Shown: in pieces, positions 1-64,000 of the stretch
Position numbering within the stretch: position 1 is the first letter of the stretch
How the letters are laid out: the number at the start of each line of letters is the position of its first letter
Source: an uncultured bacterium
GTDB taxonomy: Bacteria > Cyanobacteriota > Vampirovibrionia > Gastranaerophilales > Gastranaerophilaceae
Length of the DNA: 64,000 bases
Reading direction: 5' to 3'
Assembly (NCBI GenBank): GCA_949296425.1
Contig: CASFPN010000020.1
Span: 1-64,000 of the forward strand
Program-made: the position numbers and the translations under genes
The notes under the pieces: generated by a model
What the model was told of the DNA's origin: nothing
What the model saw: only the letters and a program-made list of their open reading frames with translations
Databases searched by the model: none

Positions 1-1686
1 CGACGGACAAGTTTTATTACATTCGCAGCTACAGGTTCGTTTATTTAGAGTAAATCCCGAGGAACATATCTTGAGACAGTTACAGCTGCAGGTTCTTTTA
101 TCTAAAACAAATCCTGATGGACATGTCTTATTACATACACATCCGCAGGTAGAATTGTCCCAGGTAAAGCCGCTTGAACATGTTTTATTAACAGACGGGT
201 CAGCAACCCAGTTACCAGTTGAATGATCACACATTAAACCGCAATAATTTACACTATCATAACTTTGGCATTCAAAATAAGTTTGTTTACAACCACAAGA
301 CTCGTCATCCCAGGTATAATTGGCCGGACAAGTTTTATCAAATCCGGGAACATCTACCCAAGTACCGGTTGTAGTGTCGCATTCTTTACCGCAAGGTTGC
401 GCGCCGGTACAATTTATTACGACCGGAAGACAACTGCATATTCGCGAATCAAGTCTGTAGCCTGTTGGGCATGTTTTATTACATTTACAACTGCATATTC
501 GCGCATCAAGTCTGTAGCCTGTTGGGCATGTTTTATTACATTCACATCTGCAAGTATTTTTGTTTAAGGTAAAACCTGACGGGCAGGTTTTATTACATAC
601 ACAGCTACAGGTATTTTTGTTTAAGGTAAAACCTGAAGAACATGTTTTATTACATTCGCAGCTGCAGGTATTTTTGTTCAAGGTAAAACCTGAGGAACAT
701 GTTTTATTACATTCACAGCTACAGGTATTTTTGTTCAAGGTAAAACCTGAGGAACATGTTTTATTACATTCACAGCTACAAGTATTTTTGTTTAAGGTAA
801 AACCTGAAGAACATGTTTTATTACATTCACAGCTACAAGTATTTTTGTTCAAGGTAAAACCTGAAGAACATGTTTTATTACATTCACAACTGCAGGTATC
901 TTTGTTCAAGGTAAAACCTGAGGAACATGTTTTATTACATTCGCAGCTGCAGGTATCTTTGTTCAAGGTAAAACCCGAAGAACATGTTTTATTACATTCA
1001 CATTTACAAGTATCAGGGTTTATGGTCTTACCTTGTGCTTGACACAGTTGTTTCTGGAATGTTGAACAACCGGAAGGCTTAGAAGGCTCAACAATTGAAA
1101 CCTTCCTACACTCACAAGTTCCATCAGCCTTAAACAATAGTGTACCACCCTCAGCAGCACAAGACTCTGTAGTATAACCGCAGCCCGGCTTAACCAAACC
1201 GGGGTCGCAATTTTTACAGCCAATAGCACTGTAACATTTTTTGTTTGTATAATCACACATAGCTGAACATGAACATTGAGTACTGATATTCGCGGCATAA
1301 GCTGATTGTACTATACTGTACTTTATATTTCTAAAAAACTTTACAAATCCGCTAGTCTGCGATTTTTTTTGAGCTTCGGATAAATAAACAGGAAGAGTTG
1401 ATGTATAAGTTTCATCATTTTCGTTATAGTCAGTAATCATCTGTCTGGCAACATTTTTTAAAGTGCCATACCCTGAATAATATGTGTAGGTAATAACAGA
1501 ATCAAGTTTTGCCTTAGTAACACCAATAGTTATGGCGACTATTACTGAAATAATTAACATTACTATAATTACTTCAGTTAATGAATAAGACTCTAAAAGC
1601 CTTTTAAAAAGCTCAGAAGAGCCCCTCCCCCGACTTTGAAACGCACTTGCAATACGGTTTTTAGCCATAATTAAAAATCTTTTCAT
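1..1686 (-). CDS. Prepilin-like protein with Cys-rich 20-residue tandem repeats (3' end outside window)
   Basis: The reading frame is open from the ATG at 1686 to the left edge (562 codons), so the C-terminus is missing. The N-terminus has a charged leader of about 38 residues, then a type IV prepilin-like segment SYSLTEVIIVMLIISVIVA: Glu at +5, hydrophobic helix, but Ser rather than Gly before the cleavage point. After about 150 residues comes a Cys-rich region (CSCSAMCD..., CGYTTESC...) and then repeats of CECNKTCSSGFTLNKDTCS. These have an exact 60-bp period at about 541-1017 and diverge towards the left edge (CNKTCPTGYRLDSRICSC). Known: such N-termini are cut by prepilin peptidase (gene at 20350). 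Inferred: a disulfide-rich surface fibre or adhesin. The leader contains a G-rich stretch at 1622-1631 related to that of the other prepilin-like genes here, but in frame. Confidence 0.8.
   Translation of the reverse strand, partial: MKRFLIMAKNRIASAFQSRGRGSSELFKRLLESYSLTEVIIVMLIISVIVAITIGVTKAKLDSVITYTYYSGYGTLKNVARQMITDYNENDETYTSTLPVYLSEAQKKSQTSGFVKFFRNIKYSIVQSAYAANISTQCSCSAMCDYTNKKCYSAIGCKNCDPGLVKPGCGYTTESCAAEGGTLLFKADGTCECRKVSIVEPSKPSGCSTFQKQLCQAQGKTINPDTCKCECNKTCSSGFTLNKDTCSCECNKTCSSGFTLNKDTCSCECNKTCSSGFTLNKNTCSCECNKTCSSGFTLNKNTCSCECNKTCSSGFTLNKNTCSCECNKTCSSGFTLNKNTCSCECNKTCSSGFTLNKNTCSCVCNKTCPSGFTLNKNTCRCECNKTCPTGYRLDARICSCKCNKTCPTGYRLDSRICSCLPVVINCTGAQPCGKECDTTTGTWVDVPGFDKTCPANYTWDDESCGCKQTYFECQSYDSVNYCGLMCDHSTGNWVADPSVNKTCSSGFTWDNSTCGCVCNKTCPSGFVLDKRTCSCNCLKICSSGFTLNKRTCSCECNKTCPS
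541..1017. repeat. 60-bp tandem repeat array (about 8 copies)
   Basis: Nearly identical 60-bp units follow each other without spacers. Each encodes, on the minus strand, a 20-residue Cys-rich module with four cysteines. Copies differ by a few mostly synonymous changes (TGC/TGT, TCT/TCC). More diverged units continue from 540 to the left edge. The period is a multiple of three, so copy number can change without breaking the frame. Confidence 0.9.
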
Positions 1687-1806
1687 CTACTTAACTCCTG
1701 CTTTTATTTATATGATATCACTATACTTTTACATATTAATATATTAATATAAATATAACAATATTTTTCACCTTAATGCAAATTTATTAAAAAATATTAA
1801 AAAAAG

Positions 1807-1840
1807 AATACCCGCATCAAGGAGTCAAAATACGGGTATT
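1807..1840. promoter_or_regulatory. Inverted repeat in divergent intergenic region
   Basis: AATACCCG at 1807-1814 and CGGGTATT at 1833-1840 form a perfect 8-bp inverted repeat. It lies between two divergently transcribed genes (minus gene starting at 1686, plus gene at 1937), so a terminator is not expected. It may be an operator or leader hairpin. The rest of 1687-1936 is very AT-rich and presumably holds both promoters; I see no clear -35/-10 pair. Confidence 0.35.
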
Positions 1841-1936
1841 AAATCAGTAAAAGAGACATCAATAACAATATGAACCATTTATAAAAAAAGTCAAATTTTT
1901 CTGGATATTTTTTTTAATTTATTCTATAATCCTCTT

Positions 1937-2563
1937 ATGAGAAGATTTTTCAATATTATTTTTATCATGTTTATAACTGCAAATTGCGTATTTGCAACAA
2001 CACCATGGCAGCAAAAAAAAGAAGTAAGCAAAATTATTCAGTCAGAACAGTCTCAGAATATTACTAATCAAGCAAATATTCTGTATGCAGAAAATGATAT
2101 TAAAAACGCATTCAACCTTTTTTTAAGCATACCAGAAGAAGAACGCTCCGCGCAAAACTGGCTTTTACTCGGCAATATTCTGCAGGATCAAGGCAAAATT
2201 GATGAAGCCGTTTTTATGTACAACAGAGCAATACAGGTTGATGAAACTTTTTATAAAGCATATTACAATCTAGGCAACATCTATCTTCAGGACGGACGCC
2301 CTAATATGGCAATTGAACAGTATAAAAAAGTTATAAAACTAAAACCCGAATATCCTTATGCACATTATAATCTGGGATGTGCTTATATAAAACTCGGGAA
2401 ACTAGGAAAAGCAAAATACGAAATCCTGACAGCAATCGATCTCAAAAATACTGTTGCGGATTTTCACTACAATCTTGCATATATATACAAACAACAAAAA
2501 AAAGAAAAACAGGCAAAAATATATTTGGATTATTACAACAAATTAACGGAAAATCAGATTTAG
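1937..2563 (+). CDS. Secreted TPR-repeat protein
   Basis: A 208-residue protein. Residues 1-20 look like a Sec signal peptide (MRRFFNIIFIMFITANCVFA, then TTPW). About four tetratricopeptide repeats follow at residues 68-200, with typical Trp/Tyr/Leu/Gly/Ala spacing (LLLGNILQDQGKIDEAVFMY, YYNLGNIYLQDGRPNMAIEQY, HYNLGCAYIKLGKLGKAKYE). TPRs mediate protein-protein contacts; the partner is not visible. The stop is 7 bp before the next gene, which suggests co-transcription with the HAD hydrolase and DedA genes. Confidence 0.8.
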   Translation: MRRFFNIIFIMFITANCVFATTPWQQKKEVSKIIQSEQSQNITNQANILYAENDIKNAFNLFLSIPEEERSAQNWLLLGNILQDQGKIDEAVFMYNRAIQVDETFYKAYYNLGNIYLQDGRPNMAIEQYKKVIKLKPEYPYAHYNLGCAYIKLGKLGKAKYEILTAIDLKNTVADFHYNLAYIYKQQKKEKQAKIYLDYYNKLTENQI

Positions 2564-2570
2564 AGGGACA

Positions 2571-3266
2571 ATGTACAAAGGTATAATTTTTGACTTTAAC
2601 GGAACACTATTTTTTGATTCCGAAAAACATCTTGAGGCATGGCGTGAATTTTCCAAACGCCTTAGACCTTACCCCTTCACAGATGAAGAAATGCGCAATT
2701 ATATGTTCGGAAGAACCAACGAAGATATTATCGCTTACCTGACCGGAGAAAAACCATCTTTGGAATTAGTAAAAAAACTAGCGGAAGAAAAAGAAGCAGT
2801 CTATCGCGACATGTGCAGAAAAGATTATAAAAACACCGTACTTGCCCCCGGAGCTGTTGAATTTCTTAATTATCTGAAAGAAAACAACATACCACGCACT
2901 ATTGCAACAATGTCTGAAAAAAGCAATGTTGATTTTTATATTGAAGAATTTCAGCTTGCAAAATGGTTTGACACTGACAAAATTGTGTTCGATGACGGCA
3001 CAATCCCAGGGAAACCAGCGCCGGATATTTATATCAAAGCCGCAAAAATTTTAAATCTAACACCTGCAGATTGCATAGTAGTTGAAGATGCCCTCTCTGG
3101 CATTGAATCTGCTAGGACAGCCAATATCGGAAAAATTATCGCTATGGCTTCTATGGAAAGCTCCGATATATATAAGAAAATTCCGGCTGTTTCGCAAATT
3201 ATTAAGAACTTTAATGAAATTGATAAAAATATTTTAGAAATTCCATGTTACAATAGTTCTATATAA
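2571..3266 (+). CDS. HAD-superfamily hydrolase, beta-phosphoglucomutase/phosphatase-like
   Basis: A 231-residue haloacid dehalogenase-family protein. Motif I is DFNGTL at residues 8-13. The nucleophile Asp is present but the second acidic position is Asn. A helical cap follows. Motif III/IV is seen as GKPAPDIYIKAA with VVEDALSGIESA (residues about 143-180), typical of the beta-PGM-like subgroup. The usual reaction is phosphate-ester hydrolysis or phosphosugar mutation; the substrate cannot be told. Replacement of the second Asp argues against a true mutase. GAGGG precedes the ATG. Confidence 0.8.
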   Translation: MYKGIIFDFNGTLFFDSEKHLEAWREFSKRLRPYPFTDEEMRNYMFGRTNEDIIAYLTGEKPSLELVKKLAEEKEAVYRDMCRKDYKNTVLAPGAVEFLNYLKENNIPRTIATMSEKSNVDFYIEEFQLAKWFDTDKIVFDDGTIPGKPAPDIYIKAAKILNLTPADCIVVEDALSGIESARTANIGKIIAMASMESSDIYKKIPAVSQIIKNFNEIDKNILEIPCYNSSI

Positions 3267-3290
3267 AAATTTATACAAAGAGGAGAGTGT

Positions 3291-3917
3291 ATGGAATTTA
3301 TAAATCAAATATTATCTTATTTAATCAGCTTTATTGAGCACATAATAACACTTATGGGGCCATGGGGAATAAGCTTGCTAATGGCAATAGAATCCTGCAA
3401 CATACCGCTTCCAAGCGAAGCAATACTTCCATTTGCCGGTTATATAGTAAGTAAAGGAGAGATGAATTTTCATGTAGCTGCATTTGCAGGCGCCTTCGGC
3501 TGTGTACTTGGTTCAATCCCTTCATATTATCTGGGTTATTTCGGAGGAAGAAAATTTGTTGAAAAATACGGGAAATACTTTCTTATTTCACACAAAGATC
3601 TTGAAGAGGCTGACAAGTGGGTTGAAAAGTACGGAGACTGGGCCTTTTTCTTATGCAGAATGCTGCCTGTTGTAAGAACTTTTATTTCGCTTCCTGCAGG
3701 AATTTTAAAAGCAAAAAAACGTATATTTTTCACACTTACTTTTTTAGGCTCGCTTGTGTGGAGTTATGTTCTGGTATACGTGGGAGTCAAAATGGGGCAG
3801 AATATGGAAGCCTTCAAACACATCTGGCATAAGTTTGATATTGCCATAGTTGTTATATTCGGAGCCTTAGGGGTTTTGTATATTTATAAACACATTAAAC
3901 ATCTTAAGGAATCATAA
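3291..3917 (+). CDS. DedA/SNARE-associated family membrane protein
   Basis: A 208-residue integral membrane protein with the DedA fold: an early ESCNIPLPSEAILPFAGY segment (residues about 35-55), GYFGGRKFVEKYG, and the later FLCRMLPVVRTFISLPAGI segment carrying the conserved Arg pair. DedA proteins are thought to act as lipid scramblases or transporters supporting envelope homeostasis. GGAG lies upstream (agaggagagtgt). The stop overlaps the next start by one base, so it is probably translationally coupled to ogt. Confidence 0.88.
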   Translation: MEFINQILSYLISFIEHIITLMGPWGISLLMAIESCNIPLPSEAILPFAGYIVSKGEMNFHVAAFAGAFGCVLGSIPSYYLGYFGGRKFVEKYGKYFLISHKDLEEADKWVEKYGDWAFFLCRMLPVVRTFISLPAGILKAKKRIFFTLTFLGSLVWSYVLVYVGVKMGQNMEAFKHIWHKFDIAIVVIFGALGVLYIYKHIKHLKES

Positions 3918-4366
3918 TGTACCAGTTTGCTTATGATACTTTAATAGGCAAAATTTGTATAGCTGAAAATAACGGGGCAATTACAGATATTTCTTATAAC
4001 CTCCTCAATTTTGAAATAAAAGAAACTCCGTTGATAAGAAAAACATACAAAGAACTTGATGAATATTTAAAAGGGAAACGCCAAACATTTGATATTCCGC
4101 TGGAATTGCATGGAACTCCGTTTCAAATAAAAGTTTGGGAAGCATTAAAAAAAGTTCCCTACGGCAAAACAGCCAGTTATAAAGATATCGCAAAAGCTAT
4201 AGGTAATGAAAAAGCTTGCCGTGCCGTGGGCATGGCAAATAACCAAAATCCTGTTATAATTATTATCCCCTGTCACAGAATTATAGGTTCAAACGGCAGC
4301 CTGACTGGTTATGCCGGAGGTTTAAATATCAAAAAGAAATTACTGGAAATTGAAGGGATTAAATAA
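3917..4366 (+). CDS. ogt: Methylated-DNA--protein-cysteine S-methyltransferase
   Basis: A 149-residue suicide DNA-repair enzyme that moves alkyl groups from O6-alkylguanine to its own cysteine. The active site IIIPCHRIIG carries the acceptor Cys at about residue 119. The winged-helix part GTPFQIKVWEALKKVPYGKT precedes it, and the C-terminal YAGGLNIKKKLLEIE is typical. Length fits the Ogt/MGMT family without an Ada regulatory domain. The gene starts inside the DedA stop (TAATG overlap). Confidence 0.93.
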   Translation: MYQFAYDTLIGKICIAENNGAITDISYNLLNFEIKETPLIRKTYKELDEYLKGKRQTFDIPLELHGTPFQIKVWEALKKVPYGKTASYKDIAKAIGNEKACRAVGMANNQNPVIIIIPCHRIIGSNGSLTGYAGGLNIKKKLLEIEGIK

Positions 4367-4691
4367 TAAAACTTTTATTATCTAATTCCTTTTCAACTTT
4401 CTTTAACTTTAATTTTTCAGGTTTTACATCAATATATTTTTCAGGGTTTCTTCTCAAATTGAAAAAACTGACTTTCGATATAAGGTCAATAAGTTTGTCA
4501 TAGGTTTCACCGGTAAAAACATAAAGAATTGAGTTTTCATCATCCTGTTTTTTAGAAATAACATTTAAATCATTTGAATATTCATCGAATTTCAGTTTAA
4601 TCCTATTTATATCCTGCGCAGAACCTTTAATTTTTATAAATCTGCCAAAATCGGGGTTATATCTGTTTGAAGTCTGGGGTAAAATCTGCAT
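4359..4691 (-). CDS. Hypothetical protein, 110 residues
   Basis: A 110-residue protein with no family I recognise, rich in Lys, Asp and Ile, with no signal peptide or membrane segment. CGGAG lies just upstream of the ATG on the minus strand, supporting expression. It converges on ogt, and the two 3' ends overlap by 8 bp. The N-terminal MQILPQTSNRYNPDFGRF resembles lineage-specific small proteins elsewhere in this window. Confidence 0.6.
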   Translation of the reverse strand: MQILPQTSNRYNPDFGRFIKIKGSAQDINRIKLKFDEYSNDLNVISKKQDDENSILYVFTGETYDKLIDLISKVSFFNLRRNPEKYIDVKPEKLKLKKVEKELDNKSFII

Positions 4692-4798
4692 TTCATTCTC
4701 CGGTTAATTTATACACATTATATTAAATCCGCTAAAAAAAATTTTTGCTATTTTATTTTTTTTTAAATACAAATAAAGTAAAACTTAGATATAGCAAT

Positions 4799-4860
4799 AA
4801 AAAAGACCCATCTGGGTCTATTCTTAAAAATGGGGCGGATGATAGGACTTTGTTCGAACT
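4799..4860 (-). repeat. Degenerate tRNA 3'-end copy followed by terminator
   Basis: Read on the minus strand, a tRNA-like tail (GTTCGAAC ... GCCCCA at 4831-4860) is followed by TTTTTAAGAATA and a hairpin AGACCC-AGAT-GGGTCT with a T run (4799-4820). The acceptor/CCA part and the spacer match the second copy at 5561-5610 and the 3' end of the intact tRNA-His at 5786. The T-arm is diverged. It is a remnant, not a functional tRNA. Confidence 0.55.
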
Positions 4861-4943
4861 CTTTAACAAAACTTTACAACCCGTTTTATCATCTCCGCAA
4901 ATAATCATCCTTTATTCGGACATAGAAAATTATATTAACGGGG

Positions 4944-4972
4944 TTGAAAAATAAAAATAAATAATTTATAAT
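4944..4972 (+). promoter_or_regulatory. Sigma-70-type promoter of the small RNA
   Basis: TTGAAA at 4944-4949 and TATAAT at 4967-4972 are separated by exactly 17 bp. A purine start is available 6-8 bp downstream, at the left inverted repeat (ACACAGGGT, 4977-4985). This is the clearest promoter in the window. No reading frame follows it on the plus strand; it leads into an RNA that ends in an intrinsic terminator. Confidence 0.7.
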
Positions 4973-4978
4973 AGAAAC

Positions 4979-5060
4979 ACAGGGTGGTAGTTTCTCAAGC
5001 TACCGGATGCCTTGTAGAAAGTCTAACGGTTCTTATCTATTAAGATGAGAGCCGTTTTTT
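4979..5060 (+). ncRNA. Putative antisense RNA (antitoxin-like), about 80 nt
   Basis: The predicted transcript starts just after the TTGAAA/TATAAT promoter. It contains the hairpin GGTAG...CTACC (about 4985-5003) and ends at a strong intrinsic terminator, stem 5025-5038/5043-5056 followed by T6. It is fully complementary to the 3' part of the small ORF on the minus strand (5033-5113). It also carries GAAAGTCTAA (5017-5026), repeated at 5145-5154 opposite the presumed 5' UTR of that ORF, which gives a second pairing site. This layout resembles the RNA II/RNA I organisation of Fst/par-type type I toxin-antitoxin loci. Function is inferred. Confidence 0.55.
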
Positions 5061-5113
5061 AATACGCATAAAATCAAAAAGATTAAAAATAATGCTAAAT
5101 TGAAATTATCCAT
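5033..5113 (-). CDS. Small hydrophobic peptide, putative type I toxin (26 residues)
   Basis: The frame encodes MDNFNLALFLIFLILCVL followed by KNGSHLNR and a stop. That is a single predicted membrane helix (residues 4-18) with a polar, positively charged tail, the usual build of type I toxins. A strong ribosome site AGAAAGGGGG lies 7 bp upstream of the ATG, behind a hairpin TCGGG...CCCGA (about 5131-5145) that could occlude it. The antisense small RNA of 4979-5060 overlaps its last third. I recognise no named family. It could be a chance ORF, but the SD, the helix and the overlapping promoter/terminator make it more than that. Confidence 0.5.
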   Translation of the reverse strand: MDNFNLALFLIFLILCVLKNGSHLNR

Positions 5114-5253
5114 ATCGACCCCCTTTCTAGTCGGGAACTAACCCGAAAGTCTAATTAAAATGTCAGTCAGTTTCCATAGAAAAGGCATCTTTTACCCTGT
5201 GTTGAATTATTCAATGTTCAAATTGATTTATTTCTAAAAATCATTATACAATA

Positions 5254-5487
5254 AATATATTAATAAAAAGATGCGAAATCGATGGAATTACTGTTGATAT
5301 AGAAATAGAGGACAGTGAATCAACTAAGGAAGAACAAACTTTAGCTTTAATGAATTTATTGAAATTTTTAGTGGAAGGTCACATTGGTAATTTAGTGAAA
5401 AATAATGCTCCAAATGAAGATATAAAAAGTTATAAAGAATTATTAGAACTAATCAATAATTATCTGGGATATAAACAACAACTTTAA
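5254..5487 (+). pseudogene. 3' remnant of an unknown gene
   Basis: An open frame ends at the TAA at 5485-5487 and reads CEIDGITVDIEIEDSEST...KSYKELLELINNYLGYKQQL, with coding-like composition. It has no ATG, GTG or TTG start after the in-frame stop at 5224. The only nearby internal ATG (about codon 30 of the stretch) lacks a ribosome site and would leave a short fragment. I read it as the truncated C-terminus of a gene whose 5' part is gone. It sits between the toxin-like locus and tRNA fragments, in a patch that looks rearranged. Confidence 0.4.
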
Positions 5488-5560
5488 AGAGTTCGAATCC
5501 CATTAGAGGTTACTACATTTTTTCAAAAATGCTCGAACTCTGAAATTCAACATTTGCAAC

Positions 5561-5610
5561 AAAAAAGACCCTTTTGGGTCTATTCTTAAAAATGGGGCGT
5601 CTGATGGGAT
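5561..5610 (-). repeat. Partial tRNA-His 3' end plus intrinsic terminator
   Basis: On the minus strand, the last 18 bases of the intact tRNA-His (T-arm 3' side, acceptor strand and CCA; plus-strand 5593-5610) are repeated exactly. They are followed by TTTTTAAGAATA and a hairpin AGACCC-AAAA-GGGTCT with a T run. The unit resembles a duplicated tRNA end, as left by integration or recombination at a tRNA gene. The sequence between it and the true tRNA (5611-5757) is visibly GC-richer than its surroundings and holds no convincing gene. Confidence 0.6.
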
Positions 5611-5754
5611 TGTCTTGCTCGGCGGCGTTAAACGAGTCTGCGTGTTTTGCTTCAGTATCTCATACTTTTGCAAAACACTCCGCTCTCTGCCGCCTCCCGC
5701 TCGAACCCTTTTAAAGGCTGCGCCTTGATGGGTTCTCACCCTCATCATGCGCAT

Positions 5755-5775
5755 TAAAAAACTCCCTTTCGGGAG
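5755..5775 (-). terminator. Intrinsic terminator of tRNA-His
   Basis: On the minus strand, CTCCC-GAAA-GGGAG followed by TTTTTT starts about 11 bp after the CCA end of the tRNA. It is a compact GC stem with a GNRA loop and a T run. Confidence 0.75.
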
Positions 5776-5785
5776 CTCTCAAAAA

Positions 5786-5862
5786 TGGGGCGTCTGATGG
5801 GATTCGAACCCATGCATATCGGAACCACAATCCGAGGTCTTAACCGCTTGACGACAGACGCC
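5786..5862 (-). tRNA. tRNA-His (anticodon GTG)
   Basis: A full cloverleaf can be folded by eye on the minus strand. The acceptor stem is GCGTCTG/CAGACGC, with an extra 5' G (position -1, at 5862) facing C73, the identity signature of tRNA-His. The D-arm is GTC...GAC. The anticodon stem TCGGA/TCCGA has loop TTGTGGT, giving anticodon GTG. The variable loop has 5 nt, and the T-arm is ATGGG-TTCGAAT-CCCAT. CCA is encoded (5786-5788). Confidence 0.96.
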
Positions 5863-5924
5863 ATTAGTTACATTTTTATATTACCATAAACATTATTGAA
5901 ATCAAGACTATTTCACTTAAAAAA

Positions 5925-5952
5925 AGTTCTGCCTTTTTATGACAGAACTTTC
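5925..5952 (-). terminator. Intrinsic terminator downstream of rpaB
   Basis: AAGTTCTG (5925-5932) and CAGAACTT (5943-5950) form an 8-bp stem. On the minus strand it is followed by a T run. It lies between the rpaB stop (5975) and tRNA-His. Confidence 0.75.
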
Positions 5953-5974
5953 TTTCTTATTATATTATGATATT

Positions 5975-6733
5975 TTAACTTATTCTCTGAAACATATATC
6001 CTATTCCACGCGCTGTAAGTATAAGCTCAGGATTTGCAGGATCAGTTTCAAGTTTTGAACGTAATCTTGATATATGAACATCAACCACTCTCGTATCAAT
6101 TCTGTGATCAGGTGGATAAGCCCATACATGCTGTAATATCTCGTTTCTGGAAAAAGCCTGCCCGGAATTGTTTACAAGAAGCTCTAATAAGCTGAATTCC
6201 ATACCTGTCAAACGTATTCTTTCATTCTTTCTGAATACCTGACGGCGTGCAGTATCAATTTTTATATTACCTGTTGTAATAACATTTTTTGTAACCTTAC
6301 CTGCTGGAGTAACTGTTTCTCTGTTATTAGTACGTCTTAAAACTGCCTTAACACGTGCTTCCAGCTCCTTAGGGCTGAAAGGTTTGATAACATAATCATC
6401 TGCTCCAAGTTCTAATCCTGTTATTCTTTCAGAAACATCACCTAATGCGGTAAGAATAATAATCGGAACATCAGATGTTCTTCTGATTTCTCTGGTAACA
6501 CCATAACCGTCCATTTTAGGCATCATAACATCCAAAACAACCAGATCTGGGTTATACTTATTAAATGCCGCAACGGCTTCTTCACCGTCCTGAGCAGTAT
6601 AAACATCATAACCAGCCATTTTCAGTCTTGTTTCCAATATTCGTCTGATACTAGCTTCATCATCAGCTAAAAGTATTCTTTGACGATCTTCCGTTTCATT
6701 AGGCATTTCTGTATTTTCAGTCATAGTCTTCAT
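5975..6733 (-). CDS. rpaB: OmpR-family response regulator, RpaB-type
   Basis: A 252-residue two-component regulator. The receiver domain (about residues 19-135) has the acidic pair DD at 24-25, the phosphoacceptor in LVVLDVMMPKMDGYG (Asp about 68), and GLELGADDYVIKPFSPKELEARV with the conserved Lys. The C-terminal winged helix (about 150-250) ends TARGIGYMF. The DDEASIRRILETRLKMAGYDV and KMDGYGV segments are close to cyanobacterial RpaB (ycf27), which controls high-light and stress genes. RpaB-type sequence in a window with no photosynthesis genes supports a non-photosynthetic cyanobacterial relative. Translation may begin at the second ATG (6724), better placed behind AAAGGA. No histidine kinase is adjacent. 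Confidence 0.9.
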   Translation of the reverse strand: MKTMTENTEMPNETEDRQRILLADDEASIRRILETRLKMAGYDVYTAQDGEEAVAAFNKYNPDLVVLDVMMPKMDGYGVTREIRRTSDVPIIILTALGDVSERITGLELGADDYVIKPFSPKELEARVKAVLRRTNNRETVTPAGKVTKNVITTGNIKIDTARRQVFRKNERIRLTGMEFSLLELLVNNSGQAFSRNEILQHVWAYPPDHRIDTRVVDVHISRLRSKLETDPANPELILTARGIGYMFQRIS

Positions 6734-6962
6734 TTCCTTTGTTCAAATAATCTAACACCATTAACAAAAATATAACACAAACATAAAATATTACAAAATA
6801 TTTATTTTCTTTAATATTTGTATCTATATATTAATTTAATTTACGAAAAATTGCAAGTACTTTTTTTGAAAAATTTATCCGATTGTCTGAATTTTAAGAA
6901 TAGACACATAGGTGATGTATTTCTTCATAGTATTAATTGTAAGATAAAGTTTAAATAATAAT

Positions 6963-7187
6963 ATGAAAGATAAAGATAAAAAATATCATGAAATTATTTC
7001 AGCTAATATCAAAAAATTAAGGAAGTCAGCAAAACTTTCACAAGAATCTATGGCTGAAAAATTATGCTGTTCTCGAGAATTCATTAGCAGAGTAGAAAAC
7101 AGGAAAGAAAAAGTCAGTCTGAACATGCTTTTGAAAATAGCTGATTTATTCCATATCAATCCGAGCAAAATGTTTATACAGTCTTAG
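6963..7187 (+). CDS. XRE-family HTH transcriptional regulator
   Basis: A 74-residue protein that is almost all one Cro/C1-type helix-turn-helix (residues about 11-68): ISANIKKLRKSAKLSQESMAEKLCCSREFISRVENRKEKVS...IADLFHINPSKMF. The pattern of small stand-alone XRE proteins is clear. No signalling domain is present. It is convergent with kdsB, with a 14-bp overlap of the 3' ends. No ribosome site is obvious upstream. The target is unknown. Confidence 0.82.
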   Translation: MKDKDKKYHEIISANIKKLRKSAKLSQESMAEKLCCSREFISRVENRKEKVSLNMLLKIADLFHINPSKMFIQS

Positions 7188-7908
7188 ATACCAGGTTTCT
7201 GAAATGTTCAAGATCTTCTGGGGTATCAATACCAACAGGTATAAAATCAACAATAGAAGTCTTTATTTTCATCCCGCATTCCAGTGCTCTTAACTGCTCA
7301 AGGCTTTCGGTTTTTTCTAACGGGGTTTGTTCAAGTGAGGTCATCTTTATCAATGCTTCACGTTTGTAGCCATAGATGCCAAGATGGCCGTAAAAATTAC
7401 CTGTTATCGGATTCCTTTCATAAGGTATTTTAGACCGTGAAAAATACAGTGCAAAACCCTTTTTATCACGCACACATTTAACAAGATTCGGATTATTAAG
7501 TTCTTTTTCGTCTTTAATTAAACGAAGGAGAGTTGAAATATCAGCATTTTCATCTTCTTTAACATTTTTTATAACTTCATCAATAGCAGACGGCTTTATT
7601 AAAGGCTCATCACCCTGCAGATTAACAATATAAGCAATTTCTGGATGACGTATAACAACTTCTTTTATTCTGTCAGAGCCGCATTTATGCTCTGTTGAAG
7701 TCATTTCAACATTTCCGCCAAAACTTTCTACAGCCTTAAAAATCCTCTCATCATCAGTCGCTACGATAATCATATCAGCAAGTTTTGCCAGTTGAGCTTT
7801 TTCATAAACCCATTGAATAATAGGTTTGCCTTCAACTTTTATCAGTGGTTTTCCTTCCAATCTCGATGAACCGTATCTTGCCGGAATAATTATAGCAGTC
7901 TTAGTCAT
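7174..7908 (-). CDS. kdsB: 3-deoxy-manno-octulosonate cytidylyltransferase
   Basis: A 244-residue enzyme activating Kdo with CTP to CMP-Kdo for LPS inner core, in the cytoplasm. The N-terminus IIPARYGSSRLEGKPL is the nucleotidyltransferase signature. VNLQGDEPLI (substrate/Mg site) and GIYGYKREAL are further family motifs. Length matches the family (about 245-250). AAAGGAGGAAAAT precedes the ATG. Its presence implies an LPS-bearing outer membrane. It is first-to-last in a minus-strand series accD-accA-prmA-kdsB. Confidence 0.95.
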   Translation of the reverse strand: MTKTAIIIPARYGSSRLEGKPLIKVEGKPIIQWVYEKAQLAKLADMIIVATDDERIFKAVESFGGNVEMTSTEHKCGSDRIKEVVIRHPEIAYIVNLQGDEPLIKPSAIDEVIKNVKEDENADISTLLRLIKDEKELNNPNLVKCVRDKKGFALYFSRSKIPYERNPITGNFYGHLGIYGYKREALIKMTSLEQTPLEKTESLEQLRALECGMKIKTSIVDFIPVGIDTPEDLEHFRNLVSKTV

Positions 7909-7975
7909 ATTTTCCTCCTTTTAAAATCGTCATAAATTGCAGCTCAAAACCCAAAAGAGAAGCCACTCAAATACA

Positions 7976-8905
7976 TTAAAACTCTTTTTTTAGAATCAGA
8001 GCTACCCATTGATCTTGATGAGCTTCTTCTATCAATTCCAGATTATGTTTCTTTACAGCCTCTAGTACGACAGACTTTTTTTCATCCAGAATACCGGATA
8101 AAACAAGAATTGCACCGTTGTTCATAATATTTTTCAAATCACCCATGATTTCAGCCAAAACATTATGAAGAATATTAGCAAGCACAAAATCAAATTTTTC
8201 AGATATTTTGTCTGCCGTATTTAATTCAAAGTCACATTCAGCATCATTTTTTAGGGAATTTTCTTTTGCAATATCAATTACTGTATCATCATTATCACAA
8301 CCGTAAACATAAGAGGCGCCAAATTTCTTGGCACAAATAGCTAAAATTCCGGATCCTGTACCGATATCAGCGACTTTAGCCCCTTCAGACATATATTTTT
8401 CGATTGCTTTCATGCAAAGCTGAGTTGTTTGATGTGTACCGGTTCCAAAAGCACAGCCTGGTTCAAGCCTTATAACGATTTCGTCCAGTTTTGCTTCATA
8501 TTCAAGCCAATCAGGAACTATCACAATTTTATCTGATACATGCGTAATATCCCATTTTGCTTTCCATTTTTTTGACCAATCCTCATTAGGTTTATCTGAA
8601 ATTACAAAATCCCAGCTTCCGAGTTCCGCATCCGAAAGTCCGCGTGATTTTAAAAGTTCACGTTCCTCCGCTAAAATTTTCCTTATATGAGATTCAGAAA
8701 CGAGTTCAGAATGACTATCCGGATTAAGAAAAACCTTTAAAGTTCCTTCGGTTGTAGATATCATTTCCAAATCTTTATAGGTTTCTTCTGCAAGAACAAC
8801 TCCTTCACAGGGAAGATTTTCAAAACAAAACTCAGATACAATATCTTCAATATCGGGATTAATTTTTATCTGTAACTCTGTATAAACAGCTTGCTTTTCT
8901 TGCAT
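7976..8905 (-). CDS. prmA: Ribosomal protein L11 methyltransferase, with in-frame repeat insertion
   Basis: A 309-residue SAM-dependent methyltransferase acting on ribosomal protein L11. The catalytic domain has RLEPGCAFGTGTHQTTQLC, then VADIGTGSGILAICAKKFGA (motif I) and VLANILHNVLAEIM (the NIL motif of PrmA). In the N-terminal domain, residues about 64-72 read SHSELVSES. These are encoded by a palindromic repeat (8690-8715) that has an intergenic relative at 45241-45265, so this part looks inserted rather than inherited. A frame-preserving insertion in a surface loop would leave the enzyme active. It lies 8 bp downstream of accA. Confidence 0.92.
   Translation of the reverse strand: MQEKQAVYTELQIKINPDIEDIVSEFCFENLPCEGVVLAEETYKDLEMISTTEGTLKVFLNPDSHSELVSESHIRKILAEERELLKSRGLSDAELGSWDFVISDKPNEDWSKKWKAKWDITHVSDKIVIVPDWLEYEAKLDEIVIRLEPGCAFGTGTHQTTQLCMKAIEKYMSEGAKVADIGTGSGILAICAKKFGASYVYGCDNDDTVIDIAKENSLKNDAECDFELNTADKISEKFDFVLANILHNVLAEIMGDLKNIMNNGAILVLSGILDEKKSVVLEAVKKHNLELIEEAHQDQWVALILKKEF
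8690..8715. repeat. Palindromic repeat inside prmA
   Basis: This stretch, GATTCAGAA...TTCAGAATGAC on the plus strand, matches 22 of 25 bases of an intergenic copy at 45241-45265. In that copy the arms ATTCTGAAC/GTTCAGAAT are perfect. Inside prmA it is read as SHSELVSES. Such short dispersed palindromes, tolerated in coding sequence, resemble the Rickettsia palindromic elements. Confidence 0.6.
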
Positions 8906-8913
8906 TGTAACCC

Positions 8914-9870
8914 CTAACCTTCAAGAAAAGCACCCATTTTTCTGAATTTTTGATGTCTTTGTAATTTTAAATCCGCTGATGACAGTTTAGAAAGTTCATT
9001 AAGGCTGTAAAGAATAGTCTTTTTCATATTGGCAGATACCTCATCATAATTTGTATGAGCACCGCCAACAGGTTCTTTAATTTCACCGTCTATAATATCA
9101 AATTTTAACAAATCCTGTGCGGTAATTTTCAATGCATCAGCAGCTTCTGCAGCTTTTGAAGCATCACGCCACAAAATAGAAGCACATCCTTCTGGAGAAA
9201 TAACAGTATAATAAGCATGTTCAAGCAAAAACACTTTATTTGCGACTGCCAAACCTAAAGCTCCACCGGAACATCCTTCTCCTGTAATAATAGCAATAAC
9301 TGGAACCTCAAGTTTTGCCATATCACGCAGATTAACAGCAATAGCGCCGCCTTGATTAGTTTCTTCGGCACTTATACCAGGGTATGCCCCCGGGGTATCA
9401 ATCAATGTAACAACAGGAATATGAAATTTATTCGCATGTTTAAACAATCTCAAAGCTTTTCTGTATCCTTGCGGCTGAGGCATTCCAAAATTGTATTCAA
9501 GGTTTTCTTTTGTTGACTTACCTTTCATTGTACCGATAATCATAACCGGCTTTCCGTCAATTTTAGCCAAACCACCTATTATAGCTCTGTCATCCATTCC
9601 TTCCCTGTCACCGTGAAGTTCAATAAAATCTTCACAAATATGGTTAACATAATCCATAAAGTTTGGTCTTTCCGGGTGTCTTGCAATTTGAAGCTTTTGC
9701 GACGGTTTTAAATTTGAATACAGTTCTTTTCTGTAATCTTCCGCCTGCTGTTCAAAAGTTTCGATTTCTTTATCTAAATCCATGCCTGACTCCAAACTTA
9801 TTTTCTTTAATTCTTCAATTTTTTCCTGAATTTCTAAAATCGGTTTTTCAAAATCCAATACTGCTGTCAT
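8914..9870 (-). CDS. accA: Acetyl-CoA carboxylase carboxyltransferase subunit alpha
   Basis: A 318-residue subunit which with AccD moves the carboxyl group from carboxybiotin to acetyl-CoA, giving malonyl-CoA for fatty acid synthesis. It shows RPNFMDYVNHICEDFIELHGDR, VTLIDTPGAYPGISAEETNQGGAIA, the oxyanion-hole segment ITGEGCSGGALGLAVANKV, and ISPEGCASILWRD. Length matches the family. It sits 14 bp downstream of accD, so the two carboxyltransferase subunits form one transcription unit. The biotin carrier and carboxylase genes are not in the window. Confidence 0.96.
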   Translation of the reverse strand: MTAVLDFEKPILEIQEKIEELKKISLESGMDLDKEIETFEQQAEDYRKELYSNLKPSQKLQIARHPERPNFMDYVNHICEDFIELHGDREGMDDRAIIGGLAKIDGKPVMIIGTMKGKSTKENLEYNFGMPQPQGYRKALRLFKHANKFHIPVVTLIDTPGAYPGISAEETNQGGAIAVNLRDMAKLEVPVIAIITGEGCSGGALGLAVANKVFLLEHAYYTVISPEGCASILWRDASKAAEAADALKITAQDLLKFDIIDGEIKEPVGGAHTNYDEVSANMKKTILYSLNELSKLSSADLKLQRHQKFRKMGAFLEG

Positions 9871-9884
9871 AATTTAAAATCCTC

Positions 9885-10757
9885 TTATTGTCCAACTTTA
9901 TGCATTTCCAAAATATTAGCCAGCGTATCACGCAAATTTTTACGGGAGGAAACAACATCGACCTGACCATACTTCAATAAATACTCGGCTGTCTGGAAGT
10001 CAGAAGGGAGTTTTTGTCTTATTGTCTGTTCAATAACACGACGTCCTGCAAAACCGATTCTTGCACCTTGCTCAGCAACAATAATATCACCGAGCATGCC
10101 AAAACTCGCAGTAACACCGCCGAATGTCGGTTCTGTCAACAAGTTTATATATAAAAGGCCCTCATCGTCAAGTCTTGAAACTGCACAGGAAGTTTTTGCC
10201 ATCTGCATAAGGCTTAATGCGCTTTCCTGCATTCTTGCTCCACCTGATGAAGTTATAGCTAGAACAGGTAATCTTAATTCTATTGCTTTTTCAATAATTC
10301 GTGTAACTTTTTCTCCGACAACACTTCCCATTGAACCGCCCATAAAATCAAAATCCATAACGGCAACAGCAACTTTATTTCCTTTAATTGCGGCAATACC
10401 GGTTATTACAGCGTCATCCAGATTTGTTTTTTCATGAGCTTTTTTCAGTCTGTCTTTATAACTTTCGGTATCTACGAATTCAAGAGGATCAGTCGGCTTA
10501 ATATCATTAAACAGCTCTTCAAAGGAATTTTCATCAAAAAGCTGTTTAATCCGTGTTCTTGCATTAATTCTGAAATGATAGTCACATAAAGGACAAACCA
10601 TATCATTTTTTACCAAATCTTCTTTCAAAAGCTGGGCATCACAGTGAACGCACTTTGTCCACAAATTAGGATCCATATCCAATTCCACCCTGCCTTCCAG
10701 CTCACGCCTTTGAATTTGTGCTTGTTTACGTTTTTCAAACCAATCTTGTACTGTCAT
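9885..10757 (-). CDS. accD: Acetyl-CoA carboxylase carboxyltransferase subunit beta
   Basis: A 290-residue partner of AccA. The N-terminal zinc ribbon WTKCVHCDAQL...VCPLCDYHF (four Cys, residues about 36-58) binds mRNA or substrate in the family. The crotonase-like body has MDFDFMGGSMGSVVGEK, ITSSGGARMQES and EPTFGGVTASFGMLGD. GGG lies upstream of the ATG (AAGGGATATATAAAT). It is the first gene of the accD-accA-prmA-kdsB series. Confidence 0.96.
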   Translation of the reverse strand: MTVQDWFEKRKQAQIQRRELEGRVELDMDPNLWTKCVHCDAQLLKEDLVKNDMVCPLCDYHFRINARTRIKQLFDENSFEELFNDIKPTDPLEFVDTESYKDRLKKAHEKTNLDDAVITGIAAIKGNKVAVAVMDFDFMGGSMGSVVGEKVTRIIEKAIELRLPVLAITSSGGARMQESALSLMQMAKTSCAVSRLDDEGLLYINLLTEPTFGGVTASFGMLGDIIVAEQGARIGFAGRRVIEQTIRQKLPSDFQTAEYLLKYGQVDVVSSRKNLRDTLANILEMHKVGQ

Positions 10758-10858
10758 ATTTATATATCCCTTGAAAAAATATTTTTAATACAAACTCATT
10801 ATACTCAAAAAAAATTTAATAGCAATTTTTTACATTTACGAACTTTAAGAAAAATATA

Positions 10859-11623
10859 ATGAAAATTAATAATGTAAAATATAATTCATATAATCAAGCA
10901 ACATTTTTGGGTCTTTCATTCAGAAAGTTTAAACAATTCAAATTATTTGATGAAATACATTGCACTTTCAGACCTAAAAATGAAAAAATTCAAGATTGTG
11001 ATTATTTTGTAAGGATAGAAAACGGTTATACAGATACTGATTTTTCTATAAAAATTGATGATGATGATTTTAATGGAATCGGCAGCAGCACTCTTACATT
11101 AAAAGATGATACAACATTGTATAACGGTAATATAGATGTTATTTCTCAACGAAAAAAATATCGCGGCGCAGGTTCTGTAATGAAGCTGGGTGAAGTTATT
11201 ACAATGCTTGAAAATAATATCGAAAAAATTGAATTATATTCACTTGGTCAGGCTGTTTATTTTCATTCAAAATTTAAATTCAGACCCGCATTAACAAGCA
11301 TTGAAGATCTGAAAACTTATATAACTGATGATATTCTCTCAAAAAGAAGCGACAATAGATTTAAAGAAGTGTGCGATTTAGCGCAAGAGTGGCTAAATAA
11401 ACCTGAAAGCGAGAATTCTCTTGAAGAGGGAAACAGTATCCTTTACAAATACCTCCAAACAGTAAATGAATTTAAATTAAACAAAAATCCTGTATATGAA
11501 ATTATTCCGGGATTTGATATGGTATTGACACGTAAAAATATATTAGATAACAAAGATTATTTTAACAGTTTATTTAAAAAATTCGGGATTGATTACCAAA
11601 TTAACGATCAGTCCGCTTATTAA
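10859..11623 (+). CDS. Hypothetical protein with N-terminal F-x-G-like motif
   Basis: A 254-residue protein with no recognised family. It has no signal peptide or membrane helix. It begins MKINNVKYNSYNQATFLGLSF; a short polar head ending in (S/T)F-x-G recurs in the protein at 38311 (SFKGN, SFTGK). Residues 98-125 (YRGAGSVMKLGEVITMLENN) loosely recall the acetyl-CoA loop of GNAT folds, so an acetyltransferase-like fold is possible but unproven. Its 3' end overlaps the convergent matrixin gene by 23 bp. Confidence 0.65.
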   Translation: MKINNVKYNSYNQATFLGLSFRKFKQFKLFDEIHCTFRPKNEKIQDCDYFVRIENGYTDTDFSIKIDDDDFNGIGSSTLTLKDDTTLYNGNIDVISQRKKYRGAGSVMKLGEVITMLENNIEKIELYSLGQAVYFHSKFKFRPALTSIEDLKTYITDDILSKRSDNRFKEVCDLAQEWLNKPESENSLEEGNSILYKYLQTVNEFKLNKNPVYEIIPGFDMVLTRKNILDNKDYFNSLFKKFGIDYQINDQSAY

Positions 11624-12383
11624 GAAAAAATTTTTTCATATCCTCCGAAATCTGAACATTTTGAAGCGCCATATGATACTTTCGGAGATTTGCAATAGCT
11701 TCCTGTTCTTCCAACAAATCTCTTTTAGGTATTTTTATTGATTCTTTTACTTTTTCAAATTCAGTCGGAGTTTTTTTGTTTATAAACTTAGCGATAATTT
11801 CATCAATATTACTTCCACCTATGCTGTATTTTGAGGAAACTTCAGCGGTTGTAGCTCCCTGGGGGAGTGTATAGAGCCAGTTAACAGTCAATACATCTCC
11901 TTTAGAAACGGAGTTTATACCTTTTTGATGGGGTGTGTACATAATATCCGCCGGATTATGGCTGTGCCCCAAACCTATTGCATGGCCGATTTCATGCAAA
12001 ATAGTATGATAAACTTCTCCTTCATCCATATAATCTGCATGAACAAGTCCTTCTGTCAGCCCGATAGCAACTTCCGCGCTGTAAAGTCTGTTTGAACCAT
12101 CATAATTAAAGTAACAATGTCCGAGAGCTTTACGTTCAACTCTTTTCCAATCAACATTAACGTTTGATTCCAAAAGTGTGTTGACAACTTTGAAAGCAAC
12201 TCTACCTTTTGTTGCATTCTGCCATTCATCCAGCGCTCTGATAACCATTTGTCGGTATTTGTATTCCTGCCCCTGTTTGGAATAAAATTTCATAGGAGCA
12301 ATAAAAACCTTCAACGGCATAAAAGTCCAGCGCATTATTTTTCCGTTTTTTAAAGATTCAGCAACATAAGTGTACTTTTGCAT
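11601..12383 (-). CDS. Matrixin-type zinc metalloprotease
   Basis: A 260-residue protein with the metzincin signature HEIGHAIGLGHS (zinc ligands His130, His134, His140; catalytic Glu131). The Met-turn DIMYTPHQ follows (Met148). Upstream, WTFMPLKVFI and VIRALDEWQNATKGRVAF match the matrixin peptidase core, in which substrate-binding strands precede the helix. No signal peptide is visible, which is unusual for this normally secreted family. A TATAAT sits only 6 bases before the ATG on the minus strand, so transcription may begin at or near the start codon. It is divergent from ebfC. Confidence 0.82.
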   Translation of the reverse strand: MQKYTYVAESLKNGKIMRWTFMPLKVFIAPMKFYSKQGQEYKYRQMVIRALDEWQNATKGRVAFKVVNTLLESNVNVDWKRVERKALGHCYFNYDGSNRLYSAEVAIGLTEGLVHADYMDEGEVYHTILHEIGHAIGLGHSHNPADIMYTPHQKGINSVSKGDVLTVNWLYTLPQGATTAEVSSKYSIGGSNIDEIIAKFINKKTPTEFEKVKESIKIPKRDLLEEQEAIANLRKYHMALQNVQISEDMKKFFLNKRTDR

Positions 12384-12444
12384 ATTTTTATTATATAATA
12401 AATGTTAAAGAATTGCTATATTTTAAGACTTAGGAGAGAAACTT

Positions 12445-12780
12445 ATGAACATTATGCAAATGATGAAACAGGCGCAAAGTCTGCAAAAAAAATTAAAAGA
12501 TACGCAAGAAGAACTTGCTAAAACAGAAATTACCGGCGAAGCTGCAGGCGGAGCCGTAAAAGTTGTATGCGACGGTCAGGGTAAGTTTAAATCTATTTCA
12601 TTGAGTGCAGAGGCAATAAACCCGGATGCTCCGGATTCGGTTGATCCCGAAATGATTGAAATGCTCGAAGATGTAATATCTACAGCAATATTTAATGCCA
12701 GCGACAAGGCATCTAAAGAAATGGAAACTAAAATGAAAGCCGTAACCGGCGGAATAAATATTCCGGGGCTGAATTTATAA
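12445..12780 (+). CDS. ebfC: YbaB/EbfC nucleoid-associated protein
   Basis: A 111-residue small DNA-binding protein forming dimers that coat DNA. It begins MNIMQMMKQAQSLQKKLKDTQEELAKTEITGEAAGGAVKV and ends with the IPGLNL tail typical of YbaB. Length is normal for the family. AGGAGAG precedes the start. It overlaps the recR start (TAATG), the classic ybaB-recR pair. Confidence 0.93.
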   Translation: MNIMQMMKQAQSLQKKLKDTQEELAKTEITGEAAGGAVKVVCDGQGKFKSISLSAEAINPDAPDSVDPEMIEMLEDVISTAIFNASDKASKEMETKMKAVTGGINIPGLNL

Positions 12781-13376
12781 TGATTTACCCAAAATCAATA
12801 GCGGCACTGATTGAACATTTTCAAAAATTTCCCTCAGTCGGTCCGAAATCTGCCCAAAGAATGGCATTCTATCTGCTTAGAATGCCATTAACTGAGGTAG
12901 AAAAATTTGCCCAGAGCATGATTGATGCAAAAGAAAACACAAAAACATGTGAAATATGTTTTAATTTGTCTTCATCCAGCCCATGTGAAATATGCTGTTC
13001 TGCGCAAAGGGATAAATCCACAATTTGTGTTGTCGCGGAAACTAAAGATTTAATCGCAATTGAAAAAACAAATGAATACAAAGGCTTATACCATGTTTTA
13101 CAGGGTTTGATTTCTCCGATGGACGGCATTGGCGCTGATGATATCAGAATTAAAGAACTTCTTAACCGGCTTACAAATACCGAGGTAAAAGAGATTATTC
13201 TTGCATTAAGTCCGTCTGTTGAGGGAGAAGCTACAAGCCTTTATTTAAGCAAATTAATAAAACCTTTCGGTATAAAAATTTCACGCATTGCATTCGGCCT
13301 CCCTGTTGGAGCGGATCTTGAATATGCCGATGAAATAACTATTGCAAAGGCTATTGAAGGCCGGCGAGAACTTTAA
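12780..13376 (+). CDS. recR: Recombination mediator protein RecR
   Basis: A 198-residue protein that acts with RecO/RecF in loading RecA at gaps. It has the N-terminal helix-hairpin-helix FQKFPSVGPKSAQRMAFYLL, a Cys4 zinc finger CEICFNLSSSSPCEIC, and a Toprim domain from ICVVAETKDLIAIE through YHVLQGLISPMDGIG. The C-terminal IAFGLPVGADLEYADEITIAKAIEGRR is conserved. It overlaps ebfC by one base. Confidence 0.96.
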   Translation: MIYPKSIAALIEHFQKFPSVGPKSAQRMAFYLLRMPLTEVEKFAQSMIDAKENTKTCEICFNLSSSSPCEICCSAQRDKSTICVVAETKDLIAIEKTNEYKGLYHVLQGLISPMDGIGADDIRIKELLNRLTNTEVKEIILALSPSVEGEATSLYLSKLIKPFGIKISRIAFGLPVGADLEYADEITIAKAIEGRREL

Positions 13377-13399
13377 TTCATGGTAGGGCAGAAATGCGT

Positions 13400-13420
13400 A
13401 ATAGGATTTAATATCCTATT
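13400..13420 (+). terminator. Weak hairpin downstream of recR
   Basis: AATAGGAT (13400-13407) and ATCCTATT (13413-13420) form an 8-bp stem 24 bp after the recR stop. The T run is poor, so termination is possible but not strong. Confidence 0.4.
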
Positions 13421-13578
13421 CTTATACCGTTTATATATGAAATATGACTTTTATTTTACAAATGTTAAATAATAAACATAAAAATTTACGTTATGAAACA
13501 TTTTGCGCCATAAGGCATGGTTTATGCTACATTATAAAAGTAATGAGACACATATTATAGTTTATAGGAGATTAATGA

Positions 13579-14211
13579 ATGTCGGAATATCTGAGCAAAG
13601 AAGAGATTAAACAATGGAGAAGCTCATTAGAAAAGATTACATTGGAAGAATATGCTGCCAGATTAGGGAAAAAAATAGAAGAGGCTAAGCCTACAAATGA
13701 TTTAATAGATATCGTTTTAAAGGGAAAACCTGTTATTTCATCTGAAGATGACTGGAAACAGCCCCATGCTGAAAGACTTAGTGCAATAGCTGAACGTAGT
13801 TATGAACGCGAAAGAGAAATTGCACCAAGTCCATTTTCAATACATAAAATGATTGCGGAAGAAATTCCGGCAAAACAGACAAAAACATCAACAAAAAAGA
13901 AAGCTGCGAAACAAACAACTAAAAAAGCTACAACTAAAAAAACAGTTAAAAAAGCTGTCGTTGATGAAAAAACAGACTCACTAAGAGATGAAGTCAGAAT
14001 TGTCTTTAATAAAGCGCTTACAGACAGAGAGCAAAAAGTTTTTGATCATTTTGCCCAAAATAAAGGCAAAATTGTTTATGCAAAGGATCTTGCAGCACTT
14101 CTTGATTTGCCAAGAGATTATGTTTACAAATACATAAAAAACCTCAGGGCAAAAATCGAAGGTGACAAACTTGAAAACGCTGACAAAGGCGGATTTATAC
14201 TCAAGATTTAA
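13579..14211 (+). CDS. Lys-rich linker protein with C-terminal helix-turn-helix-like domain
   Basis: A 210-residue protein of three parts. Residues 1-95 are helical and acidic, with no known family. Residues about 98-130 form a histone H1-like basic linker (KTSTKKKAAKQTTKKATTKK). Residues about 140-210 (LTDREQKVFDHFAQNKGKIVYAKDLAALLDLPRDYVYKYIKNLRAKI...GGFILKI) have the layout of a winged-helix DNA-binding domain like that of OmpR-type regulators. A DNA-binding or nucleoid role is inferred. ATAGGAGA precedes the start. Confidence 0.7.
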   Translation: MSEYLSKEEIKQWRSSLEKITLEEYAARLGKKIEEAKPTNDLIDIVLKGKPVISSEDDWKQPHAERLSAIAERSYEREREIAPSPFSIHKMIAEEIPAKQTKTSTKKKAAKQTTKKATTKKTVKKAVVDEKTDSLRDEVRIVFNKALTDREQKVFDHFAQNKGKIVYAKDLAALLDLPRDYVYKYIKNLRAKIEGDKLENADKGGFILKI

Positions 14212-14225
14212 ATTTATCAGGTTAT

Positions 14226-14270
14226 ACTAAAAAAGAACTCTTTTTATTGTAAAAAGAGTTCTTTTTTAGT
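14226..14270. terminator. Bidirectional intrinsic terminator
   Basis: A perfect 21-bp inverted repeat (14226-14246 and 14250-14270) with a 3-base loop. It has A/T runs at both ends around the core AGAACTC/GAGTTCT. It sits between two convergent genes whose stops are 15 bp and 3 bp away, so it can serve both strands. Confidence 0.9.
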
Positions 14271-14272
14271 AA

Positions 14273-15676
14273 TTATCTTCTTAATAATACATTCATTCCG
14301 GCAATAAAGTAATTTTTAACTTCCTCCAAAGATCGAATGCGAGAGAGCATCTTCAGTATATATAAAGGTCTTAAATAAAAACGTCTTATTGCGGATTTAT
14401 GCAATTCAAATACTCTATCTTTTGATAGGGCATGAGTGTTAACTGCAGGGTAGTAGTAAGCATTTTCAAAAGAGGTTTCCTTATCAAATAAATTATGTTC
14501 TTTTGCGTAATTATAAAATCTTGTACCAGGAAGCGGTGTTGCTGTGTAAAAACTTATAAAATCACTGTCAAGTTCAATTGCAAAACGAATAGTTTCTTCG
14601 ACAGTTTCTTCTGTTTCCCACGGAAGCCCGATAACAAAATAATTATAAATTCTTATTTTAGCCTTTTTAAAAACTTTTACTGTTCTTCTTACATCATCAA
14701 GGGTAATTTTTTTACCCATCTTTTCAAGCATGTATTGCGAACCGCTTTCAACTCCGATACTTACAAGACGACAGCCTGATTTATACATCATTTCAGCCAT
14801 TTCTAAATCTGCAGTATCAGCTCGTGTGTTTGCAGACCAGGTAATTTTTAAACCGCTGTCAATAATTGCCCTGCACAAATCAAGAGTCCACTGTTTATCC
14901 AGATTAAAAATATCAGACCAGAATAAAAAGTTTTTTATATTATATTTTTCAACACATTCTTTAATTTCCGCAACAATATTTTGAGGACTTCTTCGTCTTA
15001 CTTTAGCACCGGATACTGGAGTTGCCAGACAGAAAAAACAATGAAAAGGACATCCTCTGGCAACCTTGATTGTTGCCTGCACCTTATTATTATCCGGACG
15101 TCTATAAATACTATTATCGACCAAATGACGTGCAGGGAAAGGCAGAGAATCCAAATCCTCTATAAAAGGTCTTTTTCCTGTAAATTTGAAATCACCGTTT
15201 TCCTTGTAATAAATCCCTAAAATATCCGCTTTTTGTTTTCGTTGTAAAATTTCTTTTAAAGTTTCTTCAGCTTCCCCTAAAATTCCAAAATCCAAAGCAT
15301 CATGCTCTTTCATTATCCTTTCGGCAAGAGTAAGGAAAGCAGCACCTTTAGCAATAGTTATAACATTAGGACAGATATTTTTAGCTTTTTTCACAGCCTC
15401 CATATCATGTTCCAGTGTTGGGGTTGCAATATTAACAACAAGATAATCCGGTTTAAATTCTTTTAAATCTGATTCGAAATCACCCCCTTGACTATAATCC
15501 CGAATTATTGCCGTCAGGCCTACTTTTTCGGCTATAGCTGCGAGATACATCAAATCCGACGGAGGCAAGGGGGGGATTACAATCAAATCCCTTGTGGGCT
15601 GCTGGCAGCGATCTTCTCTATTCAAAACAGGTGACGGTGGATATATTAAAAGAATTCTTTTTTTATTCCTTTTCAT
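14273..15676 (-). CDS. B12-binding-domain radical SAM protein
   Basis: A 467-residue protein. The N-terminal cobalamin-binding-like domain (about 1-150) has ILLIYPPSPV...VIPPLPPSDLMYLAAIAEK and GILGEAEETL. The radical SAM core carries ARGCPFHCFFC (Cys209, Cys213, Cys216 for the 4Fe-4S cluster), YNYFVIGLPWETEETVEET and FISFYTATPLPGTRFY. Members catalyse methyl transfers or ring rearrangements on lipids, cofactors or glycans; the substrate here is unknown. The stop of the upstream MFS gene is 3 bp from its start, so the two are probably co-transcribed and may share a substrate. Confidence 0.85.
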   Translation of the reverse strand: MKRNKKRILLIYPPSPVLNREDRCQQPTRDLIVIPPLPPSDLMYLAAIAEKVGLTAIIRDYSQGGDFESDLKEFKPDYLVVNIATPTLEHDMEAVKKAKNICPNVITIAKGAAFLTLAERIMKEHDALDFGILGEAEETLKEILQRKQKADILGIYYKENGDFKFTGKRPFIEDLDSLPFPARHLVDNSIYRRPDNNKVQATIKVARGCPFHCFFCLATPVSGAKVRRRSPQNIVAEIKECVEKYNIKNFLFWSDIFNLDKQWTLDLCRAIIDSGLKITWSANTRADTADLEMAEMMYKSGCRLVSIGVESGSQYMLEKMGKKITLDDVRRTVKVFKKAKIRIYNYFVIGLPWETEETVEETIRFAIELDSDFISFYTATPLPGTRFYNYAKEHNLFDKETSFENAYYYPAVNTHALSKDRVFELHKSAIRRFYLRPLYILKMLSRIRSLEEVKNYFIAGMNVLLRR

Positions 15677-15679
15677 ATA

Positions 15680-17065
15680 TTAAACCTTTTCATTAACGGT
15701 TTTTGCAACAAAAGCTGCGACTGCAAGACATATTGCACCTATTAAAAATGCATATTCCCAGTGATAATTTATATAATCAGAGCCCATTGTAAATGAACAT
15801 TTTGAAATTATCCAAGCAACAAGAGTGCATACAAATACCTGAGGTCCTGCTATAAATATATTAAATATACCCATTACCGAACCCTCCGTTCCTTTTTTAA
15901 TAAACTGAGAAAGCATTGCAAAAGGCAAAGCGCAAATACTAGCCCAACCAATACCTGCAACTCCCATTAAAACTGCGACGGCTTTAGGCTGTTTTGCAAA
16001 AAACATGCCCAAATATGCAAGAACCATTGTTATCAAAGATATTATATGCACCTTTTTATTAGTATACTTCGCGGACAAAACCCCTATTGGAATTGCAACA
16101 AGAAAACATACCAAGTTAAATATTGCAAAACAAACAGATGAAAAATTTGTTCCGGTTAACATTGCCCGGGAAAAAGTTTCTCTGGAAAATTCATCCACAG
16201 TTGTCAAATCAGGAACGCAATATATCGTATGGACAGCATACTGTGTGAAAAATATCATCATACACATAGTACCTATCCAAGTAAAAAATTGCATTGTACA
16301 GATTTTTGACACTTCAGGAGACATGGCAAAAAAGTTTTTTAAAGAATCCAAAAAAGACGATTCTATCTTATCAGCGACAGCAACATCTTTTATAATATCT
16401 TTTCTTGAGCGGTATTCTTTAATAGTTATGCATGTCCAAGTCATTGCAAGCGTAAAAGCAAGAGCTGCCATTATAAACTGGGCTTCTATTGACATCTGAT
16501 ATCCGAACGCCCATTTTAAAAACGGAGCAGTACCGGCTGCGATTACAGAACCTAAACCTATAGCAAGGCTGATATAAGAATTTGCAATTGAGTACTGTTC
16601 TTCCGGCACAACATCCGGAACAAGTGCTCTATACGGTCCCTGAGCAACATTTACGCATGCATCTATAATCCATATCATTATTGCTGCAATAAAAAGCGCA
16701 GTTAAAGGAGGCAGATTTATTCCGGTAAAATTATGAATAAAATCAGCAACAGTTGAAGAATTAGGGAAAATCCACAATGCAACTGAAGCAAGTAGAGCAC
16801 CACCTAAAAGATAGGGTCGGCGCCTTCCGAAAGGAGATACTGTTTTATCGCTCAATGCACCGACAATAGGCTGGACAACCATTCCCGTAAACGGCCCTGC
16901 GAGCCATATCAACCCGTATAAAAACGGGGAAGCTCCAAGACTTTCAGTAACAGGCCCTGATAAAATTATTCTCATCTGCCAAGCAAACTGTAGTCCCAAA
17001 AATCCTAAAGCAAAATTCAAAAATTGTACGGTGGTAAATTTTTTCAAAATATTATTATCTTCCAT
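15680..17065 (-). CDS. MFS transporter, SLC45/GPH-like sugar transporter
   Basis: About 461 residues from the ATG at 17065, chosen because GGGGAG lies 7 bp upstream; a longer frame to 17110 lacks a ribosome site. About 12 membrane segments are visible. GPFTGMVVQPIVGALSDKTVSPFGRRRPY is the MFS loop 2-3 signature in the form seen in sucrose/maltose-type SLC45 transporters, with ACVNVAQGPYRALVPDVVPEEQ in the fourth/fifth helix region. A role in disaccharide-proton symport is inferred from the family only. Confidence 0.82.
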   Translation of the reverse strand: MEDNNILKKFTTVQFLNFALGFLGLQFAWQMRIILSGPVTESLGASPFLYGLIWLAGPFTGMVVQPIVGALSDKTVSPFGRRRPYLLGGALLASVALWIFPNSSTVADFIHNFTGINLPPLTALFIAAIMIWIIDACVNVAQGPYRALVPDVVPEEQYSIANSYISLAIGLGSVIAAGTAPFLKWAFGYQMSIEAQFIMAALAFTLAMTWTCITIKEYRSRKDIIKDVAVADKIESSFLDSLKNFFAMSPEVSKICTMQFFTWIGTMCMMIFFTQYAVHTIYCVPDLTTVDEFSRETFSRAMLTGTNFSSVCFAIFNLVCFLVAIPIGVLSAKYTNKKVHIISLITMVLAYLGMFFAKQPKAVAVLMGVAGIGWASICALPFAMLSQFIKKGTEGSVMGIFNIFIAGPQVFVCTLVAWIISKCSFTMGSDYINYHWEYAFLIGAICLAVAAFVAKTVNEKV

Positions 17066-17122
17066 TAATGATCTCCCCAATGTAGTCCGTATATTTAAGA
17101 ATACTACCAATAAACAGTCTGG

Positions 17123-17439
17123 TCAAGCACTTATTTTAGTATTACATATAAATGCGATTATATTCCATAAAAGCAATAAAGTAAGTATTAAAGATAAAAA
17201 CCATATATATTTTCCGCTTTTATAACCTTTATATAAAACACAAAATATAATTCCCGCAAATAAAATTGTCATTATAATAACGAAATAAAAATCTTTTAAC
17301 AAATTAACATTTGCCAGAATAATTAAAGAAATAACTAAAGGTATATATAATGTAAACAAAGAACAAAACACCGCAATAATAGCTATACAATGAAACCGGA
17401 TATTTTTAAAAAAATTGCTTAATTGTTCATTAGAAAACA

Positions 17440-17440
<1 letters not shown>
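17123..17440 (-). CDS. Small membrane protein, hypothetical
   Basis: A 105-residue protein starting with GTG that overlaps the pyrG stop by one base. Three or four hydrophobic helices are seen (about residues 16-40, 45-70, 80-102). It ends close to the MFS gene, so it may belong to the same transcription unit as pyrG. I recognise no family. The composition is AT-driven, but the coupling to pyrG supports translation. Confidence 0.5.
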
Positions 17441-19062
<1,622 letters not shown>

Positions 19063-19140
19063 TTAACAGTTAAAGAGTTTAATGAATTATATATTTTAAA
19101 TCTTTAACAAGTAGACCGTTCAACTATTACCCCTAACAAA

Positions 19141-19422
19141 CTAGTTGATTTTCGGCACTTTAAAGAAACCGTTTTCAACATCCGGCGCATTTGCCATTAA
19201 TTCTTCTTTGCTGATTTCCTGAACAACTTTGTCTTCACGCATCACATTATAAAAATCAATAACCTGACACATTGGCTTAACATGTGCCGTATCAACCTCG
19301 TTCATTTGATCAACATATTTTAAAACATCACCTAACTGTTTTGTGTAAAGTTCTTTTTCTTCTTCTGTTAATTCCAATCTTGCCAGTTTTGCGACATGCT
19401 CAACGTCTTTAATTGTAATCAT
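19141..19422 (-). CDS. gatC: Asp/Glu-tRNA amidotransferase subunit C
   Basis: About 93 residues from the ATG at 19422, chosen because GGAG lies 8 bp upstream; a further in-frame start at 19455 lacks one. The sequence MITIKDVEHVAKLARLELTEEEKELYTKQLGDVLKYVDQMNEVDT is typical of GatC, which holds GatA and GatB together in the transamidosome that makes Gln-tRNA or Asn-tRNA. GatA and GatB are not in the window. Confidence 0.93.
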   Translation of the reverse strand: MITIKDVEHVAKLARLELTEEEKELYTKQLGDVLKYVDQMNEVDTAHVKPMCQVIDFYNVMREDKVVQEISKEELMANAPDVENGFFKVPKIN

Positions 19423-19550
19423 ATTCTCTACTCCATTATGTTTTAATATTACCACAAAAAAAACGGAATGAGAAAAAAATATTACATAAATTTAATGATT
19501 TCTAAAATAAAAATATTATGATATAATGCTAATAATGATTGGAGATAATT

Positions 19551-20336
19551 TTGTTGGATAGTAAAGAAAAATTTAATGATATAGATTCGCAGATTCTTGC
19601 CTATAAGGCTTGTCAGGATGAAAAGAAAAGAAGAATGCTGCATATTAATATTGTTGAAAACGCTATGCATCTGGTAAAAAAAATTGCAGGAAGCATTTCT
19701 GCACAATCAGGCATATCCAATGAAGATTTGGTTCAAGTCGGATCTATAGGACTTATTAAGGCCATTGAATTTTTTAAGCCGGATAAAAATGCCAAATTCA
19801 AGACTTACGCATCTTATTTTATACGCGGAGAAATTAAGCATTACCTAAGGGATAAAGCATCAATGATAAAGGCTCCCAGAGAGCTTCAGGAACTTGTATT
19901 TAAGATTAGCTCTGCCGTTAAGCAATTAAAAGGGAAAGGCTTTGAAGACCCAACAGAAGATCAGATAGCAGATGTTGCAGGTATTCCGGTAGAAAAAATA
20001 CATGAGGTTATGGAAATTGAACTGTGTAAAAGTACTTTATCACTTGATCAGGCTATATCTTCAGTCGATGATGATGATTTAACTTTAATTGATAAAATTC
20101 CGGCAGGAGATTATCAGGATTTTATGAACTCTTATGAAAATAAAATTATGCTTGCAGAAGCAATTAAAAAACTACCTGCGGACTTACAGAAAATTATCGA
20201 ATTAAGCTATTATCAAGACTTAAATCAGCGTGAAATTTCGGAGAAATTAAATATTTCCCAGATGCAGGTTTCAAGAAGATTAAAAAAAGCAATCAGTAAA
20301 ATGTATCAAATAATTAAATCTAAGGACGAGAATTAA
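19551..20336 (+). CDS. RNA polymerase sigma factor, group 3 (SigB/F/G-like)
   Basis: About 260 residues. Region 2 (about 40-110) includes GISNEDLVQVGSIGLIKAIEFFKPDKNAKFKTYASYFIRGEIKHYLRDK. Region 3 has APRELQEL, and the region 4 helix-turn-helix is LNQREISEKLNISQMQVSRRLKKAISKM. No region 1.1 is present, so it is an alternative sigma factor. Annotated from a TTG: GGAG at 19541-19544 points to TTG 19551 or 19554, not to an ATG. The prepilin peptidase gene follows after 13 bp, so sigma factor and pilin processing may be linked. Confidence 0.88.
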   Translation: MLDSKEKFNDIDSQILAYKACQDEKKRRMLHINIVENAMHLVKKIAGSISAQSGISNEDLVQVGSIGLIKAIEFFKPDKNAKFKTYASYFIRGEIKHYLRDKASMIKAPRELQELVFKISSAVKQLKGKGFEDPTEDQIADVAGIPVEKIHEVMEIELCKSTLSLDQAISSVDDDDLTLIDKIPAGDYQDFMNSYENKIMLAEAIKKLPADLQKIIELSYYQDLNQREISEKLNISQMQVSRRLKKAISKMYQIIKSKDEN

Positions 20337-20349
20337 AGGAGAGATATTA

Positions 20350-21345
20350 ATGGGAGCATTAATTGTAATATTAGCTTTCGTATTTATAACAGGTTTATGT
20401 ATCGGAAGTTTTTTAAACGTAGTAATTTTGAGAACTTTGAGTGAAGAATCAATTGTATTTCCGGCTTCAAAATGCCCGAAATGCCAATCTCCCTTGAAAT
20501 GGTGGCATAACATTCCGCTGCTTTCATATATCTTATTGAGAGGCAAATGCGCTTTTTGCAAAGAGCCCATAAGCATTCAGTATCCTCTTGTAGAACTTTT
20601 GACAGGCATAATTTTTACTTTGCTTTTTATGAAATTCGGTGTAAGTTTTCAAACGCTTTATGTATGGATTGTTTCTGCATTATTTATAGTAATAGCAGGC
20701 ACGGATATAAAAGAAAAAGTTGTTTATGATCTCCATACATACATTCTCGTCGGACTCGGACTTTTATATGCGGTTATAGTTACAGTAATTGCAGTAACAC
20801 AGATGCATTATGCCGGAACGACTTTAGAATTTACAAAATACGTTTTACTGAATAATCCTATAACAAATTCTATTCTCGGAATTATTGCAGGTATTTTAAT
20901 TCTGGAAATTTGTGCACGTGCCGGCTATTTGGTTGCAGGCACAAGAGCTTTTGGCGAAGGCGATACATTTATTGCAGCAGCTTTGGGTGCAATATTCGGC
21001 TGGCAAACTCTTATAGTAATACTGGGGCTCGGAGTATTGATACAGGTGGTAATTTTTCTTCCAATATTTGTAAAAGGACTTGTTAAAACTAAAGACTGGA
21101 AAACACTCCTTGCTTTTTCGATATTTGTAATTTTTGCAGTAACATTTTTCGCATTACAGCACTACAGGCTAATTACTCCGGATACAATGATAATTTATAC
21201 AATATGTTCGTTTGTACTGGCAATACTCGGGCTTGTATCCTGTTTTCTTATCTTTAAGGGGCTTAGAGAGCATCCCGAAAACAGAACATACATGCCATTT
21301 GGACCTGCAATGGTTATTGCGGCATTTATTGCATTGATTTTATAA
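20350..21345 (+). CDS. pilD: Type IV prepilin peptidase / N-methyltransferase
   Basis: A 331-residue inner-membrane aspartic protease that cuts type IV prepilins before the FTLxE motif and may methylate the new N-terminus. The cytoplasmic loop has two zinc CxxC pairs (CPKC at 42-45, CAFC at 67-70) after GSFLNVVILR. The catalytic aspartates are in GTDIKEK (Asp119) and FGEGDTF (Asp205). About eight membrane helices. The C-terminal part is longer than in E. coli-type enzymes. It is the evident processing enzyme for the five prepilin-like proteins in this window. AAAGGAGA precedes the ATG. Confidence 0.93.
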   Translation: MGALIVILAFVFITGLCIGSFLNVVILRTLSEESIVFPASKCPKCQSPLKWWHNIPLLSYILLRGKCAFCKEPISIQYPLVELLTGIIFTLLFMKFGVSFQTLYVWIVSALFIVIAGTDIKEKVVYDLHTYILVGLGLLYAVIVTVIAVTQMHYAGTTLEFTKYVLLNNPITNSILGIIAGILILEICARAGYLVAGTRAFGEGDTFIAAALGAIFGWQTLIVILGLGVLIQVVIFLPIFVKGLVKTKDWKTLLAFSIFVIFAVTFFALQHYRLITPDTMIIYTICSFVLAILGLVSCFLIFKGLREHPENRTYMPFGPAMVIAAFIALIL

Positions 21346-21366
21346 AACAAAATTTACAGGAAAGTT

Positions 21367-21984
21367 TTAAACAGACAAAATCTTTAACGATTCTTTTAAA
21401 ATTTCCTCAGCAGATGCCTTATCGTTCAGTATTGCAAGAGCTTTTGAAATCGCATTCTGTATTTCTTTTCTTTCATAGCCCAGAGATACAAGAACCATCT
21501 GCGCATCTTCAACTGCCCTGTCGTCAATTTTTGCGGGAGTAATTGATGTTATCTTTATGGGTTCTTTTGTTTGATAATTCATCAATTTATCTTTTAACTC
21601 AAGAATAATTTTTTGAGCAAGTTTGGGGCCCACGCCTTTTGCGCGCGTAAGCTCTTTATAATTGCCGTCTATCACAAAACCTATTAGCTCTGAGGATTCA
21701 AATTCATCAAGTAAAGTCAATGCCATTTTGGCTCCTACGCCTGATACTGATGTCAAGATATTGAATATATCTCTGTCCTCTTTGTGCAGAAAACCGCAAA
21801 GGCTCATTTTGTCTTCTCTGTGTAATAAAACAGTATAAATTTTTACATCGCCATCCGGTATATGCGAGAAATCACGTGTTGTGACTTCAATAAGATAACC
21901 GATACCAGAAGTTTCAACAGTAACATAAGTTCCCTTTGATGAATTCGTTTTTCCTGCTAATATCCCTTTTATATAATCGTACAT
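21367..21984 (-). CDS. ruvA: Holliday junction branch migration protein RuvA
   Basis: A 205-residue DNA-binding subunit of the RuvAB motor. It shows the OB-fold start MYDYIKGILAG, the helix-hairpin-helix pairs ILTSVSGVGAKMALTLL and ELTRAKGVGPKLAQKIILELKDK, and a C-terminal RuvB-contact domain (DAQMVLVSLGYERKEI). It overlaps the dnaA stop by one base. ruvB lies 33 kb away at 54535. Confidence 0.96.
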   Translation of the reverse strand: MYDYIKGILAGKTNSSKGTYVTVETSGIGYLIEVTTRDFSHIPDGDVKIYTVLLHREDKMSLCGFLHKEDRDIFNILTSVSGVGAKMALTLLDEFESSELIGFVIDGNYKELTRAKGVGPKLAQKIILELKDKLMNYQTKEPIKITSITPAKIDDRAVEDAQMVLVSLGYERKEIQNAISKALAILNDKASAEEILKESLKILSV

Positions 21985-23381
21985 CAGCTCTCCCTTAAAG
22001 TTCTTCTTATCGCAGCAATATCCTGGTCAAGGTTCTTATTTGTTTTTAAATCATCCCGTATTTTTTCATAAGAATAAAGCATGGTAGTATGTTTTTTCTT
22101 AAAAAATTCCGCTATATTTTCAAAACTTTTCTGAGTAAGCTCACGGGCTAAATAAACGGCAACATGCCGTGCAGAAGAAACTCGTTGATTTCTTGCTGCA
22201 CTTAAAAAATCATTTAAAGAGACACCATAATATTCTCCAACAGCTCGTGCAACTTTTTCAACAGTAATTTCCTGACGTGAAGCTTCACAGTTTAAAACCT
22301 TTTTAGCAAAAGCCAGTGTCAGTTCCGTTTTTTCAATATCGGCATAAGCACTGACCTTATTGAATGCTCCTTCCAGCTCTCTAACGTTATTAATAAAATT
22401 TTTCGCAATATATTCAAAAACATCAAAATCAGCTTTAACATTTGCCTGTTCTGCAAGGTTATTCAAAATTGCAACCCTTGTTTCAAAATCAGGAGGCGTA
22501 ATATCAACCATCAACCCCATCTCAAAACGTGTTCTTAACCTGTCAGGAAGGGTCGGAATATCTTTAGGAAGCCTGTCGGAAGTTATTACTATTTGTTTAT
22601 TTTTATTGTGCAGGCTGTCAAAGGTATGGAAAATCTCTTCCATAGTGTATGTTTTACTCTCCAAAAATTGTATATCGTCAATCAAAAGCACATCTACATT
22701 TCTGTATTTCTGACGAAATTTATCCATTCTGCTGTTTCTGTCATTACCGCCGCACTGAATATTTTTTATAAGTTCATTAACATATTCTTCAGTTTTAATA
22801 TATTTAACTTTTAATTTCGGTTTATTAAAAATAATGTAATGCCCTATAGCCTGCATAAGGTGAGTTTTTCCAAGTCCTGATGCTCCGTAAATAAATAATG
22901 GATTATATTTTTTTGCAGGATTTTGGGCAACTGCAAAAGCTGCAGCATGTGCAAAACGGCTGTTTTCACCTACCACAAAGTTTGAAAATTTATATTTCAA
23001 ATTCAAATTAGCAGAAGACTGCATCTGAGCAAGATTATCAAGAATTTTTGATTCTTCTGTTTCGGGCAGAGTTCTTTTCGCCTTTTGTAGTTCTTTTTTC
23101 TTTTCTTTTTGATACTTGTCTGCAAGTTCTGCGTCAAACGTAATCTGATATGATACGTCCCTGCCGAGAACTTTTTTTAATGCTTCTAATATCTGGCTGT
23201 CATAGTTAGCTTTTATGACCTGAGGGGCAAGCGAATGAACAGTTAGAAGCGAAAAAATATTTCCGTCATAGTCTGCCGGTTCCAATGCATCCATCCACAT
23301 TTGAAATGCCGGGGCCGGAACATTTTCTTTTAAATCATTTTTAACATCACTCCAGAGATTTTTAACTTCCAAAACATCCAT
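21984..23381 (-). CDS. dnaA: Chromosomal replication initiator DnaA
   Basis: A 465-residue AAA+ initiator of replication. Domain I is LWSDVKNDLKENVPAPAFQMWM. Domain III has FIYGASGLGKTHLMQAIG (Walker A), VDVLLIDDIQFL (Walker B), ITSDRLPKDIPTLPDRLRTRFEMGL and the arginine-finger region. The domain IV HTH shows SSARHVAVYLARELTQKSFENIAEFF with HTTMLYSYEKI. No dnaN follows and no cluster of DnaA boxes is visible nearby; ruvA is directly downstream, so this gene is apparently not at a classic dnaA-dnaN origin. Confidence 0.97.
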   Translation of the reverse strand: MDVLEVKNLWSDVKNDLKENVPAPAFQMWMDALEPADYDGNIFSLLTVHSLAPQVIKANYDSQILEALKKVLGRDVSYQITFDAELADKYQKEKKKELQKAKRTLPETEESKILDNLAQMQSSANLNLKYKFSNFVVGENSRFAHAAAFAVAQNPAKKYNPLFIYGASGLGKTHLMQAIGHYIIFNKPKLKVKYIKTEEYVNELIKNIQCGGNDRNSRMDKFRQKYRNVDVLLIDDIQFLESKTYTMEEIFHTFDSLHNKNKQIVITSDRLPKDIPTLPDRLRTRFEMGLMVDITPPDFETRVAILNNLAEQANVKADFDVFEYIAKNFINNVRELEGAFNKVSAYADIEKTELTLAFAKKVLNCEASRQEITVEKVARAVGEYYGVSLNDFLSAARNQRVSSARHVAVYLARELTQKSFENIAEFFKKKHTTMLYSYEKIRDDLKTNKNLDQDIAAIRRTLRES

Positions 23382-23421
23382 AAAATAATTTTACTATAAA
23401 AAAATTACATGAGAAAATTGA

Positions 23422-24771
23422 TTATGCAAATACAGATATCACTAAACTATATACAATTTTAAATAATCTTATTATAGCATTATGTTCAGGTTCTATTTCA
23501 TATAATTTATCAACATCCAGCTCCGTTCCGTCTGAAAATTTAAAATTTTCAATCCTTTGTTCCTTAGACTTATACCAATTCTTGAGTGTTAATGAATTAT
23601 CGTTATTTTTAAGTGTAAACACAAGGTCATTTCCTTTTCTTTTAATAACAAAATCTTCTCTTGAAAGTTGCTCGGAAAAAATTACGGTATCATTGCCCCC
23701 GTCAACAAGAATCTTTCCTTTATCAACCCACTTGTCTTTGTAATCCGATATCCTATTATCCCAATACCAGCGTTGAACTCTTAATTTGCCGTATTTTTCA
23801 TCTTTAACAGAATCATTTCCAACGCCTGTATAAATATAAATATCGTTTCCTCCACCGCCTTCAAGCAAATTAAAACCTTCTGCACCGGCAAGAATATCTG
23901 AACCGTCTTCTCCGTAAATTCTGTCATTCCCGAATCCGCCATGTAAAAAGTCATCTCCCGAACCGCCTCTTATTAAATCGTTACCTCTGTTACCATAAAT
24001 TATATCAGGGGTATTTGCTCCGCTTATTCTGTCATTTTTTAATGAGCCGAAAAGATGCAGCGGTGTTTTTCCATCGGATTTTACATTCTTAAAATATTTC
24101 AAATCAGAACCGGAATTTGAATAAGTTATCAAATGCGCACCATAGCCGAAATGTTTTATTGCAGAAGCTAATTTGCCCGTATTAATTGTTTTGTCACGAA
24201 CAAGTCTTTGAAAAATTATATAGGAAGCTATATATGAATAACTGTCTGTCATATTTTTAATTATATTTTCATATACTTTTTCACCGGGAATCAATTTATT
24301 TTGAGCGTAATCATAGTTTATGTCAAAATTTTTGCCAAAACTTGTCTGAGCTATAAAGTCAACATAAAGCATATCCTTGAGCAATTTATATGCATTTCGA
24401 ATATTCTCAGGTTTATACTTCTCTATTTCCTCCTTCGGTATTTGCATAAATTTAGTCAAGATAAATTTTTGCATTGACAGCTCTGTTTCTGTTGTTCCAG
24501 TCCACATGGAAAGCAGCTTATCAAAATCAGCATAAATATGATTGGCAGAATTCATCGACGCTAATTTTTTTATAAATTGCCTCAGATATTCATCCTGAGA
24601 AGCTCTGAGCTGTAAATCATCAATTCTTCCAAAACCATGCAGCCACGGTAAATCAATCACATCAACTCTGATAGAATAATATTTAGCCGATGATTCATTT
24701 TTAACACGCTCATTAGCTGCTGATGATAAACAAAAACAAAATAAAATGAGTAATACCAGAAATTTTTTCAT
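23422..24771 (-). CDS. Secreted protein with RTX calcium-binding repeats
   Basis: A 449-residue protein. A Sec signal peptide occupies residues 1-20 (MKKFLVLLILFCFCLSSAAN). A helical domain of unknown family covers about 40-240. Glycine-rich nonapeptide repeats at about 245-315 (GNRGNDLIRGGSGDDFLHGG, GEDGSDILAG) bind calcium into a beta-roll. The tail FKFSDGTELDVDKLYEIE is typical of haemolysin-type repeats. Most RTX proteins leave by type I secretion without a Sec peptide, so the combination is unusual. It is last in the series parvulin, aminopeptidase P, SpoU methyltransferase, RTX. Confidence 0.82.
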   Translation of the reverse strand: MKKFLVLLILFCFCLSSAANERVKNESSAKYYSIRVDVIDLPWLHGFGRIDDLQLRASQDEYLRQFIKKLASMNSANHIYADFDKLLSMWTGTTETELSMQKFILTKFMQIPKEEIEKYKPENIRNAYKLLKDMLYVDFIAQTSFGKNFDINYDYAQNKLIPGEKVYENIIKNMTDSYSYIASYIIFQRLVRDKTINTGKLASAIKHFGYGAHLITYSNSGSDLKYFKNVKSDGKTPLHLFGSLKNDRISGANTPDIIYGNRGNDLIRGGSGDDFLHGGFGNDRIYGEDGSDILAGAEGFNLLEGGGGNDIYIYTGVGNDSVKDEKYGKLRVQRWYWDNRISDYKDKWVDKGKILVDGGNDTVIFSEQLSREDFVIKRKGNDLVFTLKNNDNSLTLKNWYKSKEQRIENFKFSDGTELDVDKLYEIEPEHNAIIRLFKIVYSLVISVFA

Positions 24772-24782
24772 ATAACCTACCC

Positions 24783-25529
24783 TTACACAAATAATTTATA
24801 CAACACAATCGCACATGAAACAGACAGGTTCAACGACTCAACATTGGATGTCATTTCGATTTTAACCTCTTGTGTTGAAAAATTAATAAGTTCATCTGAA
24901 AGTCCGTCAGCTTCTGAACCAAACATTACAACAACCGGTTTATTAATGCTGAAATTTTTCAAAAATTCTTTTGCTCGGGGCAGGGTTGCAACACGTTCAT
25001 AATCGCCAAAAACAGATTGAAGCTCTTTAAAATCTTCAATATAAACAACGGGGATTTTCCATAAATTTCCGACAGATGAACGGACGCATTTGGGGTTATA
25101 TAAATCAGCACATTCTTTACCGTACAAAATGACCGCATCAACTCCAAACGCCGCAGATGTTCTCAAAATAGTACCCAGATTTCCCATATCTTTAATATTT
25201 TCAAGCAAAACGACTTTTTCAGCGCCACTCAAATCATTAATTGCATAATTCTTTTTGATAGCAACTGCAACAGCATCAGGAGCAGTATCTGTTGTGGAAA
25301 TCTTCTTCAAAACAAGTTCGGTTGTAAAAATAGCCTTATCAGCAAGAAATGCGTATTTTTTAACATCAGACACAAATGCGTAATCAATCACAATTCCCGC
25401 ATTAATAGCTTCTTCAATACATTTAAAGCCCTCAAGGAGAAATTTGTTCTCTTTATCACGGTATTTTTTCTGTTGAAGTTTTACGGTTTCTTTTACCAGA
25501 TCATTATTTACGCTTGTTATTTCATGCAT
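24783..25529 (-). CDS. TrmH/SpoU-family RNA 2'-O-ribose methyltransferase
   Basis: A 248-residue SPOUT enzyme. The N-terminal substrate-binding domain reads KYRDKENKFLLEGFKCIEEAI. The knotted domain has VLLENIKDMGNLGTILRTSAAFGVDAVIL (motif 1), VVMFGSEADGLSDELI (motif 2) and IEMTSNVESLNLSVSCAIVLYKL (motif 3). Targets are rRNA or tRNA ribose; which one cannot be told. It ends 12 bp from the RTX start and follows the aminopeptidase gene by 3 bp. Confidence 0.9.
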   Translation of the reverse strand: MHEITSVNNDLVKETVKLQQKKYRDKENKFLLEGFKCIEEAINAGIVIDYAFVSDVKKYAFLADKAIFTTELVLKKISTTDTAPDAVAVAIKKNYAINDLSGAEKVVLLENIKDMGNLGTILRTSAAFGVDAVILYGKECADLYNPKCVRSSVGNLWKIPVVYIEDFKELQSVFGDYERVATLPRAKEFLKNFSINKPVVVMFGSEADGLSDELINFSTQEVKIEMTSNVESLNLSVSCAIVLYKLFV

Positions 25530-25532
25530 TTT

Positions 25533-27086
25533 TTATAAAACCTCAAATTCTTTAAGCCACTCTTTTTCCTGCTCTGACAAAAGCGAAAAATCAATAAGTT
25601 TTTTTTCGTAATTCATGTGAACAAAAGAACGAATTTTACCATCTTTCATATAGCAGGAATTTTCAAGCCTTACGCCGAAATGTTCTTCATTATAAAGTCC
25701 GGGTTCAATTGTAAAACACATATTATCTTTAATTTCAACTTTTGCCATCTCATTTTTGCTCAAATTGGGCGGGTATTCATGAACACTTATTCCTATACCA
25801 TGCCCGAGCCCGTGATTAAATACAAACCCCTCTATTTCGTTTTCAGAATAAATTTTCCGGGAGAATTCATCAATGCTAAATCCATCCACTGCATTTTCGG
25901 TTTCGTTTCCTTTACAAGGAAGGCTAAAATTATAAGCATTCAAAAACATCTTCAAAACTGTTGTATAAACTCGTTTTTGAAGTTCAGAAGGTGCACCTTT
26001 TACAAACACTCTTGTGATATCGGTTGCAAGCCCATGTTCGTAATATGCTCCGCAGTCAATCAGAACAAGACTTCCATCTTTTAAAATTTCATCTTTTGAA
26101 CACTTTGAGTAATGCGCAAGAGCAGAATTTTTATCTTTTGCAACAATTGACTTAAAACTTAAACTCTTTGCCCCGAAGCGTTTAAATTCTTTTTCTAGCT
26201 GCTGGGCAATATCAAACTCAGAGATATTATCATTATTTTCAATATAATCTCTTATTGCTTTTACTGCCATATCAGTACGTTTGAAAGCTTCCTTATAGTG
26301 TTTAATTTCATCATCAGTTTTAACAGATTTCATCAGCTTTATCGGACTATTTTCAAGAATTTTAACTTTATTACCTATTAACGCAAAATCATAGGCATTT
26401 ATAGTTGATTTATCCACAAAAATATTCCCGGTGAAACTTTCAACAAAATCATCTATTTCATCTATCAAACGGGCTCTTTTATTGATTATTAAAGCCTTTG
26501 AACGAATTTTAGCAGAATAATTTTTTGAAAAATCTCTTAAATTAAATAGATAAGAAACTTCCTCAGGATTTGTTATTAAAACAGCTCCGTCATAATTTAT
26601 ATTTTTCAATTTTTCTTCAACGGAAATACCTTCAATTTTTACAACATTTGTGCTGTCATAAACAGCGTCCTTAGAGATAAAATCATTATCAAAATATTTT
26701 AATTGAATCCCTTTATTTTGAAGATATTCAACACGTTTTTGAGAATTTTTCTTTGAAAAAATACCGAGCATCTCTCCTTGAGGAATTTTCTTTGCTAACT
26801 CATCAAGAAAAATTTGCCCTGTTTGAAGTTTAACAACTGTTACAAGCTTGTGGTCAACTTCCTGGTCTGCCTGAATATGATACCTTCCGTCAACAAACAA
26901 AAAAATATTTTCAGGAGTAATAAGAACATCACCGGTTGAGCCGGTAAATCCCGTAAGAAAATAACGGGAATTTTCGTCAAGAGGAGTGTATTCTTCAAGA
27001 TATCTGTTTGCGGAGTTTACAAGAAGATACGAAATTCCCTCATCTTTCATAAACTCGCGCACTTTTTCAATAATATTAGTCATCAA
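25533..27086 (-). CDS. Xaa-Pro aminopeptidase (M24B family)
   Basis: A 517-residue protein. The N-terminal creatinase-like domain has GFTGSTGDVLI and LFVDGRYHIQADQEV. The C-terminal pita-bread metallopeptidase has SALAHYSKC, VLIDCGAYYEHGLATDITRVF (two metal Asp), VFNHGLGHGIGISVHEYP (metal His), MCFTIEPGLY (Glu) and FGVRLENSC (Glu). All five metal ligands are present. It removes N-terminal residues before proline. It overlaps the upstream parvulin gene by 11 bp. Confidence 0.9.
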   Translation of the reverse strand: MMTNIIEKVREFMKDEGISYLLVNSANRYLEEYTPLDENSRYFLTGFTGSTGDVLITPENIFLFVDGRYHIQADQEVDHKLVTVVKLQTGQIFLDELAKKIPQGEMLGIFSKKNSQKRVEYLQNKGIQLKYFDNDFISKDAVYDSTNVVKIEGISVEEKLKNINYDGAVLITNPEEVSYLFNLRDFSKNYSAKIRSKALIINKRARLIDEIDDFVESFTGNIFVDKSTINAYDFALIGNKVKILENSPIKLMKSVKTDDEIKHYKEAFKRTDMAVKAIRDYIENNDNISEFDIAQQLEKEFKRFGAKSLSFKSIVAKDKNSALAHYSKCSKDEILKDGSLVLIDCGAYYEHGLATDITRVFVKGAPSELQKRVYTTVLKMFLNAYNFSLPCKGNETENAVDGFSIDEFSRKIYSENEIEGFVFNHGLGHGIGISVHEYPPNLSKNEMAKVEIKDNMCFTIEPGLYNEEHFGVRLENSCYMKDGKIRSFVHMNYEKKLIDFSLLSEQEKEWLKEFEVL

Positions 27087-27366
27087 TAAAGCCCGTTAAT
27101 TGAATTAAATGCCACCCGAATTGTGTTTCAACCGGTTCAGATATATCCCCGATTTCTTTCAATTCAAATGCCGCATCTTCAAAAGGCTTTACCATAACAC
27201 CTTTTTTAAAAAATCCTAAATCTCCTCCTTCATGTCCAGATGGACAAAGGGATACTTCTGCTGCAACTTTTGCAAAATCTTTGCCGTTTAATATATCAGT
27301 TCTTAGTTTATCAGCTTCTTCTTTTGATTGTACAAGAATATGGCTTGCCCTAACTTCTCTGCGCAT
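27076..27366 (-). CDS. Parvulin-type peptidyl-prolyl cis-trans isomerase
   Basis: A 96-residue single-domain rotamase: VRASHILVQSKEEADKLRTDILNG, GGDLGFFKKGVMVKPFEDAAFEL and FGWHLIQLTG are the parvulin signatures. No signal peptide or anchor, so a cytoplasmic free-standing PpiC-type enzyme. AAGGAG lies upstream of the ATG. First gene of the series leading through aminopeptidase P to the RTX protein. Confidence 0.92.
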   Translation of the reverse strand: MRREVRASHILVQSKEEADKLRTDILNGKDFAKVAAEVSLCPSGHEGGDLGFFKKGVMVKPFEDAAFELKEIGDISEPVETQFGWHLIQLTGFIDD

Positions 27367-27441
27367 AACAAAACTCCTTATTTTCTTTTTTTTTTACAAA
27401 AAAAAGTTAACACAAAACCTAATTGTTTTCAATACATAAAA

Positions 27442-27472
27442 TAAAAAGACTTGTCCGGTAAAACCTGACAAG
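27442..27472 (-). terminator. Intrinsic terminator
   Basis: On the minus strand CTTGTCAGGT-TTT-ACCGGACAAG forms a 10-bp stem with one mismatch, followed by TCTTTTTATTTT. It faces no coding gene on that strand upstream; the nearest thing it could end is the structured RNA candidate to its right. Confidence 0.65.
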
Positions 27473-27665
27473 CCGTTGCATATCAAACATAGAGTCTGTA
27501 TATAATGTTGTACATAGTATTTTGTTGGGAATAAGCTTGTTATATTTTAAACCAAACCGCTCAAAGAACAAATCTTGTCGCAACCCCGAAAAAAGTGCCT
27601 GGATATAACAAGCTTATGTATATATAATACCCTTTTTTCAGCATGTTTTCACCACTCGGGAGAAT
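27442..27665 (-). ncRNA. Structured RNA candidate in gene-free stretch
   Basis: Between the parvulin gene and tRNA-Gly there is no coding frame for about 400 bp. A perfect 15-bp inverted repeat (ATAAGCTTGTTATAT at 27531-27545, its complement at 27603-27617) encloses a 57-nt loop. The minus strand then meets a good intrinsic terminator. Together these suggest a minus-strand RNA of about 180-220 nt. I considered 6S RNA but the closing stem is too far from the 3' end. A plus-strand transcript from TATAAT at 27501 cannot be excluded, so strand and ends are uncertain. Confidence 0.4.
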
Positions 27666-27771
27666 AACTTTTTAAAATATATTATAATTTAATAGGACTA
27701 ATCCAAAAGTATTAGCCAAAATAATTATATGCGCTTGCAAAAAAAAATTTTTATAGTATATTAAAAAATAT

Positions 27772-27844
27772 GCGGAAGTAACTCAATGGCTAGAGTACCT
27801 GCCTTCCAAGCAGGCTGTTGCGAGTTCGAGTCTCGTCTTCCGCT
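27772..27844 (+). tRNA. tRNA-Gly (anticodon TCC)
   Basis: The cloverleaf folds by eye. The acceptor stem is GCGGAAG/CTTCCGC with discriminator T. The anticodon stem CCTGC/GCAGG has loop CTTCCAA, giving TCC, which reads GGA/GGG. The T-arm GCGAG-TTCGAGT-CTCGT follows. CCA is not encoded, unlike the tRNA-His in this window. Confidence 0.95.
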
Positions 27845-27884
27845 ATTTTTGTACTTTGTTTTATTTTAAGCAGGAGATATGTGC

Positions 27885-28745
27885 ATGCTTGATGAATTAT
27901 TAGCCTTTGCGGATAAGTTTGATAAAATATTAACAGCATTTAAAATCAACCTTATTGCCGGCACAATTATAAATCTTGTAATAATAATAGTACTTTTTAA
28001 GCTGACAGATATTTTTACAAACAAGCTTAAAGAAAAATTTATTAAATCAGGCGAAAGTCCGTTACCTGTAGAACATATTATACCTGCTATCGGGAAAGTA
28101 GTTAAATTTCTTATTGCATTTATAATTATAGCTTCGTTTTTACAAAGCCACGGTTATTCATTAACTTCATTGATTGCCGGCTTCGGAATCACAGGGTTAG
28201 CTGTCAGTTTTGCTGCTCAGCAGACAATATCCTCAATTTTCGGAACAATAGCACTACTCGGGGATAAAGTTTATAAAATTGGGGATTATGTAAAAATAAA
28301 TGATCTTGAAGGAACTGTTGAAGCTATAAGTATTCGCTCCACCAAAATACGAAACCTTGAAAACTTTGTTGTAACAGTGCCGAACGACATGGTAGCAAAC
28401 AGTATTATATCCAATGTATCATGGGCAAAAAAAAGAAGAATTGATGTAATCTTCGGAGTTACTTACGATACCTCTGATGAAAAACTAAAACGTGCGATGG
28501 AAATTATTAACGAATCAGCTGTTGCAAATCACGATATATATCATGACTTCAGCACTTTTATGCATGAACTGGACAGCAGTTCAATTAACATAAGGTTCAT
28601 AGGTTATGCCAAAACAAAATCGTATGATACTTTTGTTAAAATAAAAAGTGCGTTTCTTTTTGACGTAACATCACGTTTCCGCAAAGAAGGAATAGAATTT
28701 GCATTTCCTTCACAGACTGTTTACATGGGTAAAAATGAAAATTAA
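27885..28745 (+). CDS. Small-conductance mechanosensitive channel (MscS family)
   Basis: About 286 residues from the ATG at 27885; GGAG is 8 bp upstream of it but only 2 bp from an earlier ATG at 27879. Three membrane helices come first. TM3 is LIAGFGITGLAVSFAAQQTISSIFGTIALLGDKVYKIGDYV, the pore and gate signature of MscS, and the beta domain IRSTKIRNLENFVVTVPNDMV follows. It opens under membrane tension to release solutes on osmotic down-shock. Its 3' end overlaps rlmH by 11 bp. Confidence 0.92.
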   Translation: MLDELLAFADKFDKILTAFKINLIAGTIINLVIIIVLFKLTDIFTNKLKEKFIKSGESPLPVEHIIPAIGKVVKFLIAFIIIASFLQSHGYSLTSLIAGFGITGLAVSFAAQQTISSIFGTIALLGDKVYKIGDYVKINDLEGTVEAISIRSTKIRNLENFVVTVPNDMVANSIISNVSWAKKRRIDVIFGVTYDTSDEKLKRAMEIINESAVANHDIYHDFSTFMHELDSSSINIRFIGYAKTKSYDTFVKIKSAFLFDVTSRFRKEGIEFAFPSQTVYMGKNEN

Positions 28746-29205
28746 AATTCTTGCTCTCGGGAAAATTAAAGAAAAATTTCTTAAAGAAGGTATTAACGAA
28801 TTTTTAAAACGACTAACAGCTTATACATCTTTAGAGATTGTTGAAATCCCTGCCATAGAAATCAAAGATGAAAATCTGACGGAAAGAATTCTTGAACAAG
28901 AGGGGGAAAAAATACTTTCAAGAATTAAAAAAGAGTCATTTGTAATTACACTTGAAATCAATGGCAAAATGCTGACATCCGAAGAATTTGCAGCAAAGAT
29001 AGAAGAAATTGCAAATGGCGGAATTTCCGAAATTATTTTTGTGATAGGCTCTTCCTGCGGAATTTCAGCAGCAGTATCAAACCGTGCGAATCTAAAAATA
29101 AGCTTGTCAAAAATGACATTTCTTCATCAATTTGCACGGCTTATACTTATTGAACAAATCTATAGGGCTTTCAAAATTATAAAAGGAGAAACATATCACA
29201 AGTGA
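28735..29205 (+). CDS. rlmH: 23S rRNA pseudouridine-1915 N3-methyltransferase
   Basis: About 156 residues from the ATG at 28735, which fits the family length; a longer frame to 28699 would lie inside the MscS gene. It has MKIKILALGKIKEKFLKEGINEFLKRL at the N-terminus, FVIGSSCGIS (SAM loop) and LSKMTFLHQFARLILIEQIYRAFKIIKGETYHK at the C-terminus. These are the SPOUT knot and C-terminal signature of RlmH. Confidence 0.95.
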   Translation: MKIKILALGKIKEKFLKEGINEFLKRLTAYTSLEIVEIPAIEIKDENLTERILEQEGEKILSRIKKESFVITLEINGKMLTSEEFAAKIEEIANGGISEIIFVIGSSCGISAAVSNRANLKISLSKMTFLHQFARLILIEQIYRAFKIIKGETYHK

Positions 29206-30149
29206 CTATTGTCCGATACTTTGAAGCATTTGGTTTGTAGAACTGCCGCCTTTTTCAACCATACTTGCCCCGCTGCCGCTGAGCCATAAAGGCTTATTTA
29301 AAGCAGAAATAAGACGGAATTGAAAAACATCATATCCCCATTTATTCGGACCTTTTTTACCGTTTATATCTATTGCAAATAACTTAGTGTCCTTACCATA
29401 CCAAACAATAATTGTTCCATCTGCCAATACCCATATATGATTTTTGGTATGAATAGAATTTTCACGCCAGTTCGTAGATCCTGATGTTGCATTGCCGACT
29501 TGTTCTTCGTCAAAATCAGGGTTATTTTCCGCAACTATAGTATCATATCCCTTATACTCAGGAATACAGCCGTCTGCAACTCCGTTGCCTTTACATATCT
29601 TTATTAATTTCAATGTTTTTTGCAATTCATTTCGAAAAACATTGCAATCACTACCTTGATTTGTAGGATTTTCCGCCTCGCCCCATTGAACACAGTTGCC
29701 GTTTTCATATTTTAGACAGGGAGCTCCTACCCAGTCATGACCATAATAACACATCGGATGATATCCCAAATTTACTTCAGCCTGACGAAATCCGTTAAAA
29801 ACAATGTTGTAGGCGTGTTTAAACTGATTTTTTAAAATATGTTTTTGGACATTTGCACTTATAACGGGTAAAGTTATAGCTGCGACAACACCTATTATGC
29901 CGAGGGTGATGAGAACCTCTGCCAATGTAAACGCGCATTTACGTTGCTTGTTCGATAGGGCTGCGTGCGCAGCACCTTTTACAAGGGTAAAGACGTATTT
30001 ACATTGACATTTTACAAGATTTAAATAGCTTGACTTCCGGACATCTTGTCTTATCTCTAGCTCAGGAGTGCCCCCCCCCCGAAGGACAAGCTGTTTACAA
30101 GATCTTGTTTTAAGGCAGATAAGCTTGATAAATTACTCAATTTCTTCAT
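29206..30149 (-). CDS. Prepilin-like protein, start out of frame across a G10 tract
   Basis: The body (29206 to about 29940) has KCAFTLAEVLITLGIIGVVAAITLPVIS, a type IV prepilin N-terminus with Ala before the cleavage point, then about 220 residues including WVLADGTIIVWYG and FAIDINGKKGPNKWGYDVFQF. This frame is open upstream to the G tract at 30071-30080 but contains no ATG or GTG; only a TTG within the FTLAEV motif is available. The good start (ATG 30149, AAAGGAG upstream) is in another frame and hits TAG at 30057. A -1 shift or one extra G in the tract joins the two. A paralogue lies at 32707. Inferred: slippage- or phase-controlled pilin-like protein. Confidence 0.75.
30057..30149 (-). 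CDS. Leader ORF upstream of prepilin-like gene
   Basis: A 30-codon frame from the ATG at 30149 with a strong ribosome site. It ends SFGGGALLS and a stop at 30057-30059, immediately after the G10 tract. It is best read as the zero-frame part of the prepilin-like gene rather than as an independent peptide, because matching leaders with the same FGG(G/R)ALLS ending occur at 33564 and 41981. Confidence 0.5.
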   Translation of the reverse strand: MKKLSNLSSLSALKQDLVNSLSFGGGALLS

Positions 30150-30280
30150 ACAGACTCCTTTCTTAACTGGTTAATATTATAACAAAATTTACGATAATTT
30201 TCAACTGCATTCCTCTATTTGACCTAATATAAAAATTTTAATATGTGGTATAATGAGCCTGAAAGTAAAGGAGATAAAAA

Positions 30281-32065
30281 ATGAGAGAGTTTGAATTTAA
30301 TCTATCCATGGAAGAACTTCAAAAACGCACAAATAAAGATTATCTAACAACAAAAAAAATGCTCAAATGTGATGCCCCTGAGTATCTCGCACTGGCAGAC
30401 GGGGATAAAGAAGCATTAAAATATCTTGTAAAAGCTGCTTATATCCTTGAAAAAATAAACATGCAGCTTGACTGCCATCACAACCTTGAATTTAAAGAAT
30501 TTCTTCAAAGAGAGATTGAAAAAGGAAACAAACAGGCAGAACTTACAAAAATTCTGTTTGATGCCCAAAAAGGTATAAACGCAATTGATACAATGTCAGA
30601 AAAAATTAATCTTGCTAAAGGCATAACAGAACTTCCTGGCAAAGGTGTTTACCCGGAAAACTTATCCAAGGAAGAATTTCATAACATCCTGACAAAAATG
30701 ATTAATGAAGGCAAAGTTGAAGAGGTGAGAAAAATTCTCACACAGCGCTCAGTTGTAGAAAGAAACGGAGATGAACTTATCGGAATTGATTATATTGATA
30801 AGTTTAAAGAAGATTTTGCAAAAATGGCCGATTTTCTTGAAAAAGCAGCAGAAAAATCAACAAATAAAGACTTTAACGAATATTTAATACTTCAGGCAAA
30901 AGCTTTAAGGACGGCTGATCCAATGCTTGATGCCTATGCTGACAAAAAATGGGCAACATTACAGGATACACCGCTTGAATTCACAATAACAAGAGAAAAC
31001 TACGAAGATGAAATGACCGGCACAATTGTAGAAAACAAAGAACTGTCAGATCTTTTGAACAAATACGGAATTAAGCCGATACCAAAAGACTTCTTAGGCG
31101 GCCGCGTTGGAATCGTCAATAAAAAAGGCACAGAAGCATTAATGGCAATAAAAAAATATCTCCCTATACTTGCCAAAAATATGCCGTATGCTGACGAATA
31201 CGAACAAAATATTCAGCCTGCAAATGTTGACACCTCACCGGCCTTACAGTCCTCTTCTCAAGGCGAGGGAAAGTTACAACAGGTAAAATTAAAACAAACA
31301 ATGGTTGATGTCGATTTGGTTGCCGTAACAGGCGATGTCGGAGCATACAGAGGCGGAATTACACTTGCGGAAAATCTTCCAAATGATGACAAACTTTCCC
31401 TAACAATAGGAGGCGGAAGACGTAATGTCTACCACAGACAAATACGTTTTATAAGCGATATAAAAAAACTTCAGGAAAGACTGGATGCAATTTTAGATAA
31501 AGAGCAGCACAAATATTACCTTGATGAAGCTGACCACTGGTTTACAATCGGACATGAAAATGCTCACTCTCTCGGGCCTAAAAAAGCATGTGAAACTCTC
31601 GGCAAATACAGAAATATTATTGAAGAAAATAAAGCTGATATGGGCTCTCTTGCTTTTGTGGATTTACTTACACAACTAGGCATGTACACAGAAGAACAGC
31701 GAAAACAAATCATTGTAACTACCATGACCGATAATTTTCTAAAATCCAAACCAACAATGAGTCAGGCTCACAGAGTCAGAACAGTTATGCAGAACAAATA
31801 TTTTGCACAGCGCGGAGCTTATGATATTATCGACGGAAAAATTCACGTAAATATTGATAAAGTTGTTCCGATTGCTAAAGAAATGCTCGCGGAGATTGTA
31901 AGAATTCAAATAGACGGAGATTTTGGCAAAGCAGAAAAATATGTTACTGACAACTTTGTATGGACAGACAATATGGAGCTTATTGCACAAAAATTGCAAA
32001 AAGTGAGTAAAACTCTTAACGGCAGAACAGAATCGGAACTTGCTGAAAAATTACTACAAGAATAA
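30281..32065 (+). CDS. M49-like (dipeptidyl-peptidase III-related) metallohydrolase
   Basis: A 594-residue cytoplasmic protein without a signal peptide. The zinc motif is GHENAHSLGP (His425, Glu426, His429). EENKADMGS follows about 20 residues later (448-453), giving the third ligand. The HExxH...SLGP...E(E/A)xKAD arrangement is that of bacterial proteins related to dipeptidyl peptidase III; classical M49 has HExxxH. A large helical N-terminal region precedes it, as in that family. The substrate is unknown. AAAGGAG lies upstream and a strong terminator follows. Confidence 0.72.
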   Translation: MREFEFNLSMEELQKRTNKDYLTTKKMLKCDAPEYLALADGDKEALKYLVKAAYILEKINMQLDCHHNLEFKEFLQREIEKGNKQAELTKILFDAQKGINAIDTMSEKINLAKGITELPGKGVYPENLSKEEFHNILTKMINEGKVEEVRKILTQRSVVERNGDELIGIDYIDKFKEDFAKMADFLEKAAEKSTNKDFNEYLILQAKALRTADPMLDAYADKKWATLQDTPLEFTITRENYEDEMTGTIVENKELSDLLNKYGIKPIPKDFLGGRVGIVNKKGTEALMAIKKYLPILAKNMPYADEYEQNIQPANVDTSPALQSSSQGEGKLQQVKLKQTMVDVDLVAVTGDVGAYRGGITLAENLPNDDKLSLTIGGGRRNVYHRQIRFISDIKKLQERLDAILDKEQHKYYLDEADHWFTIGHENAHSLGPKKACETLGKYRNIIEENKADMGSLAFVDLLTQLGMYTEEQRKQIIVTTMTDNFLKSKPTMSQAHRVRTVMQNKYFAQRGAYDIIDGKIHVNIDKVVPIAKEMLAEIVRIQIDGDFGKAEKYVTDNFVWTDNMELIAQKLQKVSKTLNGRTESELAEKLLQE

Positions 32066-32106
32066 AAAAAAGCGGGTTTGGGATATGAACTGAACCCGCT
32101 TTTTTA
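32066..32106 (+). terminator. Intrinsic terminator
   Basis: AAAAAGCGGGTT...AACCCGCTTTTTT: the 8-bp core AGCGGGTT (32071-32078) pairs with AACCCGCT (32093-32100) and is followed by a T run directly after the metallohydrolase gene. Confidence 0.9.
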
Positions 32107-32181
32107 ATATTTATTAATCATATACGCAATTTTTATGAATAAAAAACGTTTATATATTAAAGGGGATAAAAAGGGATAAAT

Positions 32182-32706
32182 ATGAACGTTTCAAAAAAAG
32201 AAAATGTATCTGTATCAAGCTATCAAATGATGGACGGCAGTAATTTTACAGTCGGCGGCTATGAACAAAAATTAAGCCGCTCAGATGGTTCTGTTGCATT
32301 ATTCTTAGGAGGCGGAACCGATTTCAAAAAAGATATTACAACTATTGTAGATATTAAAGGCACATATAATTACGACAAACAAGGAATAATTAATCAAAAT
32401 GCAAGATTGAGAACAAAACTTGGCAAAGAATCAGGCACAACTCAAATAAGATATTCACCTCTTTCGGTAAATGTTCCCGTAGGCAAAAGTACAAATATTT
32501 ATGTAAATCCGCATTATACCGGGCAGTTTGATTTTAGGAACAACAAGTGGACAAATTCAGCCGGAGTTTTTACAGGAATTACTCAAAATATAGGCAAGCA
32601 TATTTCCATATCAGTTGAGGTACAAAGATATAATCTTCAAAATATTAAAGATAACGGAAAGCAAAATTGGGGAATAAATGGAATAGTATCATACACATTT
32701 CAATAA
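32182..32706 (+). CDS. Beta-strand-rich hypothetical protein
   Basis: A 174-residue protein of no family I recognise. From residue 20 on it alternates polar and hydrophobic residues (SVALFLGGGTDF, TTIVDIKGTYNYD, TTQIRYSPLSVNV, NIYVNPHYTGQFDF, ISISVEVQRYNLQ). It ends with an aromatic residue near the C-terminus (SYTFQ), as in outer-membrane beta-barrels. No signal peptide is visible, so surface location is doubtful unless the start is wrong. AAGGGATAAAT precedes the ATG. Confidence 0.6.
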   Translation: MNVSKKENVSVSSYQMMDGSNFTVGGYEQKLSRSDGSVALFLGGGTDFKKDITTIVDIKGTYNYDKQGIINQNARLRTKLGKESGTTQIRYSPLSVNVPVGKSTNIYVNPHYTGQFDFRNNKWTNSAGVFTGITQNIGKHISISVEVQRYNLQNIKDNGKQNWGINGIVSYTFQ

Positions 32707-33632
32707 CTATTTTGCTATTTCTTGCATCATTTCTGTTGTGCCTACTCCGCCTTTTTCAACCATATTTGCTCCGCCGCCTCTGAGCCATAAAGGCTTATTT
32801 AAAGCAGAAGTAAGACCGAATTGAAAAACATCGTATCCCCATTTATTCGGGCCTTTTTTACCGTTTATATCTAATGCAAATAATTTTGTATCAGAAGCAT
32901 ACCATATAATTATTATACCGTCTGCCAATACCCATATATGATTTCTGGTATGAATAGAATTTTCACGCCAGGCTGCGGCTCCTGAGGTCTGCAGAAGTAT
33001 ATCATCATTGTCTAAATCAGGGTTATTGTCCGCAACTATAGTATCATATCCCTTATACTCAGGAATACAGCCGTCTGCAACTCCGTTGCCTTCGCAAACT
33101 TTTATTACCTTGAGAGTTTTTAATAATGTTTGTCTAAATACTGCACAATCACTATTTTGATTTGTAGGATTTCCACCAGGGGCGTACTCAAGGCAGATGC
33201 CGGCTGTACTATCATATCTTATGCAATCAGTACCAATGTTGTCATCACCATAATAACACATTGGATGATATCCCAAATTTACTTCAGCCTGACGAAATCC
33301 GTTAAAAATAATGTTGTAGGCGTGTTTAAACTGATTTTTTAAAATATGTTTTTGGACATTTGCACTTATAACGGGTAAAGTTATAGCTGCGACAACACCT
33401 ATTATGCCGAGGGTGATGAGAACCTCTGCCAATGTAAACGCGCATTTGCGCTGCTTGTTTGATAGGGCTGCGTGCGCAGCACCTTTTACAAGGGTAAAGA
33501 CGTATTTACATTGACATTTTACAAGATTTAAATAGCTTGACTTCCGGACATCTTGTCTTATCTCTAGCTCAGGAGTGCCCTCCCCCCGAAGGGTTCAAAC
33601 TCAGTAATATTAACAGTTTTAACTTCTTCCAT
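32707..33632 (-). CDS. Prepilin-like protein, start out of frame across an interrupted G tract
   Basis: A paralogue of the gene at 29206. The segment from KCAFTLAEVLITLG through NVQKHILKNQFKHAYN and RQAEVNLGYHPMCYYG is almost identical, the middle differs, and the end (GKKGPNKWGYDVFQF) is again shared. The only good start (ATG 33632, behind GGAG) runs in zero frame to TAG at 33564. The body frame opens from the tract GGGGGGAGGG (33578-33587, 10 bases) and has no ATG or GTG of its own before the prepilin motif. A -1 shift or one inserted base would fuse them. That the 10-base length persists in an interrupted tract argues against a plain homopolymer sequencing error. Confidence 0.75.
33564..33632 (-). 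CDS. Leader ORF upstream of prepilin-like gene
   Basis: A 22-codon frame MEEVKTVNITEFEPFGGRALLS with GGAG upstream, ending just past the G tract. It is probably the zero-frame N-terminus of the prepilin-like gene at 32707. The sister leader at 41981 reads MEEAKIVTIVEFEPFGGGALLS. Confidence 0.5.
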   Translation of the reverse strand: MEEVKTVNITEFEPFGGRALLS

Positions 33633-33738
33633 CTTCAAAACTCCTTTTTATAATATAACATATCCATTATAACAGAATTTATTAACAAATTCAATATATA
33701 AAATTGCATTACAAAAAAATTTCCTGTATAATACAGGA

Positions 33739-34548
33739 ATGGGAAGTTTACAAAAATATTATAAACAATCCGCCACTTATAAAATTTTTACGGGAATGTT
33801 CAGAGAGTTTGCGGATTTTCTGGACACATTAGGAAAAATTACACTCAACGGAATTGATGTCGCAAAATTTATTTTAAAAGGACAGATTGAAAAAAGTGAA
33901 GTAATTGAACAGTGTTACAGATTCGGGATTACATCGCTGCCCATTACATTATCAATTGTCGGAATGACATCAATTATCGTTGCTTCACAGGTTGCCCTTG
34001 AAATGGTCAAGCAGGGCGGAGGAAACTTTGTAGGACTTTTGATGACAATACTTATTGTAAGAGAAGTCGGTGTTATTATGTCAGGTTTTGCAATAATATC
34101 AATGATAGGTTCTTCAATAGCTTCTGAAATTGCAACTATGCGCGTTACTGAACAAATAGATGCCATTGAAGTTTTAAAAGTAAACCCGATTAGATATCTC
34201 TTTGTGCCGCGCGTAATTGCAGGAATGCTTATGATGTCTCCGGTTGTTATTATAGCCTCCGCTGTCGGTGTAATAGCCGGAGCAGTAACTTCAAATCTGA
34301 CTTCAGGATTAGGCTACAGAGCATTTTTCGATTCTGCATGGCTTGGAATCTATATGAAGGATCTGTGTGTATGTTTGTTAAAAGCAGTTTGTTTCGGAGG
34401 CACTATTGCTCTTATAAGCTGCTCTACAGGCTACTATGCAAAAGGAGGCGCTAAAGGTGTTGGAGAAGCTACAAATAAAGCCGTTGTCTGGTCTTTTGTC
34501 GCTATCGTTATCTGGGATATGTTCTTTGCTATAGCATTTTTCTTTTAA
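33739..34548 (+). CDS. mlaE: MlaE-family ABC transporter permease
   Basis: A 269-residue integral membrane protein of the MlaE/YrbE family, the permease of phospholipid transport systems that keep outer-membrane lipid asymmetry. It shows SLPITLSIVGMTSIIVASQVALEM, ASEIATMRVTEQIDAIEVLKVNPIRYLFVPRVIAG (the conserved EQIDAL-like loop) and GGAKGVGEATNKAVV near the C-terminus. The ATPase gene follows after 18 bp. No MlaD/MCE gene is adjacent. Confidence 0.92.
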   Translation: MGSLQKYYKQSATYKIFTGMFREFADFLDTLGKITLNGIDVAKFILKGQIEKSEVIEQCYRFGITSLPITLSIVGMTSIIVASQVALEMVKQGGGNFVGLLMTILIVREVGVIMSGFAIISMIGSSIASEIATMRVTEQIDAIEVLKVNPIRYLFVPRVIAGMLMMSPVVIIASAVGVIAGAVTSNLTSGLGYRAFFDSAWLGIYMKDLCVCLLKAVCFGGTIALISCSTGYYAKGGAKGVGEATNKAVVWSFVAIVIWDMFFAIAFFF

Positions 34549-34566
34549 AGAGGTACAATAAATTAT

Positions 34567-35292
34567 ATGAGTATCGAAGTAAAAAATTTAATAAAAACAT
34601 TCGGTGAAAAAACCGTTATAAATGATGTATCTTTTAAAGTAGATAACGGAGAAACTCTTGCAATAGTTGGTTTTTCAGGTTCCGGTAAAAGTACAATACT
34701 GAAACTGATATGCGGTCTTATAACTCCGGACAGTGGAGAAATCATCACCTCACAAGGTGATATAGCAATGGTTTTTCAGTATTCGGCATTATTTGATTCC
34801 TTAAACGTCGCGGATAACATTGCTTTTGCTCTCAAAGAAAGAAAAGATTTAAGAAATAAATATACAGAAAAAGAAATTAAAAATATAGTTGCAGAAAAAC
34901 TTGAACTAGTAGGATTAAAAGGAATTGAGAACAAATTTCCGTCGGAGCTGTCAGGCGGTATGCAAAAGCGTGTCAGTTTTGCACGCGCAATCGTAACTGC
35001 ACCTAATTCAATTCTTTATGACGAACCAACATCAGGGCTTGACCCGATATCTTCAACACTTATTGAAGACTATATTGTAAGACTGAAAAAAGAAACAAAT
35101 GCAGCATCAATTGTGGTTACCCACCAGATGTCAACAATTAGAAGAACTGCCAACAGGGTTATTATGCTTTATGACGGGAAAATTGTATACGAAGGTACGC
35201 CTGATGACATGCTCAAACAAAATAACGCCTATACAAAACAATTTGTAACGGCATCTCTTGACGGACCAATGCAGATGATATCAGAGAATTAA
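34567..35292 (+). CDS. mlaF: MlaF-type ABC transporter ATP-binding protein
   Basis: A 241-residue ATPase pairing with the upstream permease. Walker A is GFSGSGKST, the Q-loop MVFQYSALFDSLNVADNIAF, the signature LSGGMQKRVSFARAI, Walker B ILYDEPTSGLDP, and the switch VVTHQM. The FDSLNV(A/W) segment and the VTHQM form are typical of Mla/Ttg2-type ATPases. The aminotransferase gene begins 16 bp later. Confidence 0.92.
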   Translation: MSIEVKNLIKTFGEKTVINDVSFKVDNGETLAIVGFSGSGKSTILKLICGLITPDSGEIITSQGDIAMVFQYSALFDSLNVADNIAFALKERKDLRNKYTEKEIKNIVAEKLELVGLKGIENKFPSELSGGMQKRVSFARAIVTAPNSILYDEPTSGLDPISSTLIEDYIVRLKKETNAASIVVTHQMSTIRRTANRVIMLYDGKIVYEGTPDDMLKQNNAYTKQFVTASLDGPMQMISEN

Positions 35293-35308
35293 GAAAGAGG
35301 GGATAAAA

Positions 35309-36559
35309 ATGAATTTAGAAAAACTTTTTAACAAGGAAGTAATGTCACTTGATACATATATTATGTTTCGCCTAAAAGAAATTACAACTCAATTAACACC
35401 GGAACTTAAAGCTAAAAACAGAACGCCTATCTCTCTTTCAATGGGTGCTCCAACTGCCGACCCGCCAAAAGTTTTAATTAACAGACTTAAAGAAATTCTT
35501 GACGAAGACGGGATACATACATATTCAACACCTAAAGGGGAATTATATTTCAGAAAAGCAATAGCACAAAGAATGAAAAAACGTTTCGGCGTTGATATGG
35601 ATCCCGAAACAGAAATATTTTCACTCGTAGGCTCAAAAGAAGGCATTGCAAATCTGGTAAGATTTATTACAACTCCAAAAGAAAACGAATTTGAAAAAGA
35701 TGTTATAATGGTTCCGGATCCGTGCTATGCATCATATTTACAATTTATAAAATGCTCAGGTGCAAAAGCCTACTCAATGCCTCTGACAGCAGAAAACGAA
35801 TATAAACCTGATGTCGAAGCGATTTATAACCAAATTTTAAAAGACGGTTACAAAGCGGAAAATGTTAAGGCAATATTTATAAATTACCCTAACAATCCTA
35901 TGGGAGTAAGCACGACCAAAGATTATATTAAGACTGTAGTTAATTTTTGCAAAAAACATGACATTTTGCTTGTTTCAGATGCTGCTTACTGTGATTTATA
36001 TTTTGAAGAGGATGAAAAACCATTCAGTATATTTGAAATAGAAGAAGCAAAAGATATCGGTATAGAATTTTACAGTTTTTCAAAGCCATATGCAGTGACA
36101 GGCTGGCGTTTAGGCTGGGTTTGCGGGAACAAAGATGTAGTTCAGCGTTTCGGCAAAGGCAAATCAACGATTGACAACGGTATATTTAAGGCACTTCAAA
36201 AAGCCTGCGCTGAAATTTTAAATTCAGAAGACGGGGATAAATATATTACAGAAGGCAACAAAGGTTATAAGAGAAAACAGGCAATAATGGTAAAAGGTTT
36301 CAAAGAACTCGGTTGGCCTATTGATGAAAAATCGGTTCCCCATACAACATTTTACCTGTGGCTGCCAATTCCTGCCAGATACAAATCAGCTTTTGATTTT
36401 TGCGAAGATGTATTAAAAAAATCAGGCGTAGTTCTTGTTCCGGGTAATGCTTTTGGAGAATGCGGCGAAGGCTTTTTCAGACTGTCATTTGTATGTTCGG
36501 ATGAACAGCTTCAGGAAGTTATAGACAGACTCAAAGCCGATGGATTTACGTTCAATTAA
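35309..36559 (+). CDS. Class I/II PLP-dependent aminotransferase (DapL-like paralogue)
   Basis: A 416-residue fold type I aminotransferase. It shows SMGAPTADPP, YSTPKGELYFRKAIA, the PLP contacts FINYPNNPMG and VSDAAYCDLYF, and the Schiff-base Lys in EFYSFSKPYAVTGWRLGW, with RLSFV near the C-terminus binding the carboxylate. It resembles the dapL product at 53294 (same SKPYxMTGWR and NYPNNPxG spacing) but is longer and diverged, so a different amino acid substrate is likely. AAGAGGGGATAAAA precedes the start. Confidence 0.85.
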   Translation: MNLEKLFNKEVMSLDTYIMFRLKEITTQLTPELKAKNRTPISLSMGAPTADPPKVLINRLKEILDEDGIHTYSTPKGELYFRKAIAQRMKKRFGVDMDPETEIFSLVGSKEGIANLVRFITTPKENEFEKDVIMVPDPCYASYLQFIKCSGAKAYSMPLTAENEYKPDVEAIYNQILKDGYKAENVKAIFINYPNNPMGVSTTKDYIKTVVNFCKKHDILLVSDAAYCDLYFEEDEKPFSIFEIEEAKDIGIEFYSFSKPYAVTGWRLGWVCGNKDVVQRFGKGKSTIDNGIFKALQKACAEILNSEDGDKYITEGNKGYKRKQAIMVKGFKELGWPIDEKSVPHTTFYLWLPIPARYKSAFDFCEDVLKKSGVVLVPGNAFGECGEGFFRLSFVCSDEQLQEVIDRLKADGFTFN

Positions 36560-36596
36560 TTTCTCTAAAACTACACTGCGCTTGAGTAATGCAACA

Positions 36597-37778
36597 CTAC
36601 TTAAGCAGATACTCTGCAGAACAACACCCGCCTGAAACCACTTCACCAACTCCGCCGGCTCCGGCAAAATATGTCATAGTTTCGGTCCCGGCATCCTTTG
36701 AACATTCACATTTTCCGTTGTTTGCGTCTTTATTATAAGTTCCCTCAGCTCCAAGAGGTAAAATTTTGTTGTTAAATACCGATATAATAAAAAAGTCGCG
36801 TCCTATTTGATTTGGCCCTTGTGCTGCTCCGTTTACATCAACAGATATCCAAGGACCGCCATGGGTGCCGCCAAGATATACAACACTGCCATCTTTTAAT
36901 AAAAATGCAACATTTGCCAAACTATAAACTGCGACAGGAGTTTGATTTCGCTCATTATATGGTAGCTTTAAAGTTCCATATACAGTACTACCAATTGATA
37001 TACCAGCCCAATAAAATTTAATATGAGAACTAAATCCATCATTATCACATTTTGGGTCTATATATCTGTAACACGCAGATACTGGTTGTAAAATTGCTCT
37101 AAATCTTTCTATGAATTCTTCTGAATATTGAAAAGTATCTCCGCCATATTTATTTGACGAGTCTAAAGGCATACTGCATTTACCATTAGAATAGGTGCCT
37201 TGCCTGCATACCGTAATATTCTCAGATATAATTAAATTAAAAGCATTACTTACAGTTGAATAAGCTTTTTTCCACTTTGTAATATTTTGCCTGTCCTGTA
37301 TTTTTGAAATTATAACAGGCATTGTTATCGCCGCAACAACACCTATAATACCGAGGGTGATGAGAACCTCAGGCAATGTAAACGCGCATTTGCGCTGCTT
37401 GTTCGATAGGGCTGCGTGCGCAGCACCCTTTACAAGGGTAAAGACGTATTTGCGTTGGCTGATCGGCGGATCTACGTGCGTAGCACCTTTTGCAAGAGTA
37501 AAGACGGATTTGCGTTGGCTGGTCGGTAGGACTACGTGCGTAGCACCTTTTGCAAGAGTAAAGAGTATTTGCGTTGACTGACCGGCAGATCTACGTGCGT
37601 AGCACCCCTCTCCCGGGAGAGGAAAAATTTTTACGATACTTATTAGTGCCTTAGTGACATAGTATCTTACGAAATTTAAATTGCTTGACTTCCTGACATC
37701 TTGACTTATCTCTAGCTCTGGAGTGCCCCCCCCCCCGAAGCTCTGCAAAAATTCTCTTGAACCTTTTTTCATTCGCAA
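36597..37778 (-). CDS. Prepilin-like protein with tandem-repeat leader, in frame across G11
   Basis: A 393-residue frame, open from the ATG at 37778 through an 11-base G tract (37726-37736; read SFGGGGTPELEI). A long leader contains three copies of a 20-residue unit of the form FTLAKGATHVxxPxSQRK (37383-37612). Then comes the prepilin motif RKCAFTLPEVLITLGIIGVVAAITMPVIISK, with Ala before the cleavage point and Pro for Ala at +4. The body includes VYLGGTHGGPWISVDVNGAAQGPNQIGRDFF. It is the only one of the four related genes with an in-frame tract, so it may be in the expressed phase. A leader this long is far beyond the 5-25 residues usual for type IV prepilins. Confidence 0.82.
   Translation of the reverse strand: MRMKKGSREFLQSFGGGGTPELEISQDVRKSSNLNFVRYYVTKALISIVKIFPLPGEGCYARRSAGQSTQILFTLAKGATHVVLPTSQRKSVFTLAKGATHVDPPISQRKYVFTLVKGAAHAALSNKQRKCAFTLPEVLITLGIIGVVAAITMPVIISKIQDRQNITKWKKAYSTVSNAFNLIISENITVCRQGTYSNGKCSMPLDSSNKYGGDTFQYSEEFIERFRAILQPVSACYRYIDPKCDNDGFSSHIKFYWAGISIGSTVYGTLKLPYNERNQTPVAVYSLANVAFLLKDGSVVYLGGTHGGPWISVDVNGAAQGPNQIGRDFFIISVFNNKILPLGAEGTYNKDANNGKCECSKDAGTETMTYFAGAGGVGEVVSGGCCSAEYLLK
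37383..37612. repeat. 60-bp tandem repeats with palindrome in prepilin leader
   Basis: Nearly four units of about 60 bp, each with a short palindrome: GCTGCG-TG-CGCAGC in the first unit, CTACG-TG-CGTAG in the others. Both arms change together, so base pairing is kept while the sequence varies. One such unit is present in the leaders at 29955-30000 and 33450-33500. Confidence 0.75.
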
Positions 37779-37826
37779 TTACCTCCTGAGAAATTATAAC
37801 ATATTTATAAGATATATTCAATACAC

Positions 37827-37855
37827 AAAACCTGTCTGATAATCAGACAGGTTTT
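37827..37855 (-). terminator. Perfect inverted repeat, probable terminator
   Basis: AAAACCTGTCTGAT (37827-37840) and ATCAGACAGGTTTT (37842-37855) are exact complements. On the minus strand it lies 65 bp past the stop of the gene at 37920 and before the prepilin-like gene. The T run is short. Confidence 0.6.
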
Positions 37856-37919
37856 CAGTTATATATAAAATCTGGCAAATTTAATATAATGCTTCTTGCC
37901 GGGTTAACAAGAATTGAAT

Positions 37920-38291
37920 CTATGAAAGTGCCATTAAAGCTTTCACAGATCTTGCATTGTCTCTGACCTCTTCATCAGAATGCATATTTACTGTATCTTC
38001 AAGAATTTTAATAGCTTCAGTTTTATCATTCAATGATAACAATTCATTAATTGTGCTCATAGCAACAACTGTTGACATGTCATTAATGCCTTTACCCTTA
38101 TTGGTAATAACAATTTTCAACGAATCATGAACATTTTTCTTTACAAGAGCACGTGATGTCATTTCTCTTATAGCATCAATTTTAGAATTTGTTCCTACAT
38201 CTTCAAGAATAGAAATAGTTTCGGGATTTTCATTCATTCCCAAACCTTCTATAATATTAGTTACATTTTTTACAATCTTTTTATCTACCAT
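37920..38291 (-). CDS. Hypothetical HEAT-like helical protein
   Basis: A 123-residue all-helical protein (KKIVKNVTNIIEGLGMNENPETISILEDVGTNSKIDAIREMTSRALVK...). Repeated motifs of about 40 residues (LEDVGTNSKIDAIREM, LNDKTEAIKILEDTVNMHSDEEVRDNARSVKALM) resemble HEAT/ARM repeats. No signal peptide or known family. AGGGAGGTTTT precedes the ATG. The stop of the upstream gene at 38311 is 19 bp away, so the two are probably co-transcribed. Confidence 0.65.
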   Translation of the reverse strand: MVDKKIVKNVTNIIEGLGMNENPETISILEDVGTNSKIDAIREMTSRALVKKNVHDSLKIVITNKGKGINDMSTVVAMSTINELLSLNDKTEAIKILEDTVNMHSDEEVRDNARSVKALMALS

Positions 38292-38310
38292 TTTCTTAAA
38301 ACCTCCCTAA

Positions 38311-38820
38311 TTAAGCTGCAGCTTCCCATGCCGCAATATTATCGGTTAACAACTGTCTTGCTGCAGTCATATCTTCCATCTTCGCAACTGATTTTACAGT
38401 AGTACCGCTTGATATCAAGTCAGACATGGAAGTTCCAAGAACATCTTTCACAGAATTGTAAATAGAAACAGCTTTTTCTTTAGCCGGAGCAAAAGAAATT
38501 TCAATACCGTTCAGTTTGTTCCAGCCGTTTACAACATTATCTTTCATTCTGTGGCCAAATGATACTACAGAATCGATAATGTTTTGAAATTTCTCGCCGA
38601 TTCCTGAAATAGAGCCGACTAAAGCGCTCGCTTTAAGCTTTCCTGTAAAACTCGGCTGATCATTTTTCTTTGTTGATGATTCAAATACGTCTGCGGTCAA
38701 AACATTACCTTTAAATGAAGAAGCAGCAAACGGATTTGAAGAATTTCTCTGAGTGGTTGTTTCGTGCTTGCTTGTATTGAACAAACGTTCACGAATTGAT
38801 GGGATTGATAAATTTGCCAT
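38311..38820 (-). CDS. Hypothetical protein with SFKG/SFTG motifs
   Basis: About 169 residues from the ATG at 38820, which has AAGGAT 6-7 bp upstream; a longer frame to 38952 lacks a ribosome site. It begins MANLSIPSIRERLFN, and carries NPFAASSFKGNVLTADVFE and QPSFTGKLKASALVGSISG. The first 70 residues look disordered; the remainder is helical (FQNIIDSVVSFGHRMKDNVVNGWNKL). The (S)F-x-G motif recurs in lineage-specific proteins of this window. Function unknown. Confidence 0.65.
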   Translation of the reverse strand: MANLSIPSIRERLFNTSKHETTTQRNSSNPFAASSFKGNVLTADVFESSTKKNDQPSFTGKLKASALVGSISGIGEKFQNIIDSVVSFGHRMKDNVVNGWNKLNGIEISFAPAKEKAVSIYNSVKDVLGTSMSDLISSGTTVKSVAKMEDMTAARQLLTDNIAAWEAAA

Positions 38821-38955
38821 TGTTCTTATCCTTTCATATTTTATCGACTTTATAAGGATATCATCATAATTTTTATAATGGCTCAACCTTTTGGTGTATT
38901 CTTGTTTGAATTTCTTATACTTTAGTTGTAAAATAACAAACAAAGGATACAAATT

Positions 38956-39726
38956 ATGGGATATGAAAATTTAGATAAAGTAATTGAAACAGTAAGGGCT
39001 TTACGTTCACCGCAAGGGTGTGAATGGGACAGAGCACAAACACACAAGACTTTACGTCCAAACATGCTTGAAGAAGCTTATGAAGCAGTAGATGCTATGA
39101 ACTCAGGAGACACAAAGCATCTAAAAGAAGAATTGGGAGATGTACTGCTGCAAGTGCTCTTACATTCACAAATCGCAGACGATGAAGGTGACTTTAATCT
39201 TGATGATGTTGCAAAAGAATTAAATGAAAAACTTATCCATCGCCACCCGCATGTTTTCGGGAATGCAAAAGTAAGTTCAACTCAGGATATTTTGAATAAC
39301 TGGGACAAATTAAAGCAAGAAGAAAAACCTCACAGGAAATCAGCCATGGACGGTATTTCCAAATCACAGTCAGCTCTGATGAGCGCGCAAAAAATAAGTA
39401 AACGGGCAGTCAAAAAAGGCTTTGAATGGCCTGATGAAAATTCTCTTTATGAGTGTATACACTCTGAATTTACGGAATTCAAAGAAGCTGTTAAAGAAAA
39501 AAATTCCGAACATGCCGAAGAAGAAATGGGTGACATTTTATTTGCGGTTGTAAACCTTGCTAGATGGAACAAAATTGATGCAGAGCAGGCACTTTTAAAG
39601 GCAAATAAAAAATTTGAGGCACGTTTCCGCAAAATGGAAGAATTAGCCGAAAAGCCGTTAGAAGAATACAATTTTAGGGAATATGATATATTATGGAAGC
39701 GGGCTAAGGAAAATCTCTCTTGTTAA
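38956..39726 (+). CDS. mazG: Nucleoside triphosphate pyrophosphohydrolase MazG
   Basis: A 256-residue all-alpha NTP pyrophosphatase that removes aberrant nucleotides. Two MazG domains occur: RSPQGCEWDRAQTHKTLRPNMLEEAYEAVDAM with EELGDVLLQVLLHSQIA, and FTEFKEAV with HAEEEMGDILFAVVNLARW. Both keep the ExxE...ExxD metal-binding pattern. Length matches E. coli MazG. AAAGGA lies upstream. Confidence 0.95.
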   Translation: MGYENLDKVIETVRALRSPQGCEWDRAQTHKTLRPNMLEEAYEAVDAMNSGDTKHLKEELGDVLLQVLLHSQIADDEGDFNLDDVAKELNEKLIHRHPHVFGNAKVSSTQDILNNWDKLKQEEKPHRKSAMDGISKSQSALMSAQKISKRAVKKGFEWPDENSLYECIHSEFTEFKEAVKEKNSEHAEEEMGDILFAVVNLARWNKIDAEQALLKANKKFEARFRKMEELAEKPLEEYNFREYDILWKRAKENLSC

Positions 39727-39820
39727 TTGTTAACAAATATTAAGCATAATTACCCTAAAAAAGCAATTTCTATATAAAAAAATCCTTTATATAAATATAC
39801 AGGAAAGAGGATAAGGTTTT

Positions 39821-40024
39821 ATGAAAGAACAGGAATTGAATACTTTAATGTCTGTAGTATCAGACCCCATAAATAATGTTTACAAAATTAATTCAAGAAA
39901 AGACTTGGAAGAAATTCAACGTATTATAAGAATATTTAATATTTCTGATCATCAGCATAACAAACACACAATGCTTTCGATTAAAAATCTTGCCACTTTC
40001 AGACTGGTATTGAGTAATAACTAG
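39821..40024 (+). CDS. Small hypothetical protein, 67 residues
   Basis: A 67-residue protein (MKEQELNTLMSVVSDPINNVYKINSRKDLEEIQRIIRIFNISDHQHN...) preceded by AAAGAGGATAAGG and followed by a clear intrinsic terminator, so it forms its own small transcription unit. No family recognised. Confidence 0.55.
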   Translation: MKEQELNTLMSVVSDPINNVYKINSRKDLEEIQRIIRIFNISDHQHNKHTMLSIKNLATFRLVLSNN

Positions 40025-40060
40025 ATTTTAAGCAAGCCCGAAAAGCAAATCGCATAAACG

Positions 40061-40095
40061 AAAGTTCCGTTAATAATTTTATTAGCGGGACTTTT
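40061..40095 (+). terminator. Intrinsic terminator
   Basis: AAAGTTCCGTTAAT (40061-40074) pairs with ATTAGCGGGACTTT (40081-40094) through G-T wobbles and is followed by a T run. It ends the small gene at 39821. Confidence 0.8.
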
Positions 40096-40145
40096 TGTAT
40101 TATTGTATAATTGATTTTATAATGAAAGTAAGCTAAAATCCTTTT

Positions 40146-41102
40146 ATGGCTGACAAAATTCTGTTAAAAACAAATAATTTATATATTGAGTACAAATCTG
40201 ACAAAGGCATCTTAGGCGGTAAAAAGACAATCCATGCAGTTAACGGAGTTTCACTTGATATTTGTAAAGGTGAAATACTTGCAATAGCCGGTGAATCCGG
40301 CTGCGGCAAATCCACACTTGCAAAAGCATTAATACAACTCGAGCCAGCAAAATCCGGAAAAATATTCTTCGGTGATAAAGATGTTTTCTCGCTTACGAAA
40401 ACCGGAATGAAAGAGTTTAGAAAAAATGTTCAAATGGTTTTTCAAAATCCATATGCAAGCCTCAATCCCAAAATGAAAATAGTTGATATTCTGAAAGAAC
40501 CGCTTGAAATAAACACCGATTTGACACAGGAAAAAATACTTGAAATCGTAAAAGAAAAAATTAAACTTGTCGGACTTGATGAGAACTGTCTTGAACTTTA
40601 TCCACATGAGTTTTCAGGCGGGCAAAGACAGAGAATAGCAATTGCACGTGCTCTTGTGCTTAACCCCGAATTTATTCTTGCGGATGAACCGGTAAGTGCT
40701 CTTGATGTCAGCATTCAAGCTCAGGTTATAAATTTAATTAAAGAACTTAATGAAAAATACAAAATTACTTTCCTTTTAATTACGCATGATATGAGCGTAA
40801 TAAAATATCTTGCTGACAGGGTAGCCGTCATGTACCTCGGAGAAATTGTCGAAAGCGGAAAAACCGCGGATATATTTTCAACCCCGCTTCATCCTTATAC
40901 CAAAGCACTTCTAAGCTCTGTTCCCCAACTAAATAAAGCAGTCAAAAAAATTGTTCTGAAAGGGGATTTACCATCTCCGGCTGACTTGCCTGAGGGGTGT
41001 AAATTTCATACCAGATGCCCTTATGTTATGGACAAATGCAAAACATGCATCCCGCAAGAAAAAGGCGGCAGTCACAAAGTAAAATGTTTTTTATATAATT
41101 GA
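40146..41102 (+). CDS. Oligopeptide/dipeptide ABC transporter ATP-binding protein (OppF/DppF-like)
   Basis: A 318-residue ATPase. Walker A is GESGCGKST, the Q-loop MVFQNPYASLNPKM, the signature FSGGQRQRIAIARAL, Walker B ILADEPVSALDVSIQAQ, and the switch ITHDMS. The C-terminal extension LHPYTKALLSSVPQLN...GCKFHTRCPYVMDKC has the Cys-rich motif of the Opp/Dpp subgroup (oligo_HPY). Partner permeases and binding protein are not in the window, so this ATPase is orphaned here. Confidence 0.9.
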   Translation: MADKILLKTNNLYIEYKSDKGILGGKKTIHAVNGVSLDICKGEILAIAGESGCGKSTLAKALIQLEPAKSGKIFFGDKDVFSLTKTGMKEFRKNVQMVFQNPYASLNPKMKIVDILKEPLEINTDLTQEKILEIVKEKIKLVGLDENCLELYPHEFSGGQRQRIAIARALVLNPEFILADEPVSALDVSIQAQVINLIKELNEKYKITFLLITHDMSVIKYLADRVAVMYLGEIVESGKTADIFSTPLHPYTKALLSSVPQLNKAVKKIVLKGDLPSPADLPEGCKFHTRCPYVMDKCKTCIPQEKGGSHKVKCFLYN

Positions 41103-41108
41103 CATTAG

Positions 41109-42049
41109 TTACGGCAGACTTACCCAATAGCCTTTTGTTTCATCGTCAGGATTTATATCATTCATAGCATACCAAGAACAGCCCAATCCATTGCCTTTCT
41201 GAGATGAATCAACAGAACAGGGGCTGCCTGCCTGAGAAACCGTTGAATTAACATCCGAATGCTCGGAATTAAAGTTATTTTCTATATCTTTAAGTTCATC
41301 TTCAGTATATTTTTTTGACATTTTTACAGGTAGAAGCTTATCATTACTGTCTACCCTGAAAACAAATATATCATGGCCTACCCTGTTAGGGCCTTTTTTA
41401 GCTCCGTTAATATCAACTGTTATATTAATAACCATGCCATTTATATTCACACTGCAACACGAACCGTCAGGGAGCTGGCGATCTGGATTATGATTACCTA
41501 AATCTATATATGCATCAGCAGTATTGGAATAATTTCTTACAGGCTTATCGTATTTACATTGCCCGGCCACTTTCAATTGTTTATAATATTCATTCTGAAA
41601 TTCCATTTTATGAGGATAAACTTTATTCGCAGCATCATAATCGGCGAAAGACAAGTTTAAATTTTCAACTCCCAGACTTTGCTTTGTATATAACAAAGCC
41701 TGTGATTGAACAGAATAAGCTTTTTTAAACGCAGTTTCCAGCTGCTTATTTTGAGTCCGATTTATTAAAGTAGGCATAGTCATAGCCGCAACAACACCTA
41801 TGATGCCGAGGGTGATTAAGACTTCCGCAAGGGTGAACCCGTATTTGTGCACAAGTGAAGTGTGAAGGAATGAAGACAATTTATTACTATGATGTTCCAT
41901 ATCACTATTATGACATAAATTTGCTATTTTTACAAGAGTTAGGGAACATTTGTGTTTTGGGGACGAATGAGTCTTTATCTCTAGCTCAGGAGTGCCCCCC
42001 CCCCGAAGGGTTCAAACTCAACAATAGTAACAATCTTAGCTTCTTCCAT
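41109..42049 (-). CDS. Prepilin-like protein, start out of frame across a G10 tract
   Basis: The body has a canonical prepilin site KYGFTLAEVLITLGIIGVVAAMTMPTLI with Gly before the cleavage point. It ends with INITVDINGAKKGPNRVGHDIF and a polar C-terminus. In this copy an in-frame ATG exists at 41900 (MEHHSNKLSS), without a ribosome site. The frame is open further upstream, through TPELEIKTHSS, to the G10 tract at 41995-42004, where a TGA closes it. The start with a ribosome site (ATG 42049) runs in zero frame to TAG at 41981. The same -1 shift or extra G as in the other copies would join it to the body. If translation starts at 41900 the product has 263 residues. Confidence 0.78.
41981..42049 (-). 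CDS. Leader ORF upstream of prepilin-like gene
   Basis: A 22-codon frame MEEAKIVTIVEFEPFGGGALLS, nearly the same as the leader at 33564 and preceded by GGAG. It ends right after the G10 tract. Probably the zero-frame start of the gene at 41109. Confidence 0.5.
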   Translation of the reverse strand: MEEAKIVTIVEFEPFGGGALLS

Positions 42050-42179
42050 CTTCAAAACTCCTTTTTATAATATGACATATCCATTATAACATACCAATAA
42101 TTTTTTATCAAGCTGAAACCGATTGACAGCAATAGTCTATAATAGTAAGATTAAAATATCAGATACAGGAGAGAGTAGT

Positions 42180-43454
42180 ATGAAAAATGAAATTAAATCA
42201 GTCATTCTTGCTGCAGGCAAAGGCACAAGAATGAAATCAAATACATCAAAAGTTCTTCACAAAATCTTTGAAAAACCAATTCTTGGGTATGTTCTCGACA
42301 ATTCAAAAAATATCGTAACCGAATCTTTTGTAATTGTAGGACATCACGCAGATGAAGTAAAGGAATTTGTAGAAAAAAATTACACTAATACAAAAACCAT
42401 TTTGCAATCACCGCAATTAGGCACAGGTCATGCTGTTTCAATGGCCTGTACGTATCTTGAAAACTTTGACGGACAGGTAATTATACTTAACGGAGATTTG
42501 CCGTTAATGACGGAAGAAAGCATCAGAAAATTTGTTGAATATCACAATTCAAAAAATTCCGACCTTACAATAATGAGTACAATACTTGAAGATCCCGCAA
42601 ATTACGGCAGAATTATCAGAGAAAAAGATGATTCTTTAAAATGCATTGTTGAAGCAAAAGATGCGACACCTGAAGAAATATCGGTTAAAGAAATTAATGT
42701 CGGAGTCTACCTGCTTAACTGGAGCAAAATTAAACATGCATTCTCGCAATTGACACCAAACAATGCGCAGGGAGAATATTACCTGACGGATATTATCAGC
42801 TGGGGCAAGAAAAACAATCTTAATGTCCACGCCTATATACTTGAAAACAGCGATGAAAGCTACGGTATAAATTCACGCAAAGACCTTGCCTATGCAGCAA
42901 AAGTAATGAATGACAGAAAGCTGAATTCATTGATGGATAACGGGGTTACAATTGTTGATCCGGCTTCTACATGGATTTCCGAAGATACAGAAATCGGGGC
43001 AGATACAATAATTTACCCGTCAACTTATATTGAAGGCAAAAACAAAATTGGGAAAAATTGTAAAATAGGCCCCTGTGCGCATTTACGCGGAGATGTTGAA
43101 ATTGATGACAACTGCAAAATAGGTAACTTTGTGGAAGTTAAAAAAGCAAAAATCGGTCATAACACAAACGCAGGACACTTAAGCTATATCGGCGACAGCG
43201 AGCTGGGCTCTCACATAAATATCGGAGCAGGTACAATAACCGCAAATTATGATCCTATTACAAAAACAAAAAGTAAAACAATTTTAAAAGACAACGTAAA
43301 AATAGGCTCAAATACCGTGCTTGTAGCACCTGTCGAAATCGGCGAAGGTACAAATATCGGAGCCGGAAGCGTAATCACAAAAAACATAGGCGAATGGGCA
43401 CTTGGAATCACAAGAGCACCACTAAGAATTCTTGAAAACTGGGTGAAACATTAG
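42180..43454 (+). CDS. glmU: Bifunctional UDP-GlcNAc pyrophosphorylase / GlcN-1-P acetyltransferase
   Basis: About 424 residues from the ATG at 42180 with GGAGAG upstream; an earlier in-frame ATG at 42123 lacks one. The N-terminal pyrophosphorylase has VILAAGKGTRMKSNTSKVLH, QLGTGHAVSMA and LNGDLPLM. The C-terminal left-handed beta-helix (about 235-424) has hexapeptide repeats IGADTIIYPSTYIEG...IGPCAHLRG and GNFVEVKKAKIG with NAGHLSYIGDSELG. It makes UDP-GlcNAc for peptidoglycan and LPS. Slightly shorter than the E. coli enzyme (456). Confidence 0.95.
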   Translation: MKNEIKSVILAAGKGTRMKSNTSKVLHKIFEKPILGYVLDNSKNIVTESFVIVGHHADEVKEFVEKNYTNTKTILQSPQLGTGHAVSMACTYLENFDGQVIILNGDLPLMTEESIRKFVEYHNSKNSDLTIMSTILEDPANYGRIIREKDDSLKCIVEAKDATPEEISVKEINVGVYLLNWSKIKHAFSQLTPNNAQGEYYLTDIISWGKKNNLNVHAYILENSDESYGINSRKDLAYAAKVMNDRKLNSLMDNGVTIVDPASTWISEDTEIGADTIIYPSTYIEGKNKIGKNCKIGPCAHLRGDVEIDDNCKIGNFVEVKKAKIGHNTNAGHLSYIGDSELGSHINIGAGTITANYDPITKTKSKTILKDNVKIGSNTVLVAPVEIGEGTNIGAGSVITKNIGEWALGITRAPLRILENWVKH

Positions 43455-43514
43455 AATGATAACCAAGGCTGGGCTTTCAGCCGGACAAGAATATAATTTG
43501 GATAAATACTGATT

Positions 43515-44915
43515 ATGACAACAAAAGAGATAAAGTGGACAATGTTTGTAATCACAGCAGTCGGCAACTTTATAGCCATGCTTGATTCAACAACTGTAAA
43601 CCTTGCATTATACCCCATGTCCGTTGATTTGCACGTAACTATGGGACAGATTCAATGGGTTATGATTGCATATATGCTTGTATTAACCGTATTTTTACCT
43701 TTTTTCGGCAAACTCGGTGACATACTCCCGAAAAACAAACTTTATGCAACAGGGTTCTCATTGTTCGCACTAGGAGCATTTTTAAACACAACAGCAAATT
43801 CATTCGCACTTTTAATAGCTTACAGATGCCTTGAAGCTCTGGGGGCTTCCATAATGCTTTCAAACGCTCAGGCAATTATTGCGACAATCTTTAAAAATGA
43901 GCGCAGAGGGAAAGCACTCGGACTTAACGGCTGTCTGGTTGCTATCGGCGGAATGAGCGGACCTGCTCTGGGAGGGATTCTGCTGAATTATTTCGGATGG
44001 CACTCGGTATTTATTCCATGCATTCCGGTTGCACTTGCTGGGGCTTATTACGCTTATAAAGTTCTTCCGCATCACAGCGTTACCGACAAAAAAAATTTCA
44101 AATTCGATTACAGGGGATTTTTCTATTTTACGGTAAGTTTATTCGCGCTTCTTCTTGCAATATCGGAAGGACACAGCTGGGGCTGGAATTCACTCAAAAT
44201 TATAATTCTCGGCATTGTTACACTGATTTTCGGTGTTCTTTTCTATATCAGAGACCACCACATTAATTATCCGCTCATTGATTTTTCACTTTTCAAAATA
44301 AGAACTTTTACGTTCGGAAATCTTGGCGTAATGACTTCATACATGGCAATGTACACAAACAGCATACTTTTGCCGTTCTTTTTGCAGGAAATTTTAAAAT
44401 ACAATCCGCTTGTAACGGGACTATTAATTCTTCCGTATTCTCTAACGCTTTCATTTATCGCACCTGTTGCAGGAAGATTATCAGGCAAATATGGAAGCAG
44501 ATATTTAACCCTTGCTGGGCCAATTGTATACTGCATAGCGCTTTTGATGTTCACTTTGTATGATAAAAATGCCACTATGTGGCAGCTTGTACTTGCATCA
44601 GGAATAATGGGAATTGGAAACGGCTTATTTCAATCGCCTTCCAATAACGCAATTATGACAAGTGTTGAACACGGACATGTCGGGCTGGCATCAGGAATAC
44701 TTGCACTTTCAAGAAATATGGGGAATATCTTAGGTGTAGCTGTAACAATTACACTGTTTGAAACCTTCAGAAATATTTTTCTTGAATCTGGAAAAGTTTA
44801 TGACATAGCATTTTTGACAGCATACAGAACAACAATGTGTTTTGGAATATTTTTCGGACTTTGCTGCCTGACATTTGCGTTTATTGCTTATAAAAAAGAT
44901 AAGTTCTCTGTATAA
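43515..44915 (+). CDS. MFS drug-efflux transporter, EmrB/QacA (DHA2) family
   Basis: A 466-residue protein with about 14 membrane helices. Motifs are the TM1 AMLDSTTVNLALYPM, the loop 2-3 GKLGDILPKNKLYATGF, and the TM5 LGLNGCLVAIGGMSGPALGGILLNYFGWHSVF, all typical of proton-driven DHA2 exporters. The last helix ends near KKDKFSV. The stop codon lies within the left arm of the inverted-repeat element at 44912, so the natural C-terminus may have been altered by its insertion. Confidence 0.9.
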   Translation: MTTKEIKWTMFVITAVGNFIAMLDSTTVNLALYPMSVDLHVTMGQIQWVMIAYMLVLTVFLPFFGKLGDILPKNKLYATGFSLFALGAFLNTTANSFALLIAYRCLEALGASIMLSNAQAIIATIFKNERRGKALGLNGCLVAIGGMSGPALGGILLNYFGWHSVFIPCIPVALAGAYYAYKVLPHHSVTDKKNFKFDYRGFFYFTVSLFALLLAISEGHSWGWNSLKIIILGIVTLIFGVLFYIRDHHINYPLIDFSLFKIRTFTFGNLGVMTSYMAMYTNSILLPFFLQEILKYNPLVTGLLILPYSLTLSFIAPVAGRLSGKYGSRYLTLAGPIVYCIALLMFTLYDKNATMWQLVLASGIMGIGNGLFQSPSNNAIMTSVEHGHVGLASGILALSRNMGNILGVAVTITLFETFRNIFLESGKVYDIAFLTAYRTTMCFGIFFGLCCLTFAFIAYKKDKFSV

Positions 44916-45422
44916 ACTATATTATTGGAAGCAAAACACAAACTAATTTTAATTTCGTAGCCTCCGGTGGGTGCTACGCGCACGGCGGTCGCTTTTATGG
45001 AAAAGCGACGCAAACCAGCGGACACGTTTCACTCGCTAATAATCCACAAAGGCTCTGCTTTAAGGCGTGTAAACTCGTTTCACTCAAACAATACACGCCT
45101 TTGACATCTGCATCGCCTGTGCTTATTGCTCGTTACACTATCGCCGCCCTACAAATGCAAAGTTCGGCTGTTAACGTAGTGAACAATCAATGTTTGCGAA
45201 ACGACAACAAGCCGGCTATTGTTTGAGCGCAAAATTTTTAGATTCTGAACCAAGTTCAGAATGACCAATAAGCGAGTTTAGCCGGCTTAAGTTGAGCAAT
45301 TACAATTGATTAGTGAACGGAGCGAAAGCCGGGAGCTTCTTTGCGGTACTTTCTTGTCGGTACAAGAAAGTACCAACAAGGTGTCTTTAGCAGATTGTTT
45401 TGCTTCCAATAATATAGTTTAT
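44912..45422. mobile_element. 0.5-kb element with perfect 27-bp terminal inverted repeats
   Basis: Bases 44912-44938 and 45396-45422 are exact inverted complements (27 bp). Between them no reading frame of note exists, and the sequence is visibly GC-richer than its surroundings. It contains three further perfect hairpins: 44988-44996/45001-45009, 45062-45070/45093-45101 and 45345-45357/45362-45374. It also has a copy of the prmA-type palindrome (45241-45265) and a GTGCTACGCGCACG stretch like the palindrome of the prepilin leaders. This looks like a MITE-like or composite palindromic repeat. No target duplication longer than 2 bp is visible. Confidence 0.7.
45241..45265. repeat. Palindromic repeat, relative of the prmA insertion
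   Basis: GATTCTGAAC-CAA-GTTCAGAATGAC: the arms ATTCTGAAC and GTTCAGAAT are perfect complements. It matches 22 of 25 bases of the element read inside prmA at 8690-8715. Confidence 0.65.
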
Positions 45423-45526
45423 GTAACTTGCTATCTTTACAAACTCTTAACTTGCAAATAAATTATTACTGATATAATATAAAAGTGTACAATTTACACT
45501 AAACAACTTATAAATGGCAGGGAATT

Positions 45527-47326
45527 ATGACAAATCAGAATGAAAATATAAGAAATATAGCAATTATCGCCCACGTTGACCACGGTAAAACAACGCTTGT
45601 TGATTGTCTTTTACGTCAGGCAGGAGCTTTCAGGGCTAATCAGCATGTACAGGAAAGAGTTTTAGACAGCAACGATCTGGAGCGGGAACGCGGAATTACA
45701 ATCCTTTCCAAAAACATTTCAATTAACTATAAAAATACAAAAATTAACGTCGTTGACACACCAGGTCACGCTGATTTTGGCGGAGAAGTGGAACGTGTAT
45801 TAGGTATGGTTGACGGAGCGTTGTTAATCGTAGATGCGGCAGAAGGTCCGATGCCGCAGACAAGATTTGTTTTATCAAAAGCTCTTGAATTAGGTCTGAA
45901 AATAATTGTCGTAATAAATAAAATTGACAAGCCGGCAGCAGAACCTCTAACAGCACTTGATAAAGTTTTTGATTTGTTTACGGAATTAACTGACAGAGAA
46001 GATTTAATAGACTTTCCTTTCATTTTTGCAAGCAGCTTAAACGGTTTTGCAATAAAAGATCTGGATGATGAAAGAAAAGATATGATTCCGCTTCTGGACT
46101 GTATCTTAGAAAACATTAAACCGCCTAAAGGTGATCCTGAAAAACCTTTCCAATTCAGAGCTACAACGCTTGACTACAACGATTATGTAGGAAGAATTGT
46201 AATCGGCAGAATTGAAAACGGAAAAGTTAAATCACAGGAACAGGTTTGCGTTGTCCATGCGGACGGAAGTCAGGAAAAGGGAAAAATTACAAAACTTTTC
46301 GGCTTCCATGATTTAGGGCGTGTTGAAATAGAAGAAGCATTTGCAGGCGATATTGTCGGAATCGCAGGTTTTTCAGATATACAAATAGGTGAAAGCATTT
46401 GTTCTTTAGCAAATCCTCATCCGCTGCCACTTATTAAGGTTGATGAACCGACTTTGCAGATGAATTTTTCAGTAAACGACAGCCCGTTTGCCGGTACTGA
46501 AGGGAAATTCGTTACATCAAGACAGCTAAGAAAAAGACTTTATGATGAACTTGAAAAAAATGTAAGTTTACGTGTAGAAGATACAGACAGTACAGATGTT
46601 TTCAGAGTCTCAGGCAGAGGCGAACTCCATCTTGGAATTCTAATTGAGACAATGCGCCGTGAAGGCTATGAATTTCAGGTTTCCAAACCGGAAGTTATTT
46701 ATAAAACAATTGACGGAGTACAATGCGAACCTTATGAGAATCTTGTTGTAGATGTTCCGGAAGGTTATGCAGGAAGCTGTATAGATAGGCTTTCAGGCCG
46801 AAAAGCCGAAATGAAAGAAATGAATAACAACAAAGGAAGAACTGTTATGGTTTTCCATATTCCGGCACGCGGTCTTATCGGCTTCAGAAGCGAATTTATT
46901 AGAATGACCCGCGGCGAAGGGATTATGTACCATACATTCCTTGACTACAGACCTTATGCCGGCGATATTCCGCGCCAGAGAAACGGTTCTATTATTGCAC
47001 ACGAGCAGGGAGAAGCAATTCCTTATGCTCTGGCTCAATATGAGGACAGAGGCGTATTCTTCATAACCCCAAAAACAAAAGTTTACCGCGGAATGATTAT
47101 CGGCGAATGCAACAAGCCTCAGGATATCGTTGTTAATATCTGCAAAACAAAAAAATTAACCAATATGAGAAGTGCAACCGCTGATGTAATGGTAACATTA
47201 CAGGCTCACAAGGAAATGTCACTTGAAGAATGTATGGAATATATCAGTGACGACGAACTTGTTGAAATTACGCCTCAAAATGTCAGAATTAGAAAAGCGG
47301 ATTTAACAAGAAAAATCTATAATTAA
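45527..47326 (+). CDS. typA: Ribosome-associated GTPase TypA/BipA
   Basis: A 599-residue translational GTPase acting in 50S assembly and stress adaptation. The G domain has IIAHVDHGKTTLVDCLLRQ (P-loop), RGITILSKN (switch I), VDTPGHADFGGEVERVL (G3) and VINKIDKPAAEP (G4). Domains II and III/V include GRGELHLGILIETMRREGYEFQV. The C-terminal domain specific to BipA has KTKKLTNMRSATADVMV. Length fits the family. CAGGGAATT precedes the start. Confidence 0.97.
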   Translation: MTNQNENIRNIAIIAHVDHGKTTLVDCLLRQAGAFRANQHVQERVLDSNDLERERGITILSKNISINYKNTKINVVDTPGHADFGGEVERVLGMVDGALLIVDAAEGPMPQTRFVLSKALELGLKIIVVINKIDKPAAEPLTALDKVFDLFTELTDREDLIDFPFIFASSLNGFAIKDLDDERKDMIPLLDCILENIKPPKGDPEKPFQFRATTLDYNDYVGRIVIGRIENGKVKSQEQVCVVHADGSQEKGKITKLFGFHDLGRVEIEEAFAGDIVGIAGFSDIQIGESICSLANPHPLPLIKVDEPTLQMNFSVNDSPFAGTEGKFVTSRQLRKRLYDELEKNVSLRVEDTDSTDVFRVSGRGELHLGILIETMRREGYEFQVSKPEVIYKTIDGVQCEPYENLVVDVPEGYAGSCIDRLSGRKAEMKEMNNNKGRTVMVFHIPARGLIGFRSEFIRMTRGEGIMYHTFLDYRPYAGDIPRQRNGSIIAHEQGEAIPYALAQYEDRGVFFITPKTKVYRGMIIGECNKPQDIVVNICKTKKLTNMRSATADVMVTLQAHKEMSLEECMEYISDDELVEITPQNVRIRKADLTRKIYN

Positions 47327-47355
47327 TTCTTTATTATTCAGTCGAATTTGGGCTG

Positions 47356-48249
47356 CTAATAACCTTTTTCAAGATGTTTGCCGGCAGAAATAAATGCTTG
47401 CCAGAAAACCGAAAGAAGAATTAACAGCATACCTGTATAAAATGATACGGATAACTCCTGGCCTTCGCCAAGAAATATTATTGCAAGCAATATTCCGTAT
47501 ATAGGCTCAAAATTTCCGTACAAACTGACGGTAAATGCCGAAAGAGTTCTTAAAAGTCTTATCTGTATAATATAAAGACCTATTGTACAGAAAAATGTTA
47601 ATATAAAAAGGTAAGAACAACTCATTAATGACGGCAGTTCAAAACTCATATTGCCAAATAAAAGAAAAGCAAATACCACTGCCGAAAGGAACAGCGTTCC
47701 GCCGAAAAGTTCGTAAAATAACATATTTACAGAGCTTTTTTCAACAACACATATTTTATTTAAAATTGTATACAAAGCAATTAACAATGCAGAAATGACA
47801 CCCAGAATAATTCCTAATCGGAAATGTGTATCTATATGAAATATCAAACCAATACCGGCGACTGCTATCAGACTGCATAAAACATTGTTTTTGCTAAAAG
47901 GTTTCCTTAAAATAAGCGGTTCCAAAATTGAAGTAAAAAATCCTTCAAGGGAATAACAAACGACACCAACAGCAACATTAGCAAATTTTATACTTGCAAA
48001 AAAGAATAAAAAATGTAGCCCTAAAAGCATACCCAATCCGCACATTTTTATAATATCTTTAATTTGTTCTTTAGGAAGTTTTTTGATAAAAAACAAAATT
48101 AAATACAATATGCCGAAAGAGATCAATAATCTGTACCACACAAGATATATCGCATTCAGTGTAATCAATTTACCGAGAATACCTGTTAACCCGGCAAGAA
48201 TCAACGAAATATGTAATTTTACATATTCTTTTCTCAGATTAGTTTCCAT
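47356..48249 (-). CDS. EamA/DMT-family transporter
   Basis: About 297 residues from the ATG at 48249 (METNLRKEY), preferred because the frame further upstream lacks a ribosome site. Ten hydrophobic helices in two halves form the EamA duplication. LVWYRLLISFGILYLILFF and GVVCYSLEGFFTSILEPLIL mark the first repeat, and LYGNFEPIYGILLAIIFLGEG the second. Members export or import amino acids or metabolites; the substrate is unknown. Its start is 39 bp past the glgA stop. Confidence 0.85.
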   Translation of the reverse strand: METNLRKEYVKLHISLILAGLTGILGKLITLNAIYLVWYRLLISFGILYLILFFIKKLPKEQIKDIIKMCGLGMLLGLHFLFFFASIKFANVAVGVVCYSLEGFFTSILEPLILRKPFSKNNVLCSLIAVAGIGLIFHIDTHFRLGIILGVISALLIALYTILNKICVVEKSSVNMLFYELFGGTLFLSAVVFAFLLFGNMSFELPSLMSCSYLFILTFFCTIGLYIIQIRLLRTLSAFTVSLYGNFEPIYGILLAIIFLGEGQELSVSFYTGMLLILLSVFWQAFISAGKHLEKGY

Positions 48250-48288
48250 ACTAATATTATGCCCGCAAAACATAATATTGGGCAAATT

Positions 48289-49731
48289 TTATTTTAAAAT
48301 TTCCTTATACATATTCAGATATGCCTGCGAACTCCTTCCCCAAGAAAAATCTGATTCCATAGCAGATTTACGCATAGCATTAAATGTATATTTATCCTGA
48401 TAAACCCCAAGCGAGCAATAAACAGCCTGCATCATATCCCATCCCGAATATCCCCAGAATTTAAATCCGGTAGAATCATTTAACGGATATCCAACAACTG
48501 TATCTTCCAGTCCTCCGGTAGCTCTAACGACAGGTAGAGATCCGTATTTCATAGCTATTAACTGACTCAAACCGCAGGGCTCAAATTTTGAGGGCATCAA
48601 ATAAAAATCACTACCCGCGTAAATCTGGTTTGCAAGATCACCGCGATAACCAATATAAGCACGTATATTCAAAGAATTATTTGAAAGCCATATAAGAAGA
48701 TTTTCATAATCCTTTTCTCCGCTGCCCAGAAATACAAAGTCAGCATCAAGACTTTTTAATTCATTTTCAGATTGACGTATTAAATCAATTCCCTTTTGAC
48801 CGACTAATCTTGAAATCATAGCATACATCGGTCTTTCCGGATTATATTTAAGCCCGAATTCTTCGCAAACTTTTTTCTTGTTATCTTCTTTATATTTGAG
48901 TGATTTCACATCATATCTCTTGATAATAGATTTATCAGTTTTAGGATCAAAAACGTCATAATCTATACCGTTTAGGATTCCTGTTAATTTGTGCTGGTTC
49001 ATTCTGAGAGTATAATCCATCCCCTCGCCATATTCACCGGTCAAAATTTCCTTTGCATAAGAAGGCGAAACCGCCACGACTTTATCCGAGTAATTTATTG
49101 CACCTTTCATCCAGTTTACTTTTCCGTAATGCTCAACACCCCACTCGTTATATACAATGTCTTTGCGCATATTTGCAAAATCCAGAACATCTTCAAACCA
49201 GACACCCTGATATGCAAGATTATGAATTTCAAAAACACATTTGGTATTTTTCCAAAAATCATCATATCTGTAATTACTGTGAATATATACAGGAATCATA
49301 GCCGTATGCCAGTCATTTGCATGAATTATGTCAGCTTTAAAATTTAAAAGCTTAGCATATTCTAAAGTCGCAAGTGAAAATGCAATATATCTTTCATGTT
49401 CATATTTAGGATCAAGCCATTTTGGATAAACTTCTTTAAAACAGGAGAAATACCAGTCATTATGAATAAAAAATACATTAATATTTGTACCAGGCAGCTT
49501 ACACATAAACAATCTGAACTTGTGTCCCATCCGGTCAAAAGTAAGCCACATTTCTGAATTTTCCAGTTCCTTTATCCCGTATTTATTAAGATCTATAAGC
49601 CCGTGTAAAGGTGTAAAAATAGCGATTTCCGCGTCTTTTTCCAGATATTTAGGCAGGCTCCCAACAACATCAGCCAATCCTCCGGCTTTTGAAAAAGGTG
49701 CAACTTCTGCTGCCGCAAATAAAATTTTCAT
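48289..49731 (-). CDS. glgA: Glycogen synthase (ADP-glucose)
   Basis: A 480-residue GT5 glycosyltransferase that elongates alpha-1,4-glucan from ADP-glucose. The N-terminal KAGGLADVVGSLPKYL (nucleotide-sugar loop), DIIHANDWHTAMIP, GILNGIDYDVFDP and the C-terminal FYLMPSKFEPCGLSQLIAMKYGSLPVVRATGGLEDTV (acidic Glu of the GT-B fold) are all present. Length matches. GGAGAG lies upstream, and the ATG overlaps the stop of the 1173-residue gene (ATGA), so the two are translationally coupled. Confidence 0.96.
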   Translation of the reverse strand: MKILFAAAEVAPFSKAGGLADVVGSLPKYLEKDAEIAIFTPLHGLIDLNKYGIKELENSEMWLTFDRMGHKFRLFMCKLPGTNINVFFIHNDWYFSCFKEVYPKWLDPKYEHERYIAFSLATLEYAKLLNFKADIIHANDWHTAMIPVYIHSNYRYDDFWKNTKCVFEIHNLAYQGVWFEDVLDFANMRKDIVYNEWGVEHYGKVNWMKGAINYSDKVVAVSPSYAKEILTGEYGEGMDYTLRMNQHKLTGILNGIDYDVFDPKTDKSIIKRYDVKSLKYKEDNKKKVCEEFGLKYNPERPMYAMISRLVGQKGIDLIRQSENELKSLDADFVFLGSGEKDYENLLIWLSNNSLNIRAYIGYRGDLANQIYAGSDFYLMPSKFEPCGLSQLIAMKYGSLPVVRATGGLEDTVVGYPLNDSTGFKFWGYSGWDMMQAVYCSLGVYQDKYTFNAMRKSAMESDFSWGRSSQAYLNMYKEILK

Positions 49732-52700
49732 TTTGACTCTCCTTGTTCAGACAAAAAATCAGATACTGAAACAGTATTATCACCGGCAGAAGCATCATTT
49801 TCATCAATTGCCTGTTCCGTTTCGTCATCTTCTACAGCCACATAATGGGCGGCATCCGTATCAAATTTAAAATTAATACCGTACTTGGAAGCAATATATT
49901 TTGCATGAGCCATACAAATTTCAGCCTTATCATGCTGCTTCTTAAACATCATAACTTTAAACATACTGTATTTAAAAAGCAATAAAATATACTCACTAGT
50001 TATGTTATTTCTTTCTAGCTGAATCAATGAATTATTAATAATACCAAATGAAACATCATATTTATTCTGTTTCAGATGCAATTCACTCATTACGTACCAT
50101 GCAATATACAAAAGAGTTGTCATCCCGTTGCCGCTTGTGGTTTTTATTATTTTGTAAATTATTGAATCTGCTTTTTTATAAGAATCAAGCTGAATATAAG
50201 CATACCCGATCAACAAATCCGCAAAAAGTTCAATCTGATGAAGACGGTTTATTTTGGCGGCAATCTTAGCTTTATAAATATGCTCAGCAAACTTTGTATA
50301 ATCCCCGTCAAACATTAAAAATGCATTTATTATATTAATCAAAGCATTTCCGAATCTGTCACTTTCTGATACCTCAGATGTTTTTACGGAAATCGGACGT
50401 CCATGGATTAAATCCTCAAGAGCAATAAATAAGTCATAAGATTTGGGTATAAAGTCTAAATCTTTACGCACAATTTCTAAGAACTGAGCAACATTCCCTG
50501 ATAAAATTAAAACATTTCCTAATGCAACATATCCGACAGAATCAACTATTAATGCTTTAAAATCTTCATCCGTCATATATTCGGGCTTTAAAACATTTAT
50601 AGATTGCATATTAATCATGTTCAAAACTTTATACCCTATGTCAAGCGAATCCATCAAAGCGCCGACATTAAACAGGATCTGAATATGAATCAATGACATC
50701 AGGAAAAAGTATGTATTAAAATTTGCATCCGCCGGGTTGAGCGAAGAAACAGGCAATAGAGAAAGTACTTTATGGGTAAGTTCCAATGCATGGTTGTAAT
50801 CTCCCGTATCTAAAGCACCGTTTATCATCTTGTTGCATAGAAAGATTATTTTATCAACATCTTTTGCTTTTTCAAGATTTTTTAAAGTTTCTTCCGCGAT
50901 TTCTGATGTTTTTTCCGGAACATACTCGTAAAGATTGTTAGAAATATCTTCGTATAACTTCAATTTGTATTCACTCAAAGCAGCTTGCTGCTCTGGTTCT
51001 TTATTTAAATCTAAAAGTTGCAGTATTTTGTTGGTACAATTTAAATATGAACTGAAATCACCTAGAGAAAGATTTATTTCAGAAAGTTCTTCCCATTGCT
51101 TTTTCTCATTTTCGGTATCATCCAAAAGCCCGTATAAATAAGCTTTTGCAGGACTTGGCATACCTTCCACAAAAACCTTTTCAAAAAGTTCATGTGCAAC
51201 ATCTTCAAGATAAATTTTACTGATAGTCGTTAAAAGATTGTCGCGCAAAAGATTATAATTAGGGAAATACAAACAGTTATTATATTCATAAATGTAACCC
51301 ATATCGGAAAGTTTTTCTATAATCTCAGCTTGATGTTCATAACCTAGACTTGCAACAGTATTCATATCAATACGAGTACCGAGAAGCACAATTGACGTCA
51401 AAAACTTCATTGCATCAGCATCATCCTGTAAAAGATTTAACCTTCTTGCAACAAGCCTTGACAAATTTGAAGGGATAATTATTGTTTTAGGATTAATCAT
51501 TTCAATGCTGTCTTCATCTGCAGAAAAAACCCCTGACTCTATCAAATACTGAATTGCAATGTCTATAAACAAAATACTCCCGCAAGCGTACTTGGCAACT
51601 CGCTGGAAATAAAAATTATCCAGAATATTACGGTAATAAATCTTATTTTCCTCAATAAGTTTTTCAAAAGGGGTAGGCTTGAGATTAATCTCTGTGTAGT
51701 AAGGTTTACTTAAAAGAAAATGGCAGTCTCTGTGCAAAGAAAACTTCTTATCATAACTTATAAGGAAACTTACATCAAGCTGTTCAAATGATTCGAATAT
51801 AAATTTCAAAACATCATAAGAACTTGCATCAATTTTATCAAAATCTTCAATAAATATAACTGTTTTCGGAATAATTTGCAGCAACGTCATAAATATATCA
51901 AAGTATACAAATCTTGTATCTTCGGTATTTTCAGTTTCGCGTTTATTCAGAGTTATCAAATCTTTTATCAGACCGTCAGGGTCAACAGACTTAAACATTG
52001 AAAAATCATTTTCATTAAACAATTTTTGAGAAACCGTGTATTCAAAAATAGCAGAAACTAAATCTCTAAAAAATGAATAAGGAGAGTATTTCATCTCATC
52101 ATAACACGTAATTGATATAATATTGTTAAACTTGTTTGTATCAGAAAGAGTATTAAGCACTTTTAAAGAATACGGTTTATAAAGTTCATCTGTCTTAATT
52201 GCAACAATACCTTTAGGGATTGTTTGAAACTTATTCAGAATATGGTAAAGAATATCAACATTTTCAGTCCGCAGAAATTCCGCATTAATTTCGTCAAAAT
52301 TTATTGTTTCAATATCGTAAATTGCATCAGGATCTCCGCCGGATTCAAGATTACTCAAGGCTTCACCATCCAGCTTGTCCTGCTCTATAAGCATATTTTG
52401 GACAAAATTCGGAATTTTTATTTCTTCATCATCTTCTTCCGGATATTCAACTTTTACAAACTCTCTCAAATCAAGTTCATAAAACATTTCCATCTCATTA
52501 TTGACCATTACTGAATTTAGCGGTGAAAATTTATAATCTCCGTCAAGAGCACTGCAAACACTATCATCAGTCAAAACCTGAAAAGTGTTAAGAATTTTTT
52601 CTTCTTTTTTCTTGCCCGATTGATTTAACAAACTTATGTTAAAACCTGAATCAAGATTATAAGGATCATCTTCTACACTTCGTTTCATAAGAAAAATATT

Positions 52701-53249
52701 GCATCTTACCGTTGCATTTTTTTTCTGGGTTAGCTTTGCATTCATGGAAGTTATCTGGTTCAAAAGAGCAATTGCAGCATTAACAGAAGTTTGTGCTGAA
52801 GAATTAAATGTATAATCTTTCCCGAATCTTATTACATAAGTTTTACCTATTAGCTGACGGCGCAAACCTATAGATTTTGCATAATCACGAATAATTTTAT
52901 CAAGATTTACTTTAAATTTATTCAAAAGTTTAACCGAACCTAAAAGATCTTTCATCTCATCAATGTTCGGGAAATCAATTGTCATCATCACAAATTCATC
53001 TGAATTCGACTCGTTCAGAATAACGCTTTTTTCCGTATCAAAACCGCATTTTTTACATTTTTTAGCACCTGTTTGATTTATTTTTCCGCAGTTATGGCAT
53101 TTATTGATGATAACATAACCGCACTTTTTACAGGTATTAGCTTCATTGATGGTTCTGCAAACAGGGCATACTAATTTAAGCACCTTTTTGCAATTAGGGC
53201 AAACCATAGCATTATCATCAATTTGTAAACCGCATTTTGGACATTCCAT
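49728..53249 (-). CDS. Large zinc-ribbon / degenerate cyclase-ATPase / TPR-like protein
   Basis: A 1173-residue protein. Residues 1-72 hold four zinc-ribbon pairs (MECPKCGLQIDD...CPNCKKVL, CPVCRTINEANTCKKCGY, CHNCGKI...CKKCGF). Residues about 85-190 resemble a class III nucleotide cyclase fold (VMMTIDFPNIDE...DYAKSIGLRRQLIGKTYVIRFG) without its catalytic Asp pair. Residues about 340-620 look like an AAA/STAND ATPase: VIFIEDFDKIDAS fits Walker B, but where the P-loop is expected it reads GIVAIKTDELYKPYSLKVL, with no GKS/T. The C-terminal 500 residues are helical TPR-like repeats. The layout recalls zinc-ribbon adenylate cyclase-ATPase-TPR regulators with both catalytic sites lost. A scaffold role is inferred. 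Confidence 0.75.
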   Translation of the reverse strand: MECPKCGLQIDDNAMVCPNCKKVLKLVCPVCRTINEANTCKKCGYVIINKCHNCGKINQTGAKKCKKCGFDTEKSVILNESNSDEFVMMTIDFPNIDEMKDLLGSVKLLNKFKVNLDKIIRDYAKSIGLRRQLIGKTYVIRFGKDYTFNSSAQTSVNAAIALLNQITSMNAKLTQKKNATVRCNIFLMKRSVEDDPYNLDSGFNISLLNQSGKKKEEKILNTFQVLTDDSVCSALDGDYKFSPLNSVMVNNEMEMFYELDLREFVKVEYPEEDDEEIKIPNFVQNMLIEQDKLDGEALSNLESGGDPDAIYDIETINFDEINAEFLRTENVDILYHILNKFQTIPKGIVAIKTDELYKPYSLKVLNTLSDTNKFNNIISITCYDEMKYSPYSFFRDLVSAIFEYTVSQKLFNENDFSMFKSVDPDGLIKDLITLNKRETENTEDTRFVYFDIFMTLLQIIPKTVIFIEDFDKIDASSYDVLKFIFESFEQLDVSFLISYDKKFSLHRDCHFLLSKPYYTEINLKPTPFEKLIEENKIYYRNILDNFYFQRVAKYACGSILFIDIAIQYLIESGVFSADEDSIEMINPKTIIIPSNLSRLVARRLNLLQDDADAMKFLTSIVLLGTRIDMNTVASLGYEHQAEIIEKLSDMGYIYEYNNCLYFPNYNLLRDNLLTTISKIYLEDVAHELFEKVFVEGMPSPAKAYLYGLLDDTENEKKQWEELSEINLSLGDFSSYLNCTNKILQLLDLNKEPEQQAALSEYKLKLYEDISNNLYEYVPEKTSEIAEETLKNLEKAKDVDKIIFLCNKMINGALDTGDYNHALELTHKVLSLLPVSSLNPADANFNTYFFLMSLIHIQILFNVGALMDSLDIGYKVLNMINMQSINVLKPEYMTDEDFKALIVDSVGYVALGNVLILSGNVAQFLEIVRKDLDFIPKSYDLFIALEDLIHGRPISVKTSEVSESDRFGNALINIINAFLMFDGDYTKFAEHIYKAKIAAKINRLHQIELFADLLIGYAYIQLDSYKKADSIIYKIIKTTSGNGMTTLLYIAWYVMSELHLKQNKYDVSFGIINNSLIQLERNNITSEYILLLFKYSMFKVMMFKKQHDKAEICMAHAKYIASKYGINFKFDTDAAHYVAVEDDETEQAIDENDASAGDNTVSVSDFLSEQGESK

Positions 53250-53293
53250 AAGAAAATTATACCACGCATTTCTGGTTAGTACAAGAAATTAAC

Positions 53294-54466
53294 CTAATTA
53301 TTATATCTTATACCGGCATCTTTCATTCTTCTTATACATTCTTTAATAGTATCAACATCTTTTGTTAGAGCCACACGGAAATAACCTTCTCCGAACTTAC
53401 CGTAACCGTTTCCGGGAGGCACTACAATATTTGCTTTTTCAAGCATAGAAGTTACAAATTCTTCGGACGTCATGCCTTTCGGAACAGGAAGCCACAAATA
53501 AAATGTAGCTTTTGAAGGCTTTACATCCCAACCCAGTTCTCTAAAACCTTCTTCTGCTGCATCTCTGCGTTCTTGATACATTTTATTTAAATTTTCAATG
53601 TAGTGCGAATCGACGTTGAAAGCCGCAACTGCTGCCTCCTGAATAGCTTTAAACGTACCTGAATCAATATTATTTTTTATTGTGCCCAAAGCTTTTACAG
53701 CCTGAGCATTGCCGCAGACAAATCCCACTCTCCAACCTGTCATGTTATAAGATTTTGAGTGAGAATAAAATTCTAGAGCAACATCTTTTGCACCTTCAAC
53801 CTGCAAAACGGAAGGTGCCTTATATCCGTCGTAAGTCATTTCAGAATATGCCATATCAGAGCATAACAAAATGTCATATTTTTTACAAAAATCCACAGCT
53901 TTTTTGAAGAAAGTCAAATCAGCGACAGCACCTGTCGGGTTGTTCGGATAATTCAAAAACATAATCTTTGATTTTTTAGCAATATCTTCCGGGATTTTAT
54001 CAAAATCCGGCAGATACCCGTTTTCTTCCAATAAAGGCATTGCATAAGGTGTTCCGCCTGCAAATATTGTAGCATTGTGATAAACAGGATACCCAGGATC
54101 AGGGACAAGCGTATAGTCACCTTTATCTACAAAAGCAAAAAATACATGTGCAATAGCTTCTTTTGAACCTATATTTGCAAGCATTTCCGTATCAGCATCA
54201 AGTTCAACGCCGAAACGTTTTTTCATCCAGTCACAAGCTGCTTTTCTAAATTTTTCGGTTCCGTTATAAGGAGGATAATCATGATTTTTCGGGTTATCAA
54301 TTGCTCTGTGCATTTCTTCAACAACCGGCTGCAAAGTCGGTTTATCAGGATCACCGATACCAAGACTTATTATATCTCTGCCCTGAGCTTTTGCTTCCGC
54401 AATTTTTCTGTCTATTTCAGCAAAAAGATATGGGGGAATTTTTTCCAAACGTTCTGATACTTTCAT
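53294..54466 (-). CDS. dapL: LL-diaminopimelate aminotransferase
   Basis: A 390-residue fold type I aminotransferase converting tetrahydrodipicolinate directly to LL-DAP for lysine and peptidoglycan, the route used by cyanobacteria, plants and chlamydiae. It has RLEKIPPYLFAEIDRKIAEAKAQGRDIISLGIGDPD, MFLNYPNNPTGAVADL, LCSDMAYSEMTYDGYKAPS, and the PLP Lys in EFYSHSKSYNMTGWRVGF. Length and N-terminus fit the DapL family well. AAGAAGGAGAAGTC precedes the ATG. A paralogue of other specificity is at 35309. Confidence 0.93.
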   Translation of the reverse strand: MKVSERLEKIPPYLFAEIDRKIAEAKAQGRDIISLGIGDPDKPTLQPVVEEMHRAIDNPKNHDYPPYNGTEKFRKAACDWMKKRFGVELDADTEMLANIGSKEAIAHVFFAFVDKGDYTLVPDPGYPVYHNATIFAGGTPYAMPLLEENGYLPDFDKIPEDIAKKSKIMFLNYPNNPTGAVADLTFFKKAVDFCKKYDILLCSDMAYSEMTYDGYKAPSVLQVEGAKDVALEFYSHSKSYNMTGWRVGFVCGNAQAVKALGTIKNNIDSGTFKAIQEAAVAAFNVDSHYIENLNKMYQERRDAAEEGFRELGWDVKPSKATFYLWLPVPKGMTSEEFVTSMLEKANIVVPPGNGYGKFGEGYFRVALTKDVDTIKECIRRMKDAGIRYNN

Positions 54467-54534
54467 GACTTCTCCTTCTTAATATTCTTTCCTTACGATT
54501 AATTTTATGATATCATAAATATAGAGGAAAGACA

Positions 54535-55611
54535 ATGAGTATAATTGCGGACGATAATGATTTTAAAAGCTCGACAATAGCAGAAAAAAAGAACCATTCG
54601 GTAGTCAAAAGGGAATGCCTTGACAATGACAAAAATTTTGAAAACTGTATAAGGCCTAAAACTTTTGACACCTACATAGGCCAGTCCGCACTGAAAGAAA
54701 CACTGAAAATTTCCATAGAAGCTGCTAAAAAGCGGGGGTTACCGCTTGACCATCTGTTATTTTACGGCCCGCCAGGGCTTGGCAAAACGACTCTGGCAGG
54801 GGTTATAGCAGAACAAATGGGAGTGGAGATTAAAATTACTTCGGCCCCTGCACTTGAAAGGCCCAGAGATATTATAGGCATTTTAATGTCTTTAAAGGGT
54901 GGAGAAATATTGTTTATAGACGAAATTCACAGATTAAATAAAGTTGCGGAAGAAATTCTTTATCCTGCAATGGAAGACTTTTTTCTGGATATGACAACAG
55001 GCAAAAGCCAGACTGTAAAAACACTCCGCATTCCGCTTCCTAAATTTACGCTGATTGGGGCCACAACAAAGGCCGGAGAACTTTCAGGGCCTCTGCGCGA
55101 TCGCTTTGGAATAATACACAGACTGGAATTTTATACGGAAGAAGAATTGTCACAAGTTATTAAGCGTACTGCAGGAATTTTAAATATTGATATTACGGAA
55201 GAAGGAGCACACGCAATTGCAAAACGTTCCAGAGGCACTCCGAGAATTGCAAACAGATTAGTTAAAAGAGTTGCTGATTATGCTATTGTCAAACATGACG
55301 GGAAAATAAGCGAAGACGTTGCAAATAAGTCATTAGATATTCTTAAAATAGATAATTTCGGGCTGGATAACACTGACCGAAGTCTTTTAAAACTTATTAT
55401 AGAAAAATACGACGGCGGTCCTGTCGGTATTGAAACTATTGCAGCTGCAATAGGAGAAGATGTCAGAACAATAGAAGATGTATGCGAACCGTTTCTTCTG
55501 CAGGCAGGTCTTTTACAACGCACCCCTCGAGGCAGAAAAGTTTCCCCGGCAACATACAGACATCTCGGTTACAAAAATATTGACATGAGCGAACAAAAAA
55601 GTTTATTTTAA
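54535..55611 (+). CDS. ruvB: Holliday junction branch migration helicase RuvB
   Basis: A 358-residue AAA+ motor. It has [25 protein letters not shown], Walker [16 protein letters not shown], Walker [14 protein letters not shown], sensor 1 [21 protein letters not shown], and the C-terminal winged helix [28 protein letters not shown] with RTPRGR. An N-terminal extension of about 35 residues precedes the conserved core. AGAGGAAAGAC lies upstream. Confidence 0.97.
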
Positions 55612-55806
55612 CTATTCAATCAAATATTTATAACTGCATCCCGCACCTACAGCTTTATATACATAATCATAAGCAGATATAGCTCCGCCTTCAAGGGTTT
55701 TATATTTGCTGTATGCATTGCCGGGATGAAAACCTACCCAACTATATTTTGGATGAGTATAATGCATATCGCATAAATTTTTATTATAAGTTACTGCAAT
55801 ACTCAA
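55612..55806 (-). pseudogene. Possible remnant or small hypothetical protein
   Basis: A 64-codon frame beginning with TTG directly after an in-frame stop, with no ribosome site. It reads SIAVTYNKNLCDMHYTHPKY...GAGCSYKYLIE. The composition (Tyr, Gly, His) looks coding-like, but the lack of a start suggests the 3' part of a lost gene. It abuts the ruvB stop on the opposite strand. Confidence 0.3.
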
Positions 55807-55831
55807 TTAAATCTGTGATATAATATTATCT

Positions 55832-56284
55832 ATGGATAGAAAAATTATTACAACTAACAGAAAAGCTTTTCACGATTACATTATTATTGAAAAATATACT
55901 GCAGGAATTGTTCTTACCGGAACTGAAATTAAATCAATACGAAAAAACGCAATTAATTTAAAAGACAGCTTTTGCAAAATAGAGGATAACGAAATTTTCC
56001 TCTACAAATGTCATATTTCGCCGTATGAACAGGGAAACAGATTTAATCACGATGCAGAACGGGTGAGAAAGCTGCTTTTGAATAAAAAAGAAATTCTGAA
56101 AATGCAAACTAAAGTAAAACAGGACAATTACACAATCGTCCCGCTTGAAGTTTTTTTGTCACACGGGTTTGCTAAAGTAGAAATAGGGCTTGCCAAAGGT
56201 AAAAAGCTTCATGACAAACGGGAAGATATTGCAAAAAAAGATCTGAAACGAGAAATGGACAGAGCCGGAAAAATAAGGTATTAA
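55832..56284 (+). CDS. smpB: SsrA-binding protein SmpB
   Basis: A 150-residue protein that carries tmRNA to stalled ribosomes. NRKAFHDYIIIEKYTAGIVLTGTEIKSIR, NLKDSF, EIFLYKCHISPYEQGNRFNHDAERVRKLLLNKKEI and GLAKGKKLHDKREDIAKKD are the conserved family segments, and the basic C-terminal tail is present. tmRNA itself was not found nearby. Confidence 0.96.
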   Translation: MDRKIITTNRKAFHDYIIIEKYTAGIVLTGTEIKSIRKNAINLKDSFCKIEDNEIFLYKCHISPYEQGNRFNHDAERVRKLLLNKKEILKMQTKVKQDNYTIVPLEVFLSHGFAKVEIGLAKGKKLHDKREDIAKKDLKREMDRAGKIRY

Positions 56285-56334
56285 AATTAATCAAACGCCT
56301 GTTATGTAAATTCCGCAACGCAAAGGAGTAAAAA

Positions 56335-57309
56335 ATGAAAGTCGTCATCTTAGGCAAAGGAGAAATGTTATCTAATCTTATTGAAGGAACACTTGATGCA
56401 GGATGCAAAATCTCCGGTGTTTTAAGATATGAAAGAACTGTAATGCCAAAATTTCTGCTTGGTCTCAGAGATTTTTTCAAAAGCTCCTCAGATGTAACTA
56501 TTATCAAACAGCATAAATTGCATGAAATTAAATGTTGTTCTGCTAATTGTGAAGAATTCAAAAAAGAAATAATCAAGCTTAACGCTGATATAATACTTGT
56601 TGGGACATGGCATGAAAGACTCAAAAAAGATATTACAGAACTTCCTGTAATCGCCTGTGTCAATGTACATCCGTCATATCTGCCGAAATACAGAGGACCG
56701 AATCCATATTTACAAACAATTCTGCACAGAGAAAATTACTCAGGGCTGACATTTCATCTTATGAATGAAGACTTTGACAAAGGTGCAATTCTTGCACAGA
56801 AAAAAGTTAAAATTTTTCCTGGCGACACAGGCAAAGAACTTAAAGAAAGAACAGTTTTTCAAGCAAGACTAATGTGCGCCGAACTATTACAAAAACTTGG
56901 TTCAGGACTTGTTATCCCTGTTGAGCAGAATGAAAAAGAAGCCTCGTATTATCCGAATATTAAACCTGACGATATGATGCTCAATTTTGAAAAAGAATCA
57001 GCCGAACAAATTCATGCCAGAATACGAGCTTTCCATCCCTGGCTGCCCTGTTATGTAAGTTACGGGAAAAAATTTTTTATCCCGAATCCTTACAAACTAA
57101 AAATTGTCGATGAAATTCATACCAAATACTACCTTGATAAACATAATATAAAAAATCCTAAACCCGGCGATATCATACATACAAACTTCAAATCACGCGC
57201 AATTACAGTAATGTGTAAAGAGGGTAAATCTTTAAAAATGATAGGAACATATTTATACGGATTTCTAAACAAACCTTTTACAAGTATATTTATAAAACAT
57301 ATATTGTAA
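56335..57309 (+). CDS. Formyltransferase-family protein (Fmt/sugar formyltransferase-like)
   Basis: A 324-residue protein of the 10-formyl-tetrahydrofolate transferase fold. The catalytic segment NVHPSYLPKYRGPNPYLQTI has the His and Asn-type residues of the family, with GLTFHLMNEDFDKGAILAQ following. The N-terminal VVILGKGEMLSNLIEGTLDAG differs from true methionyl-tRNA formyltransferase. Its position just upstream of the CDP-sugar genes makes an N-formyl-sugar enzyme plausible, but tRNA formylation or another acceptor cannot be excluded. AAAGGAG precedes the start. Confidence 0.75.
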   Translation: MKVVILGKGEMLSNLIEGTLDAGCKISGVLRYERTVMPKFLLGLRDFFKSSSDVTIIKQHKLHEIKCCSANCEEFKKEIIKLNADIILVGTWHERLKKDITELPVIACVNVHPSYLPKYRGPNPYLQTILHRENYSGLTFHLMNEDFDKGAILAQKKVKIFPGDTGKELKERTVFQARLMCAELLQKLGSGLVIPVEQNEKEASYYPNIKPDDMMLNFEKESAEQIHARIRAFHPWLPCYVSYGKKFFIPNPYKLKIVDEIHTKYYLDKHNIKNPKPGDIIHTNFKSRAITVMCKEGKSLKMIGTYLYGFLNKPFTSIFIKHIL

Positions 57310-57384
57310 TATAAAAGTTTATTATTTGTAATTAAATAATATTTATGGTAAATATATAATTATTTAGGGTATAAGGATAAGTTG

Positions 57385-58170
57385 ATGAAAGTTGTTATAT
57401 TAGCCGGTGGATTAGGGACACGCTTAAGTGAAGAAACCAGACTGATTCCGAAACCGATGGTTGAAATCGGCGGAAAACCTATTTTATGGCATATTATGAA
57501 AATATATTCTTATTACGGATTTAATGAATTCGTAATTTTAACAGGATATAAATCTCACATTATTAAAGATTATTTTGTGCATTATTACCAGCAATATTCC
57601 GACATTACCGTAGATATGGTAAATAACACCGTAGATATTCACCGAATGCAGACAGAACCTTGGAAAGTTACAATGCTCTATACCGGACAGGAAACTATGA
57701 CCGGTGGCAGGATAAAAAAAGCCCGGCAATATATCGGAAATGAACGTTTCTTGCTGACATACGGCGACGGCGTTGCTGATATTGATATTAACAAACTTAT
57801 TAAATTCCATGAATCATCTAAAAAAATTGTTACAATGACAGCCGTCCAACCGTCCGGTAAATTCGGCGCAATTGTTATAAATGATGATAATACCATAACT
57901 TCATTTAAAGAAAAACCTGCCGGCGACGGATACTGGATTAACGGAGGATTTTTCGTCTGCGAACCTGAAGTATTTGACTATATTCCGCAAGGGGATGATG
58001 TGATATTTGAAAAATTTCCGCTTGAAAATCTTGCAAAAGATAAAAAGCTTAATGCTTACAAACACAGCGGTTTTTGGCGGCCGATGGATACTTTAAAAGA
58101 TAAAAATGATTTAACTGAAATGTGGAAGAACAATAAAGCTCCGTGGAACATTTGGAACAAAGGATTATAA
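57385..58170 (+). CDS. rfbF: Glucose-1-phosphate cytidylyltransferase
   Basis: About 261 residues from the ATG at 57385; AAGGAT lies upstream. It makes CDP-glucose from CTP and glucose-1-phosphate, the entry step to CDP-dideoxysugars. VVILAGGLGTRLSEETRLIPKPMVEIGGKPILWHIMKIYSYYG is the signature. YGDGVADIDI, TMTAVQPSGKFGAI and GFWRPMDTLKDK are typical of RfbF. First gene of the run rfbF, unknown, rfbG, rfbH, transketolase pair, epimerase. Confidence 0.95.
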   Translation: MKVVILAGGLGTRLSEETRLIPKPMVEIGGKPILWHIMKIYSYYGFNEFVILTGYKSHIIKDYFVHYYQQYSDITVDMVNNTVDIHRMQTEPWKVTMLYTGQETMTGGRIKKARQYIGNERFLLTYGDGVADIDINKLIKFHESSKKIVTMTAVQPSGKFGAIVINDDNTITSFKEKPAGDGYWINGGFFVCEPEVFDYIPQGDDVIFEKFPLENLAKDKKLNAYKHSGFWRPMDTLKDKNDLTEMWKNNKAPWNIWNKGL

Positions 58171-58171
58171 A

Positions 58172-59062
58172 ATGCAAAAAAAATATATAATTTGGGCTCC
58201 GCAATATGATAAAAGCAACGGGATAAGAGTTCTTTATAAATTACATGATGCGCTCAGAGAAAAGGGGTACGAAGCGTATATCTATTCTATTCCTTCAGAA
58301 CATAAATGCAATTACATTACAGATTCACAAATAACAAAAGAGATGAGAAAAAATGATATAGTAATTTATCCCGAAATAGTTGTCCATAATCCGTTAAGAT
58401 TTCAGAATGTAGTCAGATATGTTTTGTATTATCCCGGCAAAAACGGCGGGACTGATGAATATGATGATTATGAAATGAAATTTACTTACCTCAAAAAATT
58501 TTACGACAATGTTGATGAACTGTTCATTTCAACTCTTGATACGAAAATATTTTATAAGGATAATTCCGTTAAAGACAAAAACTGCTATTTTATATACAAA
58601 GGCGGAAAATGGAAAGACATTCCGGAATTTGACAACATGATTAAAATTACAATGCAATATCCTGCAACAAAAGATGAACTTTCAAAATTATTAAGAGAAA
58701 CCAAAACATTATACTCCTATGATGATTGTACACAACTGCTTGATGAAGCAGTTCTTTGCGGCTGTGACGTTAAAATTGTAAGAGAAAACGGTTTCGAAAA
58801 CTTTCACAGCAGCTATAAAGAACAGTTTGAAAATGCAGACAGGAATTTGGAAAATTTTATAAAGAAAACCCAAAAGATGAATTACACAGAAAAAATAAGA
58901 AAACCTCCGATTATTTCAAATACGATTTTTTACACAAAAGAAAACTTAAAAATTTTATTGTATAAATATATTTTCCATAATAAAAAAAGAACTTATAAAC
59001 ATATTGTAAAAAAATTCTATCACTCAGTAAATGCGTATAATTATAAACCACAAGGAATATAA
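58172..59062 (+). CDS. Glycosyltransferase-like protein of unknown specificity
   Basis: A 296-residue protein inside the CDP-sugar run, 1 bp after rfbF and ending 0 bp before rfbG. It begins YIIWAPQYDKSNGIRVLYKLHDALREKGYEAYIYS, the pattern of a GT-B N-terminal Rossmann half (family 4-like). DIVIYPEIVVHNPLRFQNVVRYVLYYPG and a later TKTLYSYDDCTQLLDEAVLCGCDVKIV resemble its second half. No DxD motif. Transfer of the CDP-derived sugar is inferred from context. Confidence 0.6.
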   Translation: MQKKYIIWAPQYDKSNGIRVLYKLHDALREKGYEAYIYSIPSEHKCNYITDSQITKEMRKNDIVIYPEIVVHNPLRFQNVVRYVLYYPGKNGGTDEYDDYEMKFTYLKKFYDNVDELFISTLDTKIFYKDNSVKDKNCYFIYKGGKWKDIPEFDNMIKITMQYPATKDELSKLLRETKTLYSYDDCTQLLDEAVLCGCDVKIVRENGFENFHSSYKEQFENADRNLENFIKKTQKMNYTEKIRKPPIISNTIFYTKENLKILLYKYIFHNKKRTYKHIVKKFYHSVNAYNYKPQGI

Positions 59063-60151
59063 ATGCTTATCAATACATACAAAAATAAAAAAGTTTTTTT
59101 AACAGGCCACACAGGTTTCAAGGGGAGCTGGCTTGCAACGTGGCTAATACATATGGGGGCAAAAGTCTGCGGTTATTCGCTTGAGGCAGAAACAAATCCA
59201 TCTATGTTCAATGAACTAAAAATTGCAGACAAAATTGAACATTCCGTTATCGGAAACATTCTTGATACAAACAAATTAGAAAATACAATGAAACAATTTA
59301 AGCCGGATATTGTTTTTCATCTTGCTGCCCAACCGCTTGTAAGACTTTCATATTCACAACCGCTTCTCACATATCAAACAAATGTTATAGGAACATTAAA
59401 TGTTTTGGAAGCAGCAAGAAAATGTCCCTCAGTAAAAGCTTTTGTAAATATTACAACTGATAAATGTTACGAAAATAAAGAAGTTAAAAGAGGCTACAGA
59501 GAAGATGATCCTATGGGCGGGTATGATATGTATTCTTCCTCTAAAGGATGTGTGGAAATAATGTCGTCTTCATATCGCCGCTCATTTCTGCAGGATAAAA
59601 ACACTTATGCAATGGCAACGGCAAGAGCGGGCAATGTAATAGGCGGCGGCGACTGGGCGCTTGACAGGCTTATTCCGGATTGTATAAGAGCAATTAATCA
59701 AGAGGTTGATATTGAAATCAGAAACCCTGTTGCGGTAAGACCATGGCAGCATGTTCTTGAACCTTTGTCCGGTTATCTTTTACTGGGACAAAAACTTCTT
59801 GAAGAAGGTAAAAAATTTGCCGACGGGTTTAATTTCGGTCCGCATGGTGACTGTGTTGTGACTGTTGCGCAAATTGCAAAAAAGATTACTGAAATTTATG
59901 GAAAAGGTAAAGTTATAATTGGAGAAAAAAGTCCTTTGCATGAAGCAGGTCTTTTAATGCTTAATATAGAAAAGGCTGAAAGAGTATTAGGCTGGACGCC
60001 CTTATATTCACCTGAACAGGCACTAGAACTAACAGCTGAGTGGTATAAACATTTTTATAACAAAGATTGTAATATGTTTGAATATACATTACAACAAATC
60101 AAAGAATATGAAGGAAGCATAAAGTGGAACAAGAATTACGCAATAAAGTAA
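59063..60151 (+). CDS. rfbG: CDP-glucose 4,6-dehydratase
   Basis: A 362-residue short-chain dehydrogenase/reductase making CDP-4-dehydro-6-deoxyglucose. It has the NAD site FLTGHTGFKGSWLATWLIHMGA, LAAQPLVRLSYSQPLLTYQTNVIGTLNVLEA, and the catalytic YSSSKGCVEIMSSSYRRSF region with Tyr-x3-Lys-like spacing. It also has RAGNVIGGGDWALDRLIPDCIRA and AVRPWQHVLEPLSGYLLL, all typical of RfbG. It overlaps the GTG start of rfbH by 28 bp. Confidence 0.96.
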   Translation: MLINTYKNKKVFLTGHTGFKGSWLATWLIHMGAKVCGYSLEAETNPSMFNELKIADKIEHSVIGNILDTNKLENTMKQFKPDIVFHLAAQPLVRLSYSQPLLTYQTNVIGTLNVLEAARKCPSVKAFVNITTDKCYENKEVKRGYREDDPMGGYDMYSSSKGCVEIMSSSYRRSFLQDKNTYAMATARAGNVIGGGDWALDRLIPDCIRAINQEVDIEIRNPVAVRPWQHVLEPLSGYLLLGQKLLEEGKKFADGFNFGPHGDCVVTVAQIAKKITEIYGKGKVIIGEKSPLHEAGLLMLNIEKAERVLGWTPLYSPEQALELTAEWYKHFYNKDCNMFEYTLQQIKEYEGSIKWNKNYAIK

Positions 60152-61485
60152 AAGATGCAGCAAGAGAATATTACAGGAAAGTTTACGGGCAAAAAAGAGA
60201 GTTTGACTATATTCCTCCAAGCGGAAAATTGCTAGGCGAAGAAGAACTTCTTAATATGATTGATGCTTCACTTGATATGTGGTTGACAGCAGGGAGATTT
60301 AACAGAGAATTTGAGAATAAATTCGCAAAATATATGGGAGTAAAATATGCTCTGTCAACAAATTCAGGTTCAAGTGCCAATTTGCTTGCATTTTCTGCTT
60401 TAACATCACATAAACTCGGGGAAAAAGCACTTAAAAAAGGGGATGAAGTTATTACAGTAGCCGCAGGCTTTCCGACTACAATTAATCCTATTATACAAAA
60501 CGGTATGATACCTGTGTTTGTTGATTGTGAAATCGGAACATATAATATTGATGCCGATAAAATAGAAGAAGCAATAACAGATAAAACAAAAGCTATTTTT
60601 ATTGCACATACACTGGGTAACAGCTATGACCTTGATAAGATTACCGTGCTTGCAGAAAAATATAATTTATGGGTAATTGAAGATTCTTGCGATGCGTTGG
60701 GCGGTGAGTACAAAGGCAAAAAAATCGGAACAATAGGCCATATAGGAACATTCAGTTTTTATCCGGCACATCACCTGACAATGGGAGAAGGCGGAGCAGT
60801 AATAACTAACGATCCGCTATTATACAAAATAATAATGTCATTCCGAGATTGGGGCAGAGATTGTTGCTGCCCGCCCGGGAAAGATGGTGTTTGCGGAAAA
60901 AGATTTTCACAACAGCTGGGAAATCTTCCTTTTGGTTACGATCATAAATACACTTATTCACATATAGGCTATAACCTCAAAATTACTGATTGGCAAGCTG
61001 CATTAGGCTGTTCACAGATAGATAAACTTGACAATTTCTTAAAAATTCGACGCAGAAATGCGGAATTATTAACAGAATTACTTTCGGATTTGACTGATTA
61101 CTTAATACTACCCGAGGTAAAAGAAGGGGTAAAACCGTCGTGGTTCGGCTATCTAATCTCGGTCAAAGAAAATGCTCCTTTTACAAAACAACAACTGGTA
61201 GAATATCTGGAAAACAACAAAATCGGGACACGTCAACTATTTGCGGGCAATATCTTAAGACAGCCTATGATAGTTGATAATGATATTAATTTCAGAATAG
61301 GCAGTTCAAAAGTTCTAAATTCAAAAGAATTAAACGAAGAATATTATAAATTACTGCCAAATACTGAATTTATAATGAATCATACCTTCTGGGTCGGTAC
61401 ATTTCCGGCACTCGGAGAGATAGAAATTAAAAGGATTACAAATGCTATCCATACTTTTATAAATAAAAAAATTGGAGTTATTTAA
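60124..61485 (+). CDS. rfbH: CDP-4-dehydro-6-deoxyglucose 3-dehydrase
   Basis: A 453-residue enzyme (E1) that removes the C3 hydroxyl with PMP and a 2Fe-2S cluster. It starts with GTG behind AAGGAAG. The usual PLP-binding Lys is replaced by His in FYPAHHLTMGEGGA, the hallmark of this dehydrase. The cluster region has Cys in RDCCCPPGKDGVCGKR. LSTNSGSSANLLAF and IEDSCDALGGEYKGKKIGT are fold type I contacts. The reductase partner (E3, RfbI-type) is not visible in the window. Confidence 0.95.
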   Translation: MEQELRNKVKDAAREYYRKVYGQKREFDYIPPSGKLLGEEELLNMIDASLDMWLTAGRFNREFENKFAKYMGVKYALSTNSGSSANLLAFSALTSHKLGEKALKKGDEVITVAAGFPTTINPIIQNGMIPVFVDCEIGTYNIDADKIEEAITDKTKAIFIAHTLGNSYDLDKITVLAEKYNLWVIEDSCDALGGEYKGKKIGTIGHIGTFSFYPAHHLTMGEGGAVITNDPLLYKIIMSFRDWGRDCCCPPGKDGVCGKRFSQQLGNLPFGYDHKYTYSHIGYNLKITDWQAALGCSQIDKLDNFLKIRRRNAELLTELLSDLTDYLILPEVKEGVKPSWFGYLISVKENAPFTKQQLVEYLENNKIGTRQLFAGNILRQPMIVDNDINFRIGSSKVLNSKELNEEYYKLLPNTEFIMNHTFWVGTFPALGEIEIKRITNAIHTFINKKIGVI

Positions 61486-61488
61486 TAA

Positions 61489-62295
61489 ATGGAAAAATTA
61501 AAAGAAGTTCGAAAAACAATTGTTGAAATGATACATAATGCAAATGTTTCGCACATTGGTTCAGCTATGAGTATAGTAGATATATTATATATGCTTTATT
61601 TTAAGGTAGCAAATATCACAAAGCAAAATATTAAAGATCCAAACAGAGATATTGTTATTCTTTCAAAAGGTCATTCAAGTGCAGCACTTTATTCGGTTTT
61701 ATACCATAGAAATTTGATAACAAAAGAAATGATTGATAATTATTCAAAAGACAATGGAAGCTTACCATGCCATATAGATAAGGAAAAATCCCCTTTCTTT
61801 GAAGTATCTACAGGATCATTAGGACATGGTTTATCACTTGGTGTAGGTTTTGCTTTAGCAAAAAAAATAAATAAGAATACAGGCAGAGTATATGTAATAT
61901 GTGGCGATGGTGAAATGAATGAAGGTTCTGTGTGGGAAGCTATTATGTTTGCATCAACACACAAACTTGATAATTTAACTTTAATTGTTGATTTTAATCA
62001 CTTCCAAGCATTTGGCTCAACTAATTCTATAATAAATCAAAGCAATTTAGAAGAAAGGTTAAAAGCGTTTGGTTTTGATGCTCATACTATAAATGGACAT
62101 GATTTCAAAATGATTGAACGGGCACTAATGTATAGAAGTTCTCTCAAATACTTAAAACAACCTGTTGCAATTATTGCTAATACAGTTAAGGGTAAAGGTG
62201 TTTCCTTTATGGAAAATAAACTTGAATGGCATTATAAATCTCCAAATGATGAACAATTAGAAATTGCACTTCATGAAATTGAGGAGAAATATTAA
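61489..62295 (+). CDS. Transketolase N-terminal (TPP-binding) subunit
   Basis: A 268-residue half-transketolase. It has IHNANVSHIGSAMSIVDILYMLYF, LSKGHSSAALYSVLY (thiamine site), TGSLGHGLSLGVGFALAKK, and GDGEMNEGSVWEAIMFAS with NHFQAFG (GDG...N metal motif). It pairs with the next gene, the two overlapping by one base. Placement next to rfbFGH suggests two-carbon transfer on a sugar intermediate rather than the pentose phosphate route. Codon use looks slightly more AT-rich than in rfbG/rfbH. Confidence 0.9.
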   Translation: MEKLKEVRKTIVEMIHNANVSHIGSAMSIVDILYMLYFKVANITKQNIKDPNRDIVILSKGHSSAALYSVLYHRNLITKEMIDNYSKDNGSLPCHIDKEKSPFFEVSTGSLGHGLSLGVGFALAKKINKNTGRVYVICGDGEMNEGSVWEAIMFASTHKLDNLTLIVDFNHFQAFGSTNSIINQSNLEERLKAFGFDAHTINGHDFKMIERALMYRSSLKYLKQPVAIIANTVKGKGVSFMENKLEWHYKSPNDEQLEIALHEIEEKY

Positions 62296-63179
62296 TGAGA
62301 AAAACATTTATAAATACTTTGATAGAATTAACAAGAAAAGATAAAGATATAGTTTTAATAACTCCTGATATGGGCTTTTCAGTATTAGAACCATTTTTTG
62401 AAGAATTTCCAGAACGTTCTTTCAATGCAGGTGTTGCTGAACAAAATGCAATAACTATGGCTGCAGGATTAGCACTTGCAGGGAAAAAACCTTATGTTTA
62501 CACAATTATTCCATTTTTAATTGAAAGAGCCTTTGAACAAGTAAAACTTGATATTGCCTATATGAATACAAATGTTAAATTGGTAGGAATTGGTGCAGGT
62601 TTTACTTATGGCTCAGCAGGTGCAACACACCATGCAATAGAAGATATTGCTTTAATGCGTGCATTACCAAATATGATGATTTGTTGTCCTGGGGATAATA
62701 ACGAAGCAGAACAGATTGTTCGTCAATCCGTACTAAATAATAAACCTATGTATATAAGAATTGGACGTCATAATAGAGGGGTTATTAATAATGAAAAAAT
62801 TAAAATAGGAAAGGCATCAGTTATTGAAAACGGTGAAGATATAGCAATAATTTCAACCAGCAATATGTTGCCTGATGCTGCATATTATTGCAGGCAATTA
62901 AAAGAACAGGGTAAAAAGCCTTATTTAATCAGTATGCATACGGTTAAACCGCTAGATAAAGCTCTTATTTTAAAGCTTATAGATAAAGGCGTAGAAATTC
63001 AAACAATGGAAGAACACTCTATAATTGGCGGATTAGGCAGTGCAGTGGCAGAAGTTATTGCCGAATCAGGTAAAGGTGTCAAATTCAAAAGAATAGGTAT
63101 CCCTGATAAATTCTCGCATTTTATCGGCAGTCAAAAATATATTAAAAAGCAGTTTGGACTCTACTACGGTGAGGATTAA
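62295..63179 (+). CDS. Transketolase C-terminal subunit
   Basis: A 294-residue partner with the pyrimidine-binding domain: DIVLITPDMGFSVLEPFFEEFPERSFNAGVAEQNAITMAAGLALAG, including the catalytic Glu in VAEQNA, then GAGFTYGSAGATHHAIEDIALMRALPNMMICCPGDN and the C-terminal swivel domain. Split transketolases of this kind are common in surface-sugar clusters. Two-carbon branching of the dideoxysugar is inferred. Its stop overlaps the next start. Confidence 0.9.
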   Translation: MRKTFINTLIELTRKDKDIVLITPDMGFSVLEPFFEEFPERSFNAGVAEQNAITMAAGLALAGKKPYVYTIIPFLIERAFEQVKLDIAYMNTNVKLVGIGAGFTYGSAGATHHAIEDIALMRALPNMMICCPGDNNEAEQIVRQSVLNNKPMYIRIGRHNRGVINNEKIKIGKASVIENGEDIAIISTSNMLPDAAYYCRQLKEQGKKPYLISMHTVKPLDKALILKLIDKGVEIQTMEEHSIIGGLGSAVAEVIAESGKGVKFKRIGIPDKFSHFIGSQKYIKKQFGLYYGED

Positions 63180-64000
63180 ATGAAAAATATATTATTAACC
63201 GGTTCAGGAGGCTTCATCGGATCTCATTTAAAAATACACTTAAAAGATAAATTTAATTTACTAACACCCAGAAGTTATGAATTAAATTTACTCGATAATA
63301 ATTCTTTAGAAAAATTTTTTTGTAAACATAAAATTGAATTTATTATACATTCTGCTTCTTGCGGTGTTAGAATAACACCCGATGCAACATTAGATGATGT
63401 TGCAAAACCTAATATTCAAATGTTTAATAATCTTGCAAACTTTGTAAACAATAACTGCCCTATGATAACCCTTGGTTCCGGTGCGGAGTATGACAAATCA
63501 AGGCCTTTAATCCATATTAAAGAAGACGAATTCGGGAAATTTATTCCAAAAGATCCGTACGGATATTCTAAATACATAATTTCAAAAGAAATTGAAAAAC
63601 GCGAGCATATATTAAATTTACGCATATTTGGGATCTACGGGCAAAATGAACATTGTTCAAGAGTTACCAGTTCTATTATCAACGCAAATCTAAAAAAAGA
63701 ACCAGTAATATTAAATCAAAATGTTAAATTCAGCTTTATTTGGATTGATGATTTTTGCAAAATTGTGGAATATTTTATAAATAACAGAACGGAAGAAAAA
63801 TTTTTGAATATTGCCGGCTCGGAAAGTATCGAAATTGTAGATTTAGCTAAAATTGTAAACAATTTTTCCGATTATAAATCAGAAATTATCGTAAAAAAGG
63901 ATGGATTAAACAACGAATATACTGCTGACAATTCAAAGCTTATGAAGGAACTGAATGAATTTGAATTCACAAGTTATGAAAAAGGATTAAAAATTTTGTC
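63180..64000 (+). CDS. NAD-dependent epimerase/dehydratase, C-terminus outside window
   Basis: The frame runs open from the ATG at 63180 to the right edge (273 codons visible). The Rossmann motif NILLTGSGGFIGSHLKIHL is followed by IEFIIHSASCGVRITPDATL, and PYGYSKYIISKEIEKREH with the YxxxK catalytic pair. LRIFGIYG and LNIAGSESIEIVDLAKIV are extended SDR segments. In this position it could be the C4 reductase or epimerase finishing the CDP-dideoxysugar (compare RfbJ/RfbS). GAGGATTAA lies upstream. Confidence 0.85.
   Translation, partial: MKNILLTGSGGFIGSHLKIHLKDKFNLLTPRSYELNLLDNNSLEKFFCKHKIEFIIHSASCGVRITPDATLDDVAKPNIQMFNNLANFVNNNCPMITLGSGAEYDKSRPLIHIKEDEFGKFIPKDPYGYSKYIISKEIEKREHILNLRIFGIYGQNEHCSRVTSSIINANLKKEPVILNQNVKFSFIWIDDFCKIVEYFINNRTEEKFLNIAGSESIEIVDLAKIVNNFSDYKSEIIVKKDGLNNEYTADNSKLMKELNEFEFTSYEKGLKIL

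Follow-up and report, generated by a model that had tools for sequence, protein, structure and literature searches.

How could a pilin be made from a gene whose start codon and body lie in different reading frames? The question is raised by four prepilin-like genes in the stretch of DNA analyzed here (the window, 64,000 nucleotides from an uncultured member of the Gastranaerophilaceae), in which a G-rich tract lies between a short leader reading frame and the prepilin body. A first-pass annotation of the sequence had offered two answers, a phase switch or programmed slippage at the tract.

Four prepilin-like genes and their tracts

The features of the four genes are as follows.

30071-30080, minus strand: gene 1 tract, G10, flanked by TTC and CACTCC
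30057..30149, minus strand: gene 1 leader reading frame, from the ATG at 30149 with the ribosome site AAGGAG to the ending ...SFGGGALLS and the TAG at 30059-30057
29206..30070, minus strand: gene 1 prepilin body, frame open from the tract, with the signal FTLAEVLITLGIIGVVAA
33578-33587, minus strand: gene 2 tract, 10 bases interrupted as G6-A-G3, GGGGGGAGGG
33564..33632, minus strand: gene 2 leader reading frame, from the ATG at 33632 to the ending FGGRALLS, then TAG
32707..33577, minus strand: gene 2 prepilin body, a near-copy of gene 1 only from the tract onwards
37726-37736, minus strand: gene 3 tract, G11, in frame (ON-type)
36597..37772, minus strand: gene 3, one continuous reading frame of ATG (37772), G11 and prepilin body; Pfam N_methyl
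41995-42004, minus strand: gene 4 tract, G10
41981..42049, minus strand: gene 4 leader reading frame, from the ATG at 42049, MEEAKIVTIVEFEPFGGGALLS and stop, ending FGGGALLS and stop
41109..41994, minus strand: gene 4 prepilin body, frame open from the tract
41898..41935, minus strand: gene 4 internal sigma70-like promoter and ATG (41900), with -35 TTGTAA at 41935-41930, a 17 nt spacer and -10 CATAAT at 41912-41907

In genes 1, 2 and 4 the leader stops at a TAG just 3′ of a 10-base tract, and either one additional base or a -1 shift fuses it with the prepilin body. That these three genes (at 29206, 32707 and 41109) are one base short, and that the fourth copy (36597) with 11 G is in frame, had been proposed in the first-pass annotation, and coordinates and frames bear out both statements, gene 3 being continuous from its ATG at 37772. 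Gene 3 also contains the N-terminal methylation motif PF07963 with a score above the family cut-off. Runs of G9 are far in excess of expectation in the window, with 7 overlapping matches against 0.03 expected. The further claim that the only start codon with a ribosome site lies 5′ of the tract holds for the bodies at 29206 and 32707, where an in-frame start with a ribosome site was looked for and none was found. The gene at 41109 does have its own ATG, at 41900 behind the sigma70-like promoter. The interruption of the gene 2 tract (G6AG3) probably much reduces its capacity for slippage, and this gene may be locked OFF.

Gene 3 has an N-terminal extension that contains in-frame 60-nt repeats (KGATHV..SQRK..FTLA; window 37378-37616). 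These repeats contain the palindromic GGTGCTRCGCACGYAG, and their copy number differs among genes.

Tract length and reading frame across the genus

The source genome (2.0 Mb, 46 contigs) holds 85 runs of at least 10 G, mostly located about 28 nt 3′ of the ATG in type IV-like prepilin genes, and most of these runs are of exactly 10. Genome-wide there are only four runs of exactly G8 and five of exactly G9 before the jump to 85 sites of 10 or more. The same shape is seen in approximately 367 kb of sequence, in which A/T runs decay smoothly and G/C runs thin out at 5-7, almost vanish at 8-9, and peak at 10. Approximately 92% of the gated genes, meaning those that carry a tract, have a tract of exactly 10, a count that is approximate like the others given here, since genes were detected by regular expressions. 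Many contigs of the source genome (C3, C5, C17, C21, C25, C27, C29, C31, and C42) end no more than a few hundred bases from a G10 tract; the repeated 5′ segments of the pilin genes thus apparently interrupt the assembly, and the copy number counted may be too low.

The motif TTCG10CAYTYYNRGCT is present in 70 stretches in GTDB r220, where the named records with the motif belong to Candidatus Gastranaerophilales or Melainabacteria and two bins are labelled just bacterium. Contig names of the motif-bearing records indicate both SPAdes and MEGAHIT assemblies. Among 30 genomes searched, a related pattern is confined to members of the same genus, and one member lacking the flanks in exactly this form (G001) nevertheless carries dozens of G10 runs, differently flanked. 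Viral contigs searched for the tract motif do not carry it. The window case is one instance of a genus-wide pattern involving dozens of prepilin genes.

The gated genes fall into two classes: sense genes, whose mRNA has G10 approximately 27-30 nt 3′ of the ATG, and antisense genes, whose mRNA has C10 approximately 25-28 nt 3′ of it. The first-pass annotation had proposed counting tract lengths in related genomes, and the counts confirm its reading of the frames. Over the source genome and its relatives, 143 of 153 gated genes with a tract of 10 need exactly one more base to reach the prepilin frame, and 8 of 10 genes with a tract of 11, from paralogues and several species, are in frame. Natural length variants across paralogues and species therefore follow the arrangement seen in the window, 10 being mostly out of frame and 11 mostly in frame. 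The deficit of one base recurs in each of the three leader/body phase combinations, for G10 and C10 alike, which indicates that it is the total frame that is kept and not the local codon phase. Because the paralogues share ancestry, P-values that assume independence overstate significance; a better argument is that the result recurs over three phase combinations, on both mRNA strands, and in several species. Counted by the length at which a gene would be ON, ON=11 exceeds ON=9/12 by 156 to 4. As in a contingency locus, the frame is thus set by the length of a homopolymer near the 5′ end of the coding sequence.

Of 119 genes, 116 keep the pilin frame free of stops between tract and pilin signal (mean 227 nt), and none keeps the other frames free. 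Translation must therefore often reach the body by way of the tract. Most of the sampled pilin genes that lack a tract have an ordinary start with a ribosome site near the signal, whereas gated genes of length 10 almost never do.

Tracts are also found outside the pilin family. An acyltransferase gene (in relative G036), a gene for a GT5-like protein, and one for a long surface-like protein are in frame at a tract length of 10, and a GT8/methyltransferase gene is in frame at 11. A HipA-type kinase gene (PF07804; L035:1662-2546, minus strand, contig C6 near 17431) is one base short, its G10 run sitting inside the DGWGGG stretch; from its sequence, this toxin-like gene may be phase-variable too. 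Since the length-10 tracts of non-pilin genes occur both in and out of frame, length 10 is not tied to one frame, as is to be expected where the length is determined by a process acting on DNA. Separately, an OmpA/MotB-like gene of a relative (L233:796-1512, minus strand; also L238) has G10 right after its start and is one base short, and it could be part of a defence or motility operon.

Strand polarity, flanks and the junction of leader and body

Within each contig the G-run lies on one strand regardless of gene direction at 84 of 85 sites, the sole exception being a G12 site without the motif. A strand bias of the genes was rejected as the source of this polarity because coding sequence is balanced between the strands (183 vs. 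188 kb). A general G skew of runs was likewise rejected, as runs of 4-6 G are not polarized (301/303, 46/42, and 4/4 on the two strands). Judged by third-position GC skew, the tract strand is the G-rich strand in most contigs. By the usual rule the G-rich strand is the leading strand, and it was assumed to be so here. In the relative G036 (5 contigs), the tracts change strand twice, each time where GC skew also reverses; further flips of tract orientation occur once in the long contig of G030 and once in contig C52 of G004. DnaA was considered as an origin marker in G036 and set aside, as it is not near the polarity switch, and GC skew was used instead.

The sequences flanking the tract are conserved on the DNA strand in both gene orientations, with TTC before the tract and CA-NTYY after it, and are not conserved on the mRNA. 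A mechanism acting on RNA would predict flanks conserved in the mRNA, and the flanks therefore favor a switch at the DNA level. Effects of leading and lagging strand on mutation of G-runs have been discussed in general terms (PMC10710837), and a literature search on poly-G and the leading strand, or on polarity of phase-variable tracts, found no report.

The tract also marks a boundary of similarity. In the source genome, 267 pairs of sites are alike over at least 60 nt directly 3′ of the tract, and 247 of these pairs are without similarity 5′ of it. BLAST blocks begin at positions -3 to 0 of the tract or, for antisense genes, end just past it. At the gene 1 locus, several relatives lack a pilin, and in others the pilin comes with another leader and tract; one (G032) has a tract-less pilin that is in frame straight from the ATG. 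A comparison of the glmU neighborhood was uninformative, since the relatives lack a pilin beside glmU. The varied state of the gene 1 locus points to gain, loss, or recombination of tract and gene at promoters that are themselves conserved. One relative's copy of this locus (stretch L346) has the tract GGAG9.

Probable replication slippage and its alternatives

Replication-slippage phase variation of a genus-wide set of contingency prepilin genes, with OFF as the default at 10 and ON at 11, is the likely explanation of these findings. Each gene would consist of a locus-specific promoter, a ribosome site, a leader of approximately 10 codons, a G (or C) homopolymer, and a prepilin body. At the favored length of 10, the leader would end at the early stop and no full-length pilin would be produced; the gain of one base during replication (10 to 11) would fuse leader and body and turn the gene ON, so that cells with G11 would be expected to express the pilin. 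The switch would operate at the DNA level and depend on replication, because the G-run occupies the leading strand for genes of either orientation. With the majority of the genes lacking one base at the favored length, a typical cell would keep most of them OFF and display only a few of its dozens of pilins.

Some observations fit replication slippage less well. With approximately 92% of tracts at exactly 10, the length distribution is far narrower than is usual for phase-variable tracts, which span 9-12 in the Bifidobacterium table. A default OFF state alone does not require the excess of ON=11 over ON=9/12 (156 vs. 4). Loss of MutS was considered as a source of tract instability and rejected, as MutS_I is encoded in the source genome and most relatives; with MutS present, one-base loops should usually be repaired. 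Switching may thus be slow, which fits the narrow length peak. Finally, a subset of genes with an internal promoter and start could bypass the tract.

This subset comprises 36 of 167 genes, gene 4 of the window among them, and its mark is a conserved sigma70-like promoter with a start (TTGTAA..TATAATAGTGATATG) lying between tract and pilin. The conserved block, TTGTAA-N16/17-TATAATAGTGATATGAAACATCAC, is also found in stretches L354, L084, L310, and others, and it would yield a near-leaderless mRNA. From these sequence features, internal promoter and start may provide tract-independent expression in part of the family, gene 4 included. A GTGAT..ATCAC inverted repeat spans the internal start codon and is possibly an operator.

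The same block is evidence for the proposal that bodies are generally translated from their own start between tract and pilin signal, leader and tract being a mere regulatory upstream reading frame. Of the looser matches to the block, 34 of 44 have the internal start in frame. However, an in-frame start with a ribosome-site-like sequence exists in only 38 of 167 gated genes, compared with most of the sampled ungated pilins, and internal initiation alone would not require the pilin frame to stay open from tract to internal start, as it does in 44 of 44. Such a general bypass is accordingly improbable. Programmed slippage, the other answer offered at the outset, would have length-10 genes expressed through a ribosomal -1 shift or an RNA polymerase that adds a base, giving a small constant dose of pilin. 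It accommodates the uniform deficit of one base at a uniform length of 10, the marked preference for ON=11 over ON=9/12, and the preservation of the frame after the tract although the gene is otherwise off, and the strict need for one extra base fits a ribosomal -1 shift. Nevertheless, the ribosomal side of the proposal was not upheld: G10 and C10 work equally in any codon phase, unlike a slippery site of fixed phase, stimulatory structure downstream was looked for and not found (mean z 0.11 and -0.22), and Shine-Dalgarno-like sequences upstream are few and not enriched (14/127 and 0/40). On the transcriptional side, the long homopolymer that slippage by RNA polymerase calls for is present. 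Programmed slippage also leaves leading-strand polarity and DNA-strand flanks without a reason, and some non-pilin genes are in frame at 10. It is therefore unlikely, and the phase switch is favored by polarity, by the flanks, and by the occurrence of length 10 in non-pilin genes in either frame state.

A simpler concern is that the true tract length is 11 and all genes are in frame. A uniform one-base error in sequencing or assembly would create a uniform deficit, and Illumina sequencing has difficulty with G-tracts (PMC9187656). Against this, the same assemblies report runs of 11 and 12, most 11s being in frame, SPAdes and MEGAHIT assemblies from several species agree, some non-pilin genes are in frame at 10, and polarity and flanks would be left unexplained. 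An artefact on this scale is highly implausible. The similarity boundary raises a different idea, that the tract serves mainly as the place where pilin bodies swap between promoter/leader units, with the frame offset being secondary. In Neisseria, a G-quadruplex lies upstream of the single expressed pilE gene, which is fed by promoterless donors, and G-quadruplex-assisted pilin variation of this kind would be the model. The 247 of 267 pairs that share nothing before the tract, the start of similarity blocks at -3 to 0, and the differing leaders and bodies at orthologous loci are all in keeping with swapping. Gene duplication with later acquisition of other promoters, however, would likewise leave copies whose resemblance stops close to the gene start, and the consistent one-base offset across phases is left unexplained; a role chiefly in recombination is doubtful, if compatible with phase variation. 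Like pilE, the Gastranaerophilales genes have a G-run beside pilin sequences that are shared between copies in a module-like manner. Unlike pilE, they have a plain G10 inside the coding region of each gene, and each has its own promoter and start; the gated copies have their own start codons and ribosome sites with many different leaders, and pilE-type promoterless silent donors feeding one expression locus were not found among them. There is also a small chance of a dedicated system, coupled to replication, that recognizes the leading-strand sequence TTC-G10-CA (lagging-strand template), keeps the tract at exactly 10, and directs the addition of a single G; the tract would also be the crossover point through which pilin bodies move between promoter/leader units. 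Repertoire switching would then be programmed and not random.

For replication-slippage phase variation, the closest precedent is the sortase-dependent pilus of Bifidobacterium breve (bbr_0113 and bbr_1889), in which the first pilin gene is split by a G-tract into a signal/start reading frame and a body reading frame (PMC9187656). There, tract length decides whether the frames are fused, and replication slippage has been demonstrated by deep sequencing; each strain has one or two such loci with G9-G12, and the lengths shift in the mouse gut (PMC9187656). Both cases concern gut bacteria with a pilin gene split by a homopolymeric G-tract. In contrast to the sortase pili, the Gastranaerophilales genes encode type IV-like prepilins, at dozens of loci per genome, with a length that is almost always 10, and they add leading-strand polarity, a flanking motif, and the mirror class with C10. 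In Campylobacter jejuni NCTC11168, 29 polyG/polyC contingency loci are described (PMC4965091). The two organisms share many G/C homopolymers per genome that lie inside reading frames and control surface and other genes, and they differ in that C. jejuni tracts lie in many gene types, whereas those of Gastranaerophilales lie mostly in one gene family and are nearly all one base short. The principle is therefore known, and what is new is the scale, the uniform deficit, the fixed length, the flanking motif, and the strand polarity. Literature searches on phase variation in Melainabacteria or Gastranaerophilales returned only an unrelated flagellin paper, and searches on phase variation in metagenomes returned no relevant report.

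With dozens of one-base-short pilin genes per genome, this array would be one of the largest phase-variable sets on record. Switching, if it occurs, would let a gut symbiont vary its surface combinatorially, with a bearing on phage resistance and host attachment. The strict polarity of G10, absent at 4-6 G, offers a clean natural test of replication direction against homopolymer length and slippage. For annotation, it should be noted that tract-gated genes will be split or called pseudogenes.

Two further features of the window lie apart from the pilin genes. A 57-nt tandem repeat array with 9 overlapping copies occupies positions 404-1087, and positions 23422-24771 on the minus strand encode a protein of 449 amino acids that has RTX-like GGxGxD repeats and begins like a signal peptide.
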